A DNA stretch of 64,000 bases from Ornithinimicrobium sufpigmenti (GTDB lineage: Bacteria > Actinomycetota > Actinomycetes > Actinomycetales > Dermatophilaceae). This document shows, piece after piece, positions 1-64,000 of this stretch. The DNA lies in NCBI RefSeq assembly GCF_004322775.1, contig NZ_CP036403.1, positions 2,542,001 to 2,606,000 of the forward strand, in the 5' to 3' direction. A model generated the notes under the pieces. It was not told the origin of the DNA and did no database searches. It saw nothing but the letters and a program-made list of their open reading frames with translations. Numbering within the stretch: position 1 is the first letter of the stretch; each line of letters begins with the position of its first letter. The position numbers and the translations under genes were made by a program.

Positions 1-732
<732 letters not shown>

Positions 733-739
733 CCCCGGC

Positions 740-1867
740 ATGCACATCCTGCGGGTCGCCAACTTCGTCAGCCCCACCTCCGGCGGGATCAAGACCGCGC
801 TGCGGGCCTGGGGCGAGCACTACCAGGAGCTGGGGCACCGCGCCTCGCTGATCATCCCGGGGCCCGGGCAGGAGATCACCGAGGAGGCGCAGGGGCTGGT
901 CTACCGCGTGCCGGCCACGCCGATCCCCGGCTCCGGCTACTCGCTCATCTGGAGCCGGGTAGGGATGATGCGGCTGATGGAGGCCATCGCCCCCGACGCC
1001 CTGGAGGTCTCCGACCGCGCCACTACCCGGTGGATGGGCCGCTGGGCCCGCAGCCGGGGCATCGGCTCGGTGATGATCAGCCACGAGAACATGACCGGCA
1101 TCCTGGTGCGCCGCACGCCGGTGCCCGACCGGCCGGCGCACTGGGCCGCCGACTTCATCAACCGCCGCAGCGCGCACGACTACGACGCGATCGTGTGCCC
1201 CAGCGAGTTCGCCGCCGAGGAGTTCCACCGCAACGGCATCGACGCCCACGTGGTGCCGCTCGGGGTCGACCTGGAGACCTTCCGGCCCGTTCGCGACGTG
1301 CACGCCTGGACGCCCCCGCCCCCCGGTGAGCCGATCCAGATCGTGCACTGCAGCCGACTCTCGCCCGAGAAGAACCCCGGCCTATCCGTCGAGACCGTCC
1401 GCGAGCTGGTCCGCCGGGGCCACGACGTGCGGCTCACCGTCTTCGGCGCAGGGCCGATGCTCGGGGCCCTGATCGAGCGGGCGCAGAACCTGCCGGTCAC
1501 CTTCCACTCCTACATCACCGACCGGGCCGAGCTCGCGGCCCGGATGGGTCAGGCAGACGTGGCCATCTCGCCCGGACCGCTGGAGACCTTCGGCCTCGCC
1601 GCCCTGGAGGTGCTGGCCCTCGGCGTGCCGGTGGTCTGCTCCGACGAGGGGGCGCTGCAGGAGGTCGTCGGCCCCGGCGGCACGGTCCGGCCCTCCACCC
1701 CGGTCGCCTTCGCCGACGGCATCGAGGAGCTGCTGACCCGCCCCGGGGCCCACGCCGCAGCCCGCGCCCAGGCCGAGCTCTTCAGCTGGCCCACCTCCGC
1801 CCGGCGGATGATCTCCATCCACGAGCAGGTCGCCCGCGAGGTCGGCTCCCCCGCCGCCACCCCCTGA
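740..1867 (+). CDS. GT4-family glycosyltransferase
   Basis: This 375-residue protein has the two-Rossmann GT-B layout. The N-terminal acceptor domain opens with a glycine-rich loop (PTSGGIKTALR), and the C-terminal donor domain carries SRLSPEKNP and the EX7E-type retaining motif (ETFGLAALE, near residues 281-289). GT4 enzymes with this signature transfer mannose or other hexoses from nucleotide sugars to lipids or glycans. Similarity to actinobacterial alpha-mannosyltransferases is suggested, but donor and acceptor cannot be read from sequence. The ATG lies 7 bp after the fabF stop. There are no signal or membrane segments, so it is cytosolic or peripheral. Its stop codon runs directly into a 22-bp repeat array. 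Confidence 0.85.
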   Translation: MHILRVANFVSPTSGGIKTALRAWGEHYQELGHRASLIIPGPGQEITEEAQGLVYRVPATPIPGSGYSLIWSRVGMMRLMEAIAPDALEVSDRATTRWMGRWARSRGIGSVMISHENMTGILVRRTPVPDRPAHWAADFINRRSAHDYDAIVCPSEFAAEEFHRNGIDAHVVPLGVDLETFRPVRDVHAWTPPPPGEPIQIVHCSRLSPEKNPGLSVETVRELVRRGHDVRLTVFGAGPMLGALIERAQNLPVTFHSYITDRAELAARMGQADVAISPGPLETFGLAALEVLALGVPVVCSDEGALQEVVGPGGTVRPSTPVAFADGIEELLTRPGAHAAARAQAELFSWPTSARRMISIHEQVAREVGSPAATP

Positions 1868-1954
1868 CAGGACACGGGAAAGGGCCCGACAGAACACGTC
1901 AATGAGTCCGACAGAGCACGGGAAAGGGCCCGACAGAGCACGCAACCGACCACG
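1867..1954 (+). repeat. 22-bp tandem repeat array, four units
   Basis: Units start at 1867, 1889, 1911 and 1933, exactly 22 bp apart. Each opens with ACAG(G/A)(A/G)CACG, and units 1 and 3 continue into a GGGAAAGGGCCCG-like tail. The first unit begins at the last base of the glycosyltransferase stop codon. A similar array follows dgt (17262-17365) in the same orientation relative to its upstream gene. The function is unknown; a transcript-end or mRNA-stability role is possible. Confidence 0.8.
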
Positions 1955-1965
1955 CGACATCCCGC

Positions 1966-2136
1966 CGCGGGGCTGTCAGCCGACCTTGCCCTCCCGTCGG
2001 CTTCCGCGCCCCGCTGCGGGCCTCGCAAGCTCGTGTCCTCGCGGGGCCGTCAGCCGACCTTGCCCTCCCGTCGGCTTCCGCGCCCCGCTGCGGGCCTCGC
2101 AAGCTCGTGTCCTCGCGGGGCTGTCAGCCGACCTTG
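1966..2136. repeat. 74-bp tandem repeat carrying the DUF3145 gene end
   Basis: There are two full copies and one partial copy of a 74-bp unit, with GTCAGCCGACCTTG recurring at a 74-bp period (copies near 1971, 2045 and 2119). The last copy holds the final codons and stop of the minus-strand DUF3145 gene, so the array is a tandem duplication of that gene end plus flank. Each unit contains the inverted repeat AGCCGAC / GTCGGCT around an 11-nt loop. It may act as a terminator between the two convergent genes. Confidence 0.8.
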
Positions 2137-2639
2137 TGCAACCAGTTCACCGGGGCGCCCTCACCGGCATACCGGAAGTGCTCCAGCTCGGCGTCCCAGG
2201 CGGTGCCCAGCGCACGGTCGAGCTCGGCCACCAGGGTCGCGGCGCTGCCGCCGGCCGCCTCCACGATCGAGCGCAGCCGATCCTCGTTGACGACGACGTC
2301 GCCGTTGGCCGACAGTCGTGCCGTGTGCAGACCGAGCTCGGGGGTGTGCGTCCAGCGCACGCCGTCGCTCCCGCGGCTGGCTTCCTCGACGACCTCATAC
2401 CGCAGGCCGTCCCAGCCGCGCATCGCGCTGGCGAGCGTGGCGCCCGTGCCGGCCTCGCCGGTCCAGGCAAACTCGGTGCGCATGGTGCCGGTCTGCGCCG
2501 GCTGCGCCACCCAGTCCAGGCTGACACGGGTGTCCAGGACCCCTTCCAGGGCCCAGGCGATGTGTGGGCACAGCGCAATAGGCGTGGAGTGGATGAAGAC
2601 CACTCCACGGGTCATGACTCGGGGCATGACAGCGGACAT
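2124..2639 (-). CDS. DUF3145 family protein
   Basis: This 171-residue soluble protein has the DUF3145 hallmark start MTRGVVFIHSTP followed by ALCPHIAWALEGVL. The family is actinobacterial, commonly located beside the FAS-II genes, and has no established biochemical role. The start at 2639 is supported by a strong Shine-Dalgarno (AGGAGG) just upstream. The gene converges with the glycosyltransferase, and its 3' end is the seed of the 74-bp repeat. It diverges from the CBS gene across a 252-bp promoter spacer. No signal peptide or membrane segment is seen. Confidence 0.85.
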   Translation of the reverse strand: MSAVMPRVMTRGVVFIHSTPIALCPHIAWALEGVLDTRVSLDWVAQPAQTGTMRTEFAWTGEAGTGATLASAMRGWDGLRYEVVEEASRGSDGVRWTHTPELGLHTARLSANGDVVVNEDRLRSIVEAAGGSAATLVAELDRALGTAWDAELEHFRYAGEGAPVNWLHKVG

Positions 2640-2891
2640 CCTGACCTCCTGGTGGTGAGGGACGTCTTCCCCAACGCCTCGTTCACCGGGATGCGATGCT
2701 CAGTCTTGCCTCTGTCACGTGCGATCTGCGGTTATGTGTCACATTGTGCTCCCTGTTCCCGTTCTGAGCAAGTACAACAACAGCCCCACGCGCCTCAACG
2801 CGTGACAGCGGGCTGCCAGCGCCCTGTCAAGGCGTGGTCCAGCCCCTTCTCGGACCCTGGCGGGGCTGCATACCCCGTGCTAGGTTCGGGT
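2640..2891. promoter_or_regulatory. divergent promoter spacer DUF3145 / CBS gene
   Basis: This spacer is more AT-rich than its surroundings. TAGGTT at 2881-2886 fits an actinobacterial -10 box placed 5 nt before the ATG of the CBS gene, which predicts a leaderless transcript. No other element was recognised. Confidence 0.45.
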
Positions 2892-3311
2892 ATGCGCGTG
2901 GCTGACCTGATCAAGAAGAAGGGCTCCTCAGTCATCACCCTCCCGTCGACGGCGACGGTTGCGGAGCTGCTGGAGACCTTGGACGACAACCGTATCGGTG
3001 CGGTCGTGGTGGTCGACGGGGACGAGGTCGTGGGGATCGCCTCCGAGCGGGACGTGGTCCACCAACTGCGGGGCGGCCTCGACGCCGGCACGACCGTGTC
3101 GCAGATGATGACCGGCGACATCCGCACCTGCACCCCCGAGGACGACCTGGTGCAGCTCGCGACGACGATGACCGAGGGCCGCTTCCGACACATGCCGGTC
3201 GTCACCGACGACGGCCTGGCCGGCATCGTCTCGATCGGTGACGTCGTCAAGGCTCGGCTCGACGCCCTCGAGGCGGAGCGGGACCACCTGGAGAACTACC
3301 TTCGGCAGTGA
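2892..3311 (+). CDS. tandem CBS-domain protein
   Basis: The protein has 139 residues forming one Bateman module. CBS1 covers residues ~1-60 (MRVADLIKKKG to ERDVVHQL) and CBS2 ~70-128 (VSQMMTGDIRTC to IVSIGDVV). CBS pairs bind adenine nucleotides and act as sensors or stand-alone regulators; no catalytic domain is attached, so the partner is unknown. The start was chosen at ATG 2892 because homologous sequence begins there and a -10 box (TAGGTT) sits 5 nt upstream. The same frame stays open far upstream through repeat DNA, which is not coding. A tRNA gene follows 89 bp downstream. Confidence 0.88.
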   Translation: MRVADLIKKKGSSVITLPSTATVAELLETLDDNRIGAVVVVDGDEVVGIASERDVVHQLRGGLDAGTTVSQMMTGDIRTCTPEDDLVQLATTMTEGRFRHMPVVTDDGLAGIVSIGDVVKARLDALEAERDHLENYLRQ

Positions 3312-3400
3312 CTGTCGAGGCGCTGGCGGAAGGACCCGCAGCGGACAGGTAGGCTCGGCTGGCGGTGCGGTGGCGCGACGAGGTCGCGGCTCGCACGCCG

Positions 3401-3474
3401 GGGCCAGTAGCTCAGCCGGTTAGAGCAACGGACTCATAATCCGTCGGTCCAGGGTTCAAGCCCCTGCTGGCCCA
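3401..3474 (+). tRNA. tRNA with CAU anticodon (elongator Met, or Ile2)
   Basis: A complete cloverleaf can be drawn. The acceptor stem is GGGCCAG/CTGGCCC, the D-arm GCTC...GAGC, the anticodon stem ACGGA/TCCGT around loop CTCATAA (anticodon CAT), and the T-arm CAGGG-TTCAAGC-CCCTG. The discriminator is A and the terminal CCA is not encoded. A CAT anticodon can be Met or lysidine-modified Ile2. The lack of initiator-type features makes elongator Met the default, but Ile2 is not excluded. Confidence 0.92.
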
Positions 3475-3485
3475 CCCAAGACACC

Positions 3486-3542
3486 GGGTCACAGCGTGAC
3501 CCTGGGGCAAGGTCACAAGTCGGTGACATCTGTTGACAGATG
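3486..3542. promoter_or_regulatory. cluster of three inverted repeats upstream of gluA
   Basis: Three dyads lie in 57 bp. They are GGGTCAC-N3-GTGACCC (3486-3502), GTCAC-N6-GTGAC just after it, and CATCTG-TTGA-CAGATG (3527-3542). The first may double as the tRNA terminator; the others look like operator half-sites for a regulator of the transporter. A possible -10 (TATCGT, 3567-3572) lies 7 nt before the gluA ATG. Confidence 0.5.
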
Positions 3543-3579
3543 CGGGTCGCGCGGGGGTCCCCGCACTATCGTGCCCGAC

Positions 3580-4356
3580 ATGACCGACACCGCCGTGCCG
3601 ACCCCGGGGACCAACCTGGGCGCTCCCCTGGTCGTCCTTCAGGACGTCAACAAGCACTTCGGCGACCTGCACGTGCTCAAGGACATCAACCTCACGGTCC
3701 ACGAGGGTGAGGTCGTGGTCGTGATCGGCCCGTCCGGCTCTGGTAAGTCGACGCTGTGCCGCGCCATCAACCGCCTGGAGCCCATCGAGAGCGGGTCCAT
3801 CACCATCGCCGGCGAGGAGCTGCCCGAGGAGGGCAAGGCGCTGGCCGCCCTGCGCGCCGACGTGGGGATGGTGTTCCAGAGCTTCAACCTCTTCAGCCAC
3901 AAGACCATCCTGGAGAACGTCAGCCTGGGGCCGACCAAGGTACGCAAGGCCAAGCCGGCGGCGGCCAAGGCTCGGGCCATGGAGCTTCTGGAGCGGGTCG
4001 GGGTGGAGCACCAGGCGGAGAAGTACCCCGCCCAGCTCTCCGGTGGCCAGCAGCAGCGCGTGGCCATCGCCCGCAGCCTGGCCATGGAGCCACGGGTGAT
4101 GCTCTTCGACGAGCCCACCTCGGCCCTGGACCCGGAGATGATCAACGAGGTCCTCGACGTGATGATCCAGCTGGCCAAGAGCGGGATGACCATGATCGTG
4201 GTCACCCACGAGATGGGCTTCGCCCGCCGAGCGGCCGACCGGGTCGTCTTCATGTCCGACGGCGCGATCGTCGAGGAGAACACCCCCGAGGAGTTCTTCA
4301 CCAACCCCCAGTCCTCCAGGGCCAAGGACTTCCTGTCCAAGATCCTGGCCCACTGA
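3580..4356 (+). CDS. gluA: glutamate-type amino-acid ABC transporter, ATPase
   Basis: This 258-residue ABC ATPase energises uptake with the GluC/GluD permeases. Visible motifs are Walker [10 protein letters not shown], signature [14 protein letters not shown], Walker [14 protein letters not shown] and the H-loop VVTHE. It belongs to the polar amino-acid (PAAT) class. The gene order ATPase, lipoprotein, permease, permease equals gluABCD of corynebacteria, so glutamate or another polar amino acid is the expected substrate. The ATG at 3580 fits a leaderless start (TATCGT 7 nt upstream); an upstream in-frame GTG at 3496 lies inside an inverted repeat and is unlikely. Three dyads upstream suggest control by a DNA-binding regulator. 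Confidence 0.9.
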
Positions 4357-4390
4357 GCACACCCTGACGCACGCCAGTTCTCGCACCTTC

Positions 4391-4420
4391 CGCACACATC
4401 CGCATACATCCGCATACATC
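4391..4420 (+). repeat. 10-bp tandem repeat, three units, gluA-gluB spacer
   Basis: Three head-to-tail copies of CGCAYACATC lie just before the gluB Shine-Dalgarno (GAAGGAG). The stretch is AT-richer than its surroundings and has helical periodicity. It may keep the translation-initiation region unstructured or be a slippage product. Confidence 0.7.
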
Positions 4421-4435
4421 GAAGGAGATCCACCC

Positions 4436-5299
4436 ATGCGTAGCACTCACTTCCGCATCCCGGCCCTCGCCGCGGTCGCGGCCCTCACCCTGGCCGCCTG
4501 CGGCAACGGCAACGGCGACGACGGCGACGGCGGCAGCACGGGCGGCGGCGAGGGCGGCGACCTGCCCTTCGGCGACAGCATCACCATCGGCACCAAGATC
4601 GACCAGCCCGGCACCGGCATCCTCATCGAGGGTGAGTACCAGGGGATGGACGTCGGCGTCGCCCGCGAGGTCGCCAGCCGGCTGGGCTACGAGGAGGACG
4701 ACATCAGCTGGCAGGAGTCCCCCACCCCGCAGCGGGAGGACATGCTGGTCAACGGCACCGTCGACATGATCGCCGCGACGTACTCCATCACCGACGAGCG
4801 CAAGGAGCGCGTGCAGTTCGCCGGCCCCTACTTCGTCGCCGGCCAGGATCTGCTGGTCAAGAACGAGAGCGACATCGAGGGCCCCGAGGACCTCGACGGC
4901 CGCACCCTGTGCTCCGTCGCGGGCTCCACCCCCGCCGAGCGGATCGCCGAGGAGTACGCCGACCTGGACATCGACCTGTCCACCTACGACACCTACACCC
5001 TGTGCATGGAGGCCCTGGCTGCCGACCGCGTCGACGCGCTGACCACCGACGATGTGATCCTGGCGGGGTATGCCGCGCAGGAGCAGTGGGCGGGCCAGTT
5101 CCGGGTGACCGGCAACACGTTCAGCGAGGAGCTGTTCGGCATCGGCCTCAACCAGGACAGCGAGGCCTGCGAGCAGGTCAACGAGATCATCGCCGAGATG
5201 TGGGAGGACGGGACGATGGAGAGCATCATCGAGGACAACCTCGGCGACTACACCCCCAGCGACGCCAACCCGCCGGAGGCTGGCGGCCACTGCGCCTGA
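4436..5299 (+). CDS. gluB: glutamate-type ABC transporter, substrate-binding lipoprotein
   Basis: This is a 287-residue family-3 solute-binding protein. The signal peptide ends in the lipobox LAAC, placing lipidated Cys at residue 22, followed by a Gly/Asp-rich tether. The fold starts near residue 45 (ITIGTKIDQPGTG) and includes GMDVGVAREVASRLG and the hinge segment DMIAATYSITDERKERV. Acidic and arginine residues of the PAAT fold are present. It captures the amino acid outside the membrane and delivers it to GluCD. The Shine-Dalgarno GAAGGAG is well spaced. A 15-bp hairpin follows the stop. Confidence 0.9.
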   Translation: MRSTHFRIPALAAVAALTLAACGNGNGDDGDGGSTGGGEGGDLPFGDSITIGTKIDQPGTGILIEGEYQGMDVGVAREVASRLGYEEDDISWQESPTPQREDMLVNGTVDMIAATYSITDERKERVQFAGPYFVAGQDLLVKNESDIEGPEDLDGRTLCSVAGSTPAERIAEEYADLDIDLSTYDTYTLCMEALAADRVDALTTDDVILAGYAAQEQWAGQFRVTGNTFSEELFGIGLNQDSEACEQVNEIIAEMWEDGTMESIIEDNLGDYTPSDANPPEAGGHCA

Positions 5300-5319
5300 G
5301 GCCCGTGAGCCACACCCTC

Positions 5320-5355
5320 GTGGTCGGCCGGTCCAGCACCGGACCGGCCGACCAC
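5320..5355 (+). terminator. strong hairpin between gluB and gluC
   Basis: A perfect 15-bp stem (GTGGTCGGCCGGTCC at 5320-5334 with its complement at 5341-5355) closes a 6-nt loop. No U-tract follows. In an ABC operon this position is typical of an attenuator or 3'-protective hairpin that lets the binding protein be made in excess over the permeases. Confidence 0.7.
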
Positions 5356-5381
5356 CGTGAGCAGACCTGTCAGGAGATTCA

Positions 5382-6056
5382 ATGCAGGACATCCCGGAGC
5401 TGATCGAACGCTTCGACTTCGTCCAGGGTTTCGGCCTGGTGCTGTGGCTGACCCTGTGGAGCGCCTTCTGGGCGCTGCTCCTGGGCACCATGCTGGCCAT
5501 CATGCGCCTGGTGCCGATCAGGACGCTCAACGTCGTGGGCGGCTTCCTTGTCCAGGCGCTGCGAAACACACCGCTGACCCTGATCATCCTGTCCTCCAAC
5601 GTCATCCTGTGGGTTCAGCTGGGGCTGGAGCTGGGACCGGACTCCGTGACGAACAACATCCGGCTGGCGATCCTGAGCCTGTCGGTCTACCACGCGGCGT
5701 TCGTGTGCGAGGCCCTGCGCAGCGGCGTCAACACGATCCCGCTCGGCCAGGCCGAGGCGGCACGCTCGATCGGACTGACCTTCTCGCAGAGCCTGCGGCA
5801 CGTCATTCTCCCCCAGGCCTTCCGCGGCGCCATCACCCCGCTGGGCAATGTGCTCATCGCGCTGACCAAGAACACCACCGTGGCAGCCGTCATCGGTGTC
5901 GGCGTCGTGTCGCTGTCCATGCGGCGGGCCATCGAGTTCCGACCCGACGTGCTCTTCCTGATCTTCCTCATCGTCGCCGTCGGTTTCGTGCTCATCACCC
6001 TGCCCATGGGGATGCTCACCAGCTGGGCCTCCCAGAAGTATGCGGTGCGCCGATGA
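5382..6056 (+). CDS. gluC: glutamate-type ABC transporter, permease
   Basis: This 224-residue integral membrane protein has about five transmembrane helices and is a PAAT-type permease (BPD_transp_1). The cytoplasmic coupling helix is visible as EAARSIGLTFSQSLRHVILP, the EAA motif that docks on the ATPase. It starts with a good Shine-Dalgarno (AGGAG) and overlaps gluD by 4 nt (ATGA), implying translational coupling. It is predicted to pair with GluD as a heterodimeric channel. Confidence 0.9.
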   Translation: MQDIPELIERFDFVQGFGLVLWLTLWSAFWALLLGTMLAIMRLVPIRTLNVVGGFLVQALRNTPLTLIILSSNVILWVQLGLELGPDSVTNNIRLAILSLSVYHAAFVCEALRSGVNTIPLGQAEAARSIGLTFSQSLRHVILPQAFRGAITPLGNVLIALTKNTTVAAVIGVGVVSLSMRRAIEFRPDVLFLIFLIVAVGFVLITLPMGMLTSWASQKYAVRR

Positions 6057-6985
6057 GCAGCGCGAACGTCCTCTTCGACGCCCCCGGGCCCCGCGCCAGG
6101 CGGATCCACCTCATCAGCTCGGTGGTCGGCGGTCTGGTCATCGCGGCGGTCCTGGCCTGGTTCCTCTGGACCCTGTGGGGGCTGGAGCAGATCACGCCGC
6201 CGCGGTGGGAACCGATCTTCGGCTCCGAGGCGTGGATCTACTACCTGCTGCCCGGCATCCGGGCCACCATCCTGGCGGCCATCTTCTCCATCACCATCGC
6301 CTTCGCGATCGCGCTCGTGGCAGCGATGTGCAGGATGTCGGACAACCGGGTGCTGCGGTGGACCTCCATGCTCTTCATCGAGTTCTTCCGCGCCGTCCCG
6401 GTGCTGATCATGATGATCTTCGCGCTGACCTTCGTCACGGCCTACACTCCGGTCCCCGTCCAGCAGCGGCCACTCGTCGCGGTGGTCATCGGGCTGGTCT
6501 TCTACAACGGCGCGGTGATGGCCGAGGTCATCCGCAACGGCGTGGCCTCCCTCCCGGCCGGCCAGCGGGAGGCAGGTCTGTCCATCGGGCTGAACCCGAC
6601 CCAGGTGCGCCGGATGATCCTGGTGCCGCAGGCGCTGACCGCCATGCTCCCGGCGCTGGTCAGCCAGATGGTGGTCGTGCTGAAGGACAGCGCTCTGGGC
6701 TACTTCATCCTCTACCCCGAGCTGCTCATCTCCGCCCGGCAGATGGGCAGCCGGTTCGGCAACACGACGGTGGCCTTCCTTACCGCCGCGGTGCTGTTCA
6801 TCCTCATCAACTACGCCGTGACGGTGCTGGCCGAGCGGCTGGAGAAGCGGCTGCGCAAGAGCGGCCGGGCGGTCCGTGCCAAGGACACCGGCTACGGCCC
6901 GTCGATGGACGTCACGGCGGCGGAAGCTGAGCTGGAGGGCCCACAGGCTCGGGCGCCGGATCTTCGGCCCGGCCACCGTCCTTGA
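6053..6985 (+). CDS. gluD: glutamate-type ABC transporter, permease
   Basis: This is the second permease of the operon, 310 residues. It has an extended N-terminal helix and periplasmic loop (residues ~20-75), as GluD proteins do, then the BPD_transp_1 core with the EAA-loop sequence REAGLSIGLNPTQVRRMILV. The charged ~35-residue C-terminal tail is cytosolic. The start ATG at 6053 overlaps the gluC stop. Transcription ends at the 13-bp hairpin at 7004-7034. Confidence 0.9.
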   Translation: MSSANVLFDAPGPRARRIHLISSVVGGLVIAAVLAWFLWTLWGLEQITPPRWEPIFGSEAWIYYLLPGIRATILAAIFSITIAFAIALVAAMCRMSDNRVLRWTSMLFIEFFRAVPVLIMMIFALTFVTAYTPVPVQQRPLVAVVIGLVFYNGAVMAEVIRNGVASLPAGQREAGLSIGLNPTQVRRMILVPQALTAMLPALVSQMVVVLKDSALGYFILYPELLISARQMGSRFGNTTVAFLTAAVLFILINYAVTVLAERLEKRLRKSGRAVRAKDTGYGPSMDVTAAEAELEGPQARAPDLRPGHRP

Positions 6986-7003
6986 GCGGAGCTGACGACG
7001 ACG

Positions 7004-7034
7004 AAGGCCCGGCACCATCTGGTGCCGGGCCTTT
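7004..7034. terminator. intrinsic terminator, gluABCD / tRNA-Asn
   Basis: A perfect 13-bp stem, AAGGCCCGGCACC with a 4-nt loop and its complement, ends in CCTTT. It lies between convergent gluD and tRNA-Asn and can serve both directions. Confidence 0.85.
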
Positions 7035-7042
7035 GTGCTGCG

Positions 7043-7115
7043 CTCCCCCGACTGGACTCGAACCAGTAACCTGCCGGTTAACAGCCGGCTGCTCTGCCAA
7101 TTGAGCTACAGGGGA
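7043..7115 (-). tRNA. tRNA-Asn (GTT)
   Basis: The reverse strand gives a full cloverleaf. The acceptor stem TCCCCTG pairs with CGGGGGA (one T-G), and the D-arm is GCTC...GAGC. The anticodon loop CTGTTAA carries anticodon GTT between stems GCCGG/CCGGC, and the T-arm is ACTGG-TTCGAGT-CCAGT. CCA is not encoded. Confidence 0.95.
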
Positions 7116-7223
7116 AGGAGGTGCGAGGTCAGACTGTAGCAAAGGGAGCGCGCCGCCTCGAAATCGGCGTCTCCTGGGAAGGGCCGGATCCACTGACCTG
7201 TCCCAGGGCCCCTCTGCGGCTGC

Positions 7224-7300
7224 GCACAACCTTGATCCCACGTACTGCTGAGCGGACTTGGTGCAGCGGGGTGAAGCCTCAGCACAACCTTGATCCCACG
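7224..7300. repeat. 19-bp direct repeats upstream of tRNA-Asn
   Basis: The 19-mer GCACAACCTTGATCCCACG occurs at 7224-7242 and identically at 7282-7300, 58 bp apart, in the ~200-bp spacer between tRNA-Asn and the next gene. It is not part of the tRNA, so it is not a standard attachment-site duplication. The rest of 7116-7315 shows no gene. Confidence 0.75.
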
Positions 7301-7315
7301 ATGTGCGGCGTCGTG

Positions 7316-7903
7316 TCACGGGGCGGTTGAGGCAGGCGGCAGCCCGGTCTGGTTGCGCAGGTCGCCTCGGGCCCGGTCGACGGCCGCCATCAGCTCCCTG
7401 TCATCGGTGCGGGAGCCGCGGCCCAGGATGACCTGCTCGTCCAGCTCCCGGGTGGCCAGGTTCTTGCGGACGGTGACCCGTGCGGTGCGGCGCGGGCCGA
7501 GGTCGACCACGCGCATGAGCACGACGGTGGCAGTGGTCCGCTCGCGCAGCACCTGCGGCACCTCGCCGGGGCCGGTCTGCGACTTCAGCTGCCACTGCCG
7601 CCCGTGGTCACCGTCGGTGAAGGAGACGCTCAGCACCCACAGGTCGGGGTCCCAGGTGCCGGTGTCGACCTCGTGCCAGGACCGCTCCAGGGCCGTCAGA
7701 CCCTCCGCGGAACGCTCCAGTAGCCGGTACGTCGTCAGCACCAGCCAGTGCCCGGATGCGTCCTCCTGCGCCACGGCGAGGACCCGCTCCCCGCGCGTGA
7801 GCTCGGGCAACGCCTCCTGGGGGATGTCTTTGGGGGCGCGCTGCGGCGGGGGCAGCTCCCCGATGACGATCTTGGGTCGGCGCCTGAACAAGGCCACGGT
7901 CAC
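7316..7903 (-). CDS. conserved hypothetical protein, coupled to dnaG
   Basis: This 195-residue soluble protein has no recognised catalytic motif. It has a basic N-terminus (MTVALFRRRPK), then a beta-rich core with alternating hydrophobics such as HWLVLTTYRLLER, suggestive of a PH-like or small beta-barrel fold; that fold call is only an impression. The GTG start overlaps the dnaG stop (GTGA), so the two are translationally coupled. Coupling to primase hints at a co-expressed partner, but function is unknown. Homologues are expected mainly in related actinobacteria. Confidence 0.65.
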   Translation of the reverse strand: MTVALFRRRPKIVIGELPPPQRAPKDIPQEALPELTRGERVLAVAQEDASGHWLVLTTYRLLERSAEGLTALERSWHEVDTGTWDPDLWVLSVSFTDGDHGRQWQLKSQTGPGEVPQVLRERTTATVVLMRVVDLGPRRTARVTVRKNLATRELDEQVILGRGSRTDDRELMAAVDRARGDLRNQTGLPPASTAP

Positions 7904-9963
7904 TCCATCCTGGCCCGCAGGCGGGCCCGTTCGTGGTGCAGTCGGTTGAGCTCCTCGGCGATCAGCCGCTCCCCGGGCGAGCCAGGCGTCGCCCGCGCCA
8001 GCGCGCTCATCCGCTCCGCGACCTGCTGCTCGACGCCCGCGAGGCGGACGCGCAGCACGAGGGAGTCGACGAAGACCTCCGTCGGGACGCCGGTCTCTGG
8101 GTCCAGCTTGGAGGGCACCGGGTCCACGGTCAGCCCGTGGACGAGCGGGTGGACCTCCGCAGGGGTATGCCGTACCACCGCCTGCACCCAGGCGGCGGCC
8201 GACATCGCCGACGCGGCGGGCACCCCGCCGGCGGTGCGGACGGCGTGCCAGACAGCCCGGTGCATCGGGGCGCGGAAGCCGGCCGGGTCCAGCTCGTCCA
8301 CGTCCTCGGGGACGATCGCGAGCGGGTACTGCAGGGCCACCTGGAGCAGGTGGCGCTCGGCCATCTGTACCGGGTCACGCAGGTCCGGACGTGGCATCGG
8401 TGGCGGGCCGTTCTGGGATGACCCACCACCAGGCGCACCGGGCTCGGGTGTTGCCCCCGGCATACCGGAACCACCTGGCGCCGGTGCAGTCCGTGCCCCA
8501 CCCGCACCCTTCGGGGCACCCTGCCCACGCCCACCGGCTACCTGTCGCTGCCCGGGCGCCGGCCCCGGGCGGAAGTTCGCGCCCGATCCGCGCTGGGGTG
8601 CCCGCGCCGCCTTGTGCACCTCAGCGGTCAGCGACGCAGGGTCGATGCCCATCCAGCCGGCGACGTCGCGGGTGATCTCGGGGCGCAGTGTCTGGTCCTT
8701 GATCTGGGCCAGGATCGGCGCGACGGCACGCATGGCCTGCACCCGCTGGGCGGCCTCCGCCAGGTCGTAGGGGGCCAGGGTGGTGCGCACCGCGAACTCG
8801 AACATCGGCTGGGCTGCCTCGACCAGCTCCCTGACCCCGCGGCCCTTCTCCTCGTCCGTCTCGCCCTCGCCTGCGACCCAGAGGTCGTTGGGGTCGGCCC
8901 CGTCGGCCGCGACCGCGACATAGGACCTGGCCGCCCAGCGCTGGTCCTGCTCGAAGGCCCGCATCGCCGCCTTCTGGCCCGCGGCGTCGCCGTCGAAGGT
9001 GAAGATCACCCGCGCCGGGGCCCTGCCCGCCTCGTCGCGCAGGATCCGGCGCAGGATCGTGATGTGGTCGGAGCCGAAGGCGGTGCCGCAGGTCGCGACC
9101 GCGGTCTCCACCCCGGCCAGGTGCGCGGCCATGACATCGGTGTAGCCCTCGACGACGACCGCCGTGCGCTCGGCGGCGATGGCCTTCTTGGCCAGGTCGA
9201 GGCCGTAGAGCACCCCGGTCTTCTTGTAGAGAGGCGTCTCGGAGGTGTTGAGGTACTTCGCCGGGCTCCAGTCGTCCTCGTAGAGCCGCCGGGCGCCGAA
9301 GCCGACGGTGTCCCCCGTGATGGCGCGGATCGGCCACAGCACCCGCCCCTGGAAGCGGTCCGAGAGACCGCGGCCGCGGCGGTTGGCCAGCCCGCCGAGG
9401 AGGAGCTCCTCCTCGGTGAACCCCTTGAGCCGCAGGTGGTCGACCAGGGCGGTGCCGGCCCGCGGGGCGTACCCCACCATGAAGCGGGTCGCGTGCGCAC
9501 CGTTGAAGCCCTTGTCGCGCAGGAAGTCGCGGCCCTTGCGTCCTTCCGCGGAGTGGACCAGTGCCTCGTGGTAGAACTCCTCGGCCACCCGGTGCGCCTC
9601 CATGAGACGGGTCCGCTGCCCGACCGGCGGCTGGTCGCTGCGGCCTCCCGGGCCGCCCGTCTCCTCGTAGCGCAGGGTGAAGCCGACCTTGTCGGCGAGC
9701 CGCTCGACCGCCTCGGCGAAGGTGAGGTGGTCGATCTTCATCATGAAGTCGATGACGTCACCCCCCTCCTCGCAGCCGAAGCAGTGGTAGGTGCCCAGGG
9801 CGGGACGGACGTTGAAGGAAGGTGTCTTCTCGTCGTGGAACGGGCACAGACCCTTCAGCGCCCCCACACCTGCGCTGCGCAGCGTGACGTGCTCCCGGAC
9901 CACGTCCTCGATGGAGGCCTTGTCCTTCAGTGCCTGCTTGTCCTCGTCGTTGATCCGCCGCAC
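7900..9963 (-). CDS. dnaG: DNA primase
   Basis: DnaG (687 residues) makes RNA primers for chromosomal replication. The N-terminal CHC2 zinc ribbon is intact (CPFHDEKTPSF and YHCFGCEEGGD). The TOPRIM core shows VVVEGYTDVMAAH and FTFDGDAAGQKA, the Glu and Asp metal ligands. The C-terminal helicase-interaction domain follows a Gly/Pro-rich linker around residues 450-510. GTG at 9963 was chosen because AGGAGG lies 6 nt upstream and conserved sequence (RRINDEDKQALKDKAS) starts there; the longer open frame upstream is not coding. A -10 box TAGACT (9987-9992) predicts a ~17-nt leader. Confidence 0.95.
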   Translation of the reverse strand: MRRINDEDKQALKDKASIEDVVREHVTLRSAGVGALKGLCPFHDEKTPSFNVRPALGTYHCFGCEEGGDVIDFMMKIDHLTFAEAVERLADKVGFTLRYEETGGPGGRSDQPPVGQRTRLMEAHRVAEEFYHEALVHSAEGRKGRDFLRDKGFNGAHATRFMVGYAPRAGTALVDHLRLKGFTEEELLLGGLANRRGRGLSDRFQGRVLWPIRAITGDTVGFGARRLYEDDWSPAKYLNTSETPLYKKTGVLYGLDLAKKAIAAERTAVVVEGYTDVMAAHLAGVETAVATCGTAFGSDHITILRRILRDEAGRAPARVIFTFDGDAAGQKAAMRAFEQDQRWAARSYVAVAADGADPNDLWVAGEGETDEEKGRGVRELVEAAQPMFEFAVRTTLAPYDLAEAAQRVQAMRAVAPILAQIKDQTLRPEITRDVAGWMGIDPASLTAEVHKAARAPQRGSGANFRPGPAPGQRQVAGGRGQGAPKGAGGARTAPAPGGSGMPGATPEPGAPGGGSSQNGPPPMPRPDLRDPVQMAERHLLQVALQYPLAIVPEDVDELDPAGFRAPMHRAVWHAVRTAGGVPAASAMSAAAWVQAVVRHTPAEVHPLVHGLTVDPVPSKLDPETGVPTEVFVDSLVLRVRLAGVEQQVAERMSALARATPGSPGERLIAEELNRLHHERARLRARME

Positions 9964-10320
9964 CACGCACCTCCTCTCTTGCGGTGAGTCTAGGTCGCCG
10001 GGCCCACATCCCCGCCGGTCGTCCCCAGTGCACCCGTCAGCCGCCGGCCCCCGCCCGCGGAAGACGTCCCTTGAAGACCCGTCAGCCGCGGGCGCCCGCA
10101 CCTGGGTCAACTCCCCCCAGGGACCCGAGACCGCAGGTGCGCCAGTCCGCCCGGACCGTCCATCTGCCCATACCTCCGTCAGGACACCTGTCGAATGATC
10201 CGTCGAGGGAATGCCCCGCGAGCGTCTACCCTTATACGGCTGCGAGCGCGACCGATCTCTCGGTCCCGCGCCCGGCTCACCGGCTTCGCGCCACCCACCC
10301 CTGATCCTCGGGAGACCGCC
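9964..10320. promoter_or_regulatory. divergent promoter spacer dnaG / MFS exporter
   Basis: A 357-bp GC-rich spacer. Toward dnaG it holds the -10 TAGACT at 9987-9992. Toward the exporter, TTATAC at 10232-10237 is the best -10 candidate. The sequence ACCCGTCAGCCGC occurs twice about 49 bp apart. No RNA gene was recognised. Confidence 0.45.
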
Positions 10321-11808
10321 TTGACCGCCGACGCCGATGCCGCCGCACCCGCCCAGACCCTCCACGCCGCCCCGGACGATGCCCGGGTCCGGCTCGTCCT
10401 GCGGGTGCTGACGGCCGCGGCCTTCGTGGTCATCCTCAACGAGACGCTGATGGTGAACGCGCTGCCCCGGCTCATGGAGGTCTTCCAGATCACCGCCGCC
10501 ACGGGCCAGTGGCTCACCACCGGCTTCCTGCTCACCATGGCCGTCGTCATCCCGATGACCGGGTGGCTGCTGCAGCGGGTGAGCATCCAGACGGCGTACG
10601 CGCTGGCCATCGGCACCTTCGCCATCGGCACGACCCTGTGCCTCCTCGCGCCCTCGTTCTCCATCCTCCTGCTCGGCCGCGTCGTCCAGGCGGCTGGCAC
10701 CGCGGTGATGATGCCGCTGCTGATGACGACGATCATGGCGCTGGTCCCCCCGCAGCGGCGGGGTCGGGTGATGGGCAACCTCACCCTGGCCATGTCGGTC
10801 GCACCGGCGATGGGTCCGACCGTGTCTGGCGTCATCATGCAGCTGGGGTCCTGGCGTTGGCTGTTCGGCCTGGTCCTGCCCATCGCGATCCTGATGGGGC
10901 TGGCGGGCGTGCGTCTGCTGCGGGGCAGCGAGCCCGGCACCCCCACCCGCCTGGACCTGCTGTCGGTGCTCTTCACCGCGCTGGGCTTCGGAGGCGTCGT
11001 CTACGGGCTCTCGGCCCTCGGGGAGGCCTCCGGCGGTGGTGCCCCGATCGACCCGCTCTGGGCCCTCCTCGTGGGTGGGCTCGCGCTCGCCCTGTTCGGC
11101 TGGCGCCAGGTGGTGCTGCAGCGTCGCGACGACCCGTTCCTGGACCTGCGCACGCTGACCGTCTCGCGGTATGTCGTCGCGCTGGGCGTCCTGTGCCTGG
11201 CCTTCATGGGGATGCTGGGCGCCATGCTGCTCCTGCCCATCGTGATGCAGGACGTGCGCGGGATGAGCGTGCTGCAGTCCGGCCTGATGCTCATGCCGGG
11301 TGCGGTCGTGATGGGTCTGCTCGGCCCGGCGGTCGGCCGGCTCTACGACCGGGTCGGTCCGCGCCCGCTGGTGGTGCCCGGCTCCCTCGTCCTGGTGGTC
11401 GCGATGGGTGGGCTGGCCCTGTCGGTGCAGTCGTCCCCCTGGTGGGTCGTGCTCGCCCTGCACGTCGTGATGAGCATCTCCCTGGCCTTCCTCTTCACCC
11501 CCGTCTTCACCTCCGGTCTGGGTTCCCTGCCCCGGCGGCTGGCGTCGCACGGCAGTGCCCTGCTCGGAGCAGCCCAGCAGGTCGCCGGCGCCGCGGGTGC
11601 CGCGATGGCGGTGGCCATCATGCAGCTGAGCTCGGTCGCGCTGGTCGCGGACGGGGCCGCGCCGGACGACGCGCTCGGCGCTGGCATCCGCACCGCGCTG
11701 CTCGTCGCCGCCGGACTGGCCTGCGTCGTCGCCGTGCTGACCCTGTTCGTGCGGCGCCCGCTCGATGACCCCCAGGACAGCCCCCACGAGCCCCTCGCGG
11801 CCCACTGA
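10321..11808 (+). CDS. MFS drug exporter, DHA2 (EmrB/QacA) type
   Basis: This is a ~495-residue membrane protein with about 14 transmembrane segments, the DHA2 count. Helix 1 holds LNETLMVNALP, matching the family motif D1 region with Glu in place of Asp. The region TGWLLQRVSIQTAYALAIG and the later LGRVVQAAGTAVMMPL match MFS motifs A and C. Members export hydrophobic drugs or metabolites by proton antiport. TTG 10321 (GGGAG 6 nt upstream) was chosen because the ~40 codons before it are low-quality basic sequence; other starts are possible. Confidence 0.85.
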   Translation: MTADADAAAPAQTLHAAPDDARVRLVLRVLTAAAFVVILNETLMVNALPRLMEVFQITAATGQWLTTGFLLTMAVVIPMTGWLLQRVSIQTAYALAIGTFAIGTTLCLLAPSFSILLLGRVVQAAGTAVMMPLLMTTIMALVPPQRRGRVMGNLTLAMSVAPAMGPTVSGVIMQLGSWRWLFGLVLPIAILMGLAGVRLLRGSEPGTPTRLDLLSVLFTALGFGGVVYGLSALGEASGGGAPIDPLWALLVGGLALALFGWRQVVLQRRDDPFLDLRTLTVSRYVVALGVLCLAFMGMLGAMLLLPIVMQDVRGMSVLQSGLMLMPGAVVMGLLGPAVGRLYDRVGPRPLVVPGSLVLVVAMGGLALSVQSSPWWVVLALHVVMSISLAFLFTPVFTSGLGSLPRRLASHGSALLGAAQQVAGAAGAAMAVAIMQLSSVALVADGAAPDDALGAGIRTALLVAAGLACVVAVLTLFVRRPLDDPQDSPHEPLAAH

Positions 11809-11855
11809 GCAGCGCCTACGTGGGTGCGTGCTGACACCCGCCCCGCACGGTCCCC

Positions 11856-11874
11856 CAGCGGGAAGGACCCGCTG
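11856..11874 (+). terminator. possible terminator after MFS exporter
   Basis: A 7-bp perfect stem CAGCGGG / CCCGCTG closes a 5-nt loop, 47 bp after the exporter stop. There is no U-tract, which is common in high-GC actinobacteria. Confidence 0.45.
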
Positions 11875-11914
11875 AGGAGCGTGCGCGGCATACCCCTGCT
11901 CTAGCCTGGGGCCC

Positions 11915-12880
11915 ATGGCCAAGGCGAGCAGCTCCGCGATCGAGCTCGAGGTGGGCGGGCGGACCGTGCGGATCTCCAACCCCGACCGCGTCTACTTCCC
12001 CGACAGCGGCCTGACCAAGCTGGACCTGGCGCAGTACTACCTGCAGGTCGGCGACGGGATCGTCACCGCGTTGCGCGAGCGGCCGTGCATGCTCCACCGC
12101 TTCCCGGACGGCACGACCGGCGAGCGCGTGCACCAGAAGCGGCTGCCGCACGGCGCACCTGACTGGATGGAGACGGTGCGGGTCACCTTCCCGCGCTACA
12201 ACCGGACCGCCGACGAGCTGTGCGTCACCGAGCTGGCCCAGGTGATCTGGTGCGTGCAGATGTCGACCGTGGAGTTCCACCCCTGGAACAGCCGCCGCGG
12301 GCACGTCGAGCAGCCGGACGAGTGGCGGATCGACCTCGACCCCGGTGAGGAGTGCGACTTGGCCACCGTCCGACGGGTATGCGGCGTCGCCCGGGAGGTG
12401 CTGGACGAGCTGGGGGCGGTTGGTTGGCCGAAGACGACCGGCTCCCACGGCATCCACGTCTACGTGCGGATTCCGCCCGAGCACGGCTTCCACGACGTGC
12501 GCCGGGCGGCGCTGGCCTTCGCCCGGGAGGTGGAGCGGCGCACCGAGGAGGCGACGACGGTGTGGTGGCGCAAGGACCGCGACCCGCGCAAGGTGTTCGT
12601 GGACTTCAACCAGAACGCCCGGGACCACACGATCGCCGCGGCCTACTCCATCCGAGCCACGCCGGAGGCGACCGTCTCAGCGCCGTTGCGGTGGGAGGAG
12701 GTCCCCGACTGCGACCCGCGCGACTTCACCGTCCGCACTATGCCGGCCCGGTATGCCGAGCTCGGCGACCTGCACGCAAGGATCGACGACGCCGTCTTCG
12801 ACCTGGCCCCGCTGCTGGAGTGGGCCGCGCGGGACGAGGCGGAGGGCGCCGAGGTCCCCGGGGAGCCGGACGGGGACTGA
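11915..12880 (+). CDS. LigD-type polymerase/primase domain protein (stand-alone)
   Basis: This 321-residue archaeo-eukaryotic primase-fold polymerase of the LigD PolDom family takes part in non-homologous end joining and ribonucleotide gap filling. Catalytic signatures are DLDPG (metal-binding aspartates, near residue 140), TTGSHGIHVYVR (nucleotide-binding Ser/His) and VFVDFNQNARDHTIAAAYS (third Asp). No ligase or phosphoesterase domain is attached and no ku gene lies nearby. The ATG at 11915 has a -10 box (TAGCCT, 11902-11907) 7 nt upstream, so the transcript is probably leaderless. It converges with the downstream regulator gene. Confidence 0.9.
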   Translation: MAKASSSAIELEVGGRTVRISNPDRVYFPDSGLTKLDLAQYYLQVGDGIVTALRERPCMLHRFPDGTTGERVHQKRLPHGAPDWMETVRVTFPRYNRTADELCVTELAQVIWCVQMSTVEFHPWNSRRGHVEQPDEWRIDLDPGEECDLATVRRVCGVAREVLDELGAVGWPKTTGSHGIHVYVRIPPEHGFHDVRRAALAFAREVERRTEEATTVWWRKDRDPRKVFVDFNQNARDHTIAAAYSIRATPEATVSAPLRWEEVPDCDPRDFTVRTMPARYAELGDLHARIDDAVFDLAPLLEWAARDEAEGAEVPGEPDGD

Positions 12881-12897
12881 CCGACTCGGCTGCGGCA

Positions 12898-12913
12898 GGC
12901 CGGTCGACCGGCC
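12898..12913. terminator. 16-bp perfect palindrome between convergent genes
   Basis: GGCCGGTCGACCGGCC sits in the 45-bp gap between two convergent genes. It may be a bidirectional stop signal or a protein-binding site. Confidence 0.4.
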
Positions 12914-12925
12914 CCAGAGCGCGCC

Positions 12926-14482
12926 TCAGGAGGTCTGCACGTCCACCACGAGCCGCAACGGGTCGTGGAGCAGGAAGACTCGGTAGGGCCGGGGCTCACC
13001 CTGCATGCCGATGAAGAGCTGGAGCTGGCCCTCCCAGGGCGTGGTGCGGATGACCTCCTGGACCGCGTCGAGCCGGTGCGTGTCGAGCCCGAAGTCGCCT
13101 CCGTCGTAGACCGGGTCTCCCGGCTCGGGGTAGGCCATGCTGTTGAGGACGATCTCCAGGACGGAGTCCCCGGCGATCCCCATCGGCGCACCCGACCCGT
13201 CGCGGAGAGGGTTGGGGGTGTAGACGGCGTACCAGCCCGGCCCCGCCGCCCCCGGCTGCGCGGCGAGATCGAGGACGATCCGGTCGAAGCCGTCGTGCAC
13301 GCCTGCACGGACGCTCGGGGCGTAGACACCGCCACCGGAAGCGGGCCACGGCTCGCCGACCCACTGCTCGTCGGGGTCCATGAACGGCGGGCCACCGCCC
13401 GGCGGCGAGGAGCCGTCAGGCGGCGTGACGGGCGAGGTCGGGTGCTGCGAGGTCGGAGCGGGCGAAGCGGGGGCGGTACCCGGCGTCGTCGGTGCCGCCG
13501 TCGGATCCGCGGGTGCGGTCGTGGTGGTCGGCGTGGTCGGAGCGTCCTGCGCGGTCGGGCTGGAGGGCGTCCCGGGCGTGGTCGGCGCCACCGTGGGTGA
13601 GGCGACTGCCGGCGGCGTAGGCCCGACCGCCGGCGACGTGGGCACGGCCGTCGGCGACCCGACCGGGTCCGGAGCTGCCTCTCCAGTCGCGTCCGTCGTC
13701 ATGCTGGGGGCCTCGGTCTCGATGCTGGTGGGCGGTGCCTGCTCGGCGTCGGCCGCGGTGACGTCGACCGAGAGCAGCAGCCAGTCGTGGTCGAGCTGGT
13801 GCAGGGTCCCGCCATCGGCGAGCACCTCGAGCCAGAAGTCCTCGGCCGTCTGTGCCGGCGGGGGGCAGTCCTGATCCCTGGTGGCCAGATCGCTGCCGGC
13901 GAAGGACCCGTCCGCGCGCAGCTCCAGGTCCTGCTGGAACCACCCGCCCCCGCAGTCGTCGGCGACGAAGCCCCAGCCGCGGCCGGCCGCGCCGCCGAAG
14001 GAGAAGACCGTCTCGGCGCCGGAGCCGATGACCTCGGAAGCGCGCCGGTCGCTGCCCCAGACCTGGTCGGTCAGCTCCCACGAGGTGCCGGCGAGCTCCG
14101 CGGGGTCGGCCACCTGGACCTGCGCATCCGTGTCCATGTCGGCCCTGGCGTCCCTGACGTCCCGCTCCCCCGCCTCGGGCGCGGCCAGGACGAAGGTGGT
14201 CAGCCCCGAGGGCAGGTTCGCGACGTGGGGCTCGACCGGACCCACCTCTCCCCCGAACACGCCCGTCTGCCACACCAGCCCGGCCACGGCGACCAGCGCG
14301 ACGCCGCCGAGCACGCCCGCACCGGCCCGCTTGCGAGAGCGCCGGCGACGACCGCTGCTCCACTGCTCGTGCGGGTCCAGGCTCTCCCGCTCCCCGGGCC
14401 ACGAGGCGTCCTCCAGCAGGGCCCGGACGTCGAGAGCCGTGCCCCCGTCACCCCGACCGTCCGCGCCATACCCCTCGCTCAT
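12926..14482 (-). CDS. membrane-anchored putative anti-sigma regulator with AMIN-like domain
   Basis: The protein has 518 residues. The first ~55 are cytosolic and charged, and would face the sigma factor. One transmembrane helix covers ~60-80 (VLGGVALVAVAGLVWQTGVF). An extracytoplasmic domain reaches ~240, and a Pro/Thr-rich linker of ~120 residues follows. The C-terminal AMIN-like domain shows GFDRIVLDL and PYRVFLLHDPLRLVVDV. The start at 14482 overlaps the sigma stop (ATGA). The architecture suggests a wall- or envelope-sensing anti-sigma factor; no zinc-binding anti-sigma motif is seen, so this is inferred from the operon. Confidence 0.7.
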   Translation of the reverse strand: MSEGYGADGRGDGGTALDVRALLEDASWPGERESLDPHEQWSSGRRRRSRKRAGAGVLGGVALVAVAGLVWQTGVFGGEVGPVEPHVANLPSGLTTFVLAAPEAGERDVRDARADMDTDAQVQVADPAELAGTSWELTDQVWGSDRRASEVIGSGAETVFSFGGAAGRGWGFVADDCGGGWFQQDLELRADGSFAGSDLATRDQDCPPPAQTAEDFWLEVLADGGTLHQLDHDWLLLSVDVTAADAEQAPPTSIETEAPSMTTDATGEAAPDPVGSPTAVPTSPAVGPTPPAVASPTVAPTTPGTPSSPTAQDAPTTPTTTTAPADPTAAPTTPGTAPASPAPTSQHPTSPVTPPDGSSPPGGGPPFMDPDEQWVGEPWPASGGGVYAPSVRAGVHDGFDRIVLDLAAQPGAAGPGWYAVYTPNPLRDGSGAPMGIAGDSVLEIVLNSMAYPEPGDPVYDGGDFGLDTHRLDAVQEVIRTTPWEGQLQLFIGMQGEPRPYRVFLLHDPLRLVVDVQTS

Positions 14483-14982
14483 CGCTGCCCCTCCCACTGC
14501 TGCTCCGCAGCGCGGGCTGCGAGCTCCTCCCGCATCCGGGCGATGGCCTGGTGGGACAGACTCTTGACGGTGCCGACCGCGATCCCCATCACCTCGGCGG
14601 CCTGAGCCTCGGTGAGGTCCTCGAAGTAGCGCAGCACCAGCGCGGCACGCTGCCGGGGCGGCAGGGAGCGCAGCACGTCATGGACCTCAGCATCCCTCGC
14701 CCTACCCTCCGCGCCGTCACCCACGCCGGCGTCCGGCAACGTCTCGACGACCGTCTCGTGCCGGGTCCTGCGCCACGACGAGACCCGCTGCCGATAGATC
14801 ACCTTGCGCACGAAGGCGTCGGGGTGCTCGACCTTCTCCCACTTCTCGGCCAGCGCGATGAGCGCCTCCTGCAGCAGGTCCTCTGCCTGGTCCGCGTCTC
14901 CGCACATCAGGTATGCCGCACGCCTCAACCGTCCCTGCCGGTCCTGCACGAACTGCGTGTAGGCGGGGTCGGTCGTCACCAC
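14479..14982 (-). CDS. SigE-family ECF RNA polymerase sigma factor
   Basis: This ~167-residue ECF sigma has region 2 (RLRRAAYLMCGDADQAEDLLQ) and region 4 (LPPRQRAALVLRYFEDLTEA, then helix-turn-helix VMGIAVGTVKSLSHQAI). It recruits RNA polymerase to promoters for an unknown signal. GTG 14982 was chosen because AGGAGG lies 6 nt upstream; the frame is open further but has no better site. It is translationally coupled to the membrane regulator. The pair resembles the one at 30228-31600. Confidence 0.88.
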   Translation of the reverse strand: MVTTDPAYTQFVQDRQGRLRRAAYLMCGDADQAEDLLQEALIALAEKWEKVEHPDAFVRKVIYRQRVSSWRRTRHETVVETLPDAGVGDGAEGRARDAEVHDVLRSLPPRQRAALVLRYFEDLTEAQAAEVMGIAVGTVKSLSHQAIARMREELAARAAEQQWEGQR

Positions 14983-15138
14983 GGCGCGCCTCCTCTCGGC
15001 TTCCGTCGACCGTCTCCCCACCCTGTCGCCCCGCCGGACGCAAAGGTTCAGGTCGGGCAGCCGCACGTCACGTCGAACGGCTGCACCGGGCCCCGCCCCG
15101 GTGTCACGCCCGGGGCGAGGTCTCGACCGTCGGTCCGG

Positions 15139-16230
15139 TCAGCCGCCGAAGGCGGGGTAGGCCGGCAGGTCCAGCCTGCTCCCCTCCCGCCAGCTGCGCA
15201 AGGCCCAGGTCACTGCCTCGTCGCAGAGCGCGGCCGTGTCCGGCAGCTCCTCAGCGCACTCCCGCACCACCCACCGCCAGCGCGCCAGGAGCAGGGCCCG
15301 GAACGGAGGACCCCCGTGGTCAGGGTTGATCCTGCGGTCGGCCAGGGCCCCGTCGAGCAGCCACAACGCCCCCGTGACGACCCACAGCGCGACCGCTGCC
15401 CGCACCTGACGGTGCCAGTCGGGGTCCTGGGACAGGCCGGGGAGGACCGTCTCGGCGCCCGTGGTGAAGGCCGACAGCATCGAGGAGGTGAGCCCCGAGG
15501 GCGGCGCGAAGACGCACCAGCAGGTGGAGAACGGCTCGGCTGCATAGGCAGCCTCCAGAGCGGCGTGCCGGATCCCGGTGCCCTCCAGGTCCACGAAGCG
15601 CACCCCGCCGGGTGTCAGCACGGCGTTGTCCGGGCACGCGTCACCGGGGCCCAGGACATGGCGCGCGCTGTCCCCCGCGAGCCAGTCCGCCACGTCGGCG
15701 ACCTCGGCTGCGGCCGCGGCACCGTGCCGAAGCCCCGCCACCTCGCGCAGCCGGGTGAGGCCGGTCTGCGGGTTGCGGCGTAAGGCGTTTCGATCCTCCG
15801 CGATCGCCGGACCGAGCGCCGCCCGCACCGCGGCCGGGGCCGAGGAGGCCGCCCGGAGCGTGCGCCCCAGGGCACCCGCCCAGGCCAGGGTCTGCTGGTA
15901 TGCCGTGTCCGCGTCCGTGCCGACCAGGACGTCCGCGAGGGTCGGATGGGTGCCCAGGTCCTCCATCAGCAGGCTGGCGCTGGCATCGTCGCTGGCCAGC
16001 AGCGTGGGGGCCGAGGGGAGGTGGGCCAGGCCGATCTGCTCCCGCAGGTAGCCCCGGGGCACCGCGCCGCCCGTCGCGTCGGGCGCGAAGGTCTTGACGA
16101 CGACCGAGGTGCCCCACTCCGCGGGGCCGGAGCGGACGGCATACCGGAGGACCGTGGAGCGGCGTGACCCGCCGAGGTCGACGGGGTCGGCGAGCTCGGC
16201 ACCGCGCGGGAGCCAGCCTGGTGGGTTCAC
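15139..16230 (-). CDS. phosphotransferase-like protein (APH/choline kinase fold)
   Basis: This 363-residue protein resembles aminoglycoside/homoserine-type kinases. The loop GPGDACPDNAVL (catalytic Asp, then Asn) and VDLEGTG (the DxE/DFG-like metal ligand) are in the expected order, near residues 210 and 230. An N-lobe lysine candidate lies in TSVVVKTFAP. The substrate is unknown. GTG 16230 overlaps the upstream nitronate monooxygenase stop (GTGA), so the genes are coupled. The open frame continues upstream, but that part is antisense to the neighbour. Confidence 0.7.
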   Translation of the reverse strand: MNPPGWLPRGAELADPVDLGGSRRSTVLRYAVRSGPAEWGTSVVVKTFAPDATGGAVPRGYLREQIGLAHLPSAPTLLASDDASASLLMEDLGTHPTLADVLVGTDADTAYQQTLAWAGALGRTLRAASSAPAAVRAALGPAIAEDRNALRRNPQTGLTRLREVAGLRHGAAAAAEVADVADWLAGDSARHVLGPGDACPDNAVLTPGGVRFVDLEGTGIRHAALEAAYAAEPFSTCWCVFAPPSGLTSSMLSAFTTGAETVLPGLSQDPDWHRQVRAAVALWVVTGALWLLDGALADRRINPDHGGPPFRALLLARWRWVVRECAEELPDTAALCDEAVTWALRSWREGSRLDLPAYPAFGG

Positions 16231-17252
16231 CGGGCGAGCTCGGCCACGATTTCGCCGGCGGGGCGCTCCTGGGCGGCGCGCCACCCGGACCCCGCCCAGA
16301 TGTGGATCCCGTGCACGTCCCCGGCGTCCGCAGCCGCCCGCCGCAGCGGCTTGGTCAGCTGGTCGACGACGGGGAAGACCGGGGGTGCGTGGCCCTCGTG
16401 CCGGTCGACGAAGTCGTTGCGCACCGCACCGGCGACCCGACCGGTGAACGCCCGCGTGGTGACGCGTTCGGTGAGCGAGGGGTCGCGCAGGGCCGCGCGG
16501 TAGGTCTGCGAGGTGCCCGCCTCGGTGGCCAGGAGCAGCGCCGTGCCGACCTGGACGGCGGTGGCTCCGGCGTCCAGGGCCCGGCGGACGTCGCCCGCGG
16601 TGGTGATGCCGCCGGCCGCGACGAGCGGCACCTCCACCTCGGGCGCCAGGACCTCGAGCAGACCCAGGTGGTCGATGACGTCCGGCTCGGCCTCGGGGTC
16701 GTGGGTGGCCCGGTGGCCGCCCGCCTCGCTCCCCTGGACGACGAGGGCGTCCGGCTGGACGGCGAGCGCGTCCCGGGCCTCGGCCAGCGAGGTCACCGTG
16801 AGGTGCACCTCGATCCCGGCCGTACGCCACCGGCCCACCACGTGCGCGGGAGGCACGCCGAAGGTGCAGGACACCACCGTTGGCCGCAGCGTCTCGACCA
16901 GGAGCATCTTGTCCGTCCAGTGGTCGGTGTCGCCCCAGGACGGGTGCCCGGGCTCGACCCCCAGCGCCTCCGCCTCCGGCAGCAGGCGGTCACGGAAGGC
17001 GCGGACGGCGGCCTCGTGCCGGCTGCGGTCGGCAGCGCGCGGGACGAAGAGGTTGACGCCGAAGGGACGCTGGGTGAGGTCGCGGGTGTGGACGAGGTCG
17101 GCGGCCAGCTGCTCGGGCGTGCGGTAGCCCGCCGCGAGCATCCCCAGGCCGCCGGCGTCGCTGACGGCCGCGGCGAGCAGCGGCGTGCTGATCCCCCCGG
17201 CCATGGGAGCGCCCACGATCGGCAGGTCTTGCGTCGTCAGCAGGCTGGTCAT
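16227..17252 (-). CDS. nitronate monooxygenase (2-nitropropane dioxygenase family)
   Basis: This 341-residue FMN-dependent TIM barrel oxidises alkyl nitronates such as propionate-3-nitronate. Signatures are LPIVGAPMAGGISTPLLAAA at the N-terminus, DALVVQGSEAGGHR (family active-site loop with conserved His, residues ~170-183), VPLVAAGGITTAGD and GATAVQVGTALLLATEA (phosphate-binding). The start ATG has GGAG 6-9 nt upstream. It lies between the dgt repeat array and the coupled phosphotransferase gene. Confidence 0.88.
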   Translation of the reverse strand: MTSLLTTQDLPIVGAPMAGGISTPLLAAAVSDAGGLGMLAAGYRTPEQLAADLVHTRDLTQRPFGVNLFVPRAADRSRHEAAVRAFRDRLLPEAEALGVEPGHPSWGDTDHWTDKMLLVETLRPTVVSCTFGVPPAHVVGRWRTAGIEVHLTVTSLAEARDALAVQPDALVVQGSEAGGHRATHDPEAEPDVIDHLGLLEVLAPEVEVPLVAAGGITTAGDVRRALDAGATAVQVGTALLLATEAGTSQTYRAALRDPSLTERVTTRAFTGRVAGAVRNDFVDRHEGHAPPVFPVVDQLTKPLRRAAADAGDVHGIHIWAGSGWRAAQERPAGEIVAELAR

Positions 17253-17261
17253 CGGGACTCC

Positions 17262-17365
17262 TCGCGTGTTCGGTGGGGCCTTCTCGCGTGTTCTGTGGGG
17301 CCTTCTCGCGTGTTCTGTCGGGACTTGTGGGGTGCTCTGTGGGCACTTTGGGCGTGTTCGGTGGC
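17262..17365 (-). repeat. 22-bp tandem repeat array, five degenerate units
   Basis: Plus-strand units start at 17262, 17284, 17306, 17328 and 17350, exactly 22 bp apart. The consensus is TCGCGTGTTCTGTGGGGCCT. Read on the minus strand they begin right after the dgt stop and repeat ACAGAACACGCGAGAAGGCC, closely matching the array after the glycosyltransferase at 1867-1954. The array fills the dgt to nitronate monooxygenase gap and supplies the latter's Shine-Dalgarno region. Confidence 0.8.
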
Positions 17366-18682
17366 TCAGGCGGTGCCGGGGGTGGTGCGGGCGAAGATCG
17401 CAAGGGCACGGACGTCGGAGAGGGAGGCGACCTGGTCGATGACCGCGCGGCGGGCGGCGGTGTCGTCGCCCGCGCGCTCCGCCGCGTCCCAGGCCTCCCG
17501 GTGGACGGGGTCCAGCAGCCGGGGATCGGCGAGGTAGCGCCGGACGAGCTCGTTGACGACCTCGCGCTCGTTGTCCATCACCGCACGCCGCTCCTCGCTC
17601 AGCATGACGAAGTGCGCAGCCACCGCCTTGAGCATCGCCGCCTGGGCCCGGACCCGGTCGGGGACGACCAGGTCGGCGGCATAGCGGGTGAGCACCCCGG
17701 GGCCGTACCGCTCGCGGGTCGCCAGCTCGACGGTGTGCACGAAGTGCCCGATCAGCCGGCTCGTCATGTCCTTCAGGGCCGCCAGGTCCGCGCGGGTGCC
17801 GGTGTGCCGCAGCGGGACCACACCGCTGTCCAAGACCGACCCGAGCGCACCCGTGAGCTCGCCGACCGCGAGGTCGGGGGCGTACCAGTCGTGGGCGAGG
17901 CGGGCGACCTGGTGCTGGACGTCCCTGTCCCGCAGAGCCTCGGGAGCCACGCGCCCCGAGGCGATCGCGTCCTCGACGTCGTGGACGCAGTAGGCGACGT
18001 CATCGGACCAGTCCATCACCTGCGCCTCCAGGCAGGGCCGGTGCGGCTCCTCGGCCGGGGCGTGCGCCCGCACCCAGCGGAAGACCTCGAGGTCGTCGCG
18101 GTAGACGCCGAACTTGCCCGACGCCGTCTTCGCCCCTTGTCCCAGCGGTCCCTGAGGTCCGTCCCCGCGCGCCCAGGGGTACTTGGTCGCTGCGTCGAGG
18201 CTGGCGCGGGTCAGGTTCAGCCCGGCAGGTCGGCCGTCGGCATGCACCCGCTTGGCCTCGAGCCGGGTCAGCACGCGCAGCGTCTGCGCGTTGCCCTCGA
18301 AACCCCCGATGTCGCCGCTCAGCTCGTCCAGCACGGCCTCCCCGTTGTGCCCGAACGGCGGGTGCCCGATGTCGTGGGCCAGGCAGGCGGTGTCCACGAC
18401 GTCCGCGTCGCAGCCCAGGGCCGCGCCGAACTCGCGTCCGATCTGGGCGACCTCGAGCGAGTGGGTCAGCCGGTTGCGGACGAAGTCGTCGCTGGTCGGC
18501 GCCACCACCTGCGTCGTCGCCGCCAGCCGTCGCAGCGCCGCGCTGTGCAGCACCCGCGCCCGGTCCCGCGCGAAGTCATGACGGTCGGAGCGCTTCTGCG
18601 CCGGGTCCTCGGCGACCCAGCGCTCCCGGTCGGCCACGGCATACCCCTCCACCTTGAGGCTGACGGGCGACGGGCTGCTCAC
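17366..18682 (-). CDS. dgt: dGTP triphosphohydrolase
   Basis: This 438-residue HD-domain enzyme hydrolyses dNTPs (dGTP) to deoxynucleoside and triphosphate. Metal ligands are visible in RNRLTHSLEVAQIGR (His) and ACLAHDIGHPPFGHNGE (HD pair), with a further Asp in WSDDVAYCVHDVEDA. Length and order fit bacterial Dgt type 2. GTG 18682 has TACCCT 6 nt upstream (18689-18694), so the transcript is probably leaderless. Dgt is usually next to dnaG in actinobacteria; here about 7.4 kb separates them. Confidence 0.92.
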   Translation of the reverse strand: MSSPSPVSLKVEGYAVADRERWVAEDPAQKRSDRHDFARDRARVLHSAALRRLAATTQVVAPTSDDFVRNRLTHSLEVAQIGREFGAALGCDADVVDTACLAHDIGHPPFGHNGEAVLDELSGDIGGFEGNAQTLRVLTRLEAKRVHADGRPAGLNLTRASLDAATKYPWARGDGPQGPLGQGAKTASGKFGVYRDDLEVFRWVRAHAPAEEPHRPCLEAQVMDWSDDVAYCVHDVEDAIASGRVAPEALRDRDVQHQVARLAHDWYAPDLAVGELTGALGSVLDSGVVPLRHTGTRADLAALKDMTSRLIGHFVHTVELATRERYGPGVLTRYAADLVVPDRVRAQAAMLKAVAAHFVMLSEERRAVMDNEREVVNELVRRYLADPRLLDPVHREAWDAAERAGDDTAARRAVIDQVASLSDVRALAIFARTTPGTA

Positions 18683-18723
18683 ACCTCGAGGGTATGCGGT
18701 GGACCGATGGGAGGATGGCAGGC

Positions 18724-19539
18724 GTGCGGATCATCGAGCTGTGGACCTTCCCGGTCAAGTCGTTGGGCGGGCAGTCCCGGGACGAGGTCGTCGTGGAGCC
18801 GTGGGGTCTGGCCGGCGACCGGCGCTGGGCGATGGTCGACGCCGCCGGGGAGCCGGTCACGGCCCGAGAGCTGCCCGCGCTGCTGGGACTGCGGGCCGAG
18901 CAGCTCGATGAGGACACCCTCCGGATCCGTGACCGCGACGGTGGGAGCGTCCTCGTGGACACCCCGCTCGGGATTGGGCCGGTGCCGGTGGGGCACAGCC
19001 GACAGGGCGTCGCCAACCCGGCCGACGAGGACGTGAGCCGGTGGATCAGCGAGCGGGTCGGTCGGTCGCTGCGGCTGGTCTGGCAGGAGGATCCGCGCGT
19101 GCGGCGGGTGTCTGGTGCGCACGGTGGACAGGAAGGGGACGTGCTGTCCCTCGCGGACGCGGGGCCGCTGCTGCTCACGTCGCACGCGTCCCTCACCCGT
19201 CTGCAGGGTTGGGTTGACGAGGGTGACCAGCCCCAGCCCCTGGACATGCTGCGCTTCCGGCCCAACGTCGTCATCGACGGGGAGCAGCCGTTCGCGGAGG
19301 ATGGCTGGGGGACGGTCCGCCTGGGTGAGGTGACGTTCCGCACCGCGGAGGTCTGCGACCGCTGCGTGCTGACCACCTACGACCCGCAGACCCTCGCCCG
19401 GGGCGCCGAGCCGATCGCCACGCTGGCACGGCACCGCAGGTGGGACGGCAAGACCTGGTTCGGCACCCGGCTGGTGCCCCAGGATGAGGGGGTCCTGCGC
19501 GTGGGGGACCCTGTCGTCGCCGGTGACGTGCGGCCCTAA
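18724..19539 (+). CDS. MOSC-domain molybdenum-cofactor protein (YcbX/mARC-like)
   Basis: The protein has ~271 residues. The N-terminal MOSC_N beta-barrel begins RIIELWTFPVKSLGGQ. The C-terminal MOSC domain has MLRFRPNVVIDGEQPFAEDG and CDRCVLTTYDP, whose cysteine is the expected molybdenum ligand. Related enzymes reduce N-hydroxylated compounds. GTG 18724 was chosen because GGGAGG lies 9 nt upstream; ATG 18715 abuts that site and ATG 18694 lies further upstream. Its stop overlaps that of the convergent minus-strand gene by 3 bp. Confidence 0.85.
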   Translation: MRIIELWTFPVKSLGGQSRDEVVVEPWGLAGDRRWAMVDAAGEPVTARELPALLGLRAEQLDEDTLRIRDRDGGSVLVDTPLGIGPVPVGHSRQGVANPADEDVSRWISERVGRSLRLVWQEDPRVRRVSGAHGGQEGDVLSLADAGPLLLTSHASLTRLQGWVDEGDQPQPLDMLRFRPNVVIDGEQPFAEDGWGTVRLGEVTFRTAEVCDRCVLTTYDPQTLARGAEPIATLARHRRWDGKTWFGTRLVPQDEGVLRVGDPVVAGDVRP

Positions 19540-20066
19540 CCGACCCGCTCTGTCGTTCCCTTGACGCTCGGGCCCTGACCGGTCCCCAGGTCGGCCGAGG
19601 CACCGGGCCCGCGCCGGCCCGCGACGGCCGCGCGCACCCGCCCGGCCCCCAGGACCAGCACCGGCCCGAGAGGGCGGGGCGGGACGTCGACATACCCTCC
19701 GTCCTGCAAGCCGGCCTGACGCTCGAAGAAGCTGCGTGCGGCCCGGTCGCCGGTCCGCAGCCACGACCAGCCCATCGAGGCGGCGTAGAGCGGCAGGAAG
19801 GGCAGACCGAGGCAGGCGGCCCACTGTCGCGAGTGGACCAGCTCGTGCCCGAGCAGCGCAGGCCGTCGGGCGACCAGCAGGTCGAGATCGTGCCGCGAGA
19901 TGATCACGTCGCCGACGGTGAAGGCGCCGCCGGTGGGGAAGGTCCAGCGGTAGTAGTCGGCCAGGATGCTGCGTCGCGGTCCCCGTCGCAGCCGCGCTCC
20001 CCCGGCCCGCGCCATCGCCAGGCCGAGGGGTGTGGACAGGTTGACCCAGTTGAGCAGGTGCCGCAC
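19536..20066 (-). CDS. hypothetical protein with HELVH metallopeptidase-like motif
   Basis: This is a ~176-residue protein with a zinc-protease-like motif, LLGHELVHSRQW (HExxH), in its middle. A hydrophobic segment (LGLPFLPLYAASMGWSWL) follows, then a conserved-looking RSFFERQAG. This resembles the DUF4157-like group, but the assignment is tentative and a second zinc ligand is not evident. GTG 20066 was chosen because GGAG sits 7 nt upstream; the frame continues to 20222 with low-complexity Pro/Arg sequence overlapping DUF2277. The C-terminal ~40 residues are Gly/Arg-rich. Confidence 0.55.
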   Translation of the reverse strand: MRHLLNWVNLSTPLGLAMARAGGARLRRGPRRSILADYYRWTFPTGGAFTVGDVIISRHDLDLLVARRPALLGHELVHSRQWAACLGLPFLPLYAASMGWSWLRTGDRAARSFFERQAGLQDGGYVDVPPRPLGPVLVLGAGRVRAAVAGRRGPGASADLGTGQGPSVKGTTERVG

Positions 20067-20193
20067 GGTGTCGCTCCGGGTCGTGATCAGCGCGTCGGGA
20101 GCGAGCGAGGGATGCCGTGGACCGGGCGCGTTCCGGCGCAGGGACGGTGTCGAGCTCACCGACTGCCCCCGGGGAGGGGATGGCGCACGAGGC

Positions 20194-20460
20194 TCAGGCG
20201 TACCGGGCGCGGGCCCGCTCACGCGCCTTGTCCGCCTCGACCTGCCGGTCCTTCGGCGGGGCGGTCGTCACCAGCGAGTCCAGCAGCTCCTGGGTCGCTG
20301 CGGAGATCGCCGCGACTGCCCTGGCGTAGGCCTCCTCGTTGGCCCGTGCCGGCTTGGTGGCGCCCCCGACCTTGCGGACGTACTGCAGGGCCGCGGCCTG
20401 GACCTCCTCCGGGGTCGCGGGAGGCGCGAAGTTGTTGAGCGGGCGGATGTTGCGGCACAT
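20194..20460 (-). CDS. DUF2277 family protein
   Basis: This 88-residue protein starts with the DUF2277 hallmark MCRNIRPLNNFAPPATPEEV and continues AAALQYVRKVGG, then a charged helical tail. The family is small, soluble and of unknown function. The start at 20460 is set by the conserved MCRNIR; two further Met codons upstream (including 20469) are possible. The next gene on this strand lies downstream with little or no spacing. Confidence 0.85.
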   Translation of the reverse strand: MCRNIRPLNNFAPPATPEEVQAAALQYVRKVGGATKPARANEEAYARAVAAISAATQELLDSLVTTAPPKDRQVEADKARERARARYA

Positions 20461-20680
20461 GCCGTCCATGCTGCCACGGAGGGCTTCGCTGAGGGGGTGG
20501 AGCAGCATGATCCTTGTGCGGGGCCTGGGCTCGTCACATCGCCCACGCGCCTACGAGCGGACGGGGTATGAGTGCTGGGTCGTCATTCCGAGGCAGGAAA
20601 ATGCTGAGAATGCGCACCTCGGTAGGATGGCGAGCAGGGAGCAAGATCAGATCCGCCGCATACCTGAGGAGCGTATTGCC

Positions 20681-21121
20681 ATGACTTACCACGTCTATCT
20701 TTCGGGCGAAATTCACACCGACTGGCGCGAGGAGATCCAGCGCGGGGCCGAGGCCGCCGGGCTCGACGTGGTCTTCACCGCGCCGGTGACCGACCACCCC
20801 GCGAGCGACGCCGCCGGCGACCACCTGGGCGAGACCCACAGCCAGTTCTGGCGGGACCACCAGTCCGCCAAGGTCAACGCCATCCGCACCCGCACCCTGA
20901 TCGAGCAGAGCGACCTCGTCGTGGTCCGCTTCGGGGACCAGTACAAGCAGTGGAACGCCGCCTTCGATGCCGGCTACTGCGCCGCCCTGGGCAAGCCGTA
21001 CGTGACCCTCCACGACGCCGACATCGTCCATGCGCTCAAGGAGGTCGACGCCGCTGCCCAGGCTTGGTGCACGACCACCGACCAGGTGGTGGAAACCCTG
21101 CGCTACGTGCTCAAGGCCTGA
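20681..21121 (+). CDS. YtoQ family protein
   Basis: This 146-residue protein begins MTYHVYLSGEIHTDWREEI, the YtoQ-family start, with a Rossmann-like alternation and QSDLVVVRFGDQYKQWNAAF. The fold resembles nucleoside 2-deoxyribosyltransferase-like proteins, and the biochemical role is unknown. The Shine-Dalgarno GAGGAG is well placed before ATG 20681. The ~170 bp upstream are AT-richer than the rest of the window and presumably hold its promoter. Confidence 0.85.
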   Translation: MTYHVYLSGEIHTDWREEIQRGAEAAGLDVVFTAPVTDHPASDAAGDHLGETHSQFWRDHQSAKVNAIRTRTLIEQSDLVVVRFGDQYKQWNAAFDAGYCAALGKPYVTLHDADIVHALKEVDAAAQAWCTTTDQVVETLRYVLKA

Positions 21122-21144
21122 GACTGTGGCCGCGGTCCCCGGCC

Positions 21145-21576
21145 ATGACTGAGACACGGCAAGGCGCCCGCGTCTCGACAGGCGCAGTGACGGTGCGTCC
21201 CTGGGCCCTGGTCAGCTATCTGGTCCTCCTGGCGCCAGTGGCCATGCTCGGTTACGGCGCCTACGAGCCCGGCATCAGGTCGGGACTCGTGGAGGCAGCC
21301 ATCCCGGGGATCTACAGCCATGCCTCCAACCTGGCTCTGTCCTTCGCTCTGGTCCTGTCCTACGGGCTCCTCCGCCTGCTCACCGGAGCCGAGCTGCGGG
21401 AGCTTGTTCTCTTCACAGCGTTGGTCGTCGCAGCCAACTACGGCTACGAACTGTGGCTGCCGCTGTTCAACACCAGGGACATCATGGACGCCCGCTACGG
21501 GGCGGGCGGCGCGCTGGCCGCGCTGACCTTCCTTGTCCTCGTCCACCGGTACGGGCTGCGCCAGCCAGCTGGCTGA
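21145..21576 (+). CDS. small integral membrane protein
   Basis: This 143-residue protein has about four transmembrane helices, at residues ~20-40, 55-75, 82-98 and 118-136. The soluble loop before the last helix is LFNTRDIMDARYGAGG. It is not recognised as a named family, though the layout recalls VanZ-like proteins. It starts 23 bp after the ytoQ stop and may be co-transcribed. No catalytic motif was identified. Confidence 0.55.
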   Translation: MTETRQGARVSTGAVTVRPWALVSYLVLLAPVAMLGYGAYEPGIRSGLVEAAIPGIYSHASNLALSFALVLSYGLLRLLTGAELRELVLFTALVVAANYGYELWLPLFNTRDIMDARYGAGGALAALTFLVLVHRYGLRQPAG

Positions 21577-21616
21577 TCCAGGCCTGGCCACGTCGTGGCG
21601 CAGGACCGAGATCCTG

Positions 21617-22468
21617 TCAGGGATGCGGGAGAACGAGGTCGGCCATCACGCCATAGTGGTCGCTGGCCCACACGCCGTGCTCATCCGGTCGATCGAGCAC
21701 CCGCTGGCAGTCGGCCACGCGCAACGTGGGGCCGTGCAGGCCGCTGCGCACGAGCACGTGGTCGATCTTGCGACTGACACCGGTGGAGACCTCTCCGGCG
21801 CGCACGAGCGGGTTGGACACTTCGAACGTGTAGCCAGGGTCATCAGGGTGCACGGACTCCCAGGCGTCCTGGTAGCAGACGCTCAGACCGTCCACAGCTC
21901 TGCGGCCGCGGAGGAACAGCATGCTGGCGGAGTCCGGCGTCGCGTCGAAGTCTCCCAGGATGACGGCATGCACCTCCCGGTCGCCGAGGTGCTCCTCCAG
22001 AGTCCGTGCGGCCTGCACCGCCTGCTGCTCGCGCTCCAGCTCGTAGGTGAACGGCCAGCTGGGCTTGTGATGGGCGACCACCACGGGACCCAACGGGGTG
22101 TCGAGCTCCACGACGGTGGTCGCGGTCCAGGGCAGGACATCCCCGGAGCGCTCCGTGACACGCTGGTCGATCTCCGTGACGAGCCGGTGGGGCCAGCGAG
22201 TTGCCAGCGTGCCACCGGTCCCTTCCTCCGACGACCTGGAGAAGTCGGTGGTGCGGTACCTGTCCCCGAGGAGCGTGGAGATCCCCCTGCCGGTAGGCAC
22301 CTCCTGGAGCGCCACCACGTCTGGGGCGAGCTCACGCAACATGCGCGCCACGAGCCGGTGTCGTCTGTCCCAGCCGGGATTGGCAGGACCGTAGACGTTC
22401 ATCGTCAGCACCCTCAGCCGCGGATGGCCCGTTGGCGTCTTGAGCACGTGAAGCTCATCCTCGGCCAT
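21617..22468 (-). CDS. endonuclease/exonuclease/phosphatase family hydrolase
   Basis: This 283-residue EEP-fold metal-dependent phosphodiesterase has the ordered motifs LRVLTMNVYGPANPGWDRR (Asn metal ligand), DVVALQEVP (catalytic Glu), VILGDFDATPDS (Asp/Asn pair in GDFDATPDS) and the C-terminal WASDHYGVMADL (catalytic SDH). It could act on nucleic acids, sphingomyelin or inositol phosphates. No signal peptide is seen with start ATG 22468 (MAEDELHVLK). The open frame upstream of this start is antisense-like. Confidence 0.82.
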   Translation of the reverse strand: MAEDELHVLKTPTGHPRLRVLTMNVYGPANPGWDRRHRLVARMLRELAPDVVALQEVPTGRGISTLLGDRYRTTDFSRSSEEGTGGTLATRWPHRLVTEIDQRVTERSGDVLPWTATTVVELDTPLGPVVVAHHKPSWPFTYELEREQQAVQAARTLEEHLGDREVHAVILGDFDATPDSASMLFLRGRRAVDGLSVCYQDAWESVHPDDPGYTFEVSNPLVRAGEVSTGVSRKIDHVLVRSGLHGPTLRVADCQRVLDRPDEHGVWASDHYGVMADLVLPHP

Positions 22469-22527
22469 GACCGAAGTGTGGCAGAGCGGCACTGTCCGGA
22501 ACCGCCTCTGCGTGCGAACCAGCGAGC

Positions 22528-23391
22528 CTAGGCGTGCAGGAAATCGGTGAGCGTCGTCGCAAGCTGCCCAGGTGCCTCCTCCGCCATGTGATGCCCGGAA
22601 CCGATCACGGCGCCAGAAAGGGGTCCGGAACACCAGCGAGCCCAGATCAGGGTCGGGTCGCCGTAGAGGTCCTCGAGGTCATCGTGCGCGGACCAGGCGA
22701 CGAGGGTGGGGCAACGGATGCGTCGGCCTGAGGCACGGTCCGCCTCGTCGACGGCCCGATCGACGTGCAGGCTCGCCCGATAGTCCTCCAGCATGGCCAG
22801 CACCGTGTCCGGGTCGCTCACCGCGGCCACCATGTCGTCGTAGTTCTCCTGCCCCATCCGATCGCGGTCCGGCTGGTACCACGCCAGCGGGTCGGCAGTG
22901 ATTACTCTGTGCGCGTGGGGTGAGGCGAAGAAGAACCAGTGCCACCACGACTGGGCGAAGGCTGCGTCGGCCCGCTCCAGCGCCTCCACGATCGGGACGC
23001 CGTCCAGGACGGCCAGGTGGGTGACGTGCTCGGGGTGGTCGAGGGCGGCCCGATAGGCGACGTAGCTGCCGCGGTCGTGGCCGACGAGGGCGAACCGTTC
23101 ATGGCCCAGCTCCTCCATCAGGCGAACGATGTCCCTGGCCATGGTGCGGTCGCTGTAGGCATGGTGGGCGCTGTCGGGCGGAGGTTTCGACGACTGTCCG
23201 TAACCGCGCAGGTCCGGGCACACCACGGTGAAATCCTGGGCCAGCAGGGGCGCCACGCGGTGCCACGTCGTGTGCGTGCGCGGATGACCGTGCAGCAGGA
23301 TGACGGCAGGTCCCTCGCCGCCCTGTCGAAGACGAAGCGCGACACCGTCGCCGACGTCGACAAACGTCATCGTGAAACTCGGGAAGAACAC
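22528..23391 (-). CDS. alpha/beta hydrolase, haloacetate dehalogenase/epoxide hydrolase-like
   Basis: The protein has 287 residues. The oxyanion-hole segment is ILLHGHPRTHTTWHRVAP. The nucleophile elbow GHDRGSYVAYR uses Asp, as in dehalogenases and epoxide hydrolases rather than Ser esterases. A cap domain lies around WHWFFFASP, and the C-terminal histidine sits in GSGHHMAEEAP. The pattern closely follows fluoroacetate dehalogenase relatives, but substrate and dehalogenation are unproven. ATG 23370 (MTFVDVGDG) is an alternative start. Confidence 0.8.
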   Translation of the reverse strand: MFFPSFTMTFVDVGDGVALRLRQGGEGPAVILLHGHPRTHTTWHRVAPLLAQDFTVVCPDLRGYGQSSKPPPDSAHHAYSDRTMARDIVRLMEELGHERFALVGHDRGSYVAYRAALDHPEHVTHLAVLDGVPIVEALERADAAFAQSWWHWFFFASPHAHRVITADPLAWYQPDRDRMGQENYDDMVAAVSDPDTVLAMLEDYRASLHVDRAVDEADRASGRRIRCPTLVAWSAHDDLEDLYGDPTLIWARWCSGPLSGAVIGSGHHMAEEAPGQLATTLTDFLHA

Positions 23392-23510
23392 GACGCGACC
23401 ATCTCGCGACAGCGGCCCGGACGCGACCGCAGGCGACGTCCTCGGCCGACCCAGCTGTCGCCGTCGAAAGCCAGCGAACGTGAGGTGTCCGGGTGCAGGA
23501 TGGGGTGGTG

Positions 23511-24353
23511 ATGTCGAGGGGCCCCGGGACGCGCGACGACATCGCCCGGCTGCTGATGTCGGTCCGGCGCGGGGAGGCCGCGTCCCTGGACCAGTTGGCG
23601 GTCCGCGCCCACCTGAGCCGCTACCACCTCTCCCGGCTCCTGCAGCAGCAGCTCGGCTTCCCGCTCCGCGACTTCCTGGCGGCGACGCGGGTCGATCGGG
23701 GGATCGAGGTGCTGCTCGACGGGCACCAGGTCACGCGTTCCCAGCTGGAGGCGGGACACGAGTCGGCCTCCAGCTACCACCGGGCCTTCGTGCGGCATAC
23801 CGGCCTCTCCCCGTCCCAGTTCCGTGCGCAGATGGGGGCGCTGGCCGCGCACCTGATGCGGCACCAGGACGAGGTCACGTCCGCGCTCGTGGCCGTGCAC
23901 CGGACCTTCCGCCCGGAGGACCACCCGCAGAGGCACCCGCTCACCCTGCGGGTCGAGGGAGCCGCTCCTCGGGCGGCGCTCTTCGTGGCGCTGCACCCGG
24001 AGCCGATCGTCCGGGGAGAGCCGCTGCTCGGGATCGCGATGCTCGGCACTGCCCGGCACGTCGTCAGCGCGATCCCCGACGGGGCCTACTACCCCATGGT
24101 CGTCGAGGTGCCCCGGGCCGCCGACGTGCGCGCCTACTTCCAGATGAGCACCAACCGGCGCCAGCTCCACCGCGAGCCCGTGACCTTCCCCCTGGCGCAG
24201 CCGACCACCGTGACCCTGACCCTACGAGACCTCCTCCCGGCCGACCCGCCCATCACCCTCAACCTGCCCAAGCTCTTCCTCGACGCCGTGTCCGGCCGGG
24301 TCGCCCTCAGGTCAGCAACTCAGGACAAGCGGGCGTCCTCCCCCGCTCACTAA
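23511..24353 (+). CDS. AraC-family transcriptional regulator (N-terminal HTH)
   Basis: This ~280-residue regulator has its two helix-turn-helix units at the N-terminus: LDQLAVRAHLSRYHLSRLLQ, then HESASSYHRAFVRHTGLSPS, the classic AraC second helix. The C-terminal ~150 residues are a GyrI-like small-molecule-binding fold (LFVALHPEPI). Effector and targets are unknown; the VOC gene 33 bp downstream is a natural candidate for co-regulation. ATG 23511 was selected; GTG 23493 in frame is an alternative. Confidence 0.8.
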   Translation: MSRGPGTRDDIARLLMSVRRGEAASLDQLAVRAHLSRYHLSRLLQQQLGFPLRDFLAATRVDRGIEVLLDGHQVTRSQLEAGHESASSYHRAFVRHTGLSPSQFRAQMGALAAHLMRHQDEVTSALVAVHRTFRPEDHPQRHPLTLRVEGAAPRAALFVALHPEPIVRGEPLLGIAMLGTARHVVSAIPDGAYYPMVVEVPRAADVRAYFQMSTNRRQLHREPVTFPLAQPTTVTLTLRDLLPADPPITLNLPKLFLDAVSGRVALRSATQDKRASSPAH

Positions 24354-24386
24354 CGTCGTAGCCACCCAGTCACAGAAGGAGACATC

Positions 24387-24821
24387 ATGGCCACACTGTC
24401 GACATACATCGCCTTCCTCGGGAACGCCGCCGAGGCGTTCCGGCACTACCAGGAGGTCTTCGGGGGTGAGCTGGACCTCATGACGTACGGCGACGTCCCG
24501 CCGATGGAGGGTATGCCGTTCGAGCCCGACCCGTCCTCGGTCGCGCACGCCAGGCTCGACCTGGACGGTGGCACCATCACCGGCGGGGACGCCATGCCGG
24601 GCGAGGACTACGCCGTCCGGGACACCGTCTACTCACTGCTCTACGAGGTGGACGACGTCGAGAAGGCGCGAGAGCTGATCGACAAGCTCCTCGCGGCCGG
24701 CGGCTCGGTCAACATGCCTTTCGAGCTGGCACCGTGGGGCTCGCACTACGGTCAGGTCTTCGACAAGTTCGGCGTCATGTGGGCCTTCGACGTGGCCATG
24801 ACCGAGGATCACGGCGGCTGA
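24387..24821 (+). CDS. VOC family protein, PhnB/3-demethylubiquinone-methyltransferase-like
   Basis: This 144-residue single-domain vicinal-oxygen-chelate protein of the PhnB-like type has the characteristic YIAFLGNAAEAFRHYQEVFG start and APWGSHYGQVFDKFGVMWAF end. The family is found with antibiotic-resistance and metalloenzyme paralogues, but most PhnB-like members have no proven activity. The Shine-Dalgarno AAGGAG precedes ATG 24387. It lies 33 bp behind the AraC regulator and is probably in its operon. Confidence 0.85.
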   Translation: MATLSTYIAFLGNAAEAFRHYQEVFGGELDLMTYGDVPPMEGMPFEPDPSSVAHARLDLDGGTITGGDAMPGEDYAVRDTVYSLLYEVDDVEKARELIDKLLAAGGSVNMPFELAPWGSHYGQVFDKFGVMWAFDVAMTEDHGG

Positions 24822-24927
24822 GCCGGGTCGGCATAGTCGGCACGGTCGGGCCGGACACCACCCGACCGAGGTGCCACAGTGGAGGCATGGGACGATCCGG
24901 CCGACCGCGCACCCCGGGCGAGCGTCT

Positions 24928-25704
24928 GTGAGCGGACGTCTCCCGGAGGAGCCGGTGCGACTGCCGGTCAACCGGCAGACCTGGCAGCACCTGACCTTTC
25001 TCCACTACCGCTACCCGGCGGCCGAGGTGCAGCGCCTCGTGCCGCCGGGGTTGCGCGTCCAGGAGTGGGGTGGCGCGGCGTGGGTGGGGATCACGCCCTT
25101 CCTCATGCGCGACGTGCGTGTCGCCGGTCTGCCTCCGCCGCCGGGCTGGGGAGCCTTCGCCGAGCTCAACGTCCGCACCTACGTGCAGGGACCGGACGGC
25201 CGCGACGGCCTGTGGTTCCTGGGGATGGTCGTGCCTCGGGTGACGTTCGTCGTGGCGCTGCGCAGCCTGGGGCTGCCCTACGCCAAGGCCGCCGGTCAGG
25301 TGGACGTCGACGGAGCCCGGTGGGGCTACCGGTTCGGACCGCCGAAGGGCCGGCTGCCCTCCGGCCGACGGGTGGACCGTCCGGAGCAGGCCCGGGACTC
25401 CGCGCCGTGGTTCCGGGCCGAGGTGAGCCTCGCCGAGCCGGTGGGTCCTGCTGAGCGCACCGCCGAGCTGGACGCGATCACCGGGCGGTGGGCGGCCTAC
25501 CACCAGCGGGCCGGTGTCCTGTGGCGGACCCCGGTCCGGCACGCGGTGTGGCCACTGCACCACGCCGAGGCCGTCGGCGAGCTGACCGCACCGTTGCGGT
25601 GGGTGGGTCTGCCCCGGCCCGCCGGGCAGCCGATGCTGCACGCCTCCCCCGGGGTCGTCACCAGGCTTGGTATGCCGCGTCCCGCACGCGCCCGTAGGGT
25701 CTGA
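24928..25704 (+). CDS. DUF2071 (YqjF-like) protein
   Basis: This ~258-residue protein matches DUF2071 along its length. It shows VNRQTWQHLTFLHYRYPAAE, RLVPPGLRVQEWGGAAWVGI, ELNVRTYVQGPDGRDGLWF and the C-terminal HHAEAVGELT region. The family is related to acetoacetate decarboxylase-like folds and has no firm function. GTG 24928 was chosen as the nearest start before conserved sequence; an upstream GTG at 24871 is in frame. The stop lies inside the leaderless promoter of the next gene. Confidence 0.82.
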   Translation: MSGRLPEEPVRLPVNRQTWQHLTFLHYRYPAAEVQRLVPPGLRVQEWGGAAWVGITPFLMRDVRVAGLPPPPGWGAFAELNVRTYVQGPDGRDGLWFLGMVVPRVTFVVALRSLGLPYAKAAGQVDVDGARWGYRFGPPKGRLPSGRRVDRPEQARDSAPWFRAEVSLAEPVGPAERTAELDAITGRWAAYHQRAGVLWRTPVRHAVWPLHHAEAVGELTAPLRWVGLPRPAGQPMLHASPGVVTRLGMPRPARARRV

Positions 25705-25706
25705 CC

Positions 25707-26618
25707 ATGTCGTCATCACCGTCGTCGTCATCGCCGTCGCCGCACGCACCCTCCGACCCGTCCCGAGGCCTGGGAGCCCTGCTCTCCCCCGCCGAGCTGC
25801 AGGCGCTCCTCGTCGGTCCCGAGCAGGACCGCCCGGTGCTGGTGGACGTGCGATGGGCGCTCGGCGCCGGCACGGAGGCCAACCGGGCCGCATACCTGGA
25901 AGGCCACCTGCCGGGCGCGGTCTTCCTGGACCTGGAGAGCGCCCTGTCCGACCCGCTGCGCGAGGACGGCGCGGGCGGACGCCATCCCATGCCCTCCCGG
26001 GAGCGCGTGCAGAGCGCGCTGCGGGCCGCGGGCGTGCGACAGCACGGGGCAGTCGTCTTCTACGACGCCGACCGGAGCCTCGGCGCAGCCCGGGCCTGGT
26101 GGGTGGCCAGCTACTACGGGGTGCAGGCCGCGGTGCTCGACGGCGGGCTGGCCGCCTGGCAGACAGCCGGCCTGCCCGTGGTGCCCGGCGAGGTCGAGGC
26201 TGAGGAGGGGGACGTCGAGCTGGTGACCGGTGGGCGGGAGCTCCTGGACGCCGCCGGTGTCCAGGCGCACCTGGAGGCCGGCGGGCAGCTGATCGACGCG
26301 CGTCCGGCCGACCGCTACCGGGGCCAGAACGAGACCATCGACCCTGTCGCCGGCCACATCCCCGGGGCGCTGTCGTTGCCGGCCCTGTCGCTGGTGCCGG
26401 ACGGGCCCTTCGTCGACAGTGAGGGCCTGGTGCGGCGGCTGACCGAGGCAGGCGGCGTCACCGACCGGCCGACGGCGGTCTACTGCGGCTCCGGGGTGCA
26501 GGCCGCCCACCTCGCCCTGGCCCTGGAGGCGCACGGCGTCGGACCGCGGCCGGCCGTCTACGTGGGGTCCTGGAGCGACTGGATCAGCGACCTGTCGCGA
26601 CCTGTGGAGTCCGACTGA
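25707..26618 (+). CDS. sseA: thiosulfate/3-mercaptopyruvate sulfurtransferase
   Basis: The protein has 303 residues and two rhodanese domains. The N-terminal (inactive) domain runs ~25-150 (VLVDVRWALG to DGGLAAWQ). The C-terminal catalytic domain runs ~165-300, with active-site loop YCGSGVQAAHLALAL whose Cys carries the persulfide. It transfers sulfane sulfur to thiols or cyanide. The first ~20 residues are a Ser/Pro tract encoded by simple TCG/TCA/CCG repeats. ATG 25707 has TAGGGT (25695-25700) 6 nt upstream, so it is probably leaderless. Confidence 0.9.
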   Translation: MSSSPSSSSPSPHAPSDPSRGLGALLSPAELQALLVGPEQDRPVLVDVRWALGAGTEANRAAYLEGHLPGAVFLDLESALSDPLREDGAGGRHPMPSRERVQSALRAAGVRQHGAVVFYDADRSLGAARAWWVASYYGVQAAVLDGGLAAWQTAGLPVVPGEVEAEEGDVELVTGGRELLDAAGVQAHLEAGGQLIDARPADRYRGQNETIDPVAGHIPGALSLPALSLVPDGPFVDSEGLVRRLTEAGGVTDRPTAVYCGSGVQAAHLALALEAHGVGPRPAVYVGSWSDWISDLSRPVESD

Positions 26619-26631
26619 GCGCACGGCACGA

Positions 26632-26647
26632 GGGACCGGGTGGTCCC
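26632..26647. terminator. hairpin between convergent sulfurtransferase and PfpI genes
   Basis: GGGACC-GGGT-GGTCCC lies in the 73-bp convergent gap, flanked by further partial complementarity. It is a plausible bidirectional terminator without a U-tract. Confidence 0.4.
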
Positions 26648-26691
26648 GGCCCCTCGGCGTGGTGCGTCAGTGCCGCGTCCAGCGGCCTGGG

Positions 26692-27222
26692 TCAGGCCTG
26701 CTCGAAGACGTTGACCAGCTCGCGGTTGAAGGCGGGCAGGTCGTTCGGCGTGCGGCTGGAGACGAGGGTCCCGTCCACGACGACCTCCTCGTCCACCCAG
26801 GTCGCACCCGCGTTGCGCAGGTCGGTCTTGAGGGAGGGGTATGAGGTCATCGTCCGGCCCTGCAGGATGTCGGCGTCGGTCATGATCCAGGCACCGTGGC
26901 AGATGACGGCGATCGGCTTGCCCTCGGCGCCGAAGTGCCGGGTGAAGGCGACGGCATCCTCGTCCATGCGCAGCTTGTCGGCGTTGCCGGTGCCGCCGGG
27001 GAGAACGAGGGCGTCGTAGGAGGCGGGGTCGGCCTCTGACGCGGTCTTGTCCACGTCCTGCGTGTGGCCCTTCTTGCCCTCGACGCGCTCGCCGGAGGGG
27101 GCGATGAGGTGCGCGGTGCCTCCGGCCTCGACGACGGTCTCCCAGGGGCTGGTCAGCTCGCTGTCCTCGAAACCGTCGGTCAGCAGGAAGGCGATGGTCT
27201 TGCCGTTGAGTCGTTGCGTCAT
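26692..27222 (-). CDS. DJ-1/PfpI family protein
   Basis: This 176-residue DJ-1/PfpI protein has the nucleophilic elbow AVICHGAWIMTDADIL (Cys in CHG), the upstream acidic partner in DGFEDSELTSP, and LVLPGGTGNADKLR. Relatives are stress-induced deglycase/protease-like proteins (YhbO, GSP18). ATG 27222 is preceded by TAGCCT (27229-27234) 6 nt upstream, so it is probably leaderless. It converges with the sulfurtransferase gene. Confidence 0.88.
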   Translation of the reverse strand: MTQRLNGKTIAFLLTDGFEDSELTSPWETVVEAGGTAHLIAPSGERVEGKKGHTQDVDKTASEADPASYDALVLPGGTGNADKLRMDEDAVAFTRHFGAEGKPIAVICHGAWIMTDADILQGRTMTSYPSLKTDLRNAGATWVDEEVVVDGTLVSSRTPNDLPAFNRELVNVFEQA

Positions 27223-27348
27223 GCTTCCAGGCTAGGTGGCCACCCGGGTCGACGCAGGCCGGAGGGGGCCAGCGCCTCTCACACCGACCCCTCTGACGTC
27301 GACCCGCGTCACCCCGCCTGCACGGCACGGGACCGGACGACCGGCGGG

Positions 27349-28545
27349 TCAGCCGCCGGAGACGTCGAGCTCGGCCTGGGCGATCGCCGCCCGCTGCGGC
27401 CCGTCGAGCTCGCGGGACTCGAGCCACCGGTCGGGCAGCGCCACGACCCGGGCCGAGCCGGCCCGACCACGCTGCCCGTCGGCGGCCTCGCCGGGCCAGG
27501 CCTGGTCCAGGTCGAGGGTGGCGATGAGCGCGTCGAGGTCCGCCAGGGTGTTGACGAGGGCGAGCTGGTGGCGCAGCTGGCCACCGACACGGAAGCCCTT
27601 GGTGTACCAGGAGATGTGCTTGCGGATGTCGCGGCAGCCCTTGGCCTCGTCGCCGTGGAACTCGACGAGGAGCTCCGCGTGGCGGCGCAGCACACGGCAT
27701 ACCTCGGCCAGGGTGGGCTCGACCCGCACCCGGGAGCCGGCGAAGGCGGCGGCCAGGTCGGCGAAGAGCCACGGGCGGCCCAGGCAGCCGCGCCCCACCA
27801 CGACGCCGTCGCACCCGGTCTGCTCCACCATGCGCAGCGCGTCCTCCGCCGACCAGATGTCGCCGTTGCCGAGCACCGGGATGGTGGTGACGGCCTGCTT
27901 GAGCTCGGCGATGCGGCTCCAGTCGGCCTCGCCGGAGTAGGCCTGGGATGCGGTCCGGGCGTGGAGGGCCACCGCTGAGGCACCCTCCTCCTCGGCGATC
28001 CGCCCGGCGTCGAGGAAGGTCTCGTGGTCGGCGTCGACACCGACCCGCATCTTGACGGTCACCGGGATCTGCGCCGGTGCCGCCTCGCGGACCGCGGCGC
28101 GGACGATCCCGCGGAAGAGCTCGGTCTTCCACGGCAGTGCCGCTCCCCCGCCCTTGCGGGTGACCTTGGGCACGGGGCAGCCGAAGTTGAGGTCGACGTG
28201 GTCGGCGCGGTCCTCGTCGCGCAGCAGGCGCACGGCCGCGCCGACGGTGGCGGGGTCGACGCCGTAGAGCTGGATCGAGCGGGGCACCTCCTCCGGGCCG
28301 TGCTCGATGAGCTTCATGGTCACCGGGGTCCGTTCGACCAGGGCACGGGAGGTGATCATCTCGCTGACGTAGAGCGAGGTCGCGCCGCTGGCGCCGCCCG
28401 CGGCCAGTCCCTCGTCGCCATACTCGCGGCACAGCTGGCGGAAGGCCCGGTTGGTGATCCCTGCCATGGGCGCGAGCACGACCGGGGAGTCGATGGTGTG
28501 CGGGCCGATCTGCAGGGGCGGCAGGAGGGAGGTGAGGGTGCTCAT
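27349..28545 (-). CDS. dusB: tRNA-dihydrouridine synthase (DusB type)
   Basis: This 398-residue FMN TIM barrel reduces uridines in the tRNA D-loop. It shows LAPMAGITNRAFRQLCREYG, the active-site cysteine in VDLNFGCPVPKVTRKGGG, substrate-side VALHARTASQAYSG, the FMN phosphate loop IPVLGNGDI and GVVVGRGCLGRPWLF, and a helical tRNA-binding C-terminus (KHISWYTKG). The ATG overlaps the lysG stop (ATGA). Subfamily B is assigned by general resemblance only. Confidence 0.9.
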   Translation of the reverse strand: MSTLTSLLPPLQIGPHTIDSPVVLAPMAGITNRAFRQLCREYGDEGLAAGGASGATSLYVSEMITSRALVERTPVTMKLIEHGPEEVPRSIQLYGVDPATVGAAVRLLRDEDRADHVDLNFGCPVPKVTRKGGGAALPWKTELFRGIVRAAVREAAPAQIPVTVKMRVGVDADHETFLDAGRIAEEEGASAVALHARTASQAYSGEADWSRIAELKQAVTTIPVLGNGDIWSAEDALRMVEQTGCDGVVVGRGCLGRPWLFADLAAAFAGSRVRVEPTLAEVCRVLRRHAELLVEFHGDEAKGCRDIRKHISWYTKGFRVGGQLRHQLALVNTLADLDALIATLDLDQAWPGEAADGQRGRAGSARVVALPDRWLESRELDGPQRAAIAQAELDVSGG

Positions 28546-29480
28546 GACGCGTCGATTGTCCCATCCGGGACGACGTGCCTGGAATCGTGCGGGACCAGGA
28601 CCCTGCGGGCCTGCTCGAGGACGCAGTCGGAGAGCACCTCCAGGGTGCGCGAGGGCAGGCGCCAGGCGAGCCAGTGGAGAGGGACGTCGTGGTGGGGACG
28701 GCGCGACACCGGCACGAGCGCCCCCGCGGCGAGGTCCTCCCGGGCCCACGCGTCCGGCATCATGCCCCACCCCATCCCCAGCCGCACCGCCTCGGCGAAC
28801 TCCCTGCTGGAGCCGACGTAGGACGCGGGCGGGTCGATCTCCCTGCGCACCCACCGGCGCGCCACCCGGTGCTGCATCGTGTCCTTGCGGTCGAACCGCA
28901 CGATCGGTGCCCGGTCCAGGTCGGCGGCCCGGGCCCCGCGGGGTAGCCACCGCGCGCGGAAGCCGGGTGTGCAGACCGCCAGATAGCGCAGCGACCCCAG
29001 GGGGTGGATCCGGCACCCTGCCACGGGGGCCGGGTCGGCGGTGACGGCGGCCAGCGCCGCACCGGAGCGCACCAGGCCAGAGGCGTGCTCCTCGTCCTCG
29101 CGCACGATGTCGAGGGTGATGCCCAGCTGCTCCTGCGCCCGGGCGAGCCCGGGCAGGATCCAGGTGGCCAGGGAGTCGGCGTTGACGACGATCGGCACCA
29201 GTGGGTGTGCGGACGCACTCGCCTCGGGGACGAGCTCGGCCAAGGCGTCGTGGACCAGCAGGTCCCAGTGACCGGACAGCCGCAGCAGCACCTCCCCCGC
29301 CGCGGTCGCGGTGACCGGCTTGGCGCGGTCCACGACGACCTGGCCCACCGCCTGCTCCAGCGCCTTGATCCGCTGGGACACCGCCGAGGGCGTCACGTGC
29401 AGCCGTGACGCGGCCCGCTCGAAGGTCCCTTCATGGACCACTGCCGTGAGCGTGGACAGTGCCACGGGGTCCATCCGCAT
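28542..29480 (-). CDS. lysG: LysR-family regulator LysG/ArgP
   Basis: This 312-residue LysR regulator has an N-terminal winged HTH (FERAASRLHVTPSAVSQRIKALEQ) and a periplasmic-binding-protein-like effector domain. It is divergent from lysE, the classic LysG arrangement in which lysine, arginine or histidine binding turns on the exporter. ATG 29480 has TAGCAT (29487-29492) 6 nt upstream and is probably leaderless; Met 29474 is an alternative. The stop is coupled to dusB by a 4-nt overlap. Confidence 0.88.
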   Translation of the reverse strand: MRMDPVALSTLTAVVHEGTFERAASRLHVTPSAVSQRIKALEQAVGQVVVDRAKPVTATAAGEVLLRLSGHWDLLVHDALAELVPEASASAHPLVPIVVNADSLATWILPGLARAQEQLGITLDIVREDEEHASGLVRSGAALAAVTADPAPVAGCRIHPLGSLRYLAVCTPGFRARWLPRGARAADLDRAPIVRFDRKDTMQHRVARRWVRREIDPPASYVGSSREFAEAVRLGMGWGMMPDAWAREDLAAGALVPVSRRPHHDVPLHWLAWRLPSRTLEVLSDCVLEQARRVLVPHDSRHVVPDGTIDAS

Positions 29481-29562
29481 GAAGCGATGCTAAACGTCGC
29501 GCAGGATCGTTCATCGTCCTGATGCTGTTCGGAGGGGCCTAGCGGGGCTAACGTGGCCGCCC
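29481..29562. promoter_or_regulatory. divergent lysG/lysE promoter
   Basis: This 82-bp spacer has opposed -10 boxes: TAGCAT on the minus strand (29487-29492) for lysG and TAACGT (29549-29554) for lysE, each 6-8 nt from its start codon. A LysG binding site is expected between them. Confidence 0.6.
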
Positions 29563-30174
29563 GTGACCTTCTTCGGCGTCCTCCTGACCGGCTTCTTCAC
29601 CGGCCTGGGACTCATCGTGGCCATCGGGGCGCAGAACGCCTACCTGCTGCGGCAGGGGCTGCGTCGCGCTCCGGTCGCCCCTCTGGTCCTGCTCTGCACC
29701 GTGGCCGACGCCGCGCTGGCCTTCCTCGCGGTGCTCGGCATCGGCGCGATCGTCGCCGCATGGCCGCCCTTCCTGGACGTGGCCCGCTGGGGCGGTGGCC
29801 TGTTCATCATCGGCTACGGCGTGCACGCCGCCTGGCGGGCCCTGCGCCCGACCGAGGCGCTTACCGCCGAGGGTCGGGGGGTCGGTTCGGTCCGCAGGTC
29901 CGTGGCCACGATGGCTGCCCTGACCTTCCTCAACCCGCACGTCTACCTCGACATGACGCTCGTCGGCAGCATCGCCAACACCCACGGCCCCGACGGGCGT
30001 TGGTGGTTCTACGGCGGCATGGTGACCGCGAGCGCGGTGTGGTTCAGCTCCCTCGGGTTCGGGGCACGCCGTCTGGCGCCGCTCTTCGCCCGGCCCCGGG
30101 CCTGGCAGCTGCTGGACGCCGGGATCGCCGTGGTCATGGTCGCCATCGGGCTGAGCCTCATCCTCAGCGCCTGA
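29563..30174 (+). CDS. lysE: LysE-family basic amino acid exporter
   Basis: This 203-residue inner-membrane exporter has about six hydrophobic segments. The LysE signature GLGLIVAIGAQNAYLLRQGL sits in the first helices, and AALTFLNPHVYLDMTLVGS is the conserved Asn-Pro region. It exports L-lysine/L-arginine under LysG control. The GTG at 29563 is 8 nt after TAACGT, fitting a leaderless mRNA. Confidence 0.92.
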   Translation: MTFFGVLLTGFFTGLGLIVAIGAQNAYLLRQGLRRAPVAPLVLLCTVADAALAFLAVLGIGAIVAAWPPFLDVARWGGGLFIIGYGVHAAWRALRPTEALTAEGRGVGSVRRSVATMAALTFLNPHVYLDMTLVGSIANTHGPDGRWWFYGGMVTASAVWFSSLGFGARRLAPLFARPRAWQLLDAGIAVVMVAIGLSLILSA

Positions 30175-30227
30175 GTGCGGCCTGACGCCGAACGCGAGTG
30201 GCGACGCGTGGGGGGTCGTTGCCCGGG

Positions 30228-31064
30228 TCAGTCGCCGGCCACCAGGAAGGCCCAACGGCCGGAGGCGTCGACCCCGACGCGCCAGCCGGTGTAGCCGATC
30301 CCGGAGCTGCGCATGAGGTCGACCTCCTCCTGGCTGTAGAGCCCGGTGTCCGCCAGTCGCGCCCAGTCCTGCTCGGTCTCCAGCTCTGCAGGCCAGCGGT
30401 ACGGCGCGTCCGGCGCGTCCTGGCCGGGCTCGAAGCGGGTGAGGAGGGTGGCGGCAGCGGCCGCGCGGTCCGCACCCTCCTCGCCGGAGAACGCCTCCTG
30501 CGGGCTGACCACCCCGAAGGACAGGTGGGTCTCGTCGCGCTCGGCCAGGGCAGCCAGACCGGCCAGGTCGCAGGCCGCGGCCAGCTCGAGCACCTCGCTC
30601 GCCCCTGCCACCGTCGCCTCGGGCAGGCCCTCGGCCAGGAGCACCGGGTCGGGGTATGCCGTGCTGCACGGGTCGACCGGTCCGGGCGGCGGTGTGTCCT
30701 CGGTGGCGGTGTCGTTGGCCGTCGTCGCCGTCCCCGGGTCCTCGGTGGCCGTCCCGTCCTCGGTCGGCTCCTCCGTGACCTCGTCGGTGCCCACATCGTC
30801 GGTGCCCACGTCGTCGACCGAGGTGACTGCCGGCCCGGTCGGCTGCTCGGCGGGACCGGGGAAGGCGTCGGGGCCGGAGAGCAGTCCCCCGCCGAGCCAC
30901 ATACCGCCGACGAGCACTCCGGCCGCCGCCAGTCCGCCGACGGCCTGCACCGTCTGCCGACGCCGGCGCACCACCCGCCCCTGGGCCCACACCTGCTCCG
31001 CGAGATCGACCTGCGGGTCCGCACCTGCGGCGCGGTCGAGGGCATCCCTGAGGTTCTCGTTCAT
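30228..31064 (-). CDS. membrane-anchored putative anti-sigma regulator
   Basis: The protein has 278 residues. The cytosolic N-terminus (~1-40, MNENLRDALDRAAG) is followed by one transmembrane helix (~41-62), then an extracytoplasmic Thr/Glu/Asp-rich linker (~65-125, repeats of TEDGTATEDPGT type). The C-terminal domain begins around DPCSTAYPDP and ends GWRVGVDASGRWAFLVAGD. The start ATG 31064 overlaps the sigma stop (ATGA). No HHCC zinc motif is seen, so the anti-sigma role rests on context and topology. It is the organisational twin of 12926-14482 with a different output domain. Confidence 0.68.
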   Translation of the reverse strand: MNENLRDALDRAAGADPQVDLAEQVWAQGRVVRRRRQTVQAVGGLAAAGVLVGGMWLGGGLLSGPDAFPGPAEQPTGPAVTSVDDVGTDDVGTDEVTEEPTEDGTATEDPGTATTANDTATEDTPPPGPVDPCSTAYPDPVLLAEGLPEATVAGASEVLELAAACDLAGLAALAERDETHLSFGVVSPQEAFSGEEGADRAAAAATLLTRFEPGQDAPDAPYRWPAELETEQDWARLADTGLYSQEEVDLMRSSGIGYTGWRVGVDASGRWAFLVAGD

Positions 31065-31600
31065 CGCTCTCCTCCCCCGGCCCGGCTGCTGCCGGCCACC
31101 TCCGGCATCAACGCCCTCAGCTTCTGCAGCGCCTTGCTGGCCTGGCTCTTCACCGTGCCGGTGCTGCACCCCAGCGCGTCGGCGATGTCGGCCTCCGAGA
31201 GGTCCTCGAAGTAGCGCAGCACGATGACCGCACGCTGCCGGGGCGGCAGCTCGGCCAAGGCCTGTCGCACCTGTGACCCGTCGACCCAGGCGTCCACCTC
31301 TGCCGGGGCGGTCTCGCTGTCGAGCAGGTCCGGCTCCCCGGCCTGCACGGCATACGGGACCTCCCTGCCCCACTTGCGCCAGCGGGAGACCGCGTCGCGG
31401 TAGAGGATGCGGCGCACGTACGCGTCAGGTGAACCCTCGCGCACGCTCTCCCAGCGGGAGGCGAGCTTGACCAGGGCGTCCTGGACGAGGTCCTCCGCCG
31501 CGTGGTGGTCGCCGCAGTAGAGCCGTGCGGCCCGGATCAGCTGGTGCTGCCGGGCCCGCACGAACTCCACGAACTCGGCGTCCGCTGGCGTGGCACTCAT
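31061..31600 (-). CDS. SigE-family ECF RNA polymerase sigma factor
   Basis: The protein has 179 residues. Region 2 is HQLIRAARLYCGDHHAAEDL. Region 4 is ELPPRQRAVIVLRYFEDLSE followed by DALGCSTGTVKSQASKAL, the recognition helix. It is nearly superimposable in organisation on the sigma factor at 14479-14982, so the two are paralogues or close family members. It is coupled to its membrane partner by a 4-nt overlap. The ATG at 31600 has only a weak Shine-Dalgarno. Confidence 0.88.
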   Translation of the reverse strand: MSATPADAEFVEFVRARQHQLIRAARLYCGDHHAAEDLVQDALVKLASRWESVREGSPDAYVRRILYRDAVSRWRKWGREVPYAVQAGEPDLLDSETAPAEVDAWVDGSQVRQALAELPPRQRAVIVLRYFEDLSEADIADALGCSTGTVKSQASKALQKLRALMPEVAGSSRAGGGER

Positions 31601-31700
31601 GCCTGGTGAACGCTCGGAGGTGCCTGCGGGGTTGCCTTCGGCCGGTCAGAGATCTGCGCAGCGGGCAGGTGTGCGATCAGGCTCGGCCGGGGGTATGCGG

Positions 31701-33101
31701 TCAGGCCCCGACCAGGCGTTGGGCGAGGTAGCCCTCGACCTGGTCCAGCGCCACCCGCTCCTGGCTCATCGAGTCGCGGTCGCGGATGGTGACGGCGTGG
31801 TCGTCGAGGGTGTCGAAGTCGACGGTCACGCAGTAGGGGGTGCCGATCTCGTCCTGGCGCCGGTAGCGCTTGCCGATGGCGCCCGCGTCGTCGACGTCCA
31901 CCATCCAGTGCTGGCGCAACCGGGCGGCCAGGTCCTTGGCCTTCGGGGTCAGGTCGGCGTTGCGCGACAGCGGCAGCACCGCGACCTTGATCGGCGCCAG
32001 GCGCGGGTCCAGCCGCAGCACCACGCGCTTGTCGACCCCGCCCTTGGTGTTGGGGGCCTCGTCCTCGGCGTAGGCGTCGACGAGGAAGGTCATCACCGAG
32101 CGCCCCAGGCCGGCCGCCGGCTCGATGACGTAGGGCGTGTAGCGCTCCCCGCTGGCCTGGTCGAAGAAGCTCAGCTCCTGGCCCGAGTGCTGGCTGTGCG
32201 TGCTGAGGTCGAAGTCGGTCCGGTTGGCGATGCCCTCGAGCTCGCCCCACTCCGAGCCGGTGAAGTTGAAGCGGTACTCGATGTCGACGGTCCGCTTGGA
32301 GTAGTGCGAGAGCTTCTCCTGCGGGTGCTCGTAGTGGCGCAGGTTGTCCGGGTTGATGCCGAGGTCGGTGTACCAGCGGGTGCGCTCGGCGAGCCAGTAC
32401 TCGTGCCACTCCTCGTCCTCACCCGGCTTGACGAAGAACTCCATCTCCATCTGCTCGAACTCGCGGGTCCGGAAGATGAAGTTGCCCGGCGTGATCTCGT
32501 TGCGGAACGACTTGCCCGTCTGGGCGATGCCGAACGGCGGCTTCTTGCGCGAGGTGCCCAGCACCTGGGCGAAGTTGACGAAGATGCCCTGCGCGGTCTC
32601 CGGGCGCAGGTAGTGCAGGCCCGACTCGTCCTCGACCGGGCCGAGGAAGGTCTTGAGCATCATGTTGAACTCACGCGGCTCGGTCCAGGCCTTGTTGCCG
32701 CAGCTGGGGCAGTTGATCTCGTCCAGGCCGACGTCGTCGGGGTCGACCTCTCGGCCCTTCTTGGCCGCCTTGTCCGCGACCGCCTCCTGCAGGTGGTCCA
32801 CCCGGAAGCGCTTGTGGCAGGACTGGCACTCGGTCAGGGGGTCGGAGAACTCACCGACGTGACCGGAGGCGACCCACACCTGACGCGGCAGGATGATCGA
32901 GGAGTCCAGGCCCACGACGTCGTCGCGCATCTGCACCATCGAGCGCCACCACTGGCGCTTGATGTTCTCCTTCAGCGCCGTGCCGAGAGGTCCGTAGTCC
33001 CAGGCCGAGCGGGTCCCGCCGTAGATCTCTCCGGCGGGGAAGACGAAGCCACGACGCTTGCACAGGGATACGACCGTGTCGACGGTGGAGGAGGGAGCCA
33101 T
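31701..33101 (-). CDS. glyS: glycyl-tRNA synthetase (dimeric type)
   Basis: This 466-residue class II synthetase charges tRNA-Gly. Motif 2 is visible as [20 protein letters not shown] and motif 3 as [19 protein letters not shown]. The early segment [16 protein letters not shown] matches bacterial/eukaryotic-type alpha2 enzymes, and a four-cysteine zinc site lies in an insertion (ECQSC and NCPSC). ATG 33101 follows TAGACT (33109-33114) by 7 nt, so it is probably leaderless. Confidence 0.95.
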
Positions 33102-33157
33102 GCTGGCCAGTCTAAGCAGGGTGCCGGGTCGGCTCGGACCCGGTTTAGGCTGGTCCG

Positions 33158-33487
33158 GTGTCCACCCCCCACCCTTCACCCGAAGCCTCCCCTGCCCCAG
33201 GCCCGGGCCCGATGCGTCGGCGCGTCGAGCAGGCGAGCCGGCCGCTCCTGGAGCGGCTGGCGAAGCTGCCGGTGTGGCTGCCGTTCCTGCTGCTGCTGGT
33301 GCTGGTGCTGGTCGGCGGCTTCCTCGGGGGCCCGGTCGGCTGGGTCATGGTCGTGGCGGCTCTGCTGTTCATCCTCTGGCTGCTCTACCTCTCCTGGCCC
33401 CGGCTCACGCCGGTGGAGCGCCTCATGCGCATCGCCGTGCTGGTGATCTTCGTCGCCGTCGCCGTGACGCAGATCCTGCCGCGCTAG
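33158..33487 (+). CDS. DUF6703-type small membrane protein
   Basis: The protein has 109 residues. The N-terminus is Pro-rich and cytosolic (~1-35), followed by three hydrophobic segments ([48 protein letters not shown]). It is commonly found divergent from glyS in actinobacteria, which supports it as a real conserved gene; the role is unknown. GTG 33158 lies 6 nt after TAGGCT (33146-33151), a leaderless arrangement. Confidence 0.75.
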
Positions 33488-33503
33488 TCGCCCTCGCCGC
33501 GAC

Positions 33504-33567
33504 CGCGCCACACTTGCGGACACTCGCTGCTGTCGCAACGGTAGCGAGGAGCTGGAACCGTGGCGCG
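33504..33567. repeat. nested palindromic element, downstream copy (E1)
   Basis: This 64-bp element has outer arms CGCGCCAC/GTGGCGCG (8 bp) and an inner stem CTCGCT/AGCGAG around 14 nt, with symmetrical 11-nt spacers. It sits 22 bp beyond the stop of the DUF559 gene. The left portion matches the upstream copy at 34631-34700 (shared GCGACCGNGCCACAC, then TG and GACA), in the same orientation. Confidence 0.75.
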
Positions 33568-33589
33568 CTGCCGGCCGGGACCAGGGCGG

Positions 33590-34531
33590 CTAGGTCCGGC
33601 GCCCTCGCGACGACATCCGCGCCGCGGCCTCGACGAGCTCCCTGATCACCTCGGGCCGGTAGAGCTGAGCCCAGGTGATCCGGGCCACGCCGTAGCCCAG
33701 CCGCCGGATGCGGTCCTCGCGGGCCTTCTCCCGCACGAGCGACTCCCGCCCGGCCGCGTCCTCGTACTTCACCGCCCCGTCGAACTCCACCACGACGCCG
33801 AGATCCGGAAGGTAGAAGTCCACCCGGGCGACGAACTCACCGTCGTCCGTGATGACGCACTGCGGGCGGACACGGTAGCCAAGCAGGAGCAGGATGACGC
33901 GCAGGCCACTCTCGCCGATCGACTCGGCCGACGGGTCCGCGCGGTGGACGACCTGTCGCGCACGCGGCGTCCCCGTCGCCCCGGCCAGGTCCCGCAGCCC
34001 CTCCTCGAGCTGTGCCCTGCTGACCACCCTGGCCCGCAGTGCGGCGTCGGCCAGTCCTTGGGCGCCGATCTGGCTGCAGGACATGATCGCGCCGAGGACC
34101 GCCGCCACCGGCCCGACGCTCCACACGCCGCCCACCTGCCGGAAGCCGGCGCGCTCACCCGGGCACCGGTGCACCGTGAAGGCGTCCCGACGACGGCCGT
34201 GGCCCGACCCGGACCGTCTCGTCACGTGCACCATCTCGAGGTCGCTGGCCAGCAGCGGCAGCCCCAGCAGCACCGCAGCGCTCTGGTGGCTGGCAGCCAG
34301 GGTGGCGGGTGAGGTGGCCAGCACCGCCCGCAGCCGAAGCCGGTGCGCCTCCTCCGGGTCGGCCCGGGCCAGGCGCGCCGAGTCGGCGTAGCCACCTCGG
34401 CACACACGAGTCAGGGTCCCTGTCGCCCGTAGCCGCCGCAGGTCCGTGGGCCCCAGCCCGAGGTGCTCCGCCGCGGCCGCGGCCGAGAGCGCACCGCCAT
34501 GGGCGTCGAGATAGGCCCGGAGCAGCGACAT
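33590..34531 (-). CDS. AbiEi-like antitoxin-domain / DUF559 endonuclease-fold protein
   Basis: This 313-residue protein is common in actinobacteria. The N-terminal ~70 residues form a winged-helix AbiEi-type domain (SAAAAAEHLGLGPTDLRRL). The middle is AbiEi C-like. The C-terminal ~110 residues are a DUF559, Vsr/PD-(D/E)XK-like fold, with FVARVDFYLPDLGVVVEFDG and KAREDRIRRLGYGVARITW giving the Asp/Glu and basic residues expected of a nuclease core. No cognate AbiEii toxin lies next to it. Start ATG 34531. Two related nested palindromes flank the gene at 33504-33567 and 34631-34700, which suggests a mobile or self-linked unit. Confidence 0.8.
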   Translation of the reverse strand: MSLLRAYLDAHGGALSAAAAAEHLGLGPTDLRRLRATGTLTRVCRGGYADSARLARADPEEAHRLRLRAVLATSPATLAASHQSAAVLLGLPLLASDLEMVHVTRRSGSGHGRRRDAFTVHRCPGERAGFRQVGGVWSVGPVAAVLGAIMSCSQIGAQGLADAALRARVVSRAQLEEGLRDLAGATGTPRARQVVHRADPSAESIGESGLRVILLLLGYRVRPQCVITDDGEFVARVDFYLPDLGVVVEFDGAVKYEDAAGRESLVREKAREDRIRRLGYGVARITWAQLYRPEVIRELVEAAARMSSRGRRT

Positions 34532-34601
34532 GGACCACAGCGTGGCCCAGCCAGCGGGTTCAGCGCCCGGCATCGGCACATCCCTGTGGAAAACTCTGAC
34601 G

Positions 34602-34621
34602 CCTGCTCGCTCCGGAGCAGG
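34602..34621. repeat. small hairpin upstream of DUF559 gene
   Basis: CCTGCTC / GAGCAGG, 7-bp arms with a 6-nt loop, lies between the DUF559 start and the upstream nested palindrome. It may belong to the same structured unit. Confidence 0.4.
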
Positions 34622-34630
34622 TGTGGTCGC

Positions 34631-34700
34631 GACCGAGCCACACCTGGAGACAGTGGCCACCGTTGGAACGGTGGCCAGAACACCTATCCGTGGCTCGGTC
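34631..34700. repeat. nested palindromic element, upstream copy (E2)
   Basis: This 70-bp element has perfect 11-bp outer arms (GACCGAGCCAC / GTGGCTCGGTC) and a perfect 11-bp inner hairpin (TGGCCACCGTT-GG-AACGGTGGCCA), separated by 12-nt spacers on each side. It has the same architecture and orientation as the copy at 33504-33567. It ends 9 bp before the Zur box. Confidence 0.8.
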
Positions 34701-34709
34701 ATGGAGATT

Positions 34710-34724
34710 TGACAATCATTCTCA
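34710..34724 (+). promoter_or_regulatory. Zur operator upstream of znuA
   Basis: TGACAATCATTCTCA matches the actinobacterial Zur-box pattern (TGAtAATcATTtTCA-like). It lies 20 bp before the znuA ATG and overlaps the presumed promoter, so Zur with bound zinc would repress the operon. Confidence 0.8.
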
Positions 34725-34744
34725 TTCGCAGAACTCTTAGCGGT

Positions 34745-35824
34745 ATGACGCGACTCCCCACGGCCCCTGGCGGCCTCGCCGCACTCACCGCGCTGACTCT
34801 CATGCTGGGGCTGGCGGGCTGCGGCAACGGAGCCAGCGGTGGGACGAGCGGCGGCGCCGGGGGCGGCAACGGAGACGGCGGGAGCGCGGGAGGTGCAGGG
34901 CAGCTGTCTGTGGTCACCAGCTTCTACCCCATCGAGCACCTCGCCTCCCGGGTGGCCGGTGAGCACGCCGACGTCTCCACCCTCACCTCCGCGGGCGTCG
35001 ACCCGCACGACGTGGAGCTGACCCCGCGACAGGTCGCCGCGCTCGGGGGCGCAGACCTGGTCCTCTACAGCGCGGGCATGCAGCCCGTCGTGGACCAGGC
35101 GGTCGCGGCCGAGGCAGCCGATCAGGCCGTCGACCTGGCCCCGCACGCCGACCTGCTGCTGGTCGGGGAAAGCCCGCACGACCACGACGGCGACGGACAC
35201 GACGAGAGCGACCACGCGCACGACGACGAGAGCGACCACGCGCACGACGACGAGAGCGACCACGCGCACGACGACGAGAGCGACCACGGTCACGACCACG
35301 GCCCCGAGGACCCGCACTTCTGGCTCGACCCCGAACGGTACGGCCAGGTCGCGGAGGTCATCGCCGCCGAGCTCATCGCCGTCGACCCGGACAACGCCGG
35401 CAGCTACGAGGCCAACCTGGAGATCGTGCTCGCAGACCTGGAGGAGATGGACCAGGAGTTCGTCGAGGGCCTGGCGGAGTGCCGCAGCCGTGACCTGGTG
35501 ACCACCCACGAGGCGTTCGGCTACCTGGCGCACCGCTACGACCTGCGGCAGACCGGCATCACCGGGATCGCCCCGGACTCCGAGCCCTCCCCCGCGCGCC
35601 TCGCCGAGGTCGCCGGCCAGATCCGGGACCTGGACGTCCGTGCGATCTACTCCGAGCCGATCCTGCAGGACGACATCGCCCGGACGATCGCCAACGAGAC
35701 CGGCACCGAGGTCCTCACGCTCGACCCCGTCGAGGGCGTGACCGACGACTCCGCCGGGTCCACGTACGAGGAGATCATGCGGGCCAACCTCGCGTCGCTG
35801 CGCCAAGGCCTGGGCTGCTCATGA
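34745..35824 (+). CDS. znuA: zinc ABC transporter, substrate-binding lipoprotein
   Basis: This 359-residue cluster A-1 metal-binding protein has a lipobox LAGC (Cys ~27), then a Gly-rich tether. Zinc ligands are suggested by FYPIEHLASRVAG, GVDPHDVELTP, HEAFGYLAHRYDL and the C-terminal Asp region. A His/Asp-rich loop (~140-185) is built from three perfect DESDHAHD repeats plus a variant, and would gather zinc. The first gene of znuACB-zur; its stop overlaps znuC (ATGA). Regulated by the Zur box upstream. Confidence 0.93.
   Translation: MTRLPTAPGGLAALTALTLMLGLAGCGNGASGGTSGGAGGGNGDGGSAGGAGQLSVVTSFYPIEHLASRVAGEHADVSTLTSAGVDPHDVELTPRQVAALGGADLVLYSAGMQPVVDQAVAAEAADQAVDLAPHADLLLVGESPHDHDGDGHDESDHAHDDESDHAHDDESDHAHDDESDHGHDHGPEDPHFWLDPERYGQVAEVIAAELIAVDPDNAGSYEANLEIVLADLEEMDQEFVEGLAECRSRDLVTTHEAFGYLAHRYDLRQTGITGIAPDSEPSPARLAEVAGQIRDLDVRAIYSEPILQDDIARTIANETGTEVLTLDPVEGVTDDSAGSTYEEIMRANLASLRQGLGCS
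35201..35296 (+). repeat. 24-bp in-frame tandem repeat inside znuA
   Basis: Perfect 24-bp units start at 35201, 35225 and 35249, and a diverged fourth starts at 35273. Each encodes DESDHAHD. Copy number could vary by slippage without shifting the frame, changing the length of the zinc-collecting loop. Confidence 0.9.
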
Positions 35825-36606
35825 TGCGGCGCGAGATGGTGACCGCTGACGCCTCGGGCAGCGACCTGACCGACACCGAGGACCTGGTCGTGTCGATGCA
35901 CCGTGCCACCTTCGGCTACCAGGGCCGACCCGTGGTCACGGACGTCGACCTCGACGTCCGCCGCGGCGAGGTCGTCGCCGTCCTCGGGCCCAACGGCTCC
36001 GGCAAGACGACGCTGGTCAAGGCGCTGGTAGGCCTGTCGGAGCACCTGTCCGGCGACGTCAGCGTGCTCGGCACCCCCCTGGCACGGCTGCGCGACCGGA
36101 CCCGCATCGGCTACGTGCCGCAACGGCATACCCTCGTGGGCGGGGTGCGGGCCACGGTGACCGAGGTCGTGGCGACCGGCCTGCTCGCCCGCCGCCCCTG
36201 GTGGCGGCCGGCCTCGCGCACGGACCGCGCCGCCGTGCAGCAGTCGCTGGAGACGGTCGGGCTGGCCGACCGGGCACGGTTCGACGTCGACACCCTGTCC
36301 GGGGGGCAGCAGCGGCGGGTGCTCATCGCGCGGGCGCTGGTCGCCGAGCCGGAGGTCCTGGTCATGGACGAGCCGACGGCCGGCGTCGACCACGCGAGCC
36401 AGGCCGTGCTCGCGGGCGTCCTGCAACGGCTCGGCGCCGAGGGCACCACGATGCTCGTCGTCACCCACGAGCTGGCCGCGTTGCGCGGCGTCGTCGACCG
36501 CATCCTCGAGGTCGACACCGGTCACCTGGTCTTCGACGGCACACCGCAGCGGTATGCCGTGCACCAGGGCGAGCTGGCCCGCGCGGCCGGGAGGGGGTCG
36601 GCATGA
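35821..36606 (+). CDS. znuC: zinc ABC transporter, ATPase
   Basis: This 261-residue ABC ATPase has Walker A GPNGSGKTTL, Q-loop VPQRHTL, signature LSGGQQRRVLIARALV, Walker B VLVMDEPTAGVD and H-loop VVTHE. It powers zinc import with ZnuB. The ATG overlaps the znuA stop by 4 nt, and its own stop overlaps znuB the same way, so the operon is translationally coupled. Confidence 0.92.
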   Translation: MMRREMVTADASGSDLTDTEDLVVSMHRATFGYQGRPVVTDVDLDVRRGEVVAVLGPNGSGKTTLVKALVGLSEHLSGDVSVLGTPLARLRDRTRIGYVPQRHTLVGGVRATVTEVVATGLLARRPWWRPASRTDRAAVQQSLETVGLADRARFDVDTLSGGQQRRVLIARALVAEPEVLVMDEPTAGVDHASQAVLAGVLQRLGAEGTTMLVVTHELAALRGVVDRILEVDTGHLVFDGTPQRYAVHQGELARAAGRGSA

Positions 36607-37646
36607 GCGAGATGCTGGCGCTGGAGTTCATGCGCAACGCGCTCGTGGCCGCGCTGTTCGTCGGGCTCGCCGCCCCGATGGTCGGCATCTTCCTGGTGCA
36701 GCGGCGGCTCTCGCTGATCGGCGACGGGCTGGGCCACGTGGCGCTGGCCGGCGTGGCGATCGGTGTCGTCACCCAGACCAGCCCGGTGTGGTCCGCCCTG
36801 GTGGCCGCCGTCATCGCCGGCATCGCGATCGAGCTGATCCGGGCCCGAGGACGCACCTCGGGCGACGTGGCGCTGGCGCTGATGTTCTACGGCGGCATCG
36901 CGGCGGGCGTGGTCATCATCAACCGCGCGGACGGCGGGCAGACCGGCAACCTCACCGGGTTCCTGTTCGGTGCCATCACCACCACGTCCCGCGAGGACCT
37001 CGTGGTGTTCGCGGTCCTCTCGACCGCGATCATCGTCGCGGCCCTCGCCCTGCGTGACCGGCTCTTCGCCGTGGCCGGGGACGAGGAGTACGCCCGCGCC
37101 TCCGGGCTGCCGGTGCTCGCGCTCAACATCGTGCTGGCGGTGCTCACCGCGGTGACCGTGGTGGTCGCGATGCGGGTGATCGGGCTGCTGCTCATCAGCG
37201 CGCTGATGATCATCCCGAACGCCGCGGCACAGCAGTTCTCGGGCAGCTTCCGGGCGGCCGGGTGGTGGGCGGCGCTCATCGGCGTCGTCTCCTCGGTCGG
37301 GGGCGTGGTCACCTCCTTCTACGCCGACACCGCCTCGGGCGGGACGATCGTGCTGCTCTCCATCGCCCTGTTCGCGGTCGCCGCGCTGGGGGGCGCCGTC
37401 CGCCGCGCCGTGGCGCTGGCCAGACACCGGCACGCCGAGCGGCACCCGCACGAGCACGGCCCCGGCTGCGGTCACGACCCCGTGCCGCACGGCGACCACG
37501 TCGACTACCTGCACGACGGCCACCGGCATGCCGCTCACGAGGGCCACTACGACGAGCACGCGCCCCAGGTGCACCCGCACGAGCACGACCCGCTCAGCGT
37601 GCCGCATACCCTCGAGAAGCCCGAGAGCCAGGAGGCCGCACCGTGA
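36603..37646 (+). CDS. znuB: zinc ABC transporter, permease with His-rich tail
   Basis: This 347-residue ABC-3 permease has about eight transmembrane helices over residues 1-265 (RLSLIGDGLGHVALAGVA and the AMRVIGLLLISALMIIPNA region are family hallmarks). Unusually, the last ~80 residues form a hydrophilic His/Asp/Glu-rich tail (HAERHPHEHGPGCGHD onward), which should lie in the cytosol and could hold incoming zinc. The stop overlaps zur (GTGA), and the zur Shine-Dalgarno is within its last codons. Confidence 0.9.
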   Translation: MSEMLALEFMRNALVAALFVGLAAPMVGIFLVQRRLSLIGDGLGHVALAGVAIGVVTQTSPVWSALVAAVIAGIAIELIRARGRTSGDVALALMFYGGIAAGVVIINRADGGQTGNLTGFLFGAITTTSREDLVVFAVLSTAIIVAALALRDRLFAVAGDEEYARASGLPVLALNIVLAVLTAVTVVVAMRVIGLLLISALMIIPNAAAQQFSGSFRAAGWWAALIGVVSSVGGVVTSFYADTASGGTIVLLSIALFAVAALGGAVRRAVALARHRHAERHPHEHGPGCGHDPVPHGDHVDYLHDGHRHAAHEGHYDEHAPQVHPHEHDPLSVPHTLEKPESQEAAP

Positions 37647-38056
37647 CCACCGCCCGTCGCCTCACCCGGCAGCAGAGCGCCGTCATGGCGCAGCTCGCCG
37701 AGCTGGACGACTTCACCAGCGCCCAGGACCTGCACGCCAGCCTGCGCGGGGCGGGGGCCAAGGTGGGTCTGGCGACCGTCTACCGGACCCTGGCCGCGAT
37801 GGCCGCCGCCGGCGAGATCGACACCCTGCGCACCGACGAGGGCGAGGCCGTCTACCGCAAGTGCTCCACCGGGCACCACCACCACCTGGTCTGCCGGGAG
37901 TGCGGCCGCACGGTGGAGATCCAGGGCCCGGCGGTGGAGCGCTGGGCCGACAAGGTCGGCGCCGAGCACGGCTTCGCCCAGGTGCAGCACACGCTCGAGG
38001 TCTTCGGCGTCTGCCCCGCCTGCACCCGCACCGACACACCGGCACCGGGCCCCTGA
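37643..38056 (+). CDS. zur: zinc uptake regulator, FUR family
   Basis: This 137-residue Fur-type repressor has an N-terminal winged helix (AKVGLATVYRTLAAMAAAGE, recognition helix) and a dimerisation domain with the metal site STGHHHHLVCRECG (His ligands and the first CXXC) and CPAC (second CXXC, structural zinc). With Zn bound it should repress its own operon through the box at 34710-34724, closing a negative feedback loop. GTG 37643 has AGGAGG 8 nt upstream within znuB. Confidence 0.92.
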   Translation: MTTARRLTRQQSAVMAQLAELDDFTSAQDLHASLRGAGAKVGLATVYRTLAAMAAAGEIDTLRTDEGEAVYRKCSTGHHHHLVCRECGRTVEIQGPAVERWADKVGAEHGFAQVQHTLEVFGVCPACTRTDTPAPGP

Positions 38057-38078
38057 CGACGGAGCGCGCACGTGCGCG

Positions 38079-38864
38079 TCAGGAGGTGGGCGCGTCCACC
38101 GCACCGCCGTAGCGGCGGTCCCGGGAGACGTACTGCTCGATCGCCGCCCACAGGTTGCGCCGGTCGTAGTCGGGCCAGAGCACGTCCTGGAAGACCATCT
38201 CGGCATAGGCGCTCTGCCAGAGCAGGAAGTTGGAGGTCCGCTGCTCGCCCGAGCTGCGCAGGAAGAGGTCCACGTCGGGCACCTCGGGGTGGTAGAGGTA
38301 GCGGCCGATGGTGCGCTCGTCGATCCCGCGCGGCGACAGCCGCCCCGCCTTGACGTCCTCGCCGATGGCACGCACCGCGTCCGCGAGCTCGGCGCGCCCG
38401 CCGTAGTTGACGCAGAAGTTCAGGGTGATGACGTTGTTGTTGCGGGTCCGCTGCTCCGCGTCGCGCAGCTCCGAGATCACCGACCTCCACAGCCGCGGCG
38501 TCCGTCCGGACCACACGACGCGCACGCCCCAGGAGTCCAGCTCGTCCCGCCGCCGGTGGATGACGTCACGGTTGAAGCCCATCAGGAAGCGCACCTCGTC
38601 AGGGCTGCGGCGCCAGTTCTCCGTGGAGAAGGCATACGCGCTGATGCACTGCACCCCGATCTCGATCCCACCGGCGATCACGTCCAGCAGCGAGGCCTCC
38701 CCCGCCTCGTGCCCCTGGGTCCGCCGCAGACCACGCTGGTTGGCCCAGCGGCCGTTGCCGTCCATGACGATCGCCACGTGCCGGGGCACCAGCTCGGGCG
38801 GGATCGCCGGCGGCCTGGCGCCCGAGGGGTGGGCATAGGGCGGCACGGGCTGGCGGGTCGCCAT
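38079..38864 (-). CDS. uppS: isoprenyl transferase (undecaprenyl diphosphate synthase type)
   Basis: This ~261-residue cis-prenyltransferase extends isoprenyl diphosphates for the cell-wall lipid carrier. It shows the catalytic Asp loop [45 protein letters not shown] and [23 protein letters not shown] 38864 was chosen; it begins 5 nt after the recO stop, so the two genes are probably co-transcribed. Confidence 0.93.
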
Positions 38865-38868
38865 CGGC

Positions 38869-39600
38869 TCAGCTGGTCCTCTCGACGTGTCGCAGGGAGC
38901 GGACCCCACGCTCCAGGTGCCATTGCAGGTAGGCGGCCACCAGGCCGCTCGCCTCGTGCCGGTGCCGGCTCTGGCTGGCGTCGGCGACCGACCAGTCCCC
39001 CGCCATGAGCGCGCCGAGCAGGGCGAAGGTCTCCGGTGCAGGGGCGGTGGACCCGGGCGGACGGCATACCGGGCAGACCGCCCCGCCCGAGGGGACGTGG
39101 AAGGCCCGGTGCGGACCGCTCATCCCGCAGCGGGCGCAGTCGACGAAGCTGGCGCGCCAACCGCCGATGGCCAGCGCCCGGATGAGGTAGGAGTCGAGGA
39201 CGAGACGGGGCTCGTGCTCGCGCGCGGCGAGCGCCGCCAGGCCCCCGGCCAGCAGCCGGAAGTGCTGGGTCGCCGGCTGCCCCTCCTCGGTGAGCTGCTC
39301 GCAGGTCTCCAGCATCACGCTCGCCGCGGTGAACGCCGGGTAGTCCCGGGCGATCGCCTCGCCGTAGGGGGCCAGCCCGTCGGCCTGGGTGACCGTGTCG
39401 AGGTTGCGGCCCTCGTAGCACTGCACGTCCACCACCATCCCCGGCTCGAGCCGGGCGCCGAACTTGCTCTTCGTCCGCCGCACCCCCTTGGCGACGGCCC
39501 GCACCTTGCCCCGGCCGCGGGTGAGGAGGGTGACGATCCGGTCGGCCTCGCCCAGCTTGTGCGTGCGCAGCACGACGGCTGCTTCGCGGTAGGTGGGCAT
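38869..39600 (-). CDS. recO: DNA repair protein RecO
   Basis: This 243-residue RecFOR-pathway mediator loads RecA on SSB-coated DNA. The N-terminal OB fold is visible ([20 protein letters not shown] and [20 protein letters not shown]). A zinc-binding cysteine cluster CARCG and CPVC lies in the C-terminal helical domain. In actinobacteria recO usually lies between era and uppS; here uppS is adjacent but era is ~7.6 kb away. The start ATG 39600 has GACAAT 6 nt upstream, a weak leaderless pattern. Confidence 0.92.
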
Positions 39601-39679
39601 GCGCTCATTGTCCCCCACGCTCCCGGGCCCCCGCTCGTGCCACACCGGCCCCCGGGCGCCTTGCCCGACGACGGAGGGA

Positions 39680-39691
39680 TGTTCACGAACA
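39680..39691. promoter_or_regulatory. palindrome upstream of alkB-like gene
   Basis: TGTTC-AC-GAACA lies ~40 bp before a leaderless-type -10 (TATTGT, 39732-39737). It differs from the actinobacterial LexA box (TCGAAC-N4-GTTCGA) but could be an operator. Confidence 0.35.
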
Positions 39692-39743
39692 GATGTGCGG
39701 TTCAGGCTGGCGTCGCGTGGCACGTGTGTTCTATTGTCGACGT

Positions 39744-40379
39744 ATGATGCTGCAAGGATCCTTGCTCGACCAGGTGGAGCAGGTCGGACTGCGCCCGCTC
39801 GCTGGAGCGGTTCGCCGCACGGTGCTCGACCACGGCGCCTGGGTCGACGTGCGGCCCGGGTGGGTGACCGGCTCCGACGAGCTGTTCACCCGGCTCGCGC
39901 TCGGCGGGCCGGCCGGGGTGGAGTGGCGGGGCGAGCAACGCCAGATGTATGACAGGCAGGTCACCACTCCCCGGCTGCTGCGCTTCTACCGCGAACGCGA
40001 GCGCCTGCCGGACCCGGTCCTGGAGCACGCCCGGCTGGCGCTGTCCGAGCACTACGCCGCCGAGCTCGGCGAGCCGTTCGCGACCGCCGGCATGTGCCTC
40101 TACCGCGACGGCCGCGACAGCGTCGCCTGGCACGGCGACCGTTTCGGGCGGGCGGCCGACCGCGACACCATGGTCGCCATCGTCTCCCTCGGCTCGCCGC
40201 GGGCCCTGCTGCTGCGGCCGCGCGGTGGCGGGGAGAGCCTGCGCCACGTGCTCGGCCATGGTGATCTCCTGGTGATGGGCGGCTCCTGCCAGCGCACCTG
40301 GGACCACTGCGTGCCCAAGACCAGCCAGCCGGTCGGCCCCCGGATCAGCATCCAGTTCCGTCCCCGCGGGGTGCGCTGA
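39744..40379 (+). CDS. AlkB-like 2-oxoglutarate/Fe(II) dioxygenase
   Basis: This 211-residue protein has a double-stranded beta-helix oxygenase fold. The iron ligands HxD...H are in VAWHGDRFG and WDHCVPK, with the 2-oxoglutarate-binding arginines in GPRISIQFRPR. It also has MCLYRDGRDSVAWHGD, the AlkB-family Tyr/Asp region. AlkB proteins reverse alkylation of DNA or RNA bases. ATG 39744 lies 6 nt after TATTGT, a leaderless start; ATG 39747 is an alternative. A short palindrome upstream may be an operator. Confidence 0.85.
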   Translation: MMLQGSLLDQVEQVGLRPLAGAVRRTVLDHGAWVDVRPGWVTGSDELFTRLALGGPAGVEWRGEQRQMYDRQVTTPRLLRFYRERERLPDPVLEHARLALSEHYAAELGEPFATAGMCLYRDGRDSVAWHGDRFGRAADRDTMVAIVSLGSPRALLLRPRGGGESLRHVLGHGDLLVMGGSCQRTWDHCVPKTSQPVGPRISIQFRPRGVR

Positions 40380-40419
40380 GCCGAGCGGTCGGCAGCCCCG
40401 GGCGCGGCGGCATCTCACG

Positions 40420-42972
40420 CTAGGGACGCGGCAGCGTGCCGATCTGCTGCTGCAGCAGCTCACGGACCGCGTCCGCGTCGCGCGCGGCGAGGGCGGCGGC
40501 CGCCAGCTCGCGCATCGCCTCCAGGGACGTCTCGCGAAGGATGGCCTTGACGGAGGGGACCGCGACCGCGGTCGAGCTGAGCTCGCGCACCCCGAGGCCG
40601 ACGAGGAGGCGGGCGACCTCTGGCTCCGCGGCCATCTCGCCGCAGAGGCTGACGACCACGCCCTCGGGGGCGCGTTCGCAGATGAAGCGGATCAGCTGGA
40701 GCACGGAGGGGTCCAGCGGGTCGGACCAGCGTCCCACCCGGGGGTTGCCGCGCTCTGCGGCGAGGGTGTACTGCGAGAGGTCGTTGCTGCCGATGGAGAT
40801 GAGGTCGAGCCCCTGGGCCACTCGCCCCAGCCGCACCGCGACGGCCGGCACCTCGACCATGATCCCGACGCCGAGGCGGGCAGGAAGGCCTGGCAGACCG
40901 GCGCGGGTCGCTGCCTCGGCGAGCCTCGCCCTGGCCCAGTCGACGTCGTCGATGCAGGTGACCATCGGGAAGAGGACGTTGACCCGGTGCTCCTGCGCCA
41001 CCCGGCAGATCGCCTCCAGCTGGTCGCTCAGCACGCGCAGGTCGTCCCGGAAGGCGCGGATGCCACGCTCACCCAGGAACGGGTTGGTCTCGGGACGGGA
41101 CGGCAGGAAGCTCAGCGGCTTGTCCCCGCCCACGTCCCACGTGCGGATCGTCACGGGGTGGGGGTGGTATGCCGCCGCGATCGCGGAGTAGACCTCCACC
41201 TGCTGCGCGACGGTCGGGGCGGTGCGCGCGCGGGCGAAGACGGCCTCGGTGCGCACCAGGCCCGATCCCTCGGCCCCGAGGCCGGCCCCGAGCCGGGCGA
41301 CCGCGAGCGAGGACACATTGGCCTTCACCGTGATCCGCAGCCCGTCCCGCGTGGTCACCGGCAGGTGCGTGTCGGCCAGCGCCCGCTCGCGGTGCTCACG
41401 GCGGCGCTCCAGCATCGCCTCGAAGGCGGTCCGCACCTCCGGCGGCGGGTCGACGTCCACGCGTCCGCTGCGGGCGTCGAAGGCCACCAGCGTGCCGGGC
41501 GGGACGTCTGCGCGGTCACCGACACCGGTCAGGACCGGCACTCCTCGGGCCCGCGCGATCAGGACACCGTGCCCGAGGCCTCCGCCTCGACGGGTGAGCA
41601 CGCCCCTGATGGCGTGGGCGTCCAGGGAGATCGCCAGGCCGGGGTCGAGCTCGTCGACCACCAGGACACCTTCCCCCAGCGACTCGGGCTCGTCCTGGCC
41701 GAGCAGGATGCGCACCACCCGGTCCCCCACGCTGCGCACGTCCTGCGCGCGCTCGCGCTGGTAGCTGTCCGGGAGGGCGTCGAAGCGCGCCGCTACCCGC
41801 TCGACGCCACCGCACCAGGCCGCCGCCGCGCTGGCCCCACCGCGGATCCGGGACCGGACGTCGGCCTGCAGGCCAGGGTCGCGCAGCAGGATGGCGTGGG
41901 CGGCGAAGACCTCCGCCTCGCCATAGCCCAGGTGCCGGCGGGCATGCTCCTCCAGCGCCGCAAGCCGCAGCGTCGCCTGGGTGACTGCCCGGTCGAGCTG
42001 GCGCACCCTCTCCTCCGGGTCTGCGGACGAGCTCTCCCCGGTGTCGGGGCCTTGCCCGCCCCCGGGGCCAGGCCCCGGGTCGAGCAGCCGCTCGCCGATG
42101 ATCACCGGCCCGATGGCTGCCTCCAGGCTGGACCCGGCCACCCCCGGCTCGCTGGAGACCGCCGCCGGCACCGGCAGCTCGACCTCCGCCAGCGGCTCCA
42201 CCGGCCCCACGTCGTCACCGAAGGCGCTGGCGGCGAGCTCCTCCAGGTCGGCGAGCACCTTCTCGGCCCCGGCCCCGCGGGCCTCGGCCAGGAGGACGTG
42301 CCCCTGCCGCGCCCCCAGCGTGGCGACCGCCGAGAGGCTGCGGGCATCGACCGGGCCGCGGCCGGTCGTCGCGTTGGTCAGCCGCACCTCGGCGACGGGC
42401 TCCGCCTCGCCGACCAGGGTCACCAGGCGGGCAGCCGGTCGTGCGTGCAGGCCGTGCTCGCCCAGGACCGCGAGCTCGCGGGAGACCCACGGCCGGGTGT
42501 CCTCGGACGCGGCGGGCTCCTCGGCCTCCCGTGCCGGCCGGTCGCCGCGACTCTCGGCCTGCAGGTGCTCCACCTTCGCCGCCAGCCCGCGCTCGGCCTC
42601 TCGGGCAACGGTGCTCAGGTCGGCGCCGGTGCCCGCGGCCACGACCGCCGCCAGCAGCCCCTCGACGAGCGGGGCCGGGCTCACCCGGACCCGGGCCGCC
42701 ACCGCGGGGTCCAGCAGCTCCAGCGCCATCTCCGCGGACAGGACGGCGCTGCCCAGGTCGACCAGGACGAGCACCCCGTCGCCGCCGGTGGCGGTGTCCA
42801 CCGCGGCCACGACCTCGGCGACGAGGGCGGCGTCCGTGCCGGTGGTGCGCTCGTCCAGCCCCGAGGCCAGCTCGACCACCGGGCTGGACCCGCCGGGGCT
42901 CATCTCCTGAGCCAGGTCTCGTGCCGCCCGGGCGAGGGCGCGGCTGTGTGAGACGACGACGACGCCGATCAT
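40420..42972 (-). CDS. dhaM: DhaM-HPr-Enzyme I fusion (PTS phosphoryl donor of dihydroxyacetone kinase)
   Basis: The protein has 850 residues and three modules. DhaM EIIA-like domain (~1-130) has active His in VVVSHSRALA. HPr domain (~165-255) has active His in GEHGLHARPAARL. Enzyme I runs ~285-845, with phospho-His in GGGLGHGVLIARARG, PEP-site RTWDVGGDKPLSFLP, GSNDLSQYTLAAERGN and catalytic Cys in LCGEMAAEP. It carries phosphate from PEP to DhaL-bound ADP. E. coli DhaM has only a truncated EI, whereas here the PEP-binding half is present, so it may be self-sufficient. It begins 3 nt after the dhaL stop. Confidence 0.9.
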   Translation of the reverse strand: MIGVVVVSHSRALARAARDLAQEMSPGGSSPVVELASGLDERTTGTDAALVAEVVAAVDTATGGDGVLVLVDLGSAVLSAEMALELLDPAVAARVRVSPAPLVEGLLAAVVAAGTGADLSTVAREAERGLAAKVEHLQAESRGDRPAREAEEPAASEDTRPWVSRELAVLGEHGLHARPAARLVTLVGEAEPVAEVRLTNATTGRGPVDARSLSAVATLGARQGHVLLAEARGAGAEKVLADLEELAASAFGDDVGPVEPLAEVELPVPAAVSSEPGVAGSSLEAAIGPVIIGERLLDPGPGPGGGQGPDTGESSSADPEERVRQLDRAVTQATLRLAALEEHARRHLGYGEAEVFAAHAILLRDPGLQADVRSRIRGGASAAAAWCGGVERVAARFDALPDSYQRERAQDVRSVGDRVVRILLGQDEPESLGEGVLVVDELDPGLAISLDAHAIRGVLTRRGGGLGHGVLIARARGVPVLTGVGDRADVPPGTLVAFDARSGRVDVDPPPEVRTAFEAMLERRREHRERALADTHLPVTTRDGLRITVKANVSSLAVARLGAGLGAEGSGLVRTEAVFARARTAPTVAQQVEVYSAIAAAYHPHPVTIRTWDVGGDKPLSFLPSRPETNPFLGERGIRAFRDDLRVLSDQLEAICRVAQEHRVNVLFPMVTCIDDVDWARARLAEAATRAGLPGLPARLGVGIMVEVPAVAVRLGRVAQGLDLISIGSNDLSQYTLAAERGNPRVGRWSDPLDPSVLQLIRFICERAPEGVVVSLCGEMAAEPEVARLLVGLGVRELSSTAVAVPSVKAILRETSLEAMRELAAAALAARDADAVRELLQQQIGTLPRP

Positions 42973-42975
42973 GCC

Positions 42976-43602
42976 TCAGGCCAGGGTCTGGGCGGCCGCC
43001 CGCAGGAGGAGGGCAGCACTGCTGGCACCAGGGTCGATGTGCCCCGCGCTGCGCTCCCCGAGGTAGGAGGCCCGACCCTTGCGCGCCACCATCGGCTCGG
43101 TCGCGTCCCGTCCCTCCTCCGCCGCCTCGGCGGCCAGGTCCAGACACTCCTGGACCGTCCGGCCGTCCCGGGCTGCCTCCTCGAAGGCCGCGAGCGCGGG
43201 GGCGAAAGCGTCATACATGGTCTTGTCGCCGCGCTCGGCCTTGCCGCGCGCCACGATGCCCTCCACACCAGCCCGCAGGGCCTGCGACAGCTCCCGGGCA
43301 CCGGCGTCGTCGGAAGCGGAGAGCGGTCCCGCCAGACGCAGGAAGAAAGTGCCGTAGAGGGGTCCCGAGGCTCCGCCCACGGTGCTGACCAGGGTCATCC
43401 CGACCTTCTTGAGGTAGGTGTCGATGCCACTGAACTGCTCGTCCTCGGCCAGCCGGGCGCTGGCCGTGAAGCCGCGCTCCATGTTGGTCCCGTGGTCGCC
43501 GTCACCGATGGCCCGGTCCAGGTCGGTCAGGTGCGCCGCCTGCTCCTGGATCGCACGGGCGCTCTGCGCGACCCAGGCCTGGAATGCAGTCAGATCAGCC
43601 AT
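42976..43602 (-). CDS. dhaL: dihydroxyacetone kinase subunit DhaL
   Basis: This 208-residue all-helical ADP-binding subunit has the Mg-nucleotide motif AIGDGDHGTNMERGF, the GGASGPLYGTFF loop and ARKGRASYLGERSAGHIDPG. It is phosphorylated as bound ATP by DhaM and passes phosphate to dihydroxyacetone held by DhaK. The gene sits between dhaK and dhaM with gaps of 9 and 3 nt, so the three are co-transcribed. Confidence 0.93.
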   Translation of the reverse strand: MADLTAFQAWVAQSARAIQEQAAHLTDLDRAIGDGDHGTNMERGFTASARLAEDEQFSGIDTYLKKVGMTLVSTVGGASGPLYGTFFLRLAGPLSASDDAGARELSQALRAGVEGIVARGKAERGDKTMYDAFAPALAAFEEAARDGRTVQECLDLAAEAAEEGRDATEPMVARKGRASYLGERSAGHIDPGASSAALLLRAAAQTLA

Positions 43603-43611
43603 GTCTCATCC

Positions 43612-44607
43612 TCACCATCGAAGAGCCGGGGTGTCCACCGGGGCGTCCCAGCATCGCAGCATCTGCTCGTCCGTGCGCAGCAGGGTCAGGGAGCAGCCCG
43701 CCATCTCCAGGGAGGTCAGGTAGCTGCCCACGAGGGAGCGCACCACGGCGATCCCTCTCGCCTCCAGCAGCCGGTGCACCTCCTGGAACATCAGGTAGAG
43801 CTCCAGCTGAGGGGTGCCGCCCAGACCGTTGAGGAAGACGAGCGCGGGCTCGTCTCGTTGTAGGCCGAGGTCGTCGACCACTGGTTCGACCAGCTGCGCC
43901 GCGAGCTCCCGGGCGGGGGCCATGGCCTGCCGGCGCCGGCCGGGCTCGCCATGGATCCCGACGCCGATCTCGATCTCGTCCGGTCCCAGGTCGACGGTCG
44001 GGCGCCCGGCCGCCGGCACGGTGCAGGAGCTCAGCGCGATACCCATCGATCTGCTGGCCGCGGCGACCCTCTGCCCCAGCTCTGCGCACGCGTCCAGGTC
44101 CGACCCGTCCTCGGCGGCTGCTCCCACGATCTTCTCCACCAGGACGGTGGCACCCACGCCACGACGACCGGCGGTGAAGAGGCTGTCCTCGACCGCGACG
44201 TCGTCGGCCACCAGGACCGTGCGCACGCGGACCCCGTCCGCCCCTGCCAGTTCGGCGGCCATCTCGAAGTTGAGCACGTCGCCGGTGTAGTTCTTGACGA
44301 TCTGCACCACCCCGGCACCGGTGTCCACGGCGGCTGTCGCCGCCAGGATCTGGTCGGGCACCGGGGAGGTGAACACCTGCCCGCAGCAGGCGGCGTCCAG
44401 CATGCCTGAGCCGACGAAGCCGCTGTGCAGGGGCTCGTGCCCCGCGCCGCCACCGGAGAGCACACCGACCTTGCCGGGCACCGGTCCCCCGGCGCGCAGG
44501 ACCACCTGGTGCTCGAGGTCGACGCGCAGCCGGTCCGGATGGGCCAGGGCCACGCCTTGGAGGGCTTCGACGACCACGTCAGCGGGGTCGTTGATGAACT
44601 TCTTCAC
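43612..44607 (-). CDS. dhaK: dihydroxyacetone kinase subunit DhaK
   Basis: This 331-residue substrate-binding subunit has GGGAGHEPLHSGFVG, the dihydroxyacetone cradle, and IGVGIHGEPGRRR, whose histidine forms the hemiaminal with the substrate. GTG 44607 (VKKFINDPADVV) was chosen from the conserved family start; the frame continues upstream without a good site. It is the first gene of dhaKLM, which yields dihydroxyacetone phosphate for glycolysis. No dedicated regulator is visible in the 238-bp upstream spacer. Confidence 0.93.
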   Translation of the reverse strand: MKKFINDPADVVVEALQGVALAHPDRLRVDLEHQVVLRAGGPVPGKVGVLSGGGAGHEPLHSGFVGSGMLDAACCGQVFTSPVPDQILAATAAVDTGAGVVQIVKNYTGDVLNFEMAAELAGADGVRVRTVLVADDVAVEDSLFTAGRRGVGATVLVEKIVGAAAEDGSDLDACAELGQRVAAASRSMGIALSSCTVPAAGRPTVDLGPDEIEIGVGIHGEPGRRRQAMAPARELAAQLVEPVVDDLGLQRDEPALVFLNGLGGTPQLELYLMFQEVHRLLEARGIAVVRSLVGSYLTSLEMAGCSLTLLRTDEQMLRCWDAPVDTPALRW

Positions 44608-44845
44608 GGCCCGACCCTGCCACAGAACGACAGGACGCACGCGCGCGGCACCACGTCCGGCGGGCAGCTGATTGAGCATCGCTTCCGTCATGAGCCTCGG
44701 CGCTCGGCTCGGTGCCCCGGGGGGAGCGGCGAGATGCATGGTCGTATGCGGCTGTCACTCAGGCTCCGCGCAGGCTTGTGGGGCAGATCGGAGCTGCTGG
44801 ACGACTGCGGCATGACCGGGCAGGTGACGTGGCAAGGTAGCCATC

Positions 44846-45336
44846 GTGACCGACGGGGAGGACACGCCGCGCGGACCGGTCCTGAAGACCGGCCGCCTGC
44901 TGCCGCGGCCCTGGCGAGTCAGTGAGGCGGCGGTCATGCACCAGCTGTGGAACGAGCGGGATCCGCGGGTGCCGCCTCGCAGGCGGATCGATACTGAGGG
45001 GCACCCCACGGTCTCGGAGCTGGCGGAGTCGATTCGTTCCGATCGACCCCATGTCGATCGGTCTGCTCGCCATGGAGCTCGTGGAGACGGGGAGGCCATC
45101 GGCTACTGCGGCCTGGTCGACAGCGGGCGAGCCGTCCCAGGCGAACCGGAGCTGGCCTTCGAACTGCTCCGGCGTCAGTGGGGTCGGGGGTACGCCACCG
45201 AAGCGTCCCATGCGGTCATGGACTGGGCCAGGTCATCCGGACACAAGCGCCTGTGGGCGACCGTAGGGGACTGGAACATCGCGTCACGGCGCTGCTCCTG
45301 CTCGAGGAGGCGGTCCTCCTTCAGGTCGTGCTGGAG
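44846..45336 (+). pseudogene. GNAT N-acetyltransferase, frameshifted
   Basis: Homology starts at GTG 44846 and is good in one frame to ~45040 (LLPRPWRVSEAAVMHQLW). It switches frame for ~16 codons (MSIGLLAMELVETG) and returns with EAIGYCGLVDSG and ELAFELLRRQWGRGYATEAS, the acetyl-CoA loop (RGYATEA). It is again good to GDWNIASRR, after which the expected C-terminal beta strands are missing. At least two frame changes and a lost 3' end indicate a decayed gene, or sequencing errors for the first pair. Confidence 0.7.
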
Positions 45337-45351
45337 CCACCCGGCCACGTC

Positions 45352-45483
45352 GCTATGGAGGCGCCTCTGCACACCCAAAATTTCAGCGTCCTTCTCGACG
45401 GACACGTTCACCGCCGGCGGCGGCGGCGGACTCCAGCGGCACCTCGTTGCCCCGGTCACTCGGCATCCCTGGTCTCCTCTCAC
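45352..45483 (-). mobile_element. possible 5' scrap of a group II intron reverse transcriptase
   Basis: On the minus strand VNVSVEKDAEILGVQRRLHS resembles the N-terminus of group II intron RT proteins (VLGIQTKLHQWA-like). It breaks off exactly where the antisense of the GNAT gene begins. There is no RT core and no intron domain V, so at best this is a remnant. It was recognised by eye only. Confidence 0.3.
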
Positions 45484-45940
45484 TCATCGTGTCTGTCGCG
45501 CTTTCGTCACTCTCCCTCCTACGACCGGGGCAGGCCTCGGGACTGTTGCACGGGTAGGTGACGGGAGTGGGTCAGGCAGTCTGGGCGGCCGGTGTGCAGG
45601 ATGCAGTCGGCGACGTTGCCGGGGCCGGGCGACGGCACTGGTGAACGCGTCGCCGGCCCGTGCGACGGGCCCGCGAACGCACAGGTCGAGACGAGGCCGT
45701 GCACTGGAGAACTACGACTTCGTTGTCGAAGCCAGGTACGATGGCCGCCGCCACCATTCCTGGGAGTCGCCGAATCTGTCCGGCGGACACCCTGCGTGAA
45801 TCGTCGAGGACTTGCGTGGCCATCGGTACGCGTGATTTCTGACACTCGCGTTGCAGGTATTCCTGCCCTTGTCACCCCGCCCGGGCGCCCCGCCGCCTGG
45901 CTCCGTAGCGATATCAACTGAAGGTAGAAGTGAGCACGAT
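45484..45940. other. 457-bp spacer without a convincing gene
   Basis: This is a mixed-composition, degenerate-looking stretch between the GNAT remnant and the Tat-signal gene. Open frames exist on both strands but show no domain, codon bias or start signal. It presumably includes the promoter of the downstream gene. Confidence 0.5.
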
Positions 45941-47128
45941 ATGAAGGCACTCAACCGGCGCACATTCCTGCAGGCGGTCGGCCTGGCGCCCCTGGTCCTG
46001 CCAGAGCACCTCCGCGCCGGGCACGGCGGCGGGTCGAACCTCTCCGACCCGGTGCCCTCCCCAGCCCAACCCCTGCCAGAAACGTACTCCTTGACGGGCC
46101 TACCCCGCCGTGTGTTCTCCGCGGGCGATCCGGACTGGTGGTACGCGCCGCTACCCACCGACGCAGCGCTCGACCCCCAGTCGCCGCAGAAGCTGGACTT
46201 CCTCATCCAGACCGGCATCGCCTCGTGGGGGTCGGTGCCCCTGGGTTACCCGTCGTGGGCAGTGAACAACTACAACAACACCCCGAGCATCCTCGTCATC
46301 ACACCCGGCGAGGCCACCGTGCCCCTCGTGCTGCGTGACCCGCCAGCTGGCCCGTACGGGGCCAACCTCGTCGACATGTTCTCCGATGCGAAGGTGCCCG
46401 CGGACGCCGCCATACTCTCCGGTGGAACAGATGGTTTTGTCGTCATCTACGAGCAGGAGACCGATACCTACTGGGAAGGGTGGCAGGTCCGGTGGGACGC
46501 ACCCGGCTATCCGGGGTGGTCCGTCTACCGAGGTCAGCGCATCCGGAACGCCTCCACGAAGCTCGGGCGCGCTGAGCCCTACCCGAACGGCGCCAGCGCC
46601 CCGTTCTACTACGGGACCAACGCTGCCGGTCTCGCACAGGAACCCGGCGTCATCAAGGTCCAGGAACTGCAGGAAGGTCACATCTCGCACGCCATCACCT
46701 GCGCGATCCCCGTCCCCTGCGTCGCCGCCCGCGACATCCCCACCCGCAACGCGGGCATCTCCCAACCCGCCGTCCGTTCAGACGGTCAGTCCACCGAGCA
46801 GTACGCCATCCACATGGGCCAACGGTTGCGCCTGCCCGCCTCGCTGGACATCGACGCGATGGACCTGCACCCCGTGTGCCGAACCATTGCCAAAGCGTTC
46901 CAGGAGTACGGGTGTATCGTCGCTGACCGCGCTGGGGACATCTCGTTCTGCGCCGAGAACCTCACAGACCTGCCTGCCGGGATCTACGACCCCCTCTTCG
47001 CCGGCGCCCAACCGCACAACGTCTGCTGGAACGCACCCAAACCCGGCGGCGGCAACTATGAGCCCTTCCCGTGGGCGCACCTGCAACTGCTGGAGTTCGA
47101 GACCACGCTCGAGGGTCTGCCCAGGTAG
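45941..47128 (+). CDS. Tat-exported protein of unknown function
   Basis: This 395-residue protein has a twin-arginine signal (LNRRTFLQAVGLAPLVLP) at its start, cleaved near residue 28. The mature part is Trp/Tyr/Pro-rich and cysteine-containing. Segments such as EGHISHAITCAIPVPCVAA, MGQRLRLPASLDIDAMDL and AFQEYGCIVADRAGDISF recall a family of secreted actinobacterial proteins usually left as hypothetical; no catalytic residues can be named. The gene is less GC-rich and uses more A/T-ending codons than its neighbours, and it borders degraded DNA, suggesting horizontal acquisition. The start follows a GAAGGT-type site. Confidence 0.75.
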   Translation: MKALNRRTFLQAVGLAPLVLPEHLRAGHGGGSNLSDPVPSPAQPLPETYSLTGLPRRVFSAGDPDWWYAPLPTDAALDPQSPQKLDFLIQTGIASWGSVPLGYPSWAVNNYNNTPSILVITPGEATVPLVLRDPPAGPYGANLVDMFSDAKVPADAAILSGGTDGFVVIYEQETDTYWEGWQVRWDAPGYPGWSVYRGQRIRNASTKLGRAEPYPNGASAPFYYGTNAAGLAQEPGVIKVQELQEGHISHAITCAIPVPCVAARDIPTRNAGISQPAVRSDGQSTEQYAIHMGQRLRLPASLDIDAMDLHPVCRTIAKAFQEYGCIVADRAGDISFCAENLTDLPAGIYDPLFAGAQPHNVCWNAPKPGGGNYEPFPWAHLQLLEFETTLEGLPR

Positions 47129-47184
47129 ACCCACCCGACCACTGCTGAGGGTGACGCCAGGTGAGCGAGAGTGGTAGCAGCTCC

Positions 47185-48117
47185 TCAGAAGCCCAGCCGG
47201 TCCAAGGCCTTGGGGTCGCGCTGCCAGTCCTTGGCCACCTTCACGTGCAGGTCGAGGTAGACCCGGTGGCCCAGCAGCTTCTCGATGCCCTGCCGGGCCT
47301 GGGCGCCGACCTCGCGCAGCCGGGACCCGCCGCGACCGATGATGATGGCCTTCTGGCTGGGTCGCTCGACGAAGACGTTGACCCGGACGTCGGAGAGCGG
47401 GTCGTGCTCGGGCCGGTCCTCGCGAGCGACGATCTCCTCGACCTGGACGGCGAGGCTGTGGGGGAGCTCGTCCCGCACGCCCTCCAGCGCGGCCTCGCGG
47501 ACCAGCTCGGCGATCATCACCAGGTCCGTCTCGTCGGTCAGCTGGTCCTCGGGGTAGAGCTGCGGCGACTCCGGCAGGTAGCCCGCCAGCAGGTCGGCGA
47601 CCTCCTCGACCTGGTCCCCGCGCACCGCTGAGCAGGGGATGATCGCCGCCCAGTCGCCGAGTCCGTCGATCGCCACGAGGTGCTCGGCCAGCCGGTCCCG
47701 GCTGACGGCGTCGGCCTTGGTGGCGATGGCCACCACCGGCACCCTGCGCACCCGGTGCAGGTCCACCAGGTCCTTGGCGATGTACTGGTCGCCCGGCCCC
47801 ACCCGCTGGTCCGCGGGCAGGCAGAAGCCGATGACGTCGACCGACAGGAGCGTCTCGCGGACCAGGTCGTTGAGCCGCTGGCCGAGCAGCGAACGGGGTC
47901 GGTGCAGCCCCGGGGTGTCCACCAGGATCAGCTGCGCGGTCTCGGTGGTCCGGATGCCACGAATGGTGTGCCGCGTCGTCTGCGGCTTGGAGGAGGTGAT
48001 CGCCACCTTCGAGCCCACCAGTGCGTTGGTCAAGGTGGACTTGCCGGCGTTGGGCCGCCCGACCAGGCAGGCAAATCCGGCCCGGTATGCGGTCTCGTCG
48101 GGCTCACTGTGGGGCAC
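47185..48117 (-). CDS. era: GTPase Era
   Basis: This 310-residue Ras-like GTPase with a C-terminal KH domain binds the 3' end of 16S rRNA and checks 30S assembly. G1 is GRPNAGKSTL, the switch region KPQTTRHTIRGI, G3 VDTPGLHRP, G4 ATKAD, and KH core IIIGRGGSRLREVG. The GTG start at 48117 overlaps the corC 3' end by 14 nt. It sits in the conserved actinobacterial run phoH-ybeY-corC-era. Confidence 0.95.
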   Translation of the reverse strand: MPHSEPDETAYRAGFACLVGRPNAGKSTLTNALVGSKVAITSSKPQTTRHTIRGIRTTETAQLILVDTPGLHRPRSLLGQRLNDLVRETLLSVDVIGFCLPADQRVGPGDQYIAKDLVDLHRVRRVPVVAIATKADAVSRDRLAEHLVAIDGLGDWAAIIPCSAVRGDQVEEVADLLAGYLPESPQLYPEDQLTDETDLVMIAELVREAALEGVRDELPHSLAVQVEEIVAREDRPEHDPLSDVRVNVFVERPSQKAIIIGRGGSRLREVGAQARQGIEKLLGHRVYLDLHVKVAKDWQRDPKALDRLGF

Positions 48118-49456
48118 TGCTGCTCACCTCGTCCTGGGCCGGGCTGGCCTCGTCCTGGTCCGGAACGGCGTCTTCCTCGCCGGCCTCCGGCTCACGCAGC
48201 CGGCGCACCAGCACTGTCGCGACGCGACGGCGCCGGCCGGCCATCCGCTCGGCGGTCAGCTCCAGGCCGGCGACCTCGCCCACCGACCCCTGGATGGGGA
48301 CCATGCCGATGGCGGTGGCCAGCAGCCCGCCCACGGAGTCGACGTCCTCGGTCTCGATCTCCACGTCGAACATCTCGGCGAGGTCGTCGACGAGCATGTT
48401 GGCCGGCACCCGGACCAGCTCCTCGCCGTCCTCGGCGATGACCGGCTCCACCTCGGCCTGGTCGCGGTCGTACTCGTCGGTGATCTCGCCGACGATCTCC
48501 TCCAGGACGTCCTCGATGGTGATCAGCCCGGCGGTGCCGCCGTACTCGTCGATGACGAGGGCGACGTGGGCGCGGGCCTGCTGCATCTCGCGCAGCAGCT
48601 CATCCACGCGCTTCATCTCCGGGACCCGCTGGACCGGGCGCATCACCTCGGTCACCGGGGTGGTGGCGGCGGACTGGGCGCGGCTGTTCACGGCTCGGGC
48701 GACGTCCTTGAAGTAGAGCATCCCCAGGACGTCGTCGGTGTCCTCGCCGATGACCGGCACCCGGGAGAAGCCGGAGCGCAGGAACAGGCTCATCGCCTGC
48801 CGCAGCACCTTCTCGCCCTTGATCGTCACCAGGTCCGGGCGGGGCACCATGACCTCGCGCGCCACGGTGTCACCCAGCTCGAAGATCGAGTGGATCATCT
48901 CCCGCTCGTCGTCCTCGATGACCGCGGACTCCCCGGCCAGGTCGACCAGCTCCCGCAGCTCGGACTCGGTCGCGAACGGTCCCTCGGAGTAGCCGCGGCC
49001 CGGGGTGACCGCGTTGCCGATGAGGACGAGCACCTTGGCCAGCGGGCCGAGGAAGAGCCGGAGCAGGCGGACCAGCGGTGCGCTCATCAGCGCGACCACG
49101 TCCACGTGCTGGCGACCCAGCGTCCGCGGCGAGACGCCGACGACCACGAAGAGCACCACCGCCATGATGGCCGAGGCGATGAGTGCGGTCTGGACGTGGT
49201 TGTCGGTGACGATGTCGACGGCGACCGCCACCATGACCGCGGTCGCCGCCTCGGCCGTGACCCGGACGAAGGTGGCGACGGCCAGGTACGGGGTGACCTC
49301 GCGGGTGATGCGGACCAGCGCGCGGGCGCCGGAGCGTCCCTCGTCGAGCAGCTGCTCGGCCCGATGCCGGGACATCCGCTGCAGCGCGGTCTCCCCGGCC
49401 GAGAGCACGAAGGCGACGACGGTGGTGGTCAGCGCCAGGAGGATCAGCGTGATCAT
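48104..49456 (-). CDS. CorC/HlyC-type CNNM transporter-like protein
   Basis: The protein has 450 residues. DUF21/CNNM membrane domain (~1-140) has about four helices (LSAGETALQRMSRHRAEQL). Two CBS domains follow (~195-315, PRPDLVTIKGEK and HVALVIDEYGGTAGLITIED), then the CorC_HlyC domain (~330-420). CNNM proteins are implicated in Mg2+/Co2+ efflux. It overlaps ybeY by 4 nt at its start and era at its end. The C-terminal ~30 residues are acidic and low complexity. Confidence 0.9.
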   Translation of the reverse strand: MITLILLALTTTVVAFVLSAGETALQRMSRHRAEQLLDEGRSGARALVRITREVTPYLAVATFVRVTAEAATAVMVAVAVDIVTDNHVQTALIASAIMAVVLFVVVGVSPRTLGRQHVDVVALMSAPLVRLLRLFLGPLAKVLVLIGNAVTPGRGYSEGPFATESELRELVDLAGESAVIEDDEREMIHSIFELGDTVAREVMVPRPDLVTIKGEKVLRQAMSLFLRSGFSRVPVIGEDTDDVLGMLYFKDVARAVNSRAQSAATTPVTEVMRPVQRVPEMKRVDELLREMQQARAHVALVIDEYGGTAGLITIEDVLEEIVGEITDEYDRDQAEVEPVIAEDGEELVRVPANMLVDDLAEMFDVEIETEDVDSVGGLLATAIGMVPIQGSVGEVAGLELTAERMAGRRRRVATVLVRRLREPEAGEEDAVPDQDEASPAQDEVSSSAPQ

Positions 49457-49962
49457 GTCCGCTTCGCCACGCTGTCGTCGTCGGCCGCACTGGTCGACCG
49501 GCCGCGCTGGGCCAGGAAGGTCAGCAGCAGCGTCCGCTGCAGGTCGAACATCTCCTGCTTCTCCGCCGGCTCGGCGTGGTCAAAACCCAGCAGGTGCAGG
49601 ATGCCGTGCGTCGTCAGCAGCAGCAGCTCGTCGCCGACGGCGTGGCCCGCCCCCTGAGCCTGCCGACGGGCCACGGACGGGCAGAGCACGACGTCGCCGA
49701 GCATCCCGGCGGCCGACTCCTCCCCCTCATGACCCGGGCGCAGCTCGTCCATGGGGAAGCTCATCACGTCGGTCGGGCCGGGCAGGTCCATCCACTGCAC
49801 GTGCAGCGCCGCCATCGTCTCCTCGTCGACCAGGGTGATGGTCAGCTCGGCCTGGGGGTGCACCCGCAGCTGGTCCAGGACGTGCCGTCCCAGGTCGGCC
49901 AGCTCCTGCTCGGAGACCGGTGAGGGCACCTCCCCGGACTCGTTCAGCACCTCGATGCTCAC
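49453..49962 (-). CDS. ybeY: endoribonuclease YbeY
   Basis: This 169-residue rRNA-maturation endonuclease (16S 3' end processing, 70S quality control) has the zinc motif HGILHLLGFDH (three His) and the conserved arginine-bearing stretch LHVQWMDLPGPTDVMSFP. The ATG overlaps the phoH stop (ATGA), and its stop overlaps corC likewise. Co-occurrence of phoH, ybeY and era in one operon supports a joint ribosome-RNA role. Confidence 0.95.
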   Translation of the reverse strand: MSIEVLNESGEVPSPVSEQELADLGRHVLDQLRVHPQAELTITLVDEETMAALHVQWMDLPGPTDVMSFPMDELRPGHEGEESAAGMLGDVVLCPSVARRQAQGAGHAVGDELLLLTTHGILHLLGFDHAEPAEKQEMFDLQRTLLLTFLAQRGRSTSAADDDSVAKRT

Positions 49963-51032
49963 GAGGAGGAGTCCTCCTCCACCGCGCGGGGACGACGCGG
50001 CCCGCGCTGCTGGCGCGCGTCATACCGCCCGTAGGCGTCGACGATGTCCCCGATCAGCCGGTGTCGCACCACGTCCTGGCTGGTGAGCCGGGCGAAGTGG
50101 ATGTCCTCCACGCCGTCGAGGATCTGCTGCACCACCTTCAGCCCGGACTGCACCCCACCGGGCAGGTCGACCTGCGTCGTGTCGCCGGTGACGACCATCT
50201 TGGAGCCGAAGCCCAGCCGGGTCAGGAACATCTTCATCTGCTCCGGGCTGGTGTTCTGCGCCTCGTCCAGGATGATGAAGGCGTCGTTGAGGGTGCGGCC
50301 ACGCATATAGGCCAGTGGCGCGACCTCGATGGTGCCGGCGGCCATCAGCTTGGACATCGACTCAGGGTCGACCATGTCGTGCAGGGCGTCGTAGAGCGGG
50401 CGCAGGTAGGGGTCGATCTTGTCCGTCAACGTGCCCGGCAGGAAGCCCAGCCGCTCCCCCGCCTCCACCGCGGGGCGCGTCAGGATGATCCGGTTGACCT
50501 CCTTGGCCTGCAGCGCGGCGACCGCCTTGGCCATCGCCAGGTAGGTCTTGCCGGTGCCGGCCGGGCCCAGCCCGAAGACGATGGTGTGGGCGTCGATGGC
50601 GTCGACGTAGTGCTTCTGGTTCAGCGTCTTGGGCCGGATCGTGCGCCCCCGGCTGGAGACGATGTTCATCGTCAGCACGTCCGCCGGGCGGTCGGAGGTG
50701 GCCGCCCGCAGCATCCCGATGCTGCGCTCGACGGCGTCCCGGTTCAGCGGCTGGCCGCGGCGCACGATGGACACCAGCTCGTCGACGAGCCGCTCGACCA
50801 GCGCCAGCTCGGCGGAGTCCCCCGTGAGCCGGAATTCGTTGCCACGCACGTGCACGTCGATGCGCGGGAAGGCCCGCTCGATGGTGCGCAGCAGCTCGTC
50901 GCGGGGGCCGAGGAGGGCCACCATCGGAATCTCCTCGGGGATGACCACGGTGTGCGTGGCCGGGGTGAGGTGGGTGGGCGGCCCGGAGAAGCTCGACGAT
51001 CCGGGGGGTTCAGGATGCTCGACATCGGTCAT
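49959..51032 (-). CDS. PhoH-family ATPase (PhoH-like/YbeZ)
   Basis: This 357-residue P-loop protein has Walker A GLGPAGTGKTYLAMA, Walker B FIILDEAQN and MVVTGDTTQVDLPGG, with an N-terminal KH-like segment (~30-105). YbeZ-type proteins partner YbeY in RNA metabolism. The ATG at 51032 is 10 nt after a -10-like TAGACT (51043-51048), giving a very short leader. The longer open frame upstream is antisense to the MFS gene and ignored. Confidence 0.9.
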   Translation of the reverse strand: MTDVEHPEPPGSSSFSGPPTHLTPATHTVVIPEEIPMVALLGPRDELLRTIERAFPRIDVHVRGNEFRLTGDSAELALVERLVDELVSIVRRGQPLNRDAVERSIGMLRAATSDRPADVLTMNIVSSRGRTIRPKTLNQKHYVDAIDAHTIVFGLGPAGTGKTYLAMAKAVAALQAKEVNRIILTRPAVEAGERLGFLPGTLTDKIDPYLRPLYDALHDMVDPESMSKLMAAGTIEVAPLAYMRGRTLNDAFIILDEAQNTSPEQMKMFLTRLGFGSKMVVTGDTTQVDLPGGVQSGLKVVQQILDGVEDIHFARLTSQDVVRHRLIGDIVDAYGRYDARQQRGPRRPRAVEEDSSS

Positions 51033-51078
51033 ATCAGGTCCAAGTCTAGTGCTCGAAGGCTGGGCCGGTCCGGCGAAC

Positions 51079-52494
51079 TCAGCCGGACGGGCGTGACCGG
51101 CCCGCCGCCACGACGGAGACGGCGCCGACGACGCAGGCGACCACCAGGGTGCCGACGAACGCGGTGTGGGGTGCGGCGGCATACGTCAGCCCGAAGACCA
51201 CCCCGGTGATCGCCAGGGCGAAGGCGCTGGTCAGCGCCTCACCAACCTGCAGGGCCGAGGAGTTGCGGCCGATCTCGCCCGGGGGCGACAGGCGCATGGT
51301 GAGCAGCGAGGTGGTCGGGTATGCGGCGCCCAGACCGAGCGTGGCCAGGCCGTAGAGGACGATGACCGCCCAGCCGGGCCACGCGACCCATACCGCCAGC
51401 GCCATCGCCACCATGAGGGTGGCGTAGATGCTCACCCCGGCCACCATGACGCGGTAGCGGTCGGTCGCCGGACCGAGGCGGCCCTGGAAGAACGAGCCGA
51501 GGGCCCACGCGATGGACGCCACGGCCAGGACCGCGCCGGCCCGGGCCGGGGAGTAGCCGTGCTCGTCCCGCAGCATCAGCGGCAGGTAGGCCTCGGCGGC
51601 GACCAGGGAGCCGCCCAGGGCGGCGCGGACCCCGATGACGGCGGGCAGGCCCCGTGCCAGGCGCAGCGAGCCCAGCGGCAGCAGCCGCCAGCTGGCCAGC
51701 CCCAGCAGGACCAGCGCGACCGCACCGATGACCCACTCCCGGCCCTGCACCGACTCGCCGGAGAGGTTGAGGACCCCGACCGCGGCCGCGGCGACGACGG
51801 CCCAGCCGATCGTGGCCGGGCGCAGGAAGGGCGCGTCGTCGCTGGGGTAGGTCCCGCGCAGGGCCGGGCGCAGCACGAGCAACGCCACCGCCACGAGGGG
51901 CGCGACACCGAGGAACACCCAGCGCCACGACAGGTAGTGCACCAGCGAGCCGGTGAGGAGCGGCCCGACCAGACCGGGCACGACCCAGGCGGCGGCGAGC
52001 AGCGAGAAGACGGCGGGGCGGGAGGCGTCCGGGACGCGCTGTGCGATGACGACGTAGAGCGCGACGGTGGACAGCCCGCTGCCCAGCCCCTGCAGCCCAC
52101 GGGCGACGCTGAACAGCTCCATCGTGGGTGCCAAACCGGCGACGAGCAGGCCCAGGGCGAAGGTCAGGGTGCCGGCGATGACGACGGGTCGGGGACCGCT
52201 CCGGTCCGACCACCAGCCGCTGAGGATCATCCCGACGATGCTGGCGGCGACGGTCGCGCCGAAGGCCATGTTGTACAGGTGGTAGCCCTGCAGCGCCTCC
52301 GCGATCGTCGGCATGGCGGCCCCGACGGCGATGTACTCCAGCGCGAAGAGCGCGATGAGCGCGGTCGCCCCGATGGAGGCCGAGCGCAGCTGCGGGCCGA
52401 AGAGCGAGGGTGCGGGCCCGGTGTCGGCGCCCGTGGTGCCAGAGTCCGAGGCACCGGAGCGTGTCGTGCCGGAGCCCGTGGTGCCTGTGCTCAC
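51079..52494 (-). CDS. MFS transporter
   Basis: This ~471-residue major facilitator protein has roughly 12-14 hydrophobic segments. After a Ser/Thr/Gly-rich ~30-residue N-terminus, motif A appears as LSGWWSDRSGPRPVVIAG, with WVVPGLVGPLLTGSLV in the helix-5 region. The substrate is unknown and a drug-exporter-like profile is likely. GTG 52494 overlaps the rsmE stop (GTGA), so it is coupled to rsmE; GTG 52500 is the alternative. Confidence 0.85.
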   Translation of the reverse strand: MSTGTTGSGTTRSGASDSGTTGADTGPAPSLFGPQLRSASIGATALIALFALEYIAVGAAMPTIAEALQGYHLYNMAFGATVAASIVGMILSGWWSDRSGPRPVVIAGTLTFALGLLVAGLAPTMELFSVARGLQGLGSGLSTVALYVVIAQRVPDASRPAVFSLLAAAWVVPGLVGPLLTGSLVHYLSWRWVFLGVAPLVAVALLVLRPALRGTYPSDDAPFLRPATIGWAVVAAAAVGVLNLSGESVQGREWVIGAVALVLLGLASWRLLPLGSLRLARGLPAVIGVRAALGGSLVAAEAYLPLMLRDEHGYSPARAGAVLAVASIAWALGSFFQGRLGPATDRYRVMVAGVSIYATLMVAMALAVWVAWPGWAVIVLYGLATLGLGAAYPTTSLLTMRLSPPGEIGRNSSALQVGEALTSAFALAITGVVFGLTYAAAPHTAFVGTLVVACVVGAVSVVAAGRSRPSG

Positions 52495-53240
52495 CGCCAC
52501 CTGCCCTGGGCGTTGAGGACGGCGAGCGCGGCCGGCCCGGCGCTGGAGGCGCGCAGGACGGTCCGGCCCAGGCGGACCGGTCGGGCACCTGCCGTGGTGA
52601 GCGCGGCCAGCTCCTCCGGCGCGATCCCACCCTCGGGGCCGACGACGACCAGCACCTCTCCCTGTTCGGGCAGGGCCACCTGGGCCAGCGGTTCGTCGGC
52701 CTCCTCGTGCAGGACGAGGGTGAGCGCCGACTCGGCGACGCGCCGCACCAGCTCACCCCGGGTCGCCAGGTCGGCGACGACCGGCACGCGGACGCGGCGG
52801 GACTGCTTGGTCGCCGCCTGCACGGTCTGCTCCCACTTGCGGTGGGCCTTCTGGGCCCGCTCGGCCCGCCAGCGCACGATCGAGCGGTCGGCCTGCCATG
52901 GGACCACCTCGTCGACGTCCAGCTCGGTCGCGGCCTCGACGGCCATCAGGTCGCGGTCCCCCTTCGCCAGCGCCTGCACCAGGACGAGGCGGGGCTGCGG
53001 CTCCGGGACCGTCCACAGCGAGTCGACCGCGAGCTGGAGGGCTCCCTGGTCGGCGGCAGTGACGGTGCAGGACGCGGCGCGACCCCGACCGTCGGAGACG
53101 AGGACCCCCTCGCCGACGCCGAGACGTTGCACGTCGGCGGCATGACGTCCCTCGGGGCCGTCCAGCCGCAGGGTGCCCGGCCCACCCTCGTCGTCGGCGT
53201 CGAGACTGCCGACCGGCACGAGGAACAGGGGCGCGGTCAT
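52491..53240 (-). CDS. rsmE: 16S rRNA (uracil1498-N3)-methyltransferase
   Basis: This 249-residue SPOUT (knotted) methyltransferase modifies U1498 of 16S rRNA. The N-terminal PUA-like part (~1-75) shows GPEGRHAADVQRLGVGEG. The SPOUT knot shows VVVGPEGGIAPEE and VRLGRTVLRASSAGPAALAV, the SAM-binding trefoil. ATG 53240 overlaps the dnaJ stop (TGATG), and GTG 53243 is equally possible. Conserved position behind dnaJ in actinobacteria. Confidence 0.93.
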   Translation of the reverse strand: MTAPLFLVPVGSLDADDEGGPGTLRLDGPEGRHAADVQRLGVGEGVLVSDGRGRAASCTVTAADQGALQLAVDSLWTVPEPQPRLVLVQALAKGDRDLMAVEAATELDVDEVVPWQADRSIVRWRAERAQKAHRKWEQTVQAATKQSRRVRVPVVADLATRGELVRRVAESALTLVLHEEADEPLAQVALPEQGEVLVVVGPEGGIAPEELAALTTAGARPVRLGRTVLRASSAGPAALAVLNAQGRWR

Positions 53241-54367
53241 CACCTGCCCCTCAGGGCGTCCCAGAGCTTGCTCTTGCGGCCGTGGCCGGCGCCGTTGGCA
53301 CCCATGCGACCCGTGGGACGGGTCTCGTCCCGGCTCTCGGCCAGCTGGACCAGCAGCTCGCGCTGCTCGTCGGTGAGGCGGGTGGGGACCTTGACGTCCA
53401 GGTGCAGGACGAGGTCGCCGCGGCCCTGGCCGCGCAGGTGGGTGACCCCCAGACCGGGCAGCGTGATGGTCTCGCCGGGCTGGGTGCCCGGGGCGAGGTC
53501 GATCTCCTCCAGGCCGTCGAGGGTCTCCACGGGCAGGCTGGCGCCGAGCGCAGCCGCCGTCATGGGGACCTCCAGCGTTCCGTGCAGGTCGTCGCCCCGC
53601 CGCTGGTAGGTCTCGTGCGGCTCGACCGCGATCTCGACATACAGGTCCCCCGGCTCCCCGCCGTACGGTCCGACCTCGCCCTCACCGCTGAGCTGGATCC
53701 GGGTGCCCGTGTCCACCCCGGCCGGCACCCTCAACGTCAGGTCGCGGCGGGTGCGGACCCGTCCCTCGCCCGAGCAGTCGAAGCACGGGTGCTCGATCAC
53801 GTCGCCGTAGCCGCGGCAGGCCTGGCACGGGCGGGAGGTCATCACCTGACCCAGGAACGAGCGTTGGACCTGCTGCACCTCGCCGCGGCCGACGCAGACC
53901 TGGCAGGTGCGGGTGCCGGAGTCCGGCTGCGCGCCCGAGCCGGTGCAGGTCTGGCACAGCACGGCCGTGTCGATGTACAGGGTCTCCTCCCCACCGAAGA
54001 CGGCGGTGGGCAGGTCGATGTCCAGCCGGACTAGGGCGTCGTGACCGCGCTGAACCCGGGCCCGCGGGCCCCGGGTGCCGGCTGCGGTGCCGCCGAAGAA
54101 GGCGTCCATGATGTCGCTGAAGGTGAAGCCCTGGCCGAACCCGCCGGTGGCGCCGCCGTAGGGGTCCTGACCCCGGTCGTAGGAGGCGCGCTTGGTCGGG
54201 TCGCCGAGGACGTCGTAGGCCTGGCTGACCCGCTTGAACTCGGCCTCGGCGTCCGCCCCGGGGTTGACGTCCGGGTGGAGCTGACGGGCCTTGCGGCGGT
54301 AGGCCTTCTTGATCTCCTCGGGAGTGGCCTCGCGCGGCACTCCAAGATCGGCGTAGTAGTCGTTCAC
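53240..54367 (-). CDS. dnaJ: molecular chaperone DnaJ (HrcA-linked paralogue)
   Basis: This 375-residue type I J-protein has a J domain ~1-68 with the HPD tripeptide (ARQLHPDVN), a Gly/Phe-rich region ~70-105, and four zinc-finger repeats CQTCTGSG, CQVCVGRG, CQACRGYG and CFDCSGEG. C-terminal client-binding domains follow to a basic tail. It stimulates DnaK ATPase. GTG 54367. It lies downstream of hrcA with a 155-bp spacer that contains 11-bp repeats, so it is likely under the HrcA/CIRCE promoter. Confidence 0.95.
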   Translation of the reverse strand: MNDYYADLGVPREATPEEIKKAYRRKARQLHPDVNPGADAEAEFKRVSQAYDVLGDPTKRASYDRGQDPYGGATGGFGQGFTFSDIMDAFFGGTAAGTRGPRARVQRGHDALVRLDIDLPTAVFGGEETLYIDTAVLCQTCTGSGAQPDSGTRTCQVCVGRGEVQQVQRSFLGQVMTSRPCQACRGYGDVIEHPCFDCSGEGRVRTRRDLTLRVPAGVDTGTRIQLSGEGEVGPYGGEPGDLYVEIAVEPHETYQRRGDDLHGTLEVPMTAAALGASLPVETLDGLEEIDLAPGTQPGETITLPGLGVTHLRGQGRGDLVLHLDVKVPTRLTDEQRELLVQLAESRDETRPTGRMGANGAGHGRKSKLWDALRGR

Positions 54368-54408
54368 GGCGTGGGGCGTCCTCAGCTGGTCGCGGTCGGA
54401 TGGGTTCG

Positions 54409-54452
54409 GCAGGTGGTCTTCAGGTGGTGCTCAGGTGGTGCTCAGGTGCTGG
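54409..54452 (-). repeat. 11-bp tandem repeats in hrcA-dnaJ spacer
   Basis: Four imperfect units of TCAGGTGGTGC (plus strand) start at 54409, 54420, 54431 and 54442. They precede the dnaJ start on the minus strand and give helically phased repeats in its leader. No function is known. Confidence 0.7.
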
Positions 54453-54522
54453 TGCGCCGGTCGGCGCGACGGGGTGACGTTGGTCCAACGACGGGGGCGC
54501 GGCAGGTATGCCGTGAGATCCC

Positions 54523-55548
54523 TCACCCGTCCAGGATCTCGGCGACGTAGTGCGCCACCGCGCGGACGGCGACCATGGCCTGGCCGTAGTCCATACGGGT
54601 GGGCCCCACGACGCCCAGGTTCCCGGCACCACCGTAGGCGGTGGCGATGACAGAGGTGGTGCGCAGCGGCGCGTACGGGTTCTCGGTCCCGATCGAGACG
54701 GCGACCGTGTCGCCGTCGCCCTCGGTGATCGTGGGCACGGCCTGGAGCAGCCGCAGCAGCACCACGTGCTCCTCCAGCGCCTCCAGGACCTGGGACAGGG
54801 TGGTCGGGAAGTCGCTGCCGACCCGGGCCAGGTTGGCGGTGCCGGCCAGCACGACCCGCTCCTCGGTGCTCTCCTCGGTGGCGTCGGCCAGGGCTCGCGC
54901 GACCGCGTCGGCGAGCGGCCGGTCCTCGGGCGGCATCCGCTCGGTCACCGCGGCCAACCGCGCCGGCACAGCGGTCAGCGGCTGGCCGACGGCCTGCTCG
55001 TTGACCAGGTTGCGCAGCCCTGCGACCAGCTCGGCCTCGACGCCCAGGTCGCGACCGGTCTCCACCATGCGCTGCTCGACGCGGCCGGTGTTGACGATGA
55101 GCACGACCATGAGGCGGGTCCCGCCGACCGGGACCAGCTCGATGTGCCGCACGGTGGACCGGGTCAGGCTCGGGTACTGCATGACGGCGACCTGCTGGGT
55201 CAGGCCCGCCAGGAGCCGGGTGGTGCGGGCGACGACGTCGTCCAGGTCCACCGCACCCTCCAGGAAGCGCTCGATGGCCGCGCGCTCGGCCTTGCTCATC
55301 GGCTTGACCTGCTGCAGCCGGTCCACGAAGAGCCGGTAGCCGGCGTCGGTGGGGATCCGTCCGGCGCTGGTGTGCGGTGCCGTGATAAGGCCCTCGTCCT
55401 CCAGCGCCGCCATGTCGTTGCGCACGGTCGCGGCCGAGACCCCGAGCTGATGGCGCTCCAGCAGGGCCTTGGACCCGACCGGCTCGGAGGTGCGCACGTA
55501 GTCCTGCACGATCGCCCGCAGCACCTCCAGACGACGCTCCTCGCTCAT
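54523..55548 (-). CDS. hrcA: heat-inducible transcription repressor HrcA
   Basis: This 341-residue repressor has an N-terminal winged helix ([20 protein letters not shown], recognition helix), then [20 protein letters not shown], the family signature. The GAF-like and dimerisation domains run ~105-340. It binds the CIRCE element 18 bp upstream of its own start. ATG 55548 has GGAGG 4 nt upstream. First gene of hrcA-dnaJ-rsmE-MFS. Confidence 0.95.
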
Positions 55549-55565
55549 GGCTCCTCCCTCCGCCG

Positions 55566-55593
55566 CTGGCACTCTGCATACCTGAGTGCCAAG
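55566..55593 (-). promoter_or_regulatory. CIRCE operator for HrcA
   Basis: TGGCACTC-N9-GAGTGCCA (55567-55574 / 55584-55591) matches the CIRCE inverted repeat with the canonical 9-bp spacer. It lies 18 bp upstream of the hrcA start, giving autorepression and heat induction. Confidence 0.92.
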
Positions 55594-55625
55594 TCTACCC
55601 GGGGCACGCAAACCGAACCTCCCCT

Positions 55626-55691
55626 CGACCGAGCGCACGCTCCTCACCGACCAAGCGCACGTTTCGCACCGACCAACGACGCGGTCCGCCC
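55626..55691 (+). repeat. 22-bp-period repeats, third locus
   Basis: CGACCGAGCGCACG, CGACCAAGCGCACG and CGACCAACGACGCG begin at 55626, 55648 and 55670, exactly 22 bp apart. Period and start (CGAC-(A/C)-(G/A)-A) resemble the arrays at 1867-1954 and 17262-17365. They lie behind the hrcA promoter. Confidence 0.6.
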
Positions 55692-55702
55692 ATGGGCGGG
55701 CA

Positions 55703-55797
55703 AACCGTGCGCCCGGTCGGGGCCAGCCCGGGAGAACCGTGCGCCCGGTCGGGGCCCGACCGGGAGAACCGTGCGCCCGGTCGGGGGAGGGCGAGAC
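55703..55797 (-). repeat. 32-bp tandem repeats with hairpin after fumC
   Basis: AACCGTGCGCCCGGTCGGGG recurs at 55703, 55735 and 55767 (32-bp period), ending at the fumC stop codon. Within it CCCGACCGGG-N11-CCCGGTCGGG (55755-55785) is a perfect 10-bp stem about 12 nt after fumC, a likely terminator that has been tandemly duplicated. Confidence 0.7.
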
Positions 55798-57204
<1,407 letters not shown>

Positions 57205-57365
57205 GGCCTCATCGTAGGAGGGCCCACCTCTGGCGCCGTCGCCGCGCCCGTCGCCGCACCCGTCGGTCCGCTGTCGTCGCACCTCCCGCGTGCACTGCCG
57301 CGCCCCCACCGCCCCGCGCGCCTCACCCGTCCCAGCGGTCGCACCGCCTAGCGTCGGACGGCGTG

Positions 57366-58226
57366 ATGGACAGGTATGGAGCAGACGTGCTGAGCGGGGA
57401 CTGGCGGGCGCCGAGGCGCGGTCGCGCCCGGGAGGTCGAGGCGCAGACCGGGCTGGTGGTCGAGGACGTCGACACCGGCTGGTGCGGGGCCGTCGTGCGG
57501 GTGGAGAAGGCCGGCGGGATGCAGGTGGTGCACCTGGAGGACCGCCGCGGCAGGGTCAAGGGCTTCCCGCTCGGGCCGGGCTTCCTCCTCGACGGCGCCC
57601 CTGTCGTCCTCACCGCCCCCACGGCCGAACGCCGGGCCCAGGTCGCAGCGGCCAAGCAGGCGGCCAGCCGGACCGCCAGCGGGTCGGTACGCGTCGACGG
57701 TCAGGCCGCTCGCGTGGCCAGCGGCTCCCGGATCTGGGTCGAGGGCCGGCACGACGCAGAGCTGGTGGAGAAGGTCTGGGGCGACGACCTGCGGGTCGAG
57801 GGGGTCGTGGTGGAGATGCTGGACGGTGTCGATGACCTGGCGGCCGAGATCCGGCGCTTCACGCCGACCCCGGACCGCCGGCTCGGCGTTCTCGTCGACC
57901 ACCTGGTGCCGGGCACCAAGGAGAGTCGGATCGTGGCCGCCGCCGAGCAGGTCAGCCCGCACGTGCGGATCCTGGGCCACCCCTACGTCGACGTGTGGCA
58001 GTCGGTCAAGCCGGCCCGGCTGGGACTGGAGGCGTGGCCGGTCATCGCGAAGGGGCGTTCGTGGAAGCACGGGGTGCTCGCCGAGCTCGGCTGGCCGCAT
58101 ACCTCGCAGACCGACGTGGCGCTCGGATGGAAGAAGATCCTGTCCACCGTGCGTTCCTACAGTGACCTGGAACCTACGCTGCTCGCCAGCGTCGAAGAGC
58201 TGATCGACTTCGTCACGGTTCCCTGA
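57366..58226 (+). CDS. DUF3097 family protein
   Basis: This 286-residue actinobacterial protein has [20 protein letters not shown] at the start, [20 protein letters not shown] (a TOPRIM-like stretch with Glu), and [18 protein letters not shown] (possible Asp pair), so a nucleic-acid role is conceivable but unproven. DUF3097 genes habitually sit near hemW and hrcA. GTG 57363, 8 nt after TAGCGT (57349-57354), may be the true leaderless start; ATG 57366 is given here. Confidence 0.85.
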
Positions 58227-58246
58227 CACCCCAAGGAGTGAGTGTC

Positions 58247-58690
58247 TTGACGCACAACCCCTACCCCCAGCAGCCTCCGATCCCGCAGCCCGGCGACCCC
58301 CGCAGCTACAGCGCCGCCCCCGACCCGGCGAACGGCGAGGAGCGCACGATGATGCTCCTCGCCCACCTGTCCGCCCCGGCGGCGATGCTGCTCAGCGTGG
58401 GCTGGCTGCCCTTCCTCGGCCCGCTGCTGGTCTGGCTCTTTTACCGCGAGCGCAGCGCGGCCGTGCGGACCGCCGCCGCCGGCGCCTTCAACTTCAACCT
58501 CACGATGACGATCGCCTCGGTGCTCACCTGGATCAGCGTCTTCGTCACCCTCGGCATCGGCCTCATCTGGGCGGTCCCGATCTGGATCGTGCTGTTCATC
58601 GTCCAGATCGTGGTCCATGTGCGCGGTGCGCTGGCCGCGTCCCGGGGCGAGGTCTACAACTACCCCCTGCAGATCCGGCTGCTCAGCTGA
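58247..58690 (+). CDS. DUF4870 membrane protein
   Basis: This ~147-residue protein has a Pro-rich cytosolic N-terminus (~1-30). The DUF4870 fold follows: ERTMMLLAHLSAPAAMLL, LLVWLFYRERSAAVRTAAAG and FNFNLTMTIASVLTWISV, with about three transmembrane helices. Function unknown (Tic20-like small membrane family). TTG 58247 was chosen because AAGGAG ends 8 nt before it; the in-frame GTG 58238 overlaps that site. It is 11 bp behind DUF3097 and likely co-transcribed. Confidence 0.8.
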   Translation: MTHNPYPQQPPIPQPGDPRSYSAAPDPANGEERTMMLLAHLSAPAAMLLSVGWLPFLGPLLVWLFYRERSAAVRTAAAGAFNFNLTMTIASVLTWISVFVTLGIGLIWAVPIWIVLFIVQIVVHVRGALAASRGEVYNYPLQIRLLS

Positions 58691-58724
58691 ACCCCTCCTG
58701 CCCCGTCCGAGGGGCGCTCAGCCT

Positions 58725-58748
58725 CGGCGTGTCAAGCGCGACACGCCG
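58725..58748 (+). terminator. hairpin after DUF4870 gene
   Basis: CGGCGTGTC-AAGCGC-GACACGCCG, a perfect 9-bp stem, lies 34 bp after the stop. No U-tract follows. It probably ends the DUF3097-DUF4870 transcript. Confidence 0.6.
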
Positions 58749-59189
58749 GGGGAGGTCGCATTTCCTCGCAGATCCCTTGCGCGCAGGGGCGGTCGGGAGT
58801 AGAACTCTGCTACGCACTCCTCGCGGAGAGCGGATCGCAAGACTCGTCGAGGATTCGATGATCTGGCAGGTGCCCGCCACCCGCTGGTGACCCCTCTGGT
58901 GATGCAGGGGAGAGCCTCGGACACCTTCGCGATCGTCCGGCGCATCTCAGCCGGTCGTGGCCCGGTTCGCAGACTCATACTCCGCGAACCGGGCCACATC
59001 CATCTCCAGGCTGATCGGGGCTCGTCGAGGCTGCTCGACGCTCCTCGAGACTCGCCCGAGCTCCCGTAGCTTCCAGGCCCTGCCGGCTCATACCCGGCAG
59101 GGACTGACGTCATTGTGCGGCACGCGTCTGACGGACCGGCAGAGCGCAGGTGGCGTGTCGGTGAACTCGGCCGCGCGGTGACGCCGCCG
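58749..59189. ncRNA. hairpin-rich non-coding stretch, candidate structured RNA or element
   Basis: No coding potential was seen. It contains a perfect 14-bp inverted repeat (GTGGCCCGGTTCGC at 58957-58970 with 58984-58997, 13-nt loop) and a perfect 9-bp one (CCCTGCCGG at 59078-59086 with 59094-59102, loop CTCATAC). Both loops contain CTCATAC. CTCGTCGAGG occurs at 58843 and again at 59021. It is AT-richer than its neighbours in part. It could be a small-RNA gene, paired terminators or a miniature element. Confidence 0.4.
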
Positions 59190-59906
59190 CTACTTCGTGC
59201 GCGGCCTCAGGGGGGTAGGCCCGGGCGTCCAGGGCACCACGATCTCCTGCTCCACCGCGCGGGCGGCCATGCCGCGCGCGGCGGTGTGCCCGGCCGCAAC
59301 CATGGCCTCCTCGATCACCCGCGCCAGCTTCTGCGGGTGCGGGGTGCCCAGGATCCACCACGCGTAGGGGATCTTTCGACGGCCGCTGCCGGAGGACATC
59401 GTGGTGGTCGTCTCCAGCAGGCCCGGGATGTGCACCCACGTGCCTGCGTCGGTGGCGCTGTCCAGCCCGTTGACGGCCAGCGACCGGTAGGCCAACGGAC
59501 CCGTCCCGATCCGGTAGTGCGGGCTCACCTGCGGCATCCCCCGGTGCCGCGAGATCAGCTGGCTGCGGCGCAGGACTCGCACGCGCGCCGGGTCGACCGA
59601 GCCCCACGGCACGACATACCTCGCGCTACGGGTCGGGCCGTAGCCCAGCACCAGGCCGCGCTCGCACACCCGGTGCCGCTCCAGGACCCCCGGGAGCGCG
59701 ATGGCGGAGCACAGCAGCACCATCAGGAGGAGCACGAAGAACCGGAACCACAGGGGGTCGTCCGGGACGGCCAGCCACTGCCAGGTGACCACCCCGACGG
59801 TGATGGCGACCATCACGGCGGACGCGATGGGCCCCGGCCAGCAGCGGAACGTCGCCAGGACCCGCCCCATGTCCTCCCCTCGCAGGGGGCCAGGCTCCGG
59901 CGCCAT
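59190..59906 (-). CDS. two-helix membrane protein of the T7SS-like module
   Basis: The protein has 238 residues. Two adjacent transmembrane helices (~35-75: AVMVAITVGVVTWQWLAV and FFVLLLMVLLCSAIALPGVL) are followed by a ~165-residue cytosolic domain with conserved-looking RRSQLISRHRG and AYRSLAVNGLD. No family was recognised. The start 59906 overlaps the stop of the upstream gene by 1 nt (TGATG). As the last gene behind a putative effector it could be an immunity protein, which is inferred from position only. Confidence 0.6.
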   Translation of the reverse strand: MAPEPGPLRGEDMGRVLATFRCWPGPIASAVMVAITVGVVTWQWLAVPDDPLWFRFFVLLLMVLLCSAIALPGVLERHRVCERGLVLGYGPTRSARYVVPWGSVDPARVRVLRRSQLISRHRGMPQVSPHYRIGTGPLAYRSLAVNGLDSATDAGTWVHIPGLLETTTTMSSGSGRRKIPYAWWILGTPHPQKLARVIEEAMVAAGHTAARGMAARAVEQEIVVPWTPGPTPLRPRTK

Positions 59907-60715
59907 CAACTCGCCCGGAGCAGCGTGCGCACGAAGGCCTCGACCCCGTCGAAGCCCTCCCCACGGAAGCGGATCAGCCCGTCCTGCTCCCGACGGGACA
60001 GGTAGCTGCCCTCGGGACCGGAGTAGAGGCCGGAGAAGCTGACCTCCTCGGGTGCGCTCGACTCCATCCGGCTCAGCGTCACCGCCACGAGAGCCTGGCC
60101 GACGGGCTCCAGGCGCGGGTCCTGGCCCTGCACCTCCTCGACGGCGAGCCGCACGTCGAAGTCCGGTGCCGGCGTCTGGGCGTCCACGCCGGACCAGGCC
60201 ATCAGCGCCAGGGCGGTGTCCTCCGCCGCGGCGAGCACGAACTCGTGGAAGCCCTGGACGGTGATGAACTCGGCCAGCCACCGGTCCTGCTCCTGCTCGT
60301 AGAGCACGATCCAGTCGGTGCCCAGGGTGGTGGTGCGCTCGGCGACGACCGTCGACGGCGCATGCCGGCGCATCCCGAGCAGTGCCCACACCTCTGCTGG
60401 CGAGGTCTGCCGGATGGTGCCCTGGACGTCGTCCAGCGGCAGCGCCTCGACGAGCCCCCGGACGGTGAGCGAGCGCATACCCATGGCGACGGCGAGCTCC
60501 CGCTCCTGCGGCTCCAGCGTGTCCAACCAGGGCAGCGGCACGGGACGGTCCTGTCCCTCGAAGACCAGGGCGGCGATCTCCTCGTCGCTGTACGAGCCGA
60601 GGTTGAGCGCCTCCTCGGCCGACTCCTCGATCATCTCCTCCGTGAGCGAGGCGACCTCCGGGTCGAGGAAGGGGTTGTCCTGGTCCGAGGCTTGGCCGGG
60701 GGTGTGGTCAGGCAC
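59906..60715 (-). CDS. EspG-like/hypothetical protein of the T7SS-like module
   Basis: This 269-residue soluble, acidic protein has a helical N-terminus (LTEEMIEESAEEALNLG), then PQERELAVAMGMRSLTVRGL, followed by alternating beta/alpha segments. General shape and the RSLTVRGLVEAL segment recall EspG-type chaperones of ESX/T7SS loci, but the match is weak. GTG 60715 has GGAG 8 nt upstream. It lies 94 bp behind the putative effector and is coupled to the membrane protein gene. Confidence 0.5.
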   Translation of the reverse strand: MPDHTPGQASDQDNPFLDPEVASLTEEMIEESAEEALNLGSYSDEEIAALVFEGQDRPVPLPWLDTLEPQERELAVAMGMRSLTVRGLVEALPLDDVQGTIRQTSPAEVWALLGMRRHAPSTVVAERTTTLGTDWIVLYEQEQDRWLAEFITVQGFHEFVLAAAEDTALALMAWSGVDAQTPAPDFDVRLAVEEVQGQDPRLEPVGQALVAVTLSRMESSAPEEVSFSGLYSGPEGSYLSRREQDGLIRFRGEGFDGVEAFVRTLLRAS

Positions 60716-60809
60716 AGCTGTTCTCCGTCGTGCTGGTCGGGTCGCGGTGGTGAGGTCAAGCTGGTCAGAGCCGTTCAAAGGGCCGGGTGGGAGGACAGGA
60801 GTGGAGGGC

Positions 60810-61577
60810 TCAGCCGAAGAGCCCCTTCCAGACCTTCTTGCCGATGTCCTTGGCGCCCTCGAAGGCCTTCTTCCCGACGTCGACGACCTTCTTGGCCGCC
60901 TCGCCGACCGCCTCCCGGTTCTCGTACAGCCAGGCGCCGGCGGCGACCGCGCCACCGACGGCGATGATGCCCAGGCCCACCGGGCCCAGCGCCGCTCCCG
61001 CGACGAGCGCGTAGGTGGCCAGGCCACCGGCCGCGAGACCCCCCGCGCCGCCCAGACCGGTCACGACGCGGTCGGTCGTGGACATCCCCTCCCCACCGCG
61101 CAGGGCGCGGTAGATGTCGTAGCCACCCGTCACGGCCCCGAGCGGGGCGAGCAGCCGGCCGCCGGCCCGGACGGTTGACCCGATCCGGCTGGTGCCGAAG
61201 CGGGCCATCGTCCCGCGCCACCCGGTCTGCGGAGCGCCTCCCCGGGGCACACCCGTGCGGATCTCACCGTAGCGGTGGTGGGTGCCCCCTGATCTGGGGT
61301 AGCGCGTCTGTGCGTGGCCCAGGGCGAGGCGGTCCGACTGCAGGCGCCGCATGTTCTTGTAGTAACGGTGCGCCCCGGCCAGCCCCTGGCTGCGACGCGT
61401 CGCCTTGAGCCGTGACCGGGCCGAGCCCCCCTGGCCCCGGGTGTCCTTGATCGCCTGCACCGTCCGGTTGTAGGCGGCGCTGTCGCGGGCGATGGCGATC
61501 GCCTGCCAGCTGTACCAGCCGTTCGTCAACGCCTTCTGCACGTTCTTGCCGACGTCCACGAGCTGCTGGGTCGAGGC
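60810..61577 (-). pseudogene. C-terminal part of T7SS-type effector (out of frame with its N-terminal part)
   Basis: Reading from 61577, ASTQQLVDVGKNVQKALTNG continues the upstream protein in the -1 frame and runs 256 codons to 60810. After a basic helical region (~60-120) it has Gly/Ala-rich hydrophobic stretches (VVTGLGGAGGLAAGGLATYA and GLGIIAVGGAVAAGAWL) and an amphipathic Lys tail (KKVVDVGKKAFEGAKDIGKK). This resembles a pore-forming or membrane-active toxin end. It has no start signal of its own, so it depends on restoring the frame. Confidence 0.6.
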
Positions 61578-62170
61578 TCGCCGTTGAAGATCGCCTCGAG
61601 CTGGTCCATCGAGAGCCCGACCTGCTGGGGCAGGATCGCCGCCGTCGAGGCCCCCCACGCGTCCACCGGCGACGTCGTGGCCGCTCCCGGCGACCAGGTC
61701 GTCGCCAGCCCCGACAGGGCAGACCGCGCCCGCGACTGCGCCTCGTCGAAGGTCGTGTGGGCATTCTCGGCATCGGTGCGGTGCCGGGACATGTCCGAGC
61801 GTGCCTGCGACTCGAGCTCGGTCTCCCCGGTGCTCTGCGCCAGGTTGAACAGCCGGCGCGCATCGTCATACCCGGTGGAGGCGGTGTCGATCGCCGACTG
61901 GGCGCTCTCCAGCGCGTCGGCGTAGTCGGCGAGCGCCGCCGCCACATCGGAGAAGACCTGGGCGGCTTCCTCCATCGCCCCGGCGCCGTCGTGGTACAGC
62001 CCCTGGAAGTCCGCCACGCGCCGGGTCGGCAGCGCCGCCTCAGCGGTCCCGGCGGCACCGAAGAGCGTGTCCAGCCGCGTGCCGCCGACGCGTTCCGCCA
62101 ACCCCGTCAGCCGGCTCGCGCCGTCGCGGATGCCACCGGGGTTGCCCTGAGGCCGGGCGAAGGCGCTCAC
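61526..62170 (-). CDS. T7SS-secreted effector, N-terminal WXG/LXG-like part (frameshifted)
   Basis: This 214-residue frame contains a long helical domain typical of T7SS substrates: GASRLTGLAERVGGTRLDTL, ALADYADALESAQSAIDTAS and repeated heptads to ~165. It reads properly to FNGE (codon 61577-61579), after which the last ~17 residues are out-of-frame Ser/Arg/Pro sequence. A missing G in GAG-CCTCG would explain the shift; no slippery heptamer is present. GTG 62170 overlaps the WXG gene stop (GTGA). Confidence 0.65.
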   Translation of the reverse strand: MSAFARPQGNPGGIRDGASRLTGLAERVGGTRLDTLFGAAGTAEAALPTRRVADFQGLYHDGAGAMEEAAQVFSDVAAALADYADALESAQSAIDTASTGYDDARRLFNLAQSTGETELESQARSDMSRHRTDAENAHTTFDEAQSRARSALSGLATTWSPGAATTSPVDAWGASTAAILPQQVGLSMDQLEAIFNGEPRPSSSWTSARTCRRR

Positions 62171-62448
62171 ACCGCCACCTGGCCGCCGGTCGCGAGGTCG
62201 AGCTGCTCCCCCGCGGTGGCGCTGCCGGTGCCCATCGCGGACACCAGGACGGCGGCTGCCGCGACGGCGCCTCCGGCAGCCAGGACGGCGTTCTCCGCGA
62301 GCACCCCGATCTCGCCGGGCGCTGCGCCGGCGATGTCACTCCCCGGACCCTTGCACGCCAGGGAGTCGGCCGCCAGATCCGTCCCCAACCCGTCCAGCCT
62401 GGTCGCCGCGCCCCGCAGCGCCGTCGGGTCACCTCCGGCAAAGCCCAT
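62167..62448 (-). CDS. small WXG100-like protein
   Basis: This 93-residue helical protein has no signal peptide. MGFAGGDPTALRGAATRLDG resembles the first helix of WXG100/ESX-type partners, but the turn WXG itself is absent and a hydrophobic Ala/Gly segment (AVLAAGGAVAAAAVLVSAMG) replaces the second helix. GGGAGG is 9 nt before ATG 62448. It is translationally coupled to the effector and likely forms a pair with it. Confidence 0.6.
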   Translation of the reverse strand: MGFAGGDPTALRGAATRLDGLGTDLAADSLACKGPGSDIAGAAPGEIGVLAENAVLAAGGAVAAAAVLVSAMGTGSATAGEQLDLATGGQVAV

Positions 62449-62476
62449 GCTTGCACGCCTCCCTCGCATCGGTCCT

Positions 62477-62530
62477 GTCGCGCGCGAGCCAGATCCCCTC
62501 CGGCGCGCGCGACTGAGCGGGCCCAGTGTA
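62477..62530 (-). promoter_or_regulatory. promoter and leader hairpin of the T7SS-like module
   Basis: On the minus strand TACACT (62525-62530) is a good -10. Just after it comes a perfect 10-bp inverted repeat, GTCGCGCGCG at 62477-62486 with 62504-62513, separated by 17 nt. It could be an operator or an mRNA 5' hairpin. Confidence 0.5.
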
Positions 62531-62625
62531 GGCACAGGCCGGTCCGGACAGGCGTCGTGCGGCACGGCACCTCGTGTCGCGGTCGCTCCCGCCCTCCTTA
62601 CCGTGCGCGCGGCGTCAGCCCCACG

Positions 62626-63879
62626 TCAGCCCAGCAGCCGGTGCACCACCGTGTCCGCCAGCAGCCGGCCGCGCAGGGTGAGCACGACCCGTCCCTGCAC
62701 CGCCGCCCGCCCCTCCACCAGGCCGTCGGCGACCAGACCCGCGACCGCGAGACGTCCCTCGGGCCGGAGCCTGTCGACGGGCAGGCCGTCGGCGAGGCGC
62801 ACGCCGAGCAGCACCTGCTCGTCATACCGCTCGCCGTCGCCGAGCAGCTCGCGCGCGTGGGCCGGGCTGTGCGCCTGCTCGAGCCGGTCGGCGTAGGCCC
62901 GCGGGTGCTTGACGTTCCACCAGCGCACTCCCCCGACGTGGCTGTGCGCGCCGGGGCCGACGCCCCACCAGTCGTCGCCCCGCCAGTAGGCGATGTTGTG
63001 CCGGCAGCGCCGCTCCGGGGAGCGGGCCCAGTTGGAGATCTCGTACCACCCGTAGCCGGCCGCGGCGAGCAGCTCGTCGGCCAGCTCGTACTTGTCCGCC
63101 TCGTCGTCGTCGTCCGGCGCCGGCACTGCTCCCCGGCGCACCTGCCCGTGCAGCTTGGTGCCCTCCTCGACGACCAGGGCGTAGGCCGAGACGTGGTCCG
63201 GCTCGAGGGAGGCCACGAGCTCCAGGCTGGTCCGCCAGTCCTGCAGCGACTCCCCCGGCGTGCCGTAGATCAGGTCCAGGCTGATCTGCATCCCCGCCTC
63301 GCGCACCGCGTGCACCGCCCGCACCACGTTGGCCGGATCGTGGGTGCGATCGAGGGTGCGCAGCACGTGCGGGACGGCGGACTGCATACCGATGCTCACC
63401 CGGGTGAAGCCGTGCGCCCTCAGCCGCTGCGCCACCTCGGGCGTGACCGTGTCGGGGTTGGCCTCGGTGGTCACCTCGGCGTCGGGCGCCAGGCCCCAGG
63501 TATGCCGTACCCGTTCCAGCAGCCCGCCCAGCTGGTCCGGGTCGAGCATCGTCGGTGTGCCGCCGCCGACGAAGACGGTCTCCACGGCGCCGGGCCGGTC
63601 GCCCAGCACCCGACCAGCGAGCTCGAGCTCGCGGTGGGCCGCCTCGACGAAGGTCTCGGTCAACGACCGGGCCTCCCCCGACAGCAGCGGCTGCTCCGGG
63701 CCGGTCTGCCCCAGCTCGGGCAGCGTGTAGGTGTTGAAGTCGCAGTAGCCGCAGCGGACGCGGCAGAACGGGACGTGCAGGTAGACCGAGAACGGGCCGG
63801 CACCCACGCTGGCCAGCGCGGTCTGTGGGAGGGAGCCGTCCTGCGGTGCGGGCTCACCAGGGGGGAACGCGGACGGCAT
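62626..63879 (-). CDS. hemW: radical SAM heme chaperone HemW
   Basis: This 417-residue protein has the radical-SAM cluster motif CRVRCGYCDFN (CX3CX2C), preceded by YLHVPFC. FVGGGTPTML, SIGMQSAVPHVL and LIYGTPGES follow in the TIM barrel. The HemN_C winged domain closes the protein. HemW binds heme and passes it to membrane targets; it lacks coproporphyrinogen oxidase activity in studied members. Start ATG 63879. It normally neighbours lepA and hrcA. Confidence 0.93.
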   Translation of the reverse strand: MPSAFPPGEPAPQDGSLPQTALASVGAGPFSVYLHVPFCRVRCGYCDFNTYTLPELGQTGPEQPLLSGEARSLTETFVEAAHRELELAGRVLGDRPGAVETVFVGGGTPTMLDPDQLGGLLERVRHTWGLAPDAEVTTEANPDTVTPEVAQRLRAHGFTRVSIGMQSAVPHVLRTLDRTHDPANVVRAVHAVREAGMQISLDLIYGTPGESLQDWRTSLELVASLEPDHVSAYALVVEEGTKLHGQVRRGAVPAPDDDDEADKYELADELLAAAGYGWYEISNWARSPERRCRHNIAYWRGDDWWGVGPGAHSHVGGVRWWNVKHPRAYADRLEQAHSPAHARELLGDGERYDEQVLLGVRLADGLPVDRLRPEGRLAVAGLVADGLVEGRAAVQGRVVLTLRGRLLADTVVHRLLG

Positions 63880-63956
63880 ACCTCCCAGTGTCCCAGACCG
63901 GACACGGCGCACTCGCTCGCCGCGTGTGGGGCGCGGTGCCGCGTTAACCTCGCAGG

Positions 63957-64000
63957 GTGCAGCAGCGCCTCCGTGAGTACATCGACAGCCTGCGGGACCA
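63957..64000 (+). CDS. 5' end of an unidentified gene
   Basis: GTG 63957 opens VQQRLREYIDSLRD and runs off the window. TAACCT (63945-63950) lies 6 nt before it, the same leaderless arrangement seen at many genes here. Fourteen codons are too few to name a product. Confidence 0.5.
   Translation, partial: MQQRLREYIDSLRD

Follow-up and report, generated by a model that had tools for sequence, protein, structure and literature searches.

A nuclease-type gene of Ornithinimicrobium sufpigmenti is bracketed by two nested palindromes that share sequence with each other, and the pairing of such genes with palindromes is real and is found across the gene family; it resembles the pairing of REP sequences with RAYT genes, with an unrelated protein. 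We consider it probable that gene and palindromes make up a two-part system, in which a gene for an AbiEi-like protein with a Vsr/I-Bth0305I-like nuclease is bracketed by its cognate palindrome and that palindrome would be copied to other places, and we infer that it is the nuclease that moves the palindromes. An earlier note on this DNA had proposed that a nuclease-fold gene is paired here with its own palindromic DNA, as RAYT is with REP/REPIN, and the proposal is supported by paired flanks at 79 of 115 homologous loci, by dispersed copies that are bound to gene clades and by the existence of filled and empty sites; on this view the protein would bind, cut or move the palindromes. The window referred to below is the whole stretch of DNA that was analysed, 64,000 nucleotides in length, and its features are collected in Table 1.

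The gene and its flanking palindromes

Table 1. Features of the locus, with positions counted from the first letter of the window.
Feature	Position	Strand	Remarks
DUF6703 gene, left neighbour	33158..33487	+	Pfam; edge of the empty site; present in 30/31 congeners
E1, downstream nested palindrome	33504-33567		64 bp; lies 22 bp past the stop codon (33590)
Nuclease-type gene	33590..34531	-	AbiEi-like winged-helix part and Vsr/DUF559-like PD-(D/E)XK nuclease part (predicted); 313 aa (P0002)
Longer start of the same gene	34573	-	327 aa (P0001)
TTTTCCACAG, variant of the TTRTCCACA (DnaA-box-like) site	34584-34593	-	shorter TCCACAG form only
E2, upstream nested palindrome	34631-34700		70 bp; two perfect 11-bp arm pairs
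Zur-box-like TGACAATCATTCTCATTC	34710-34727		ahead of the ZnuA-type gene
ZnuA-type gene, right neighbour	34745..35824	+	Pfam ZnuA on open frame 34463-35824; start codon picked by eye

The earlier note had described a DUF559/AbiEi-type gene between two palindromes, and this description is borne out. Pfam finds only AbiEi_4 in the gene product, and an AlphaFold model of it (pLDDT 94) is matched in the PDB by 6y8q (AbiEi), 3r3p and 1vsr, so that the predicted structure resembles both AbiEi and Vsr/I-Bth0305I. Twelve columns are invariant in 43 aligned family sequences, including D252, E263 and D265. The genome holds seven members of the family including the window's gene, the next best sharing 47% identity with it. 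The nearest orthologue is in G025 (88% identity) and the next in G006 (57%), where it adjoins the same Zur-box-like site; the window's gene and these two orthologues form one group (100/100) in a tree of 112 proteins. The alternative put forward in the earlier note, that the locus is a defence unit, finds little support: the gene product matches AbiEi models in PADLOC, but there is no AbiEii neighbour, no phage record matches the gene, and only one record in a plasmid collection does. The site TGACAATCATTCTCATTC resembles a Zur box, and the ZnuA-type gene behind it contains a tandem repeat with 12/24-bp spacing (35175-35306) that encodes a His/Asp-rich stretch, probably a metal-binding loop.

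Both palindromes have the nested architecture and the positions that had been claimed for them. In E1 the outer arms are 8 bp (33504-33511/33560-33567) and the inner arms 6 bp (33523-33528/33543-33548), the latter being longer if G-U pairs on the + strand are admitted. In E2 the outer arms (34631-34641/34690-34700) and the inner arms (34654-34664/34667-34677) are each perfect 11-bp pairs, as the earlier note had said. The spacing also agrees: E1 lies 22 bp past the gene, and E2 precedes the start of the 313-aa form by 99 bp, where 100 had been claimed, and the longer start by 57 bp. Folding of E2 gave z = -5.0 for one strand and -5.6 for the other, with none of 200 shuffles equally stable, while E1 gave z = -3.75 on the + strand (0/200 shuffles) and -1.1 on the - strand (27/200). 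When the whole window was scanned for nested stems of at least 9+8 bp, E2 was the only match and none was found in 10 shuffles; at the level of E1 (at least 8+6 bp) there were nine matches, a chance result, given that 10 shuffles yielded from 1 to 18. As a palindrome E2 is far beyond chance and E1 taken alone is not unusual, so that E1 is marked out by its likeness to E2.

This likeness is a matter of sequence. The Smith-Waterman score of E1 against E2 is 37, the 99th percentile of cross-locus pairs being 35, and the motif GCCACACNTGNNGACA, common to both elements, has exactly two perfect matches in the 4.17-Mb genome, one in E1 and one in E2, which confirms that the elements share sequence as had been claimed. 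At up to two mismatches the motif has 95 genome matches, fewer than a reversed-pattern control (132). The G025 orthologue has GCCACACNTGNNGACA on both sides, with one and two mismatches, and palindromes there too; at the orthologous locus L032 the E1 motif is kept with two mismatches. The pair of the G006 orthologue differs in sequence from E1 and E2, yet its own two copies match each other (Smith-Waterman 88). No dispersed copies of the element belonging to the window's gene were detected when E2 was used as a BLAST query against 31 congeners, the search returning E2 itself, its own inverted arm, the copy in G025 and two weak short matches.

Paired flanks across the gene family

The set of 116 homologous loci was made up of 115 of the 132 places found in one search, the other 17 places being outside the set, and of one place from another search. 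One locus was too short for the flank tests, leaving 115, and four proteins were too short for the tree, leaving 112. At each locus the 350 bp upstream were compared with the 300 bp downstream by Smith-Waterman alignment. The median score for flanks of the same locus was 44, compared with 22 for flanks from different loci; 75 of the 115 loci lie at or above the 95th percentile of the scores between loci, and 64 at or above the 99th. If the better of the two orientations is taken, 79 loci score at least 40, a score reached by none of 26 pairs of DUF6703 flanks, by one of 56 random stretches from the window's own genome and by two of the 115 pairs when the flanks were shifted 600 bp outward; in the flank comparison 36 of the 115 loci score below 40. 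The earlier note had held that its reading would fall if the elements were absent around homologous genes, and this is not so, since similar flank pairs occur at those 79 loci.

Among the loci listed, the aligned parts of the flanks are mostly palindromes of about 60-110 bp, different at each locus and standing in direct orientation at some loci and inverted at others. The sequence of the pair is locus-specific, and the type of the pair tracks the gene tree. At L037-L040 the gene frame continues into the downstream palindrome, whose tip contains the TGA stop (GTGATGCATCAC; GTGATGTATCAC in L038), so the downstream flank began inside the palindrome and the scores of those loci are lowered. Four loci among the most distant paralogues (L065, L066, L142 and L146) have short tandem direct repeats in place of palindromes, and in L065 and L066 these are alike on both sides. 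A direct repeat of about 250 bp flanks the gene at L113 (G032; Smith-Waterman 421) and includes a palindromic stretch and a TCCACAG site; it may have arisen when the upstream region was recently duplicated.

The pairs are also found beyond the genus. From GTDB genomes 80 named loci were taken, of which 77 were usable; in the forward orientation 45 of these reached the cross-locus 95th percentile and 35 the 99th, and in the reverse orientation 48 reached the 95th. Clear pairs were seen in Janibacter, Knoellia, Phycicoccus, Enemella, Propioniciclava, Nocardioides, Arthrobacter, Cellulosimicrobium, Rhodococcoides, Flexivirga and others. Many loci are without a detectable pair, 36 of the 77 scoring below 36 in both orientations.

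Dispersed copies of the palindromes

Two models, R1 and R2, were built from gene-flanking palindromes of the same genus, R1 from 12 sequences and R2 from nine. In R1, 26 of 33 base pairs change on both sides; palindromes in duplex DNA also give such covariation, so for R1 and R2 it is evidence of conserved palindromy and not of transcription into RNA. The palindromes of types R1 and R2 tend to end alike, in ACT...AGT or ACC...GGT, and E2 shows ACC...GGT once its outermost base pair is set aside; the common ends could be a shared processing signal. In the scans 150 candidates were scored per genome, so that zero matches is not proof of absence.

R1 has matches in 14 of the 31 congener genomes. 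The matches listed cover 83 distinct places, of which 15 are beside a family gene and 68 elsewhere (perhaps 67, since L247 and L248 in G013 look like one site on two contigs). Of the 68 single copies, 56 are most similar to gene-flanking elements from the same clade, where 10,000 permutations gave 26 on average and 39 at most; for 26 of 59 the closest gene-flanking elements are those in their own genome, where permutation gave 6.5 on average and 17 at most. The mean identity of single copies to the gene copies of their own genome ranges from 0.52 (G013, whose copies are a poor fit to the one modelled element of its own gene) to 0.83 (G006); the single copies are far from identical to these, and their dispersal is therefore not shown to be recent. 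When one element was searched by BLAST together with its flanks (E 1e-10), further copies were found only in G006, G021, G026, G028, G029 and G030.

The earlier note had proposed comparing the places of palindrome copies with those of the genes, and dispersed copies turn up almost exclusively where the genome has the cognate gene clade. All 10 genomes that have the clade for R1 contain at least two dispersed R1 copies, as do 2 of the 21 that lack it (Fisher test, kinship of the genomes ignored). The two exceptions, without a cognate gene among the fetched matches, are G011, counted for eight strand matches, of which one place is among the matches listed, and G028; two more genomes have a single strand match. 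Three of the G028 copies share their flanks with G029 copies, which suggests that the gene was lost in G028 and relics were left behind.

R2 behaves similarly. It has matches in 17 of the 31 congener genomes, with dispersed copies in 9 of 9 genomes that have the cognate gene clade and in 2 of 22 that do not (Fisher test, again without regard to kinship), the exceptions being G021, which has no cognate gene among the fetched matches, and G005, counted as lacking the R2 clade though its related gene L055 has a weak match to the model. A few other genomes outside the cognate clades have one to three strand matches each. In the tree of 112 proteins the R2-type genes fall into one group (100/99) and those of R1 type into two. 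In the window's own genome R2 matches both flanks of a paralogue at 3,140,545 and, among the matches listed, six other places; the core of the paralogue's pair, GTCATGSGTGAGCCGG, is exact in four of these six and one base off in two. The window's gene thus belongs to a family with dispersed palindromes and is itself without detectable ones.

Where matches are many, there are about 4-20 copies per genome, taken as half of the strand matches. Outside the genus, the upstream element of an Arthrobacter gandavensis gene occurs in its own genome as two gene-flanking copies and at five further places, and was not found in seven related genomes at E 1e-5.

A DnaA-box-like site upstream of the genes

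The sequence TTRTCCACA, which resembles the consensus of a DnaA box, was found in either orientation within 160-bp flanks upstream of 69 of the 116 loci, and at none of them downstream or far upstream. The shorter form TCCACAG was found upstream of 89, downstream of one and far upstream of three. For 75 named loci and 300 bp, TCCACAG was present upstream of 51 and downstream of none, the longer form at 19 and none. TCCACAG lies within 160 bp of only 3 of the 68 single palindromes, and the site thus accompanies the gene and not the palindrome. Judged from the sequence, the expression of family genes may be tied to the initiation of replication.

Proposed mechanism

In the two-part system that we favour, the winged helix would read the half-sites of the palindrome, as AbiEi antitoxins read inverted repeats. 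AbiEi and its Mycobacterium tuberculosis relative Rv2827c bind promoter inverted repeats of their own and not each other's, according to excerpts of PMC7319586, which makes a winged helix with clade-specific palindrome reading plausible. The upstream copy would probably serve to autoregulate the gene. The nuclease would nick or cut the palindrome when it is extruded as a hairpin or cruciform, for example at a replication fork, and repair or strand transfer could then copy palindromes to new intergenic sites; the same process would keep the two copies flanking the gene alike. The unit in the window is present and has no dispersed copies that could be detected, and it may therefore be a quiet member of the family, or one whose copies have decayed.

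A wider proposal, which is tentative though a serious possibility, is that the Actinomycetota contain a large undescribed class of palindrome-spreading genes. In these a winged helix of AbiEi type would direct a Vsr-like nuclease to the palindrome specific to its clade; the gene and its palindrome would co-evolve, the flanking copies would be kept alike, further copies would seed intergenic gaps all over the chromosome, and the DnaA-box-like site would tie expression to replication. Such a class would be a convergent counterpart of REPIN/RAYT, assembled from antitoxin and repair-nuclease parts.

Positions of the copies and alternative explanations

The surroundings of single copies were examined with a crude gene caller, for the 68 R1 copies and for 20 R2 copies from G000, G003, G010 and G021. 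In R1, 38 copies lie between convergent genes, 21 between co-directional and 6 between divergent genes, with 2 inside an open frame and 1 unclear; in R2, 10 are convergent, 5 co-directional, none divergent and 5 inside an open frame. These positions bear on the strongest alternative, a purely regulatory role, in which the palindromes would be the upstream operators and downstream terminators of an AbiEi-type autorepressor, and the dispersed copies its regulon or ordinary terminators. The many copies between convergent genes are where terminators belong, three of the four strands of E1 and E2 fold well as RNA, the binding of promoter inverted repeats by AbiEi and Rv2827c is a precedent, and the distance from the end of the upstream copy to the beginning of the protein match is 32-241 bp, in most cases 75-160 bp. 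We nevertheless regard this explanation as unlikely. The upstream and downstream copies share locus-specific sequence and not structure alone, the sequence of the dispersed copies follows the gene clade, and the low numbers between divergent genes, subject to the crudeness of the caller, mean that few copies look like shared promoters. Moreover, at one site where a palindrome lies between convergent genes in G028, G029 and G030, only about 7-15 bp separate the two stop codons, as judged by eye, in four relatives without the element (G017, G011, G026 and G003). At another site the window's genome is about 100 bp longer than G025, and at neither of these two single-copy sites was a clear target-site duplication seen.

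Empty and filled sites, a comparison also proposed in the earlier note, exist for the whole unit as well as for single copies. Among the 30 of 31 congeners with DUF6703, three DUF6703 loci are filled and 25 empty; of the other two, one has another neighbour and one is ended by a contig edge. The filled sites differ from the empty ones by a single added gene, and at the 25 empty sites a gap of at most about 95 bp precedes the Zur-box-like site, followed by a similar gene start (by eye and with a simple motif). In the empty gap of L167 (G018), between DUF6703 and the ZnuA-type gene, the short repeated motifs AATTTTCGTAG and CGCTGGACTGCG are seen. In a second alternative the whole palindrome-gene-palindrome unit would be mobile, homing-like or IS-like with hairpin ends, and single palindromes would be the remnants of decayed units. 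This seems to us distinctly unlikely, as the seven family members in the window's genome include no near-identical copies at other sites, the R1 single copies outnumber genes several to one, and the phage and plasmid records offer just the one plasmid-collection match; the locus is also common to a trio that groups together in the protein tree, which fits one old gain with losses.

It is very improbable that another enzyme, such as an IS transposase or recombinase, disperses the palindromes while the gene is a frequent passenger between two of them: although G011, G028 and G021 carry copies with no cognate gene among the fetched matches, a passenger role would not account for the way the pair sequence shifts from one gene clade to another, the association is seen with two element types and again in one Arthrobacter, and a search for the Y1_Tnp family (RAYT-type transposases) was positive in 0 of 31 congeners and, as a control, in 5 of 14 known genomes.

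Comparison with known systems

With the AbiE type IV toxin-antitoxin system the proposed two-part system shares an AbiEi-type protein with a winged helix, from which it differs by the extra nuclease part and by palindromes on both sides. It cannot be placed in AbiE, because there is no cognate AbiEii (DUF1814) toxin and the neighbours, DUF6703 and ZnuA, are both on the other strand. With the Vsr/DUF559 endonucleases it shares a predicted Vsr-like PD-(D/E)XK fold with a conserved acidic core; unlike these and the homing endonuclease I-Bth0305I, that fold is here fused to an AbiEi-like part, in a gene that lies between palindromes. As with a homing endonuclease unit, some genomes carry the whole gene and others lack it at a site that is otherwise intact (of 30 DUF6703 loci, 3 are filled and 25 empty).

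Two further systems pair repeats with HUH enzymes. TIRYT/TIRtron elements combine a tyrosine transposase with gene-specific flanking inverted repeats and sometimes a dispersed family, as far as excerpts of PMC3733652 describe them; the repeats and the occasional dispersed family are in common, whereas the enzyme there is HUH and Y1_Tnp was found here in none of the 31 genomes searched. For REP/RAYT, the text available from PMC3116915 and PMC3733652 describes a palindrome-flanked gene, dispersed palindromes that are mostly extragenic, a repeat type tied to the gene lineage and genes without near-identical duplicates. Of these traits of the REP/REPIN-RAYT system (REPtron), the flanked gene, the tie between repeat type and gene lineage and the want of near-identical gene duplicates recur here; dispersed copies away from the family genes, mostly between genes, number 68 for the sister clades among the places listed and six for the paralogue's type in the window's genome, with none found for the element of the window's own gene. 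The protein, on the other hand, is AbiEi-like with a PD-(D/E)XK part and not an HUH Y1 transposase, and the palindromes are about 60-110 bp long with about 4-20 copies in genomes with many matches. REPs can reach hundreds of copies. The GTAG foot was absent from the invariant columns of the R1 alignment of 12 palindromes, which read ACT towards one end and AG towards the other. As the protein is not HUH and the one type tested has no GTAG foot, the system is not a REPtron, being like it in anatomy and not by descent.

No prior description of an AbiEi/Vsr-like gene-palindrome system was found in the open-licence literature. If the two-part system is as we propose, it would point to a role for genes that carry the names AbiEi antitoxin, DUF559 or very-short-patch-repair endonuclease, and it raises the testable question of what holds a nuclease gene and dispersed palindromes together. 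In the excerpts of PMC3116915 and PMC3733652, the one enzyme superfamily linked with REP/REPIN palindromes is HUH (RAYT), and for palindromes with a CGTC tag a dedicated transposase is reported to be apparently missing (PMC3733652). The genes described here would then be a second, unrelated protein family with co-evolving dispersed palindromes, which would mean that such partnerships arise repeatedly.
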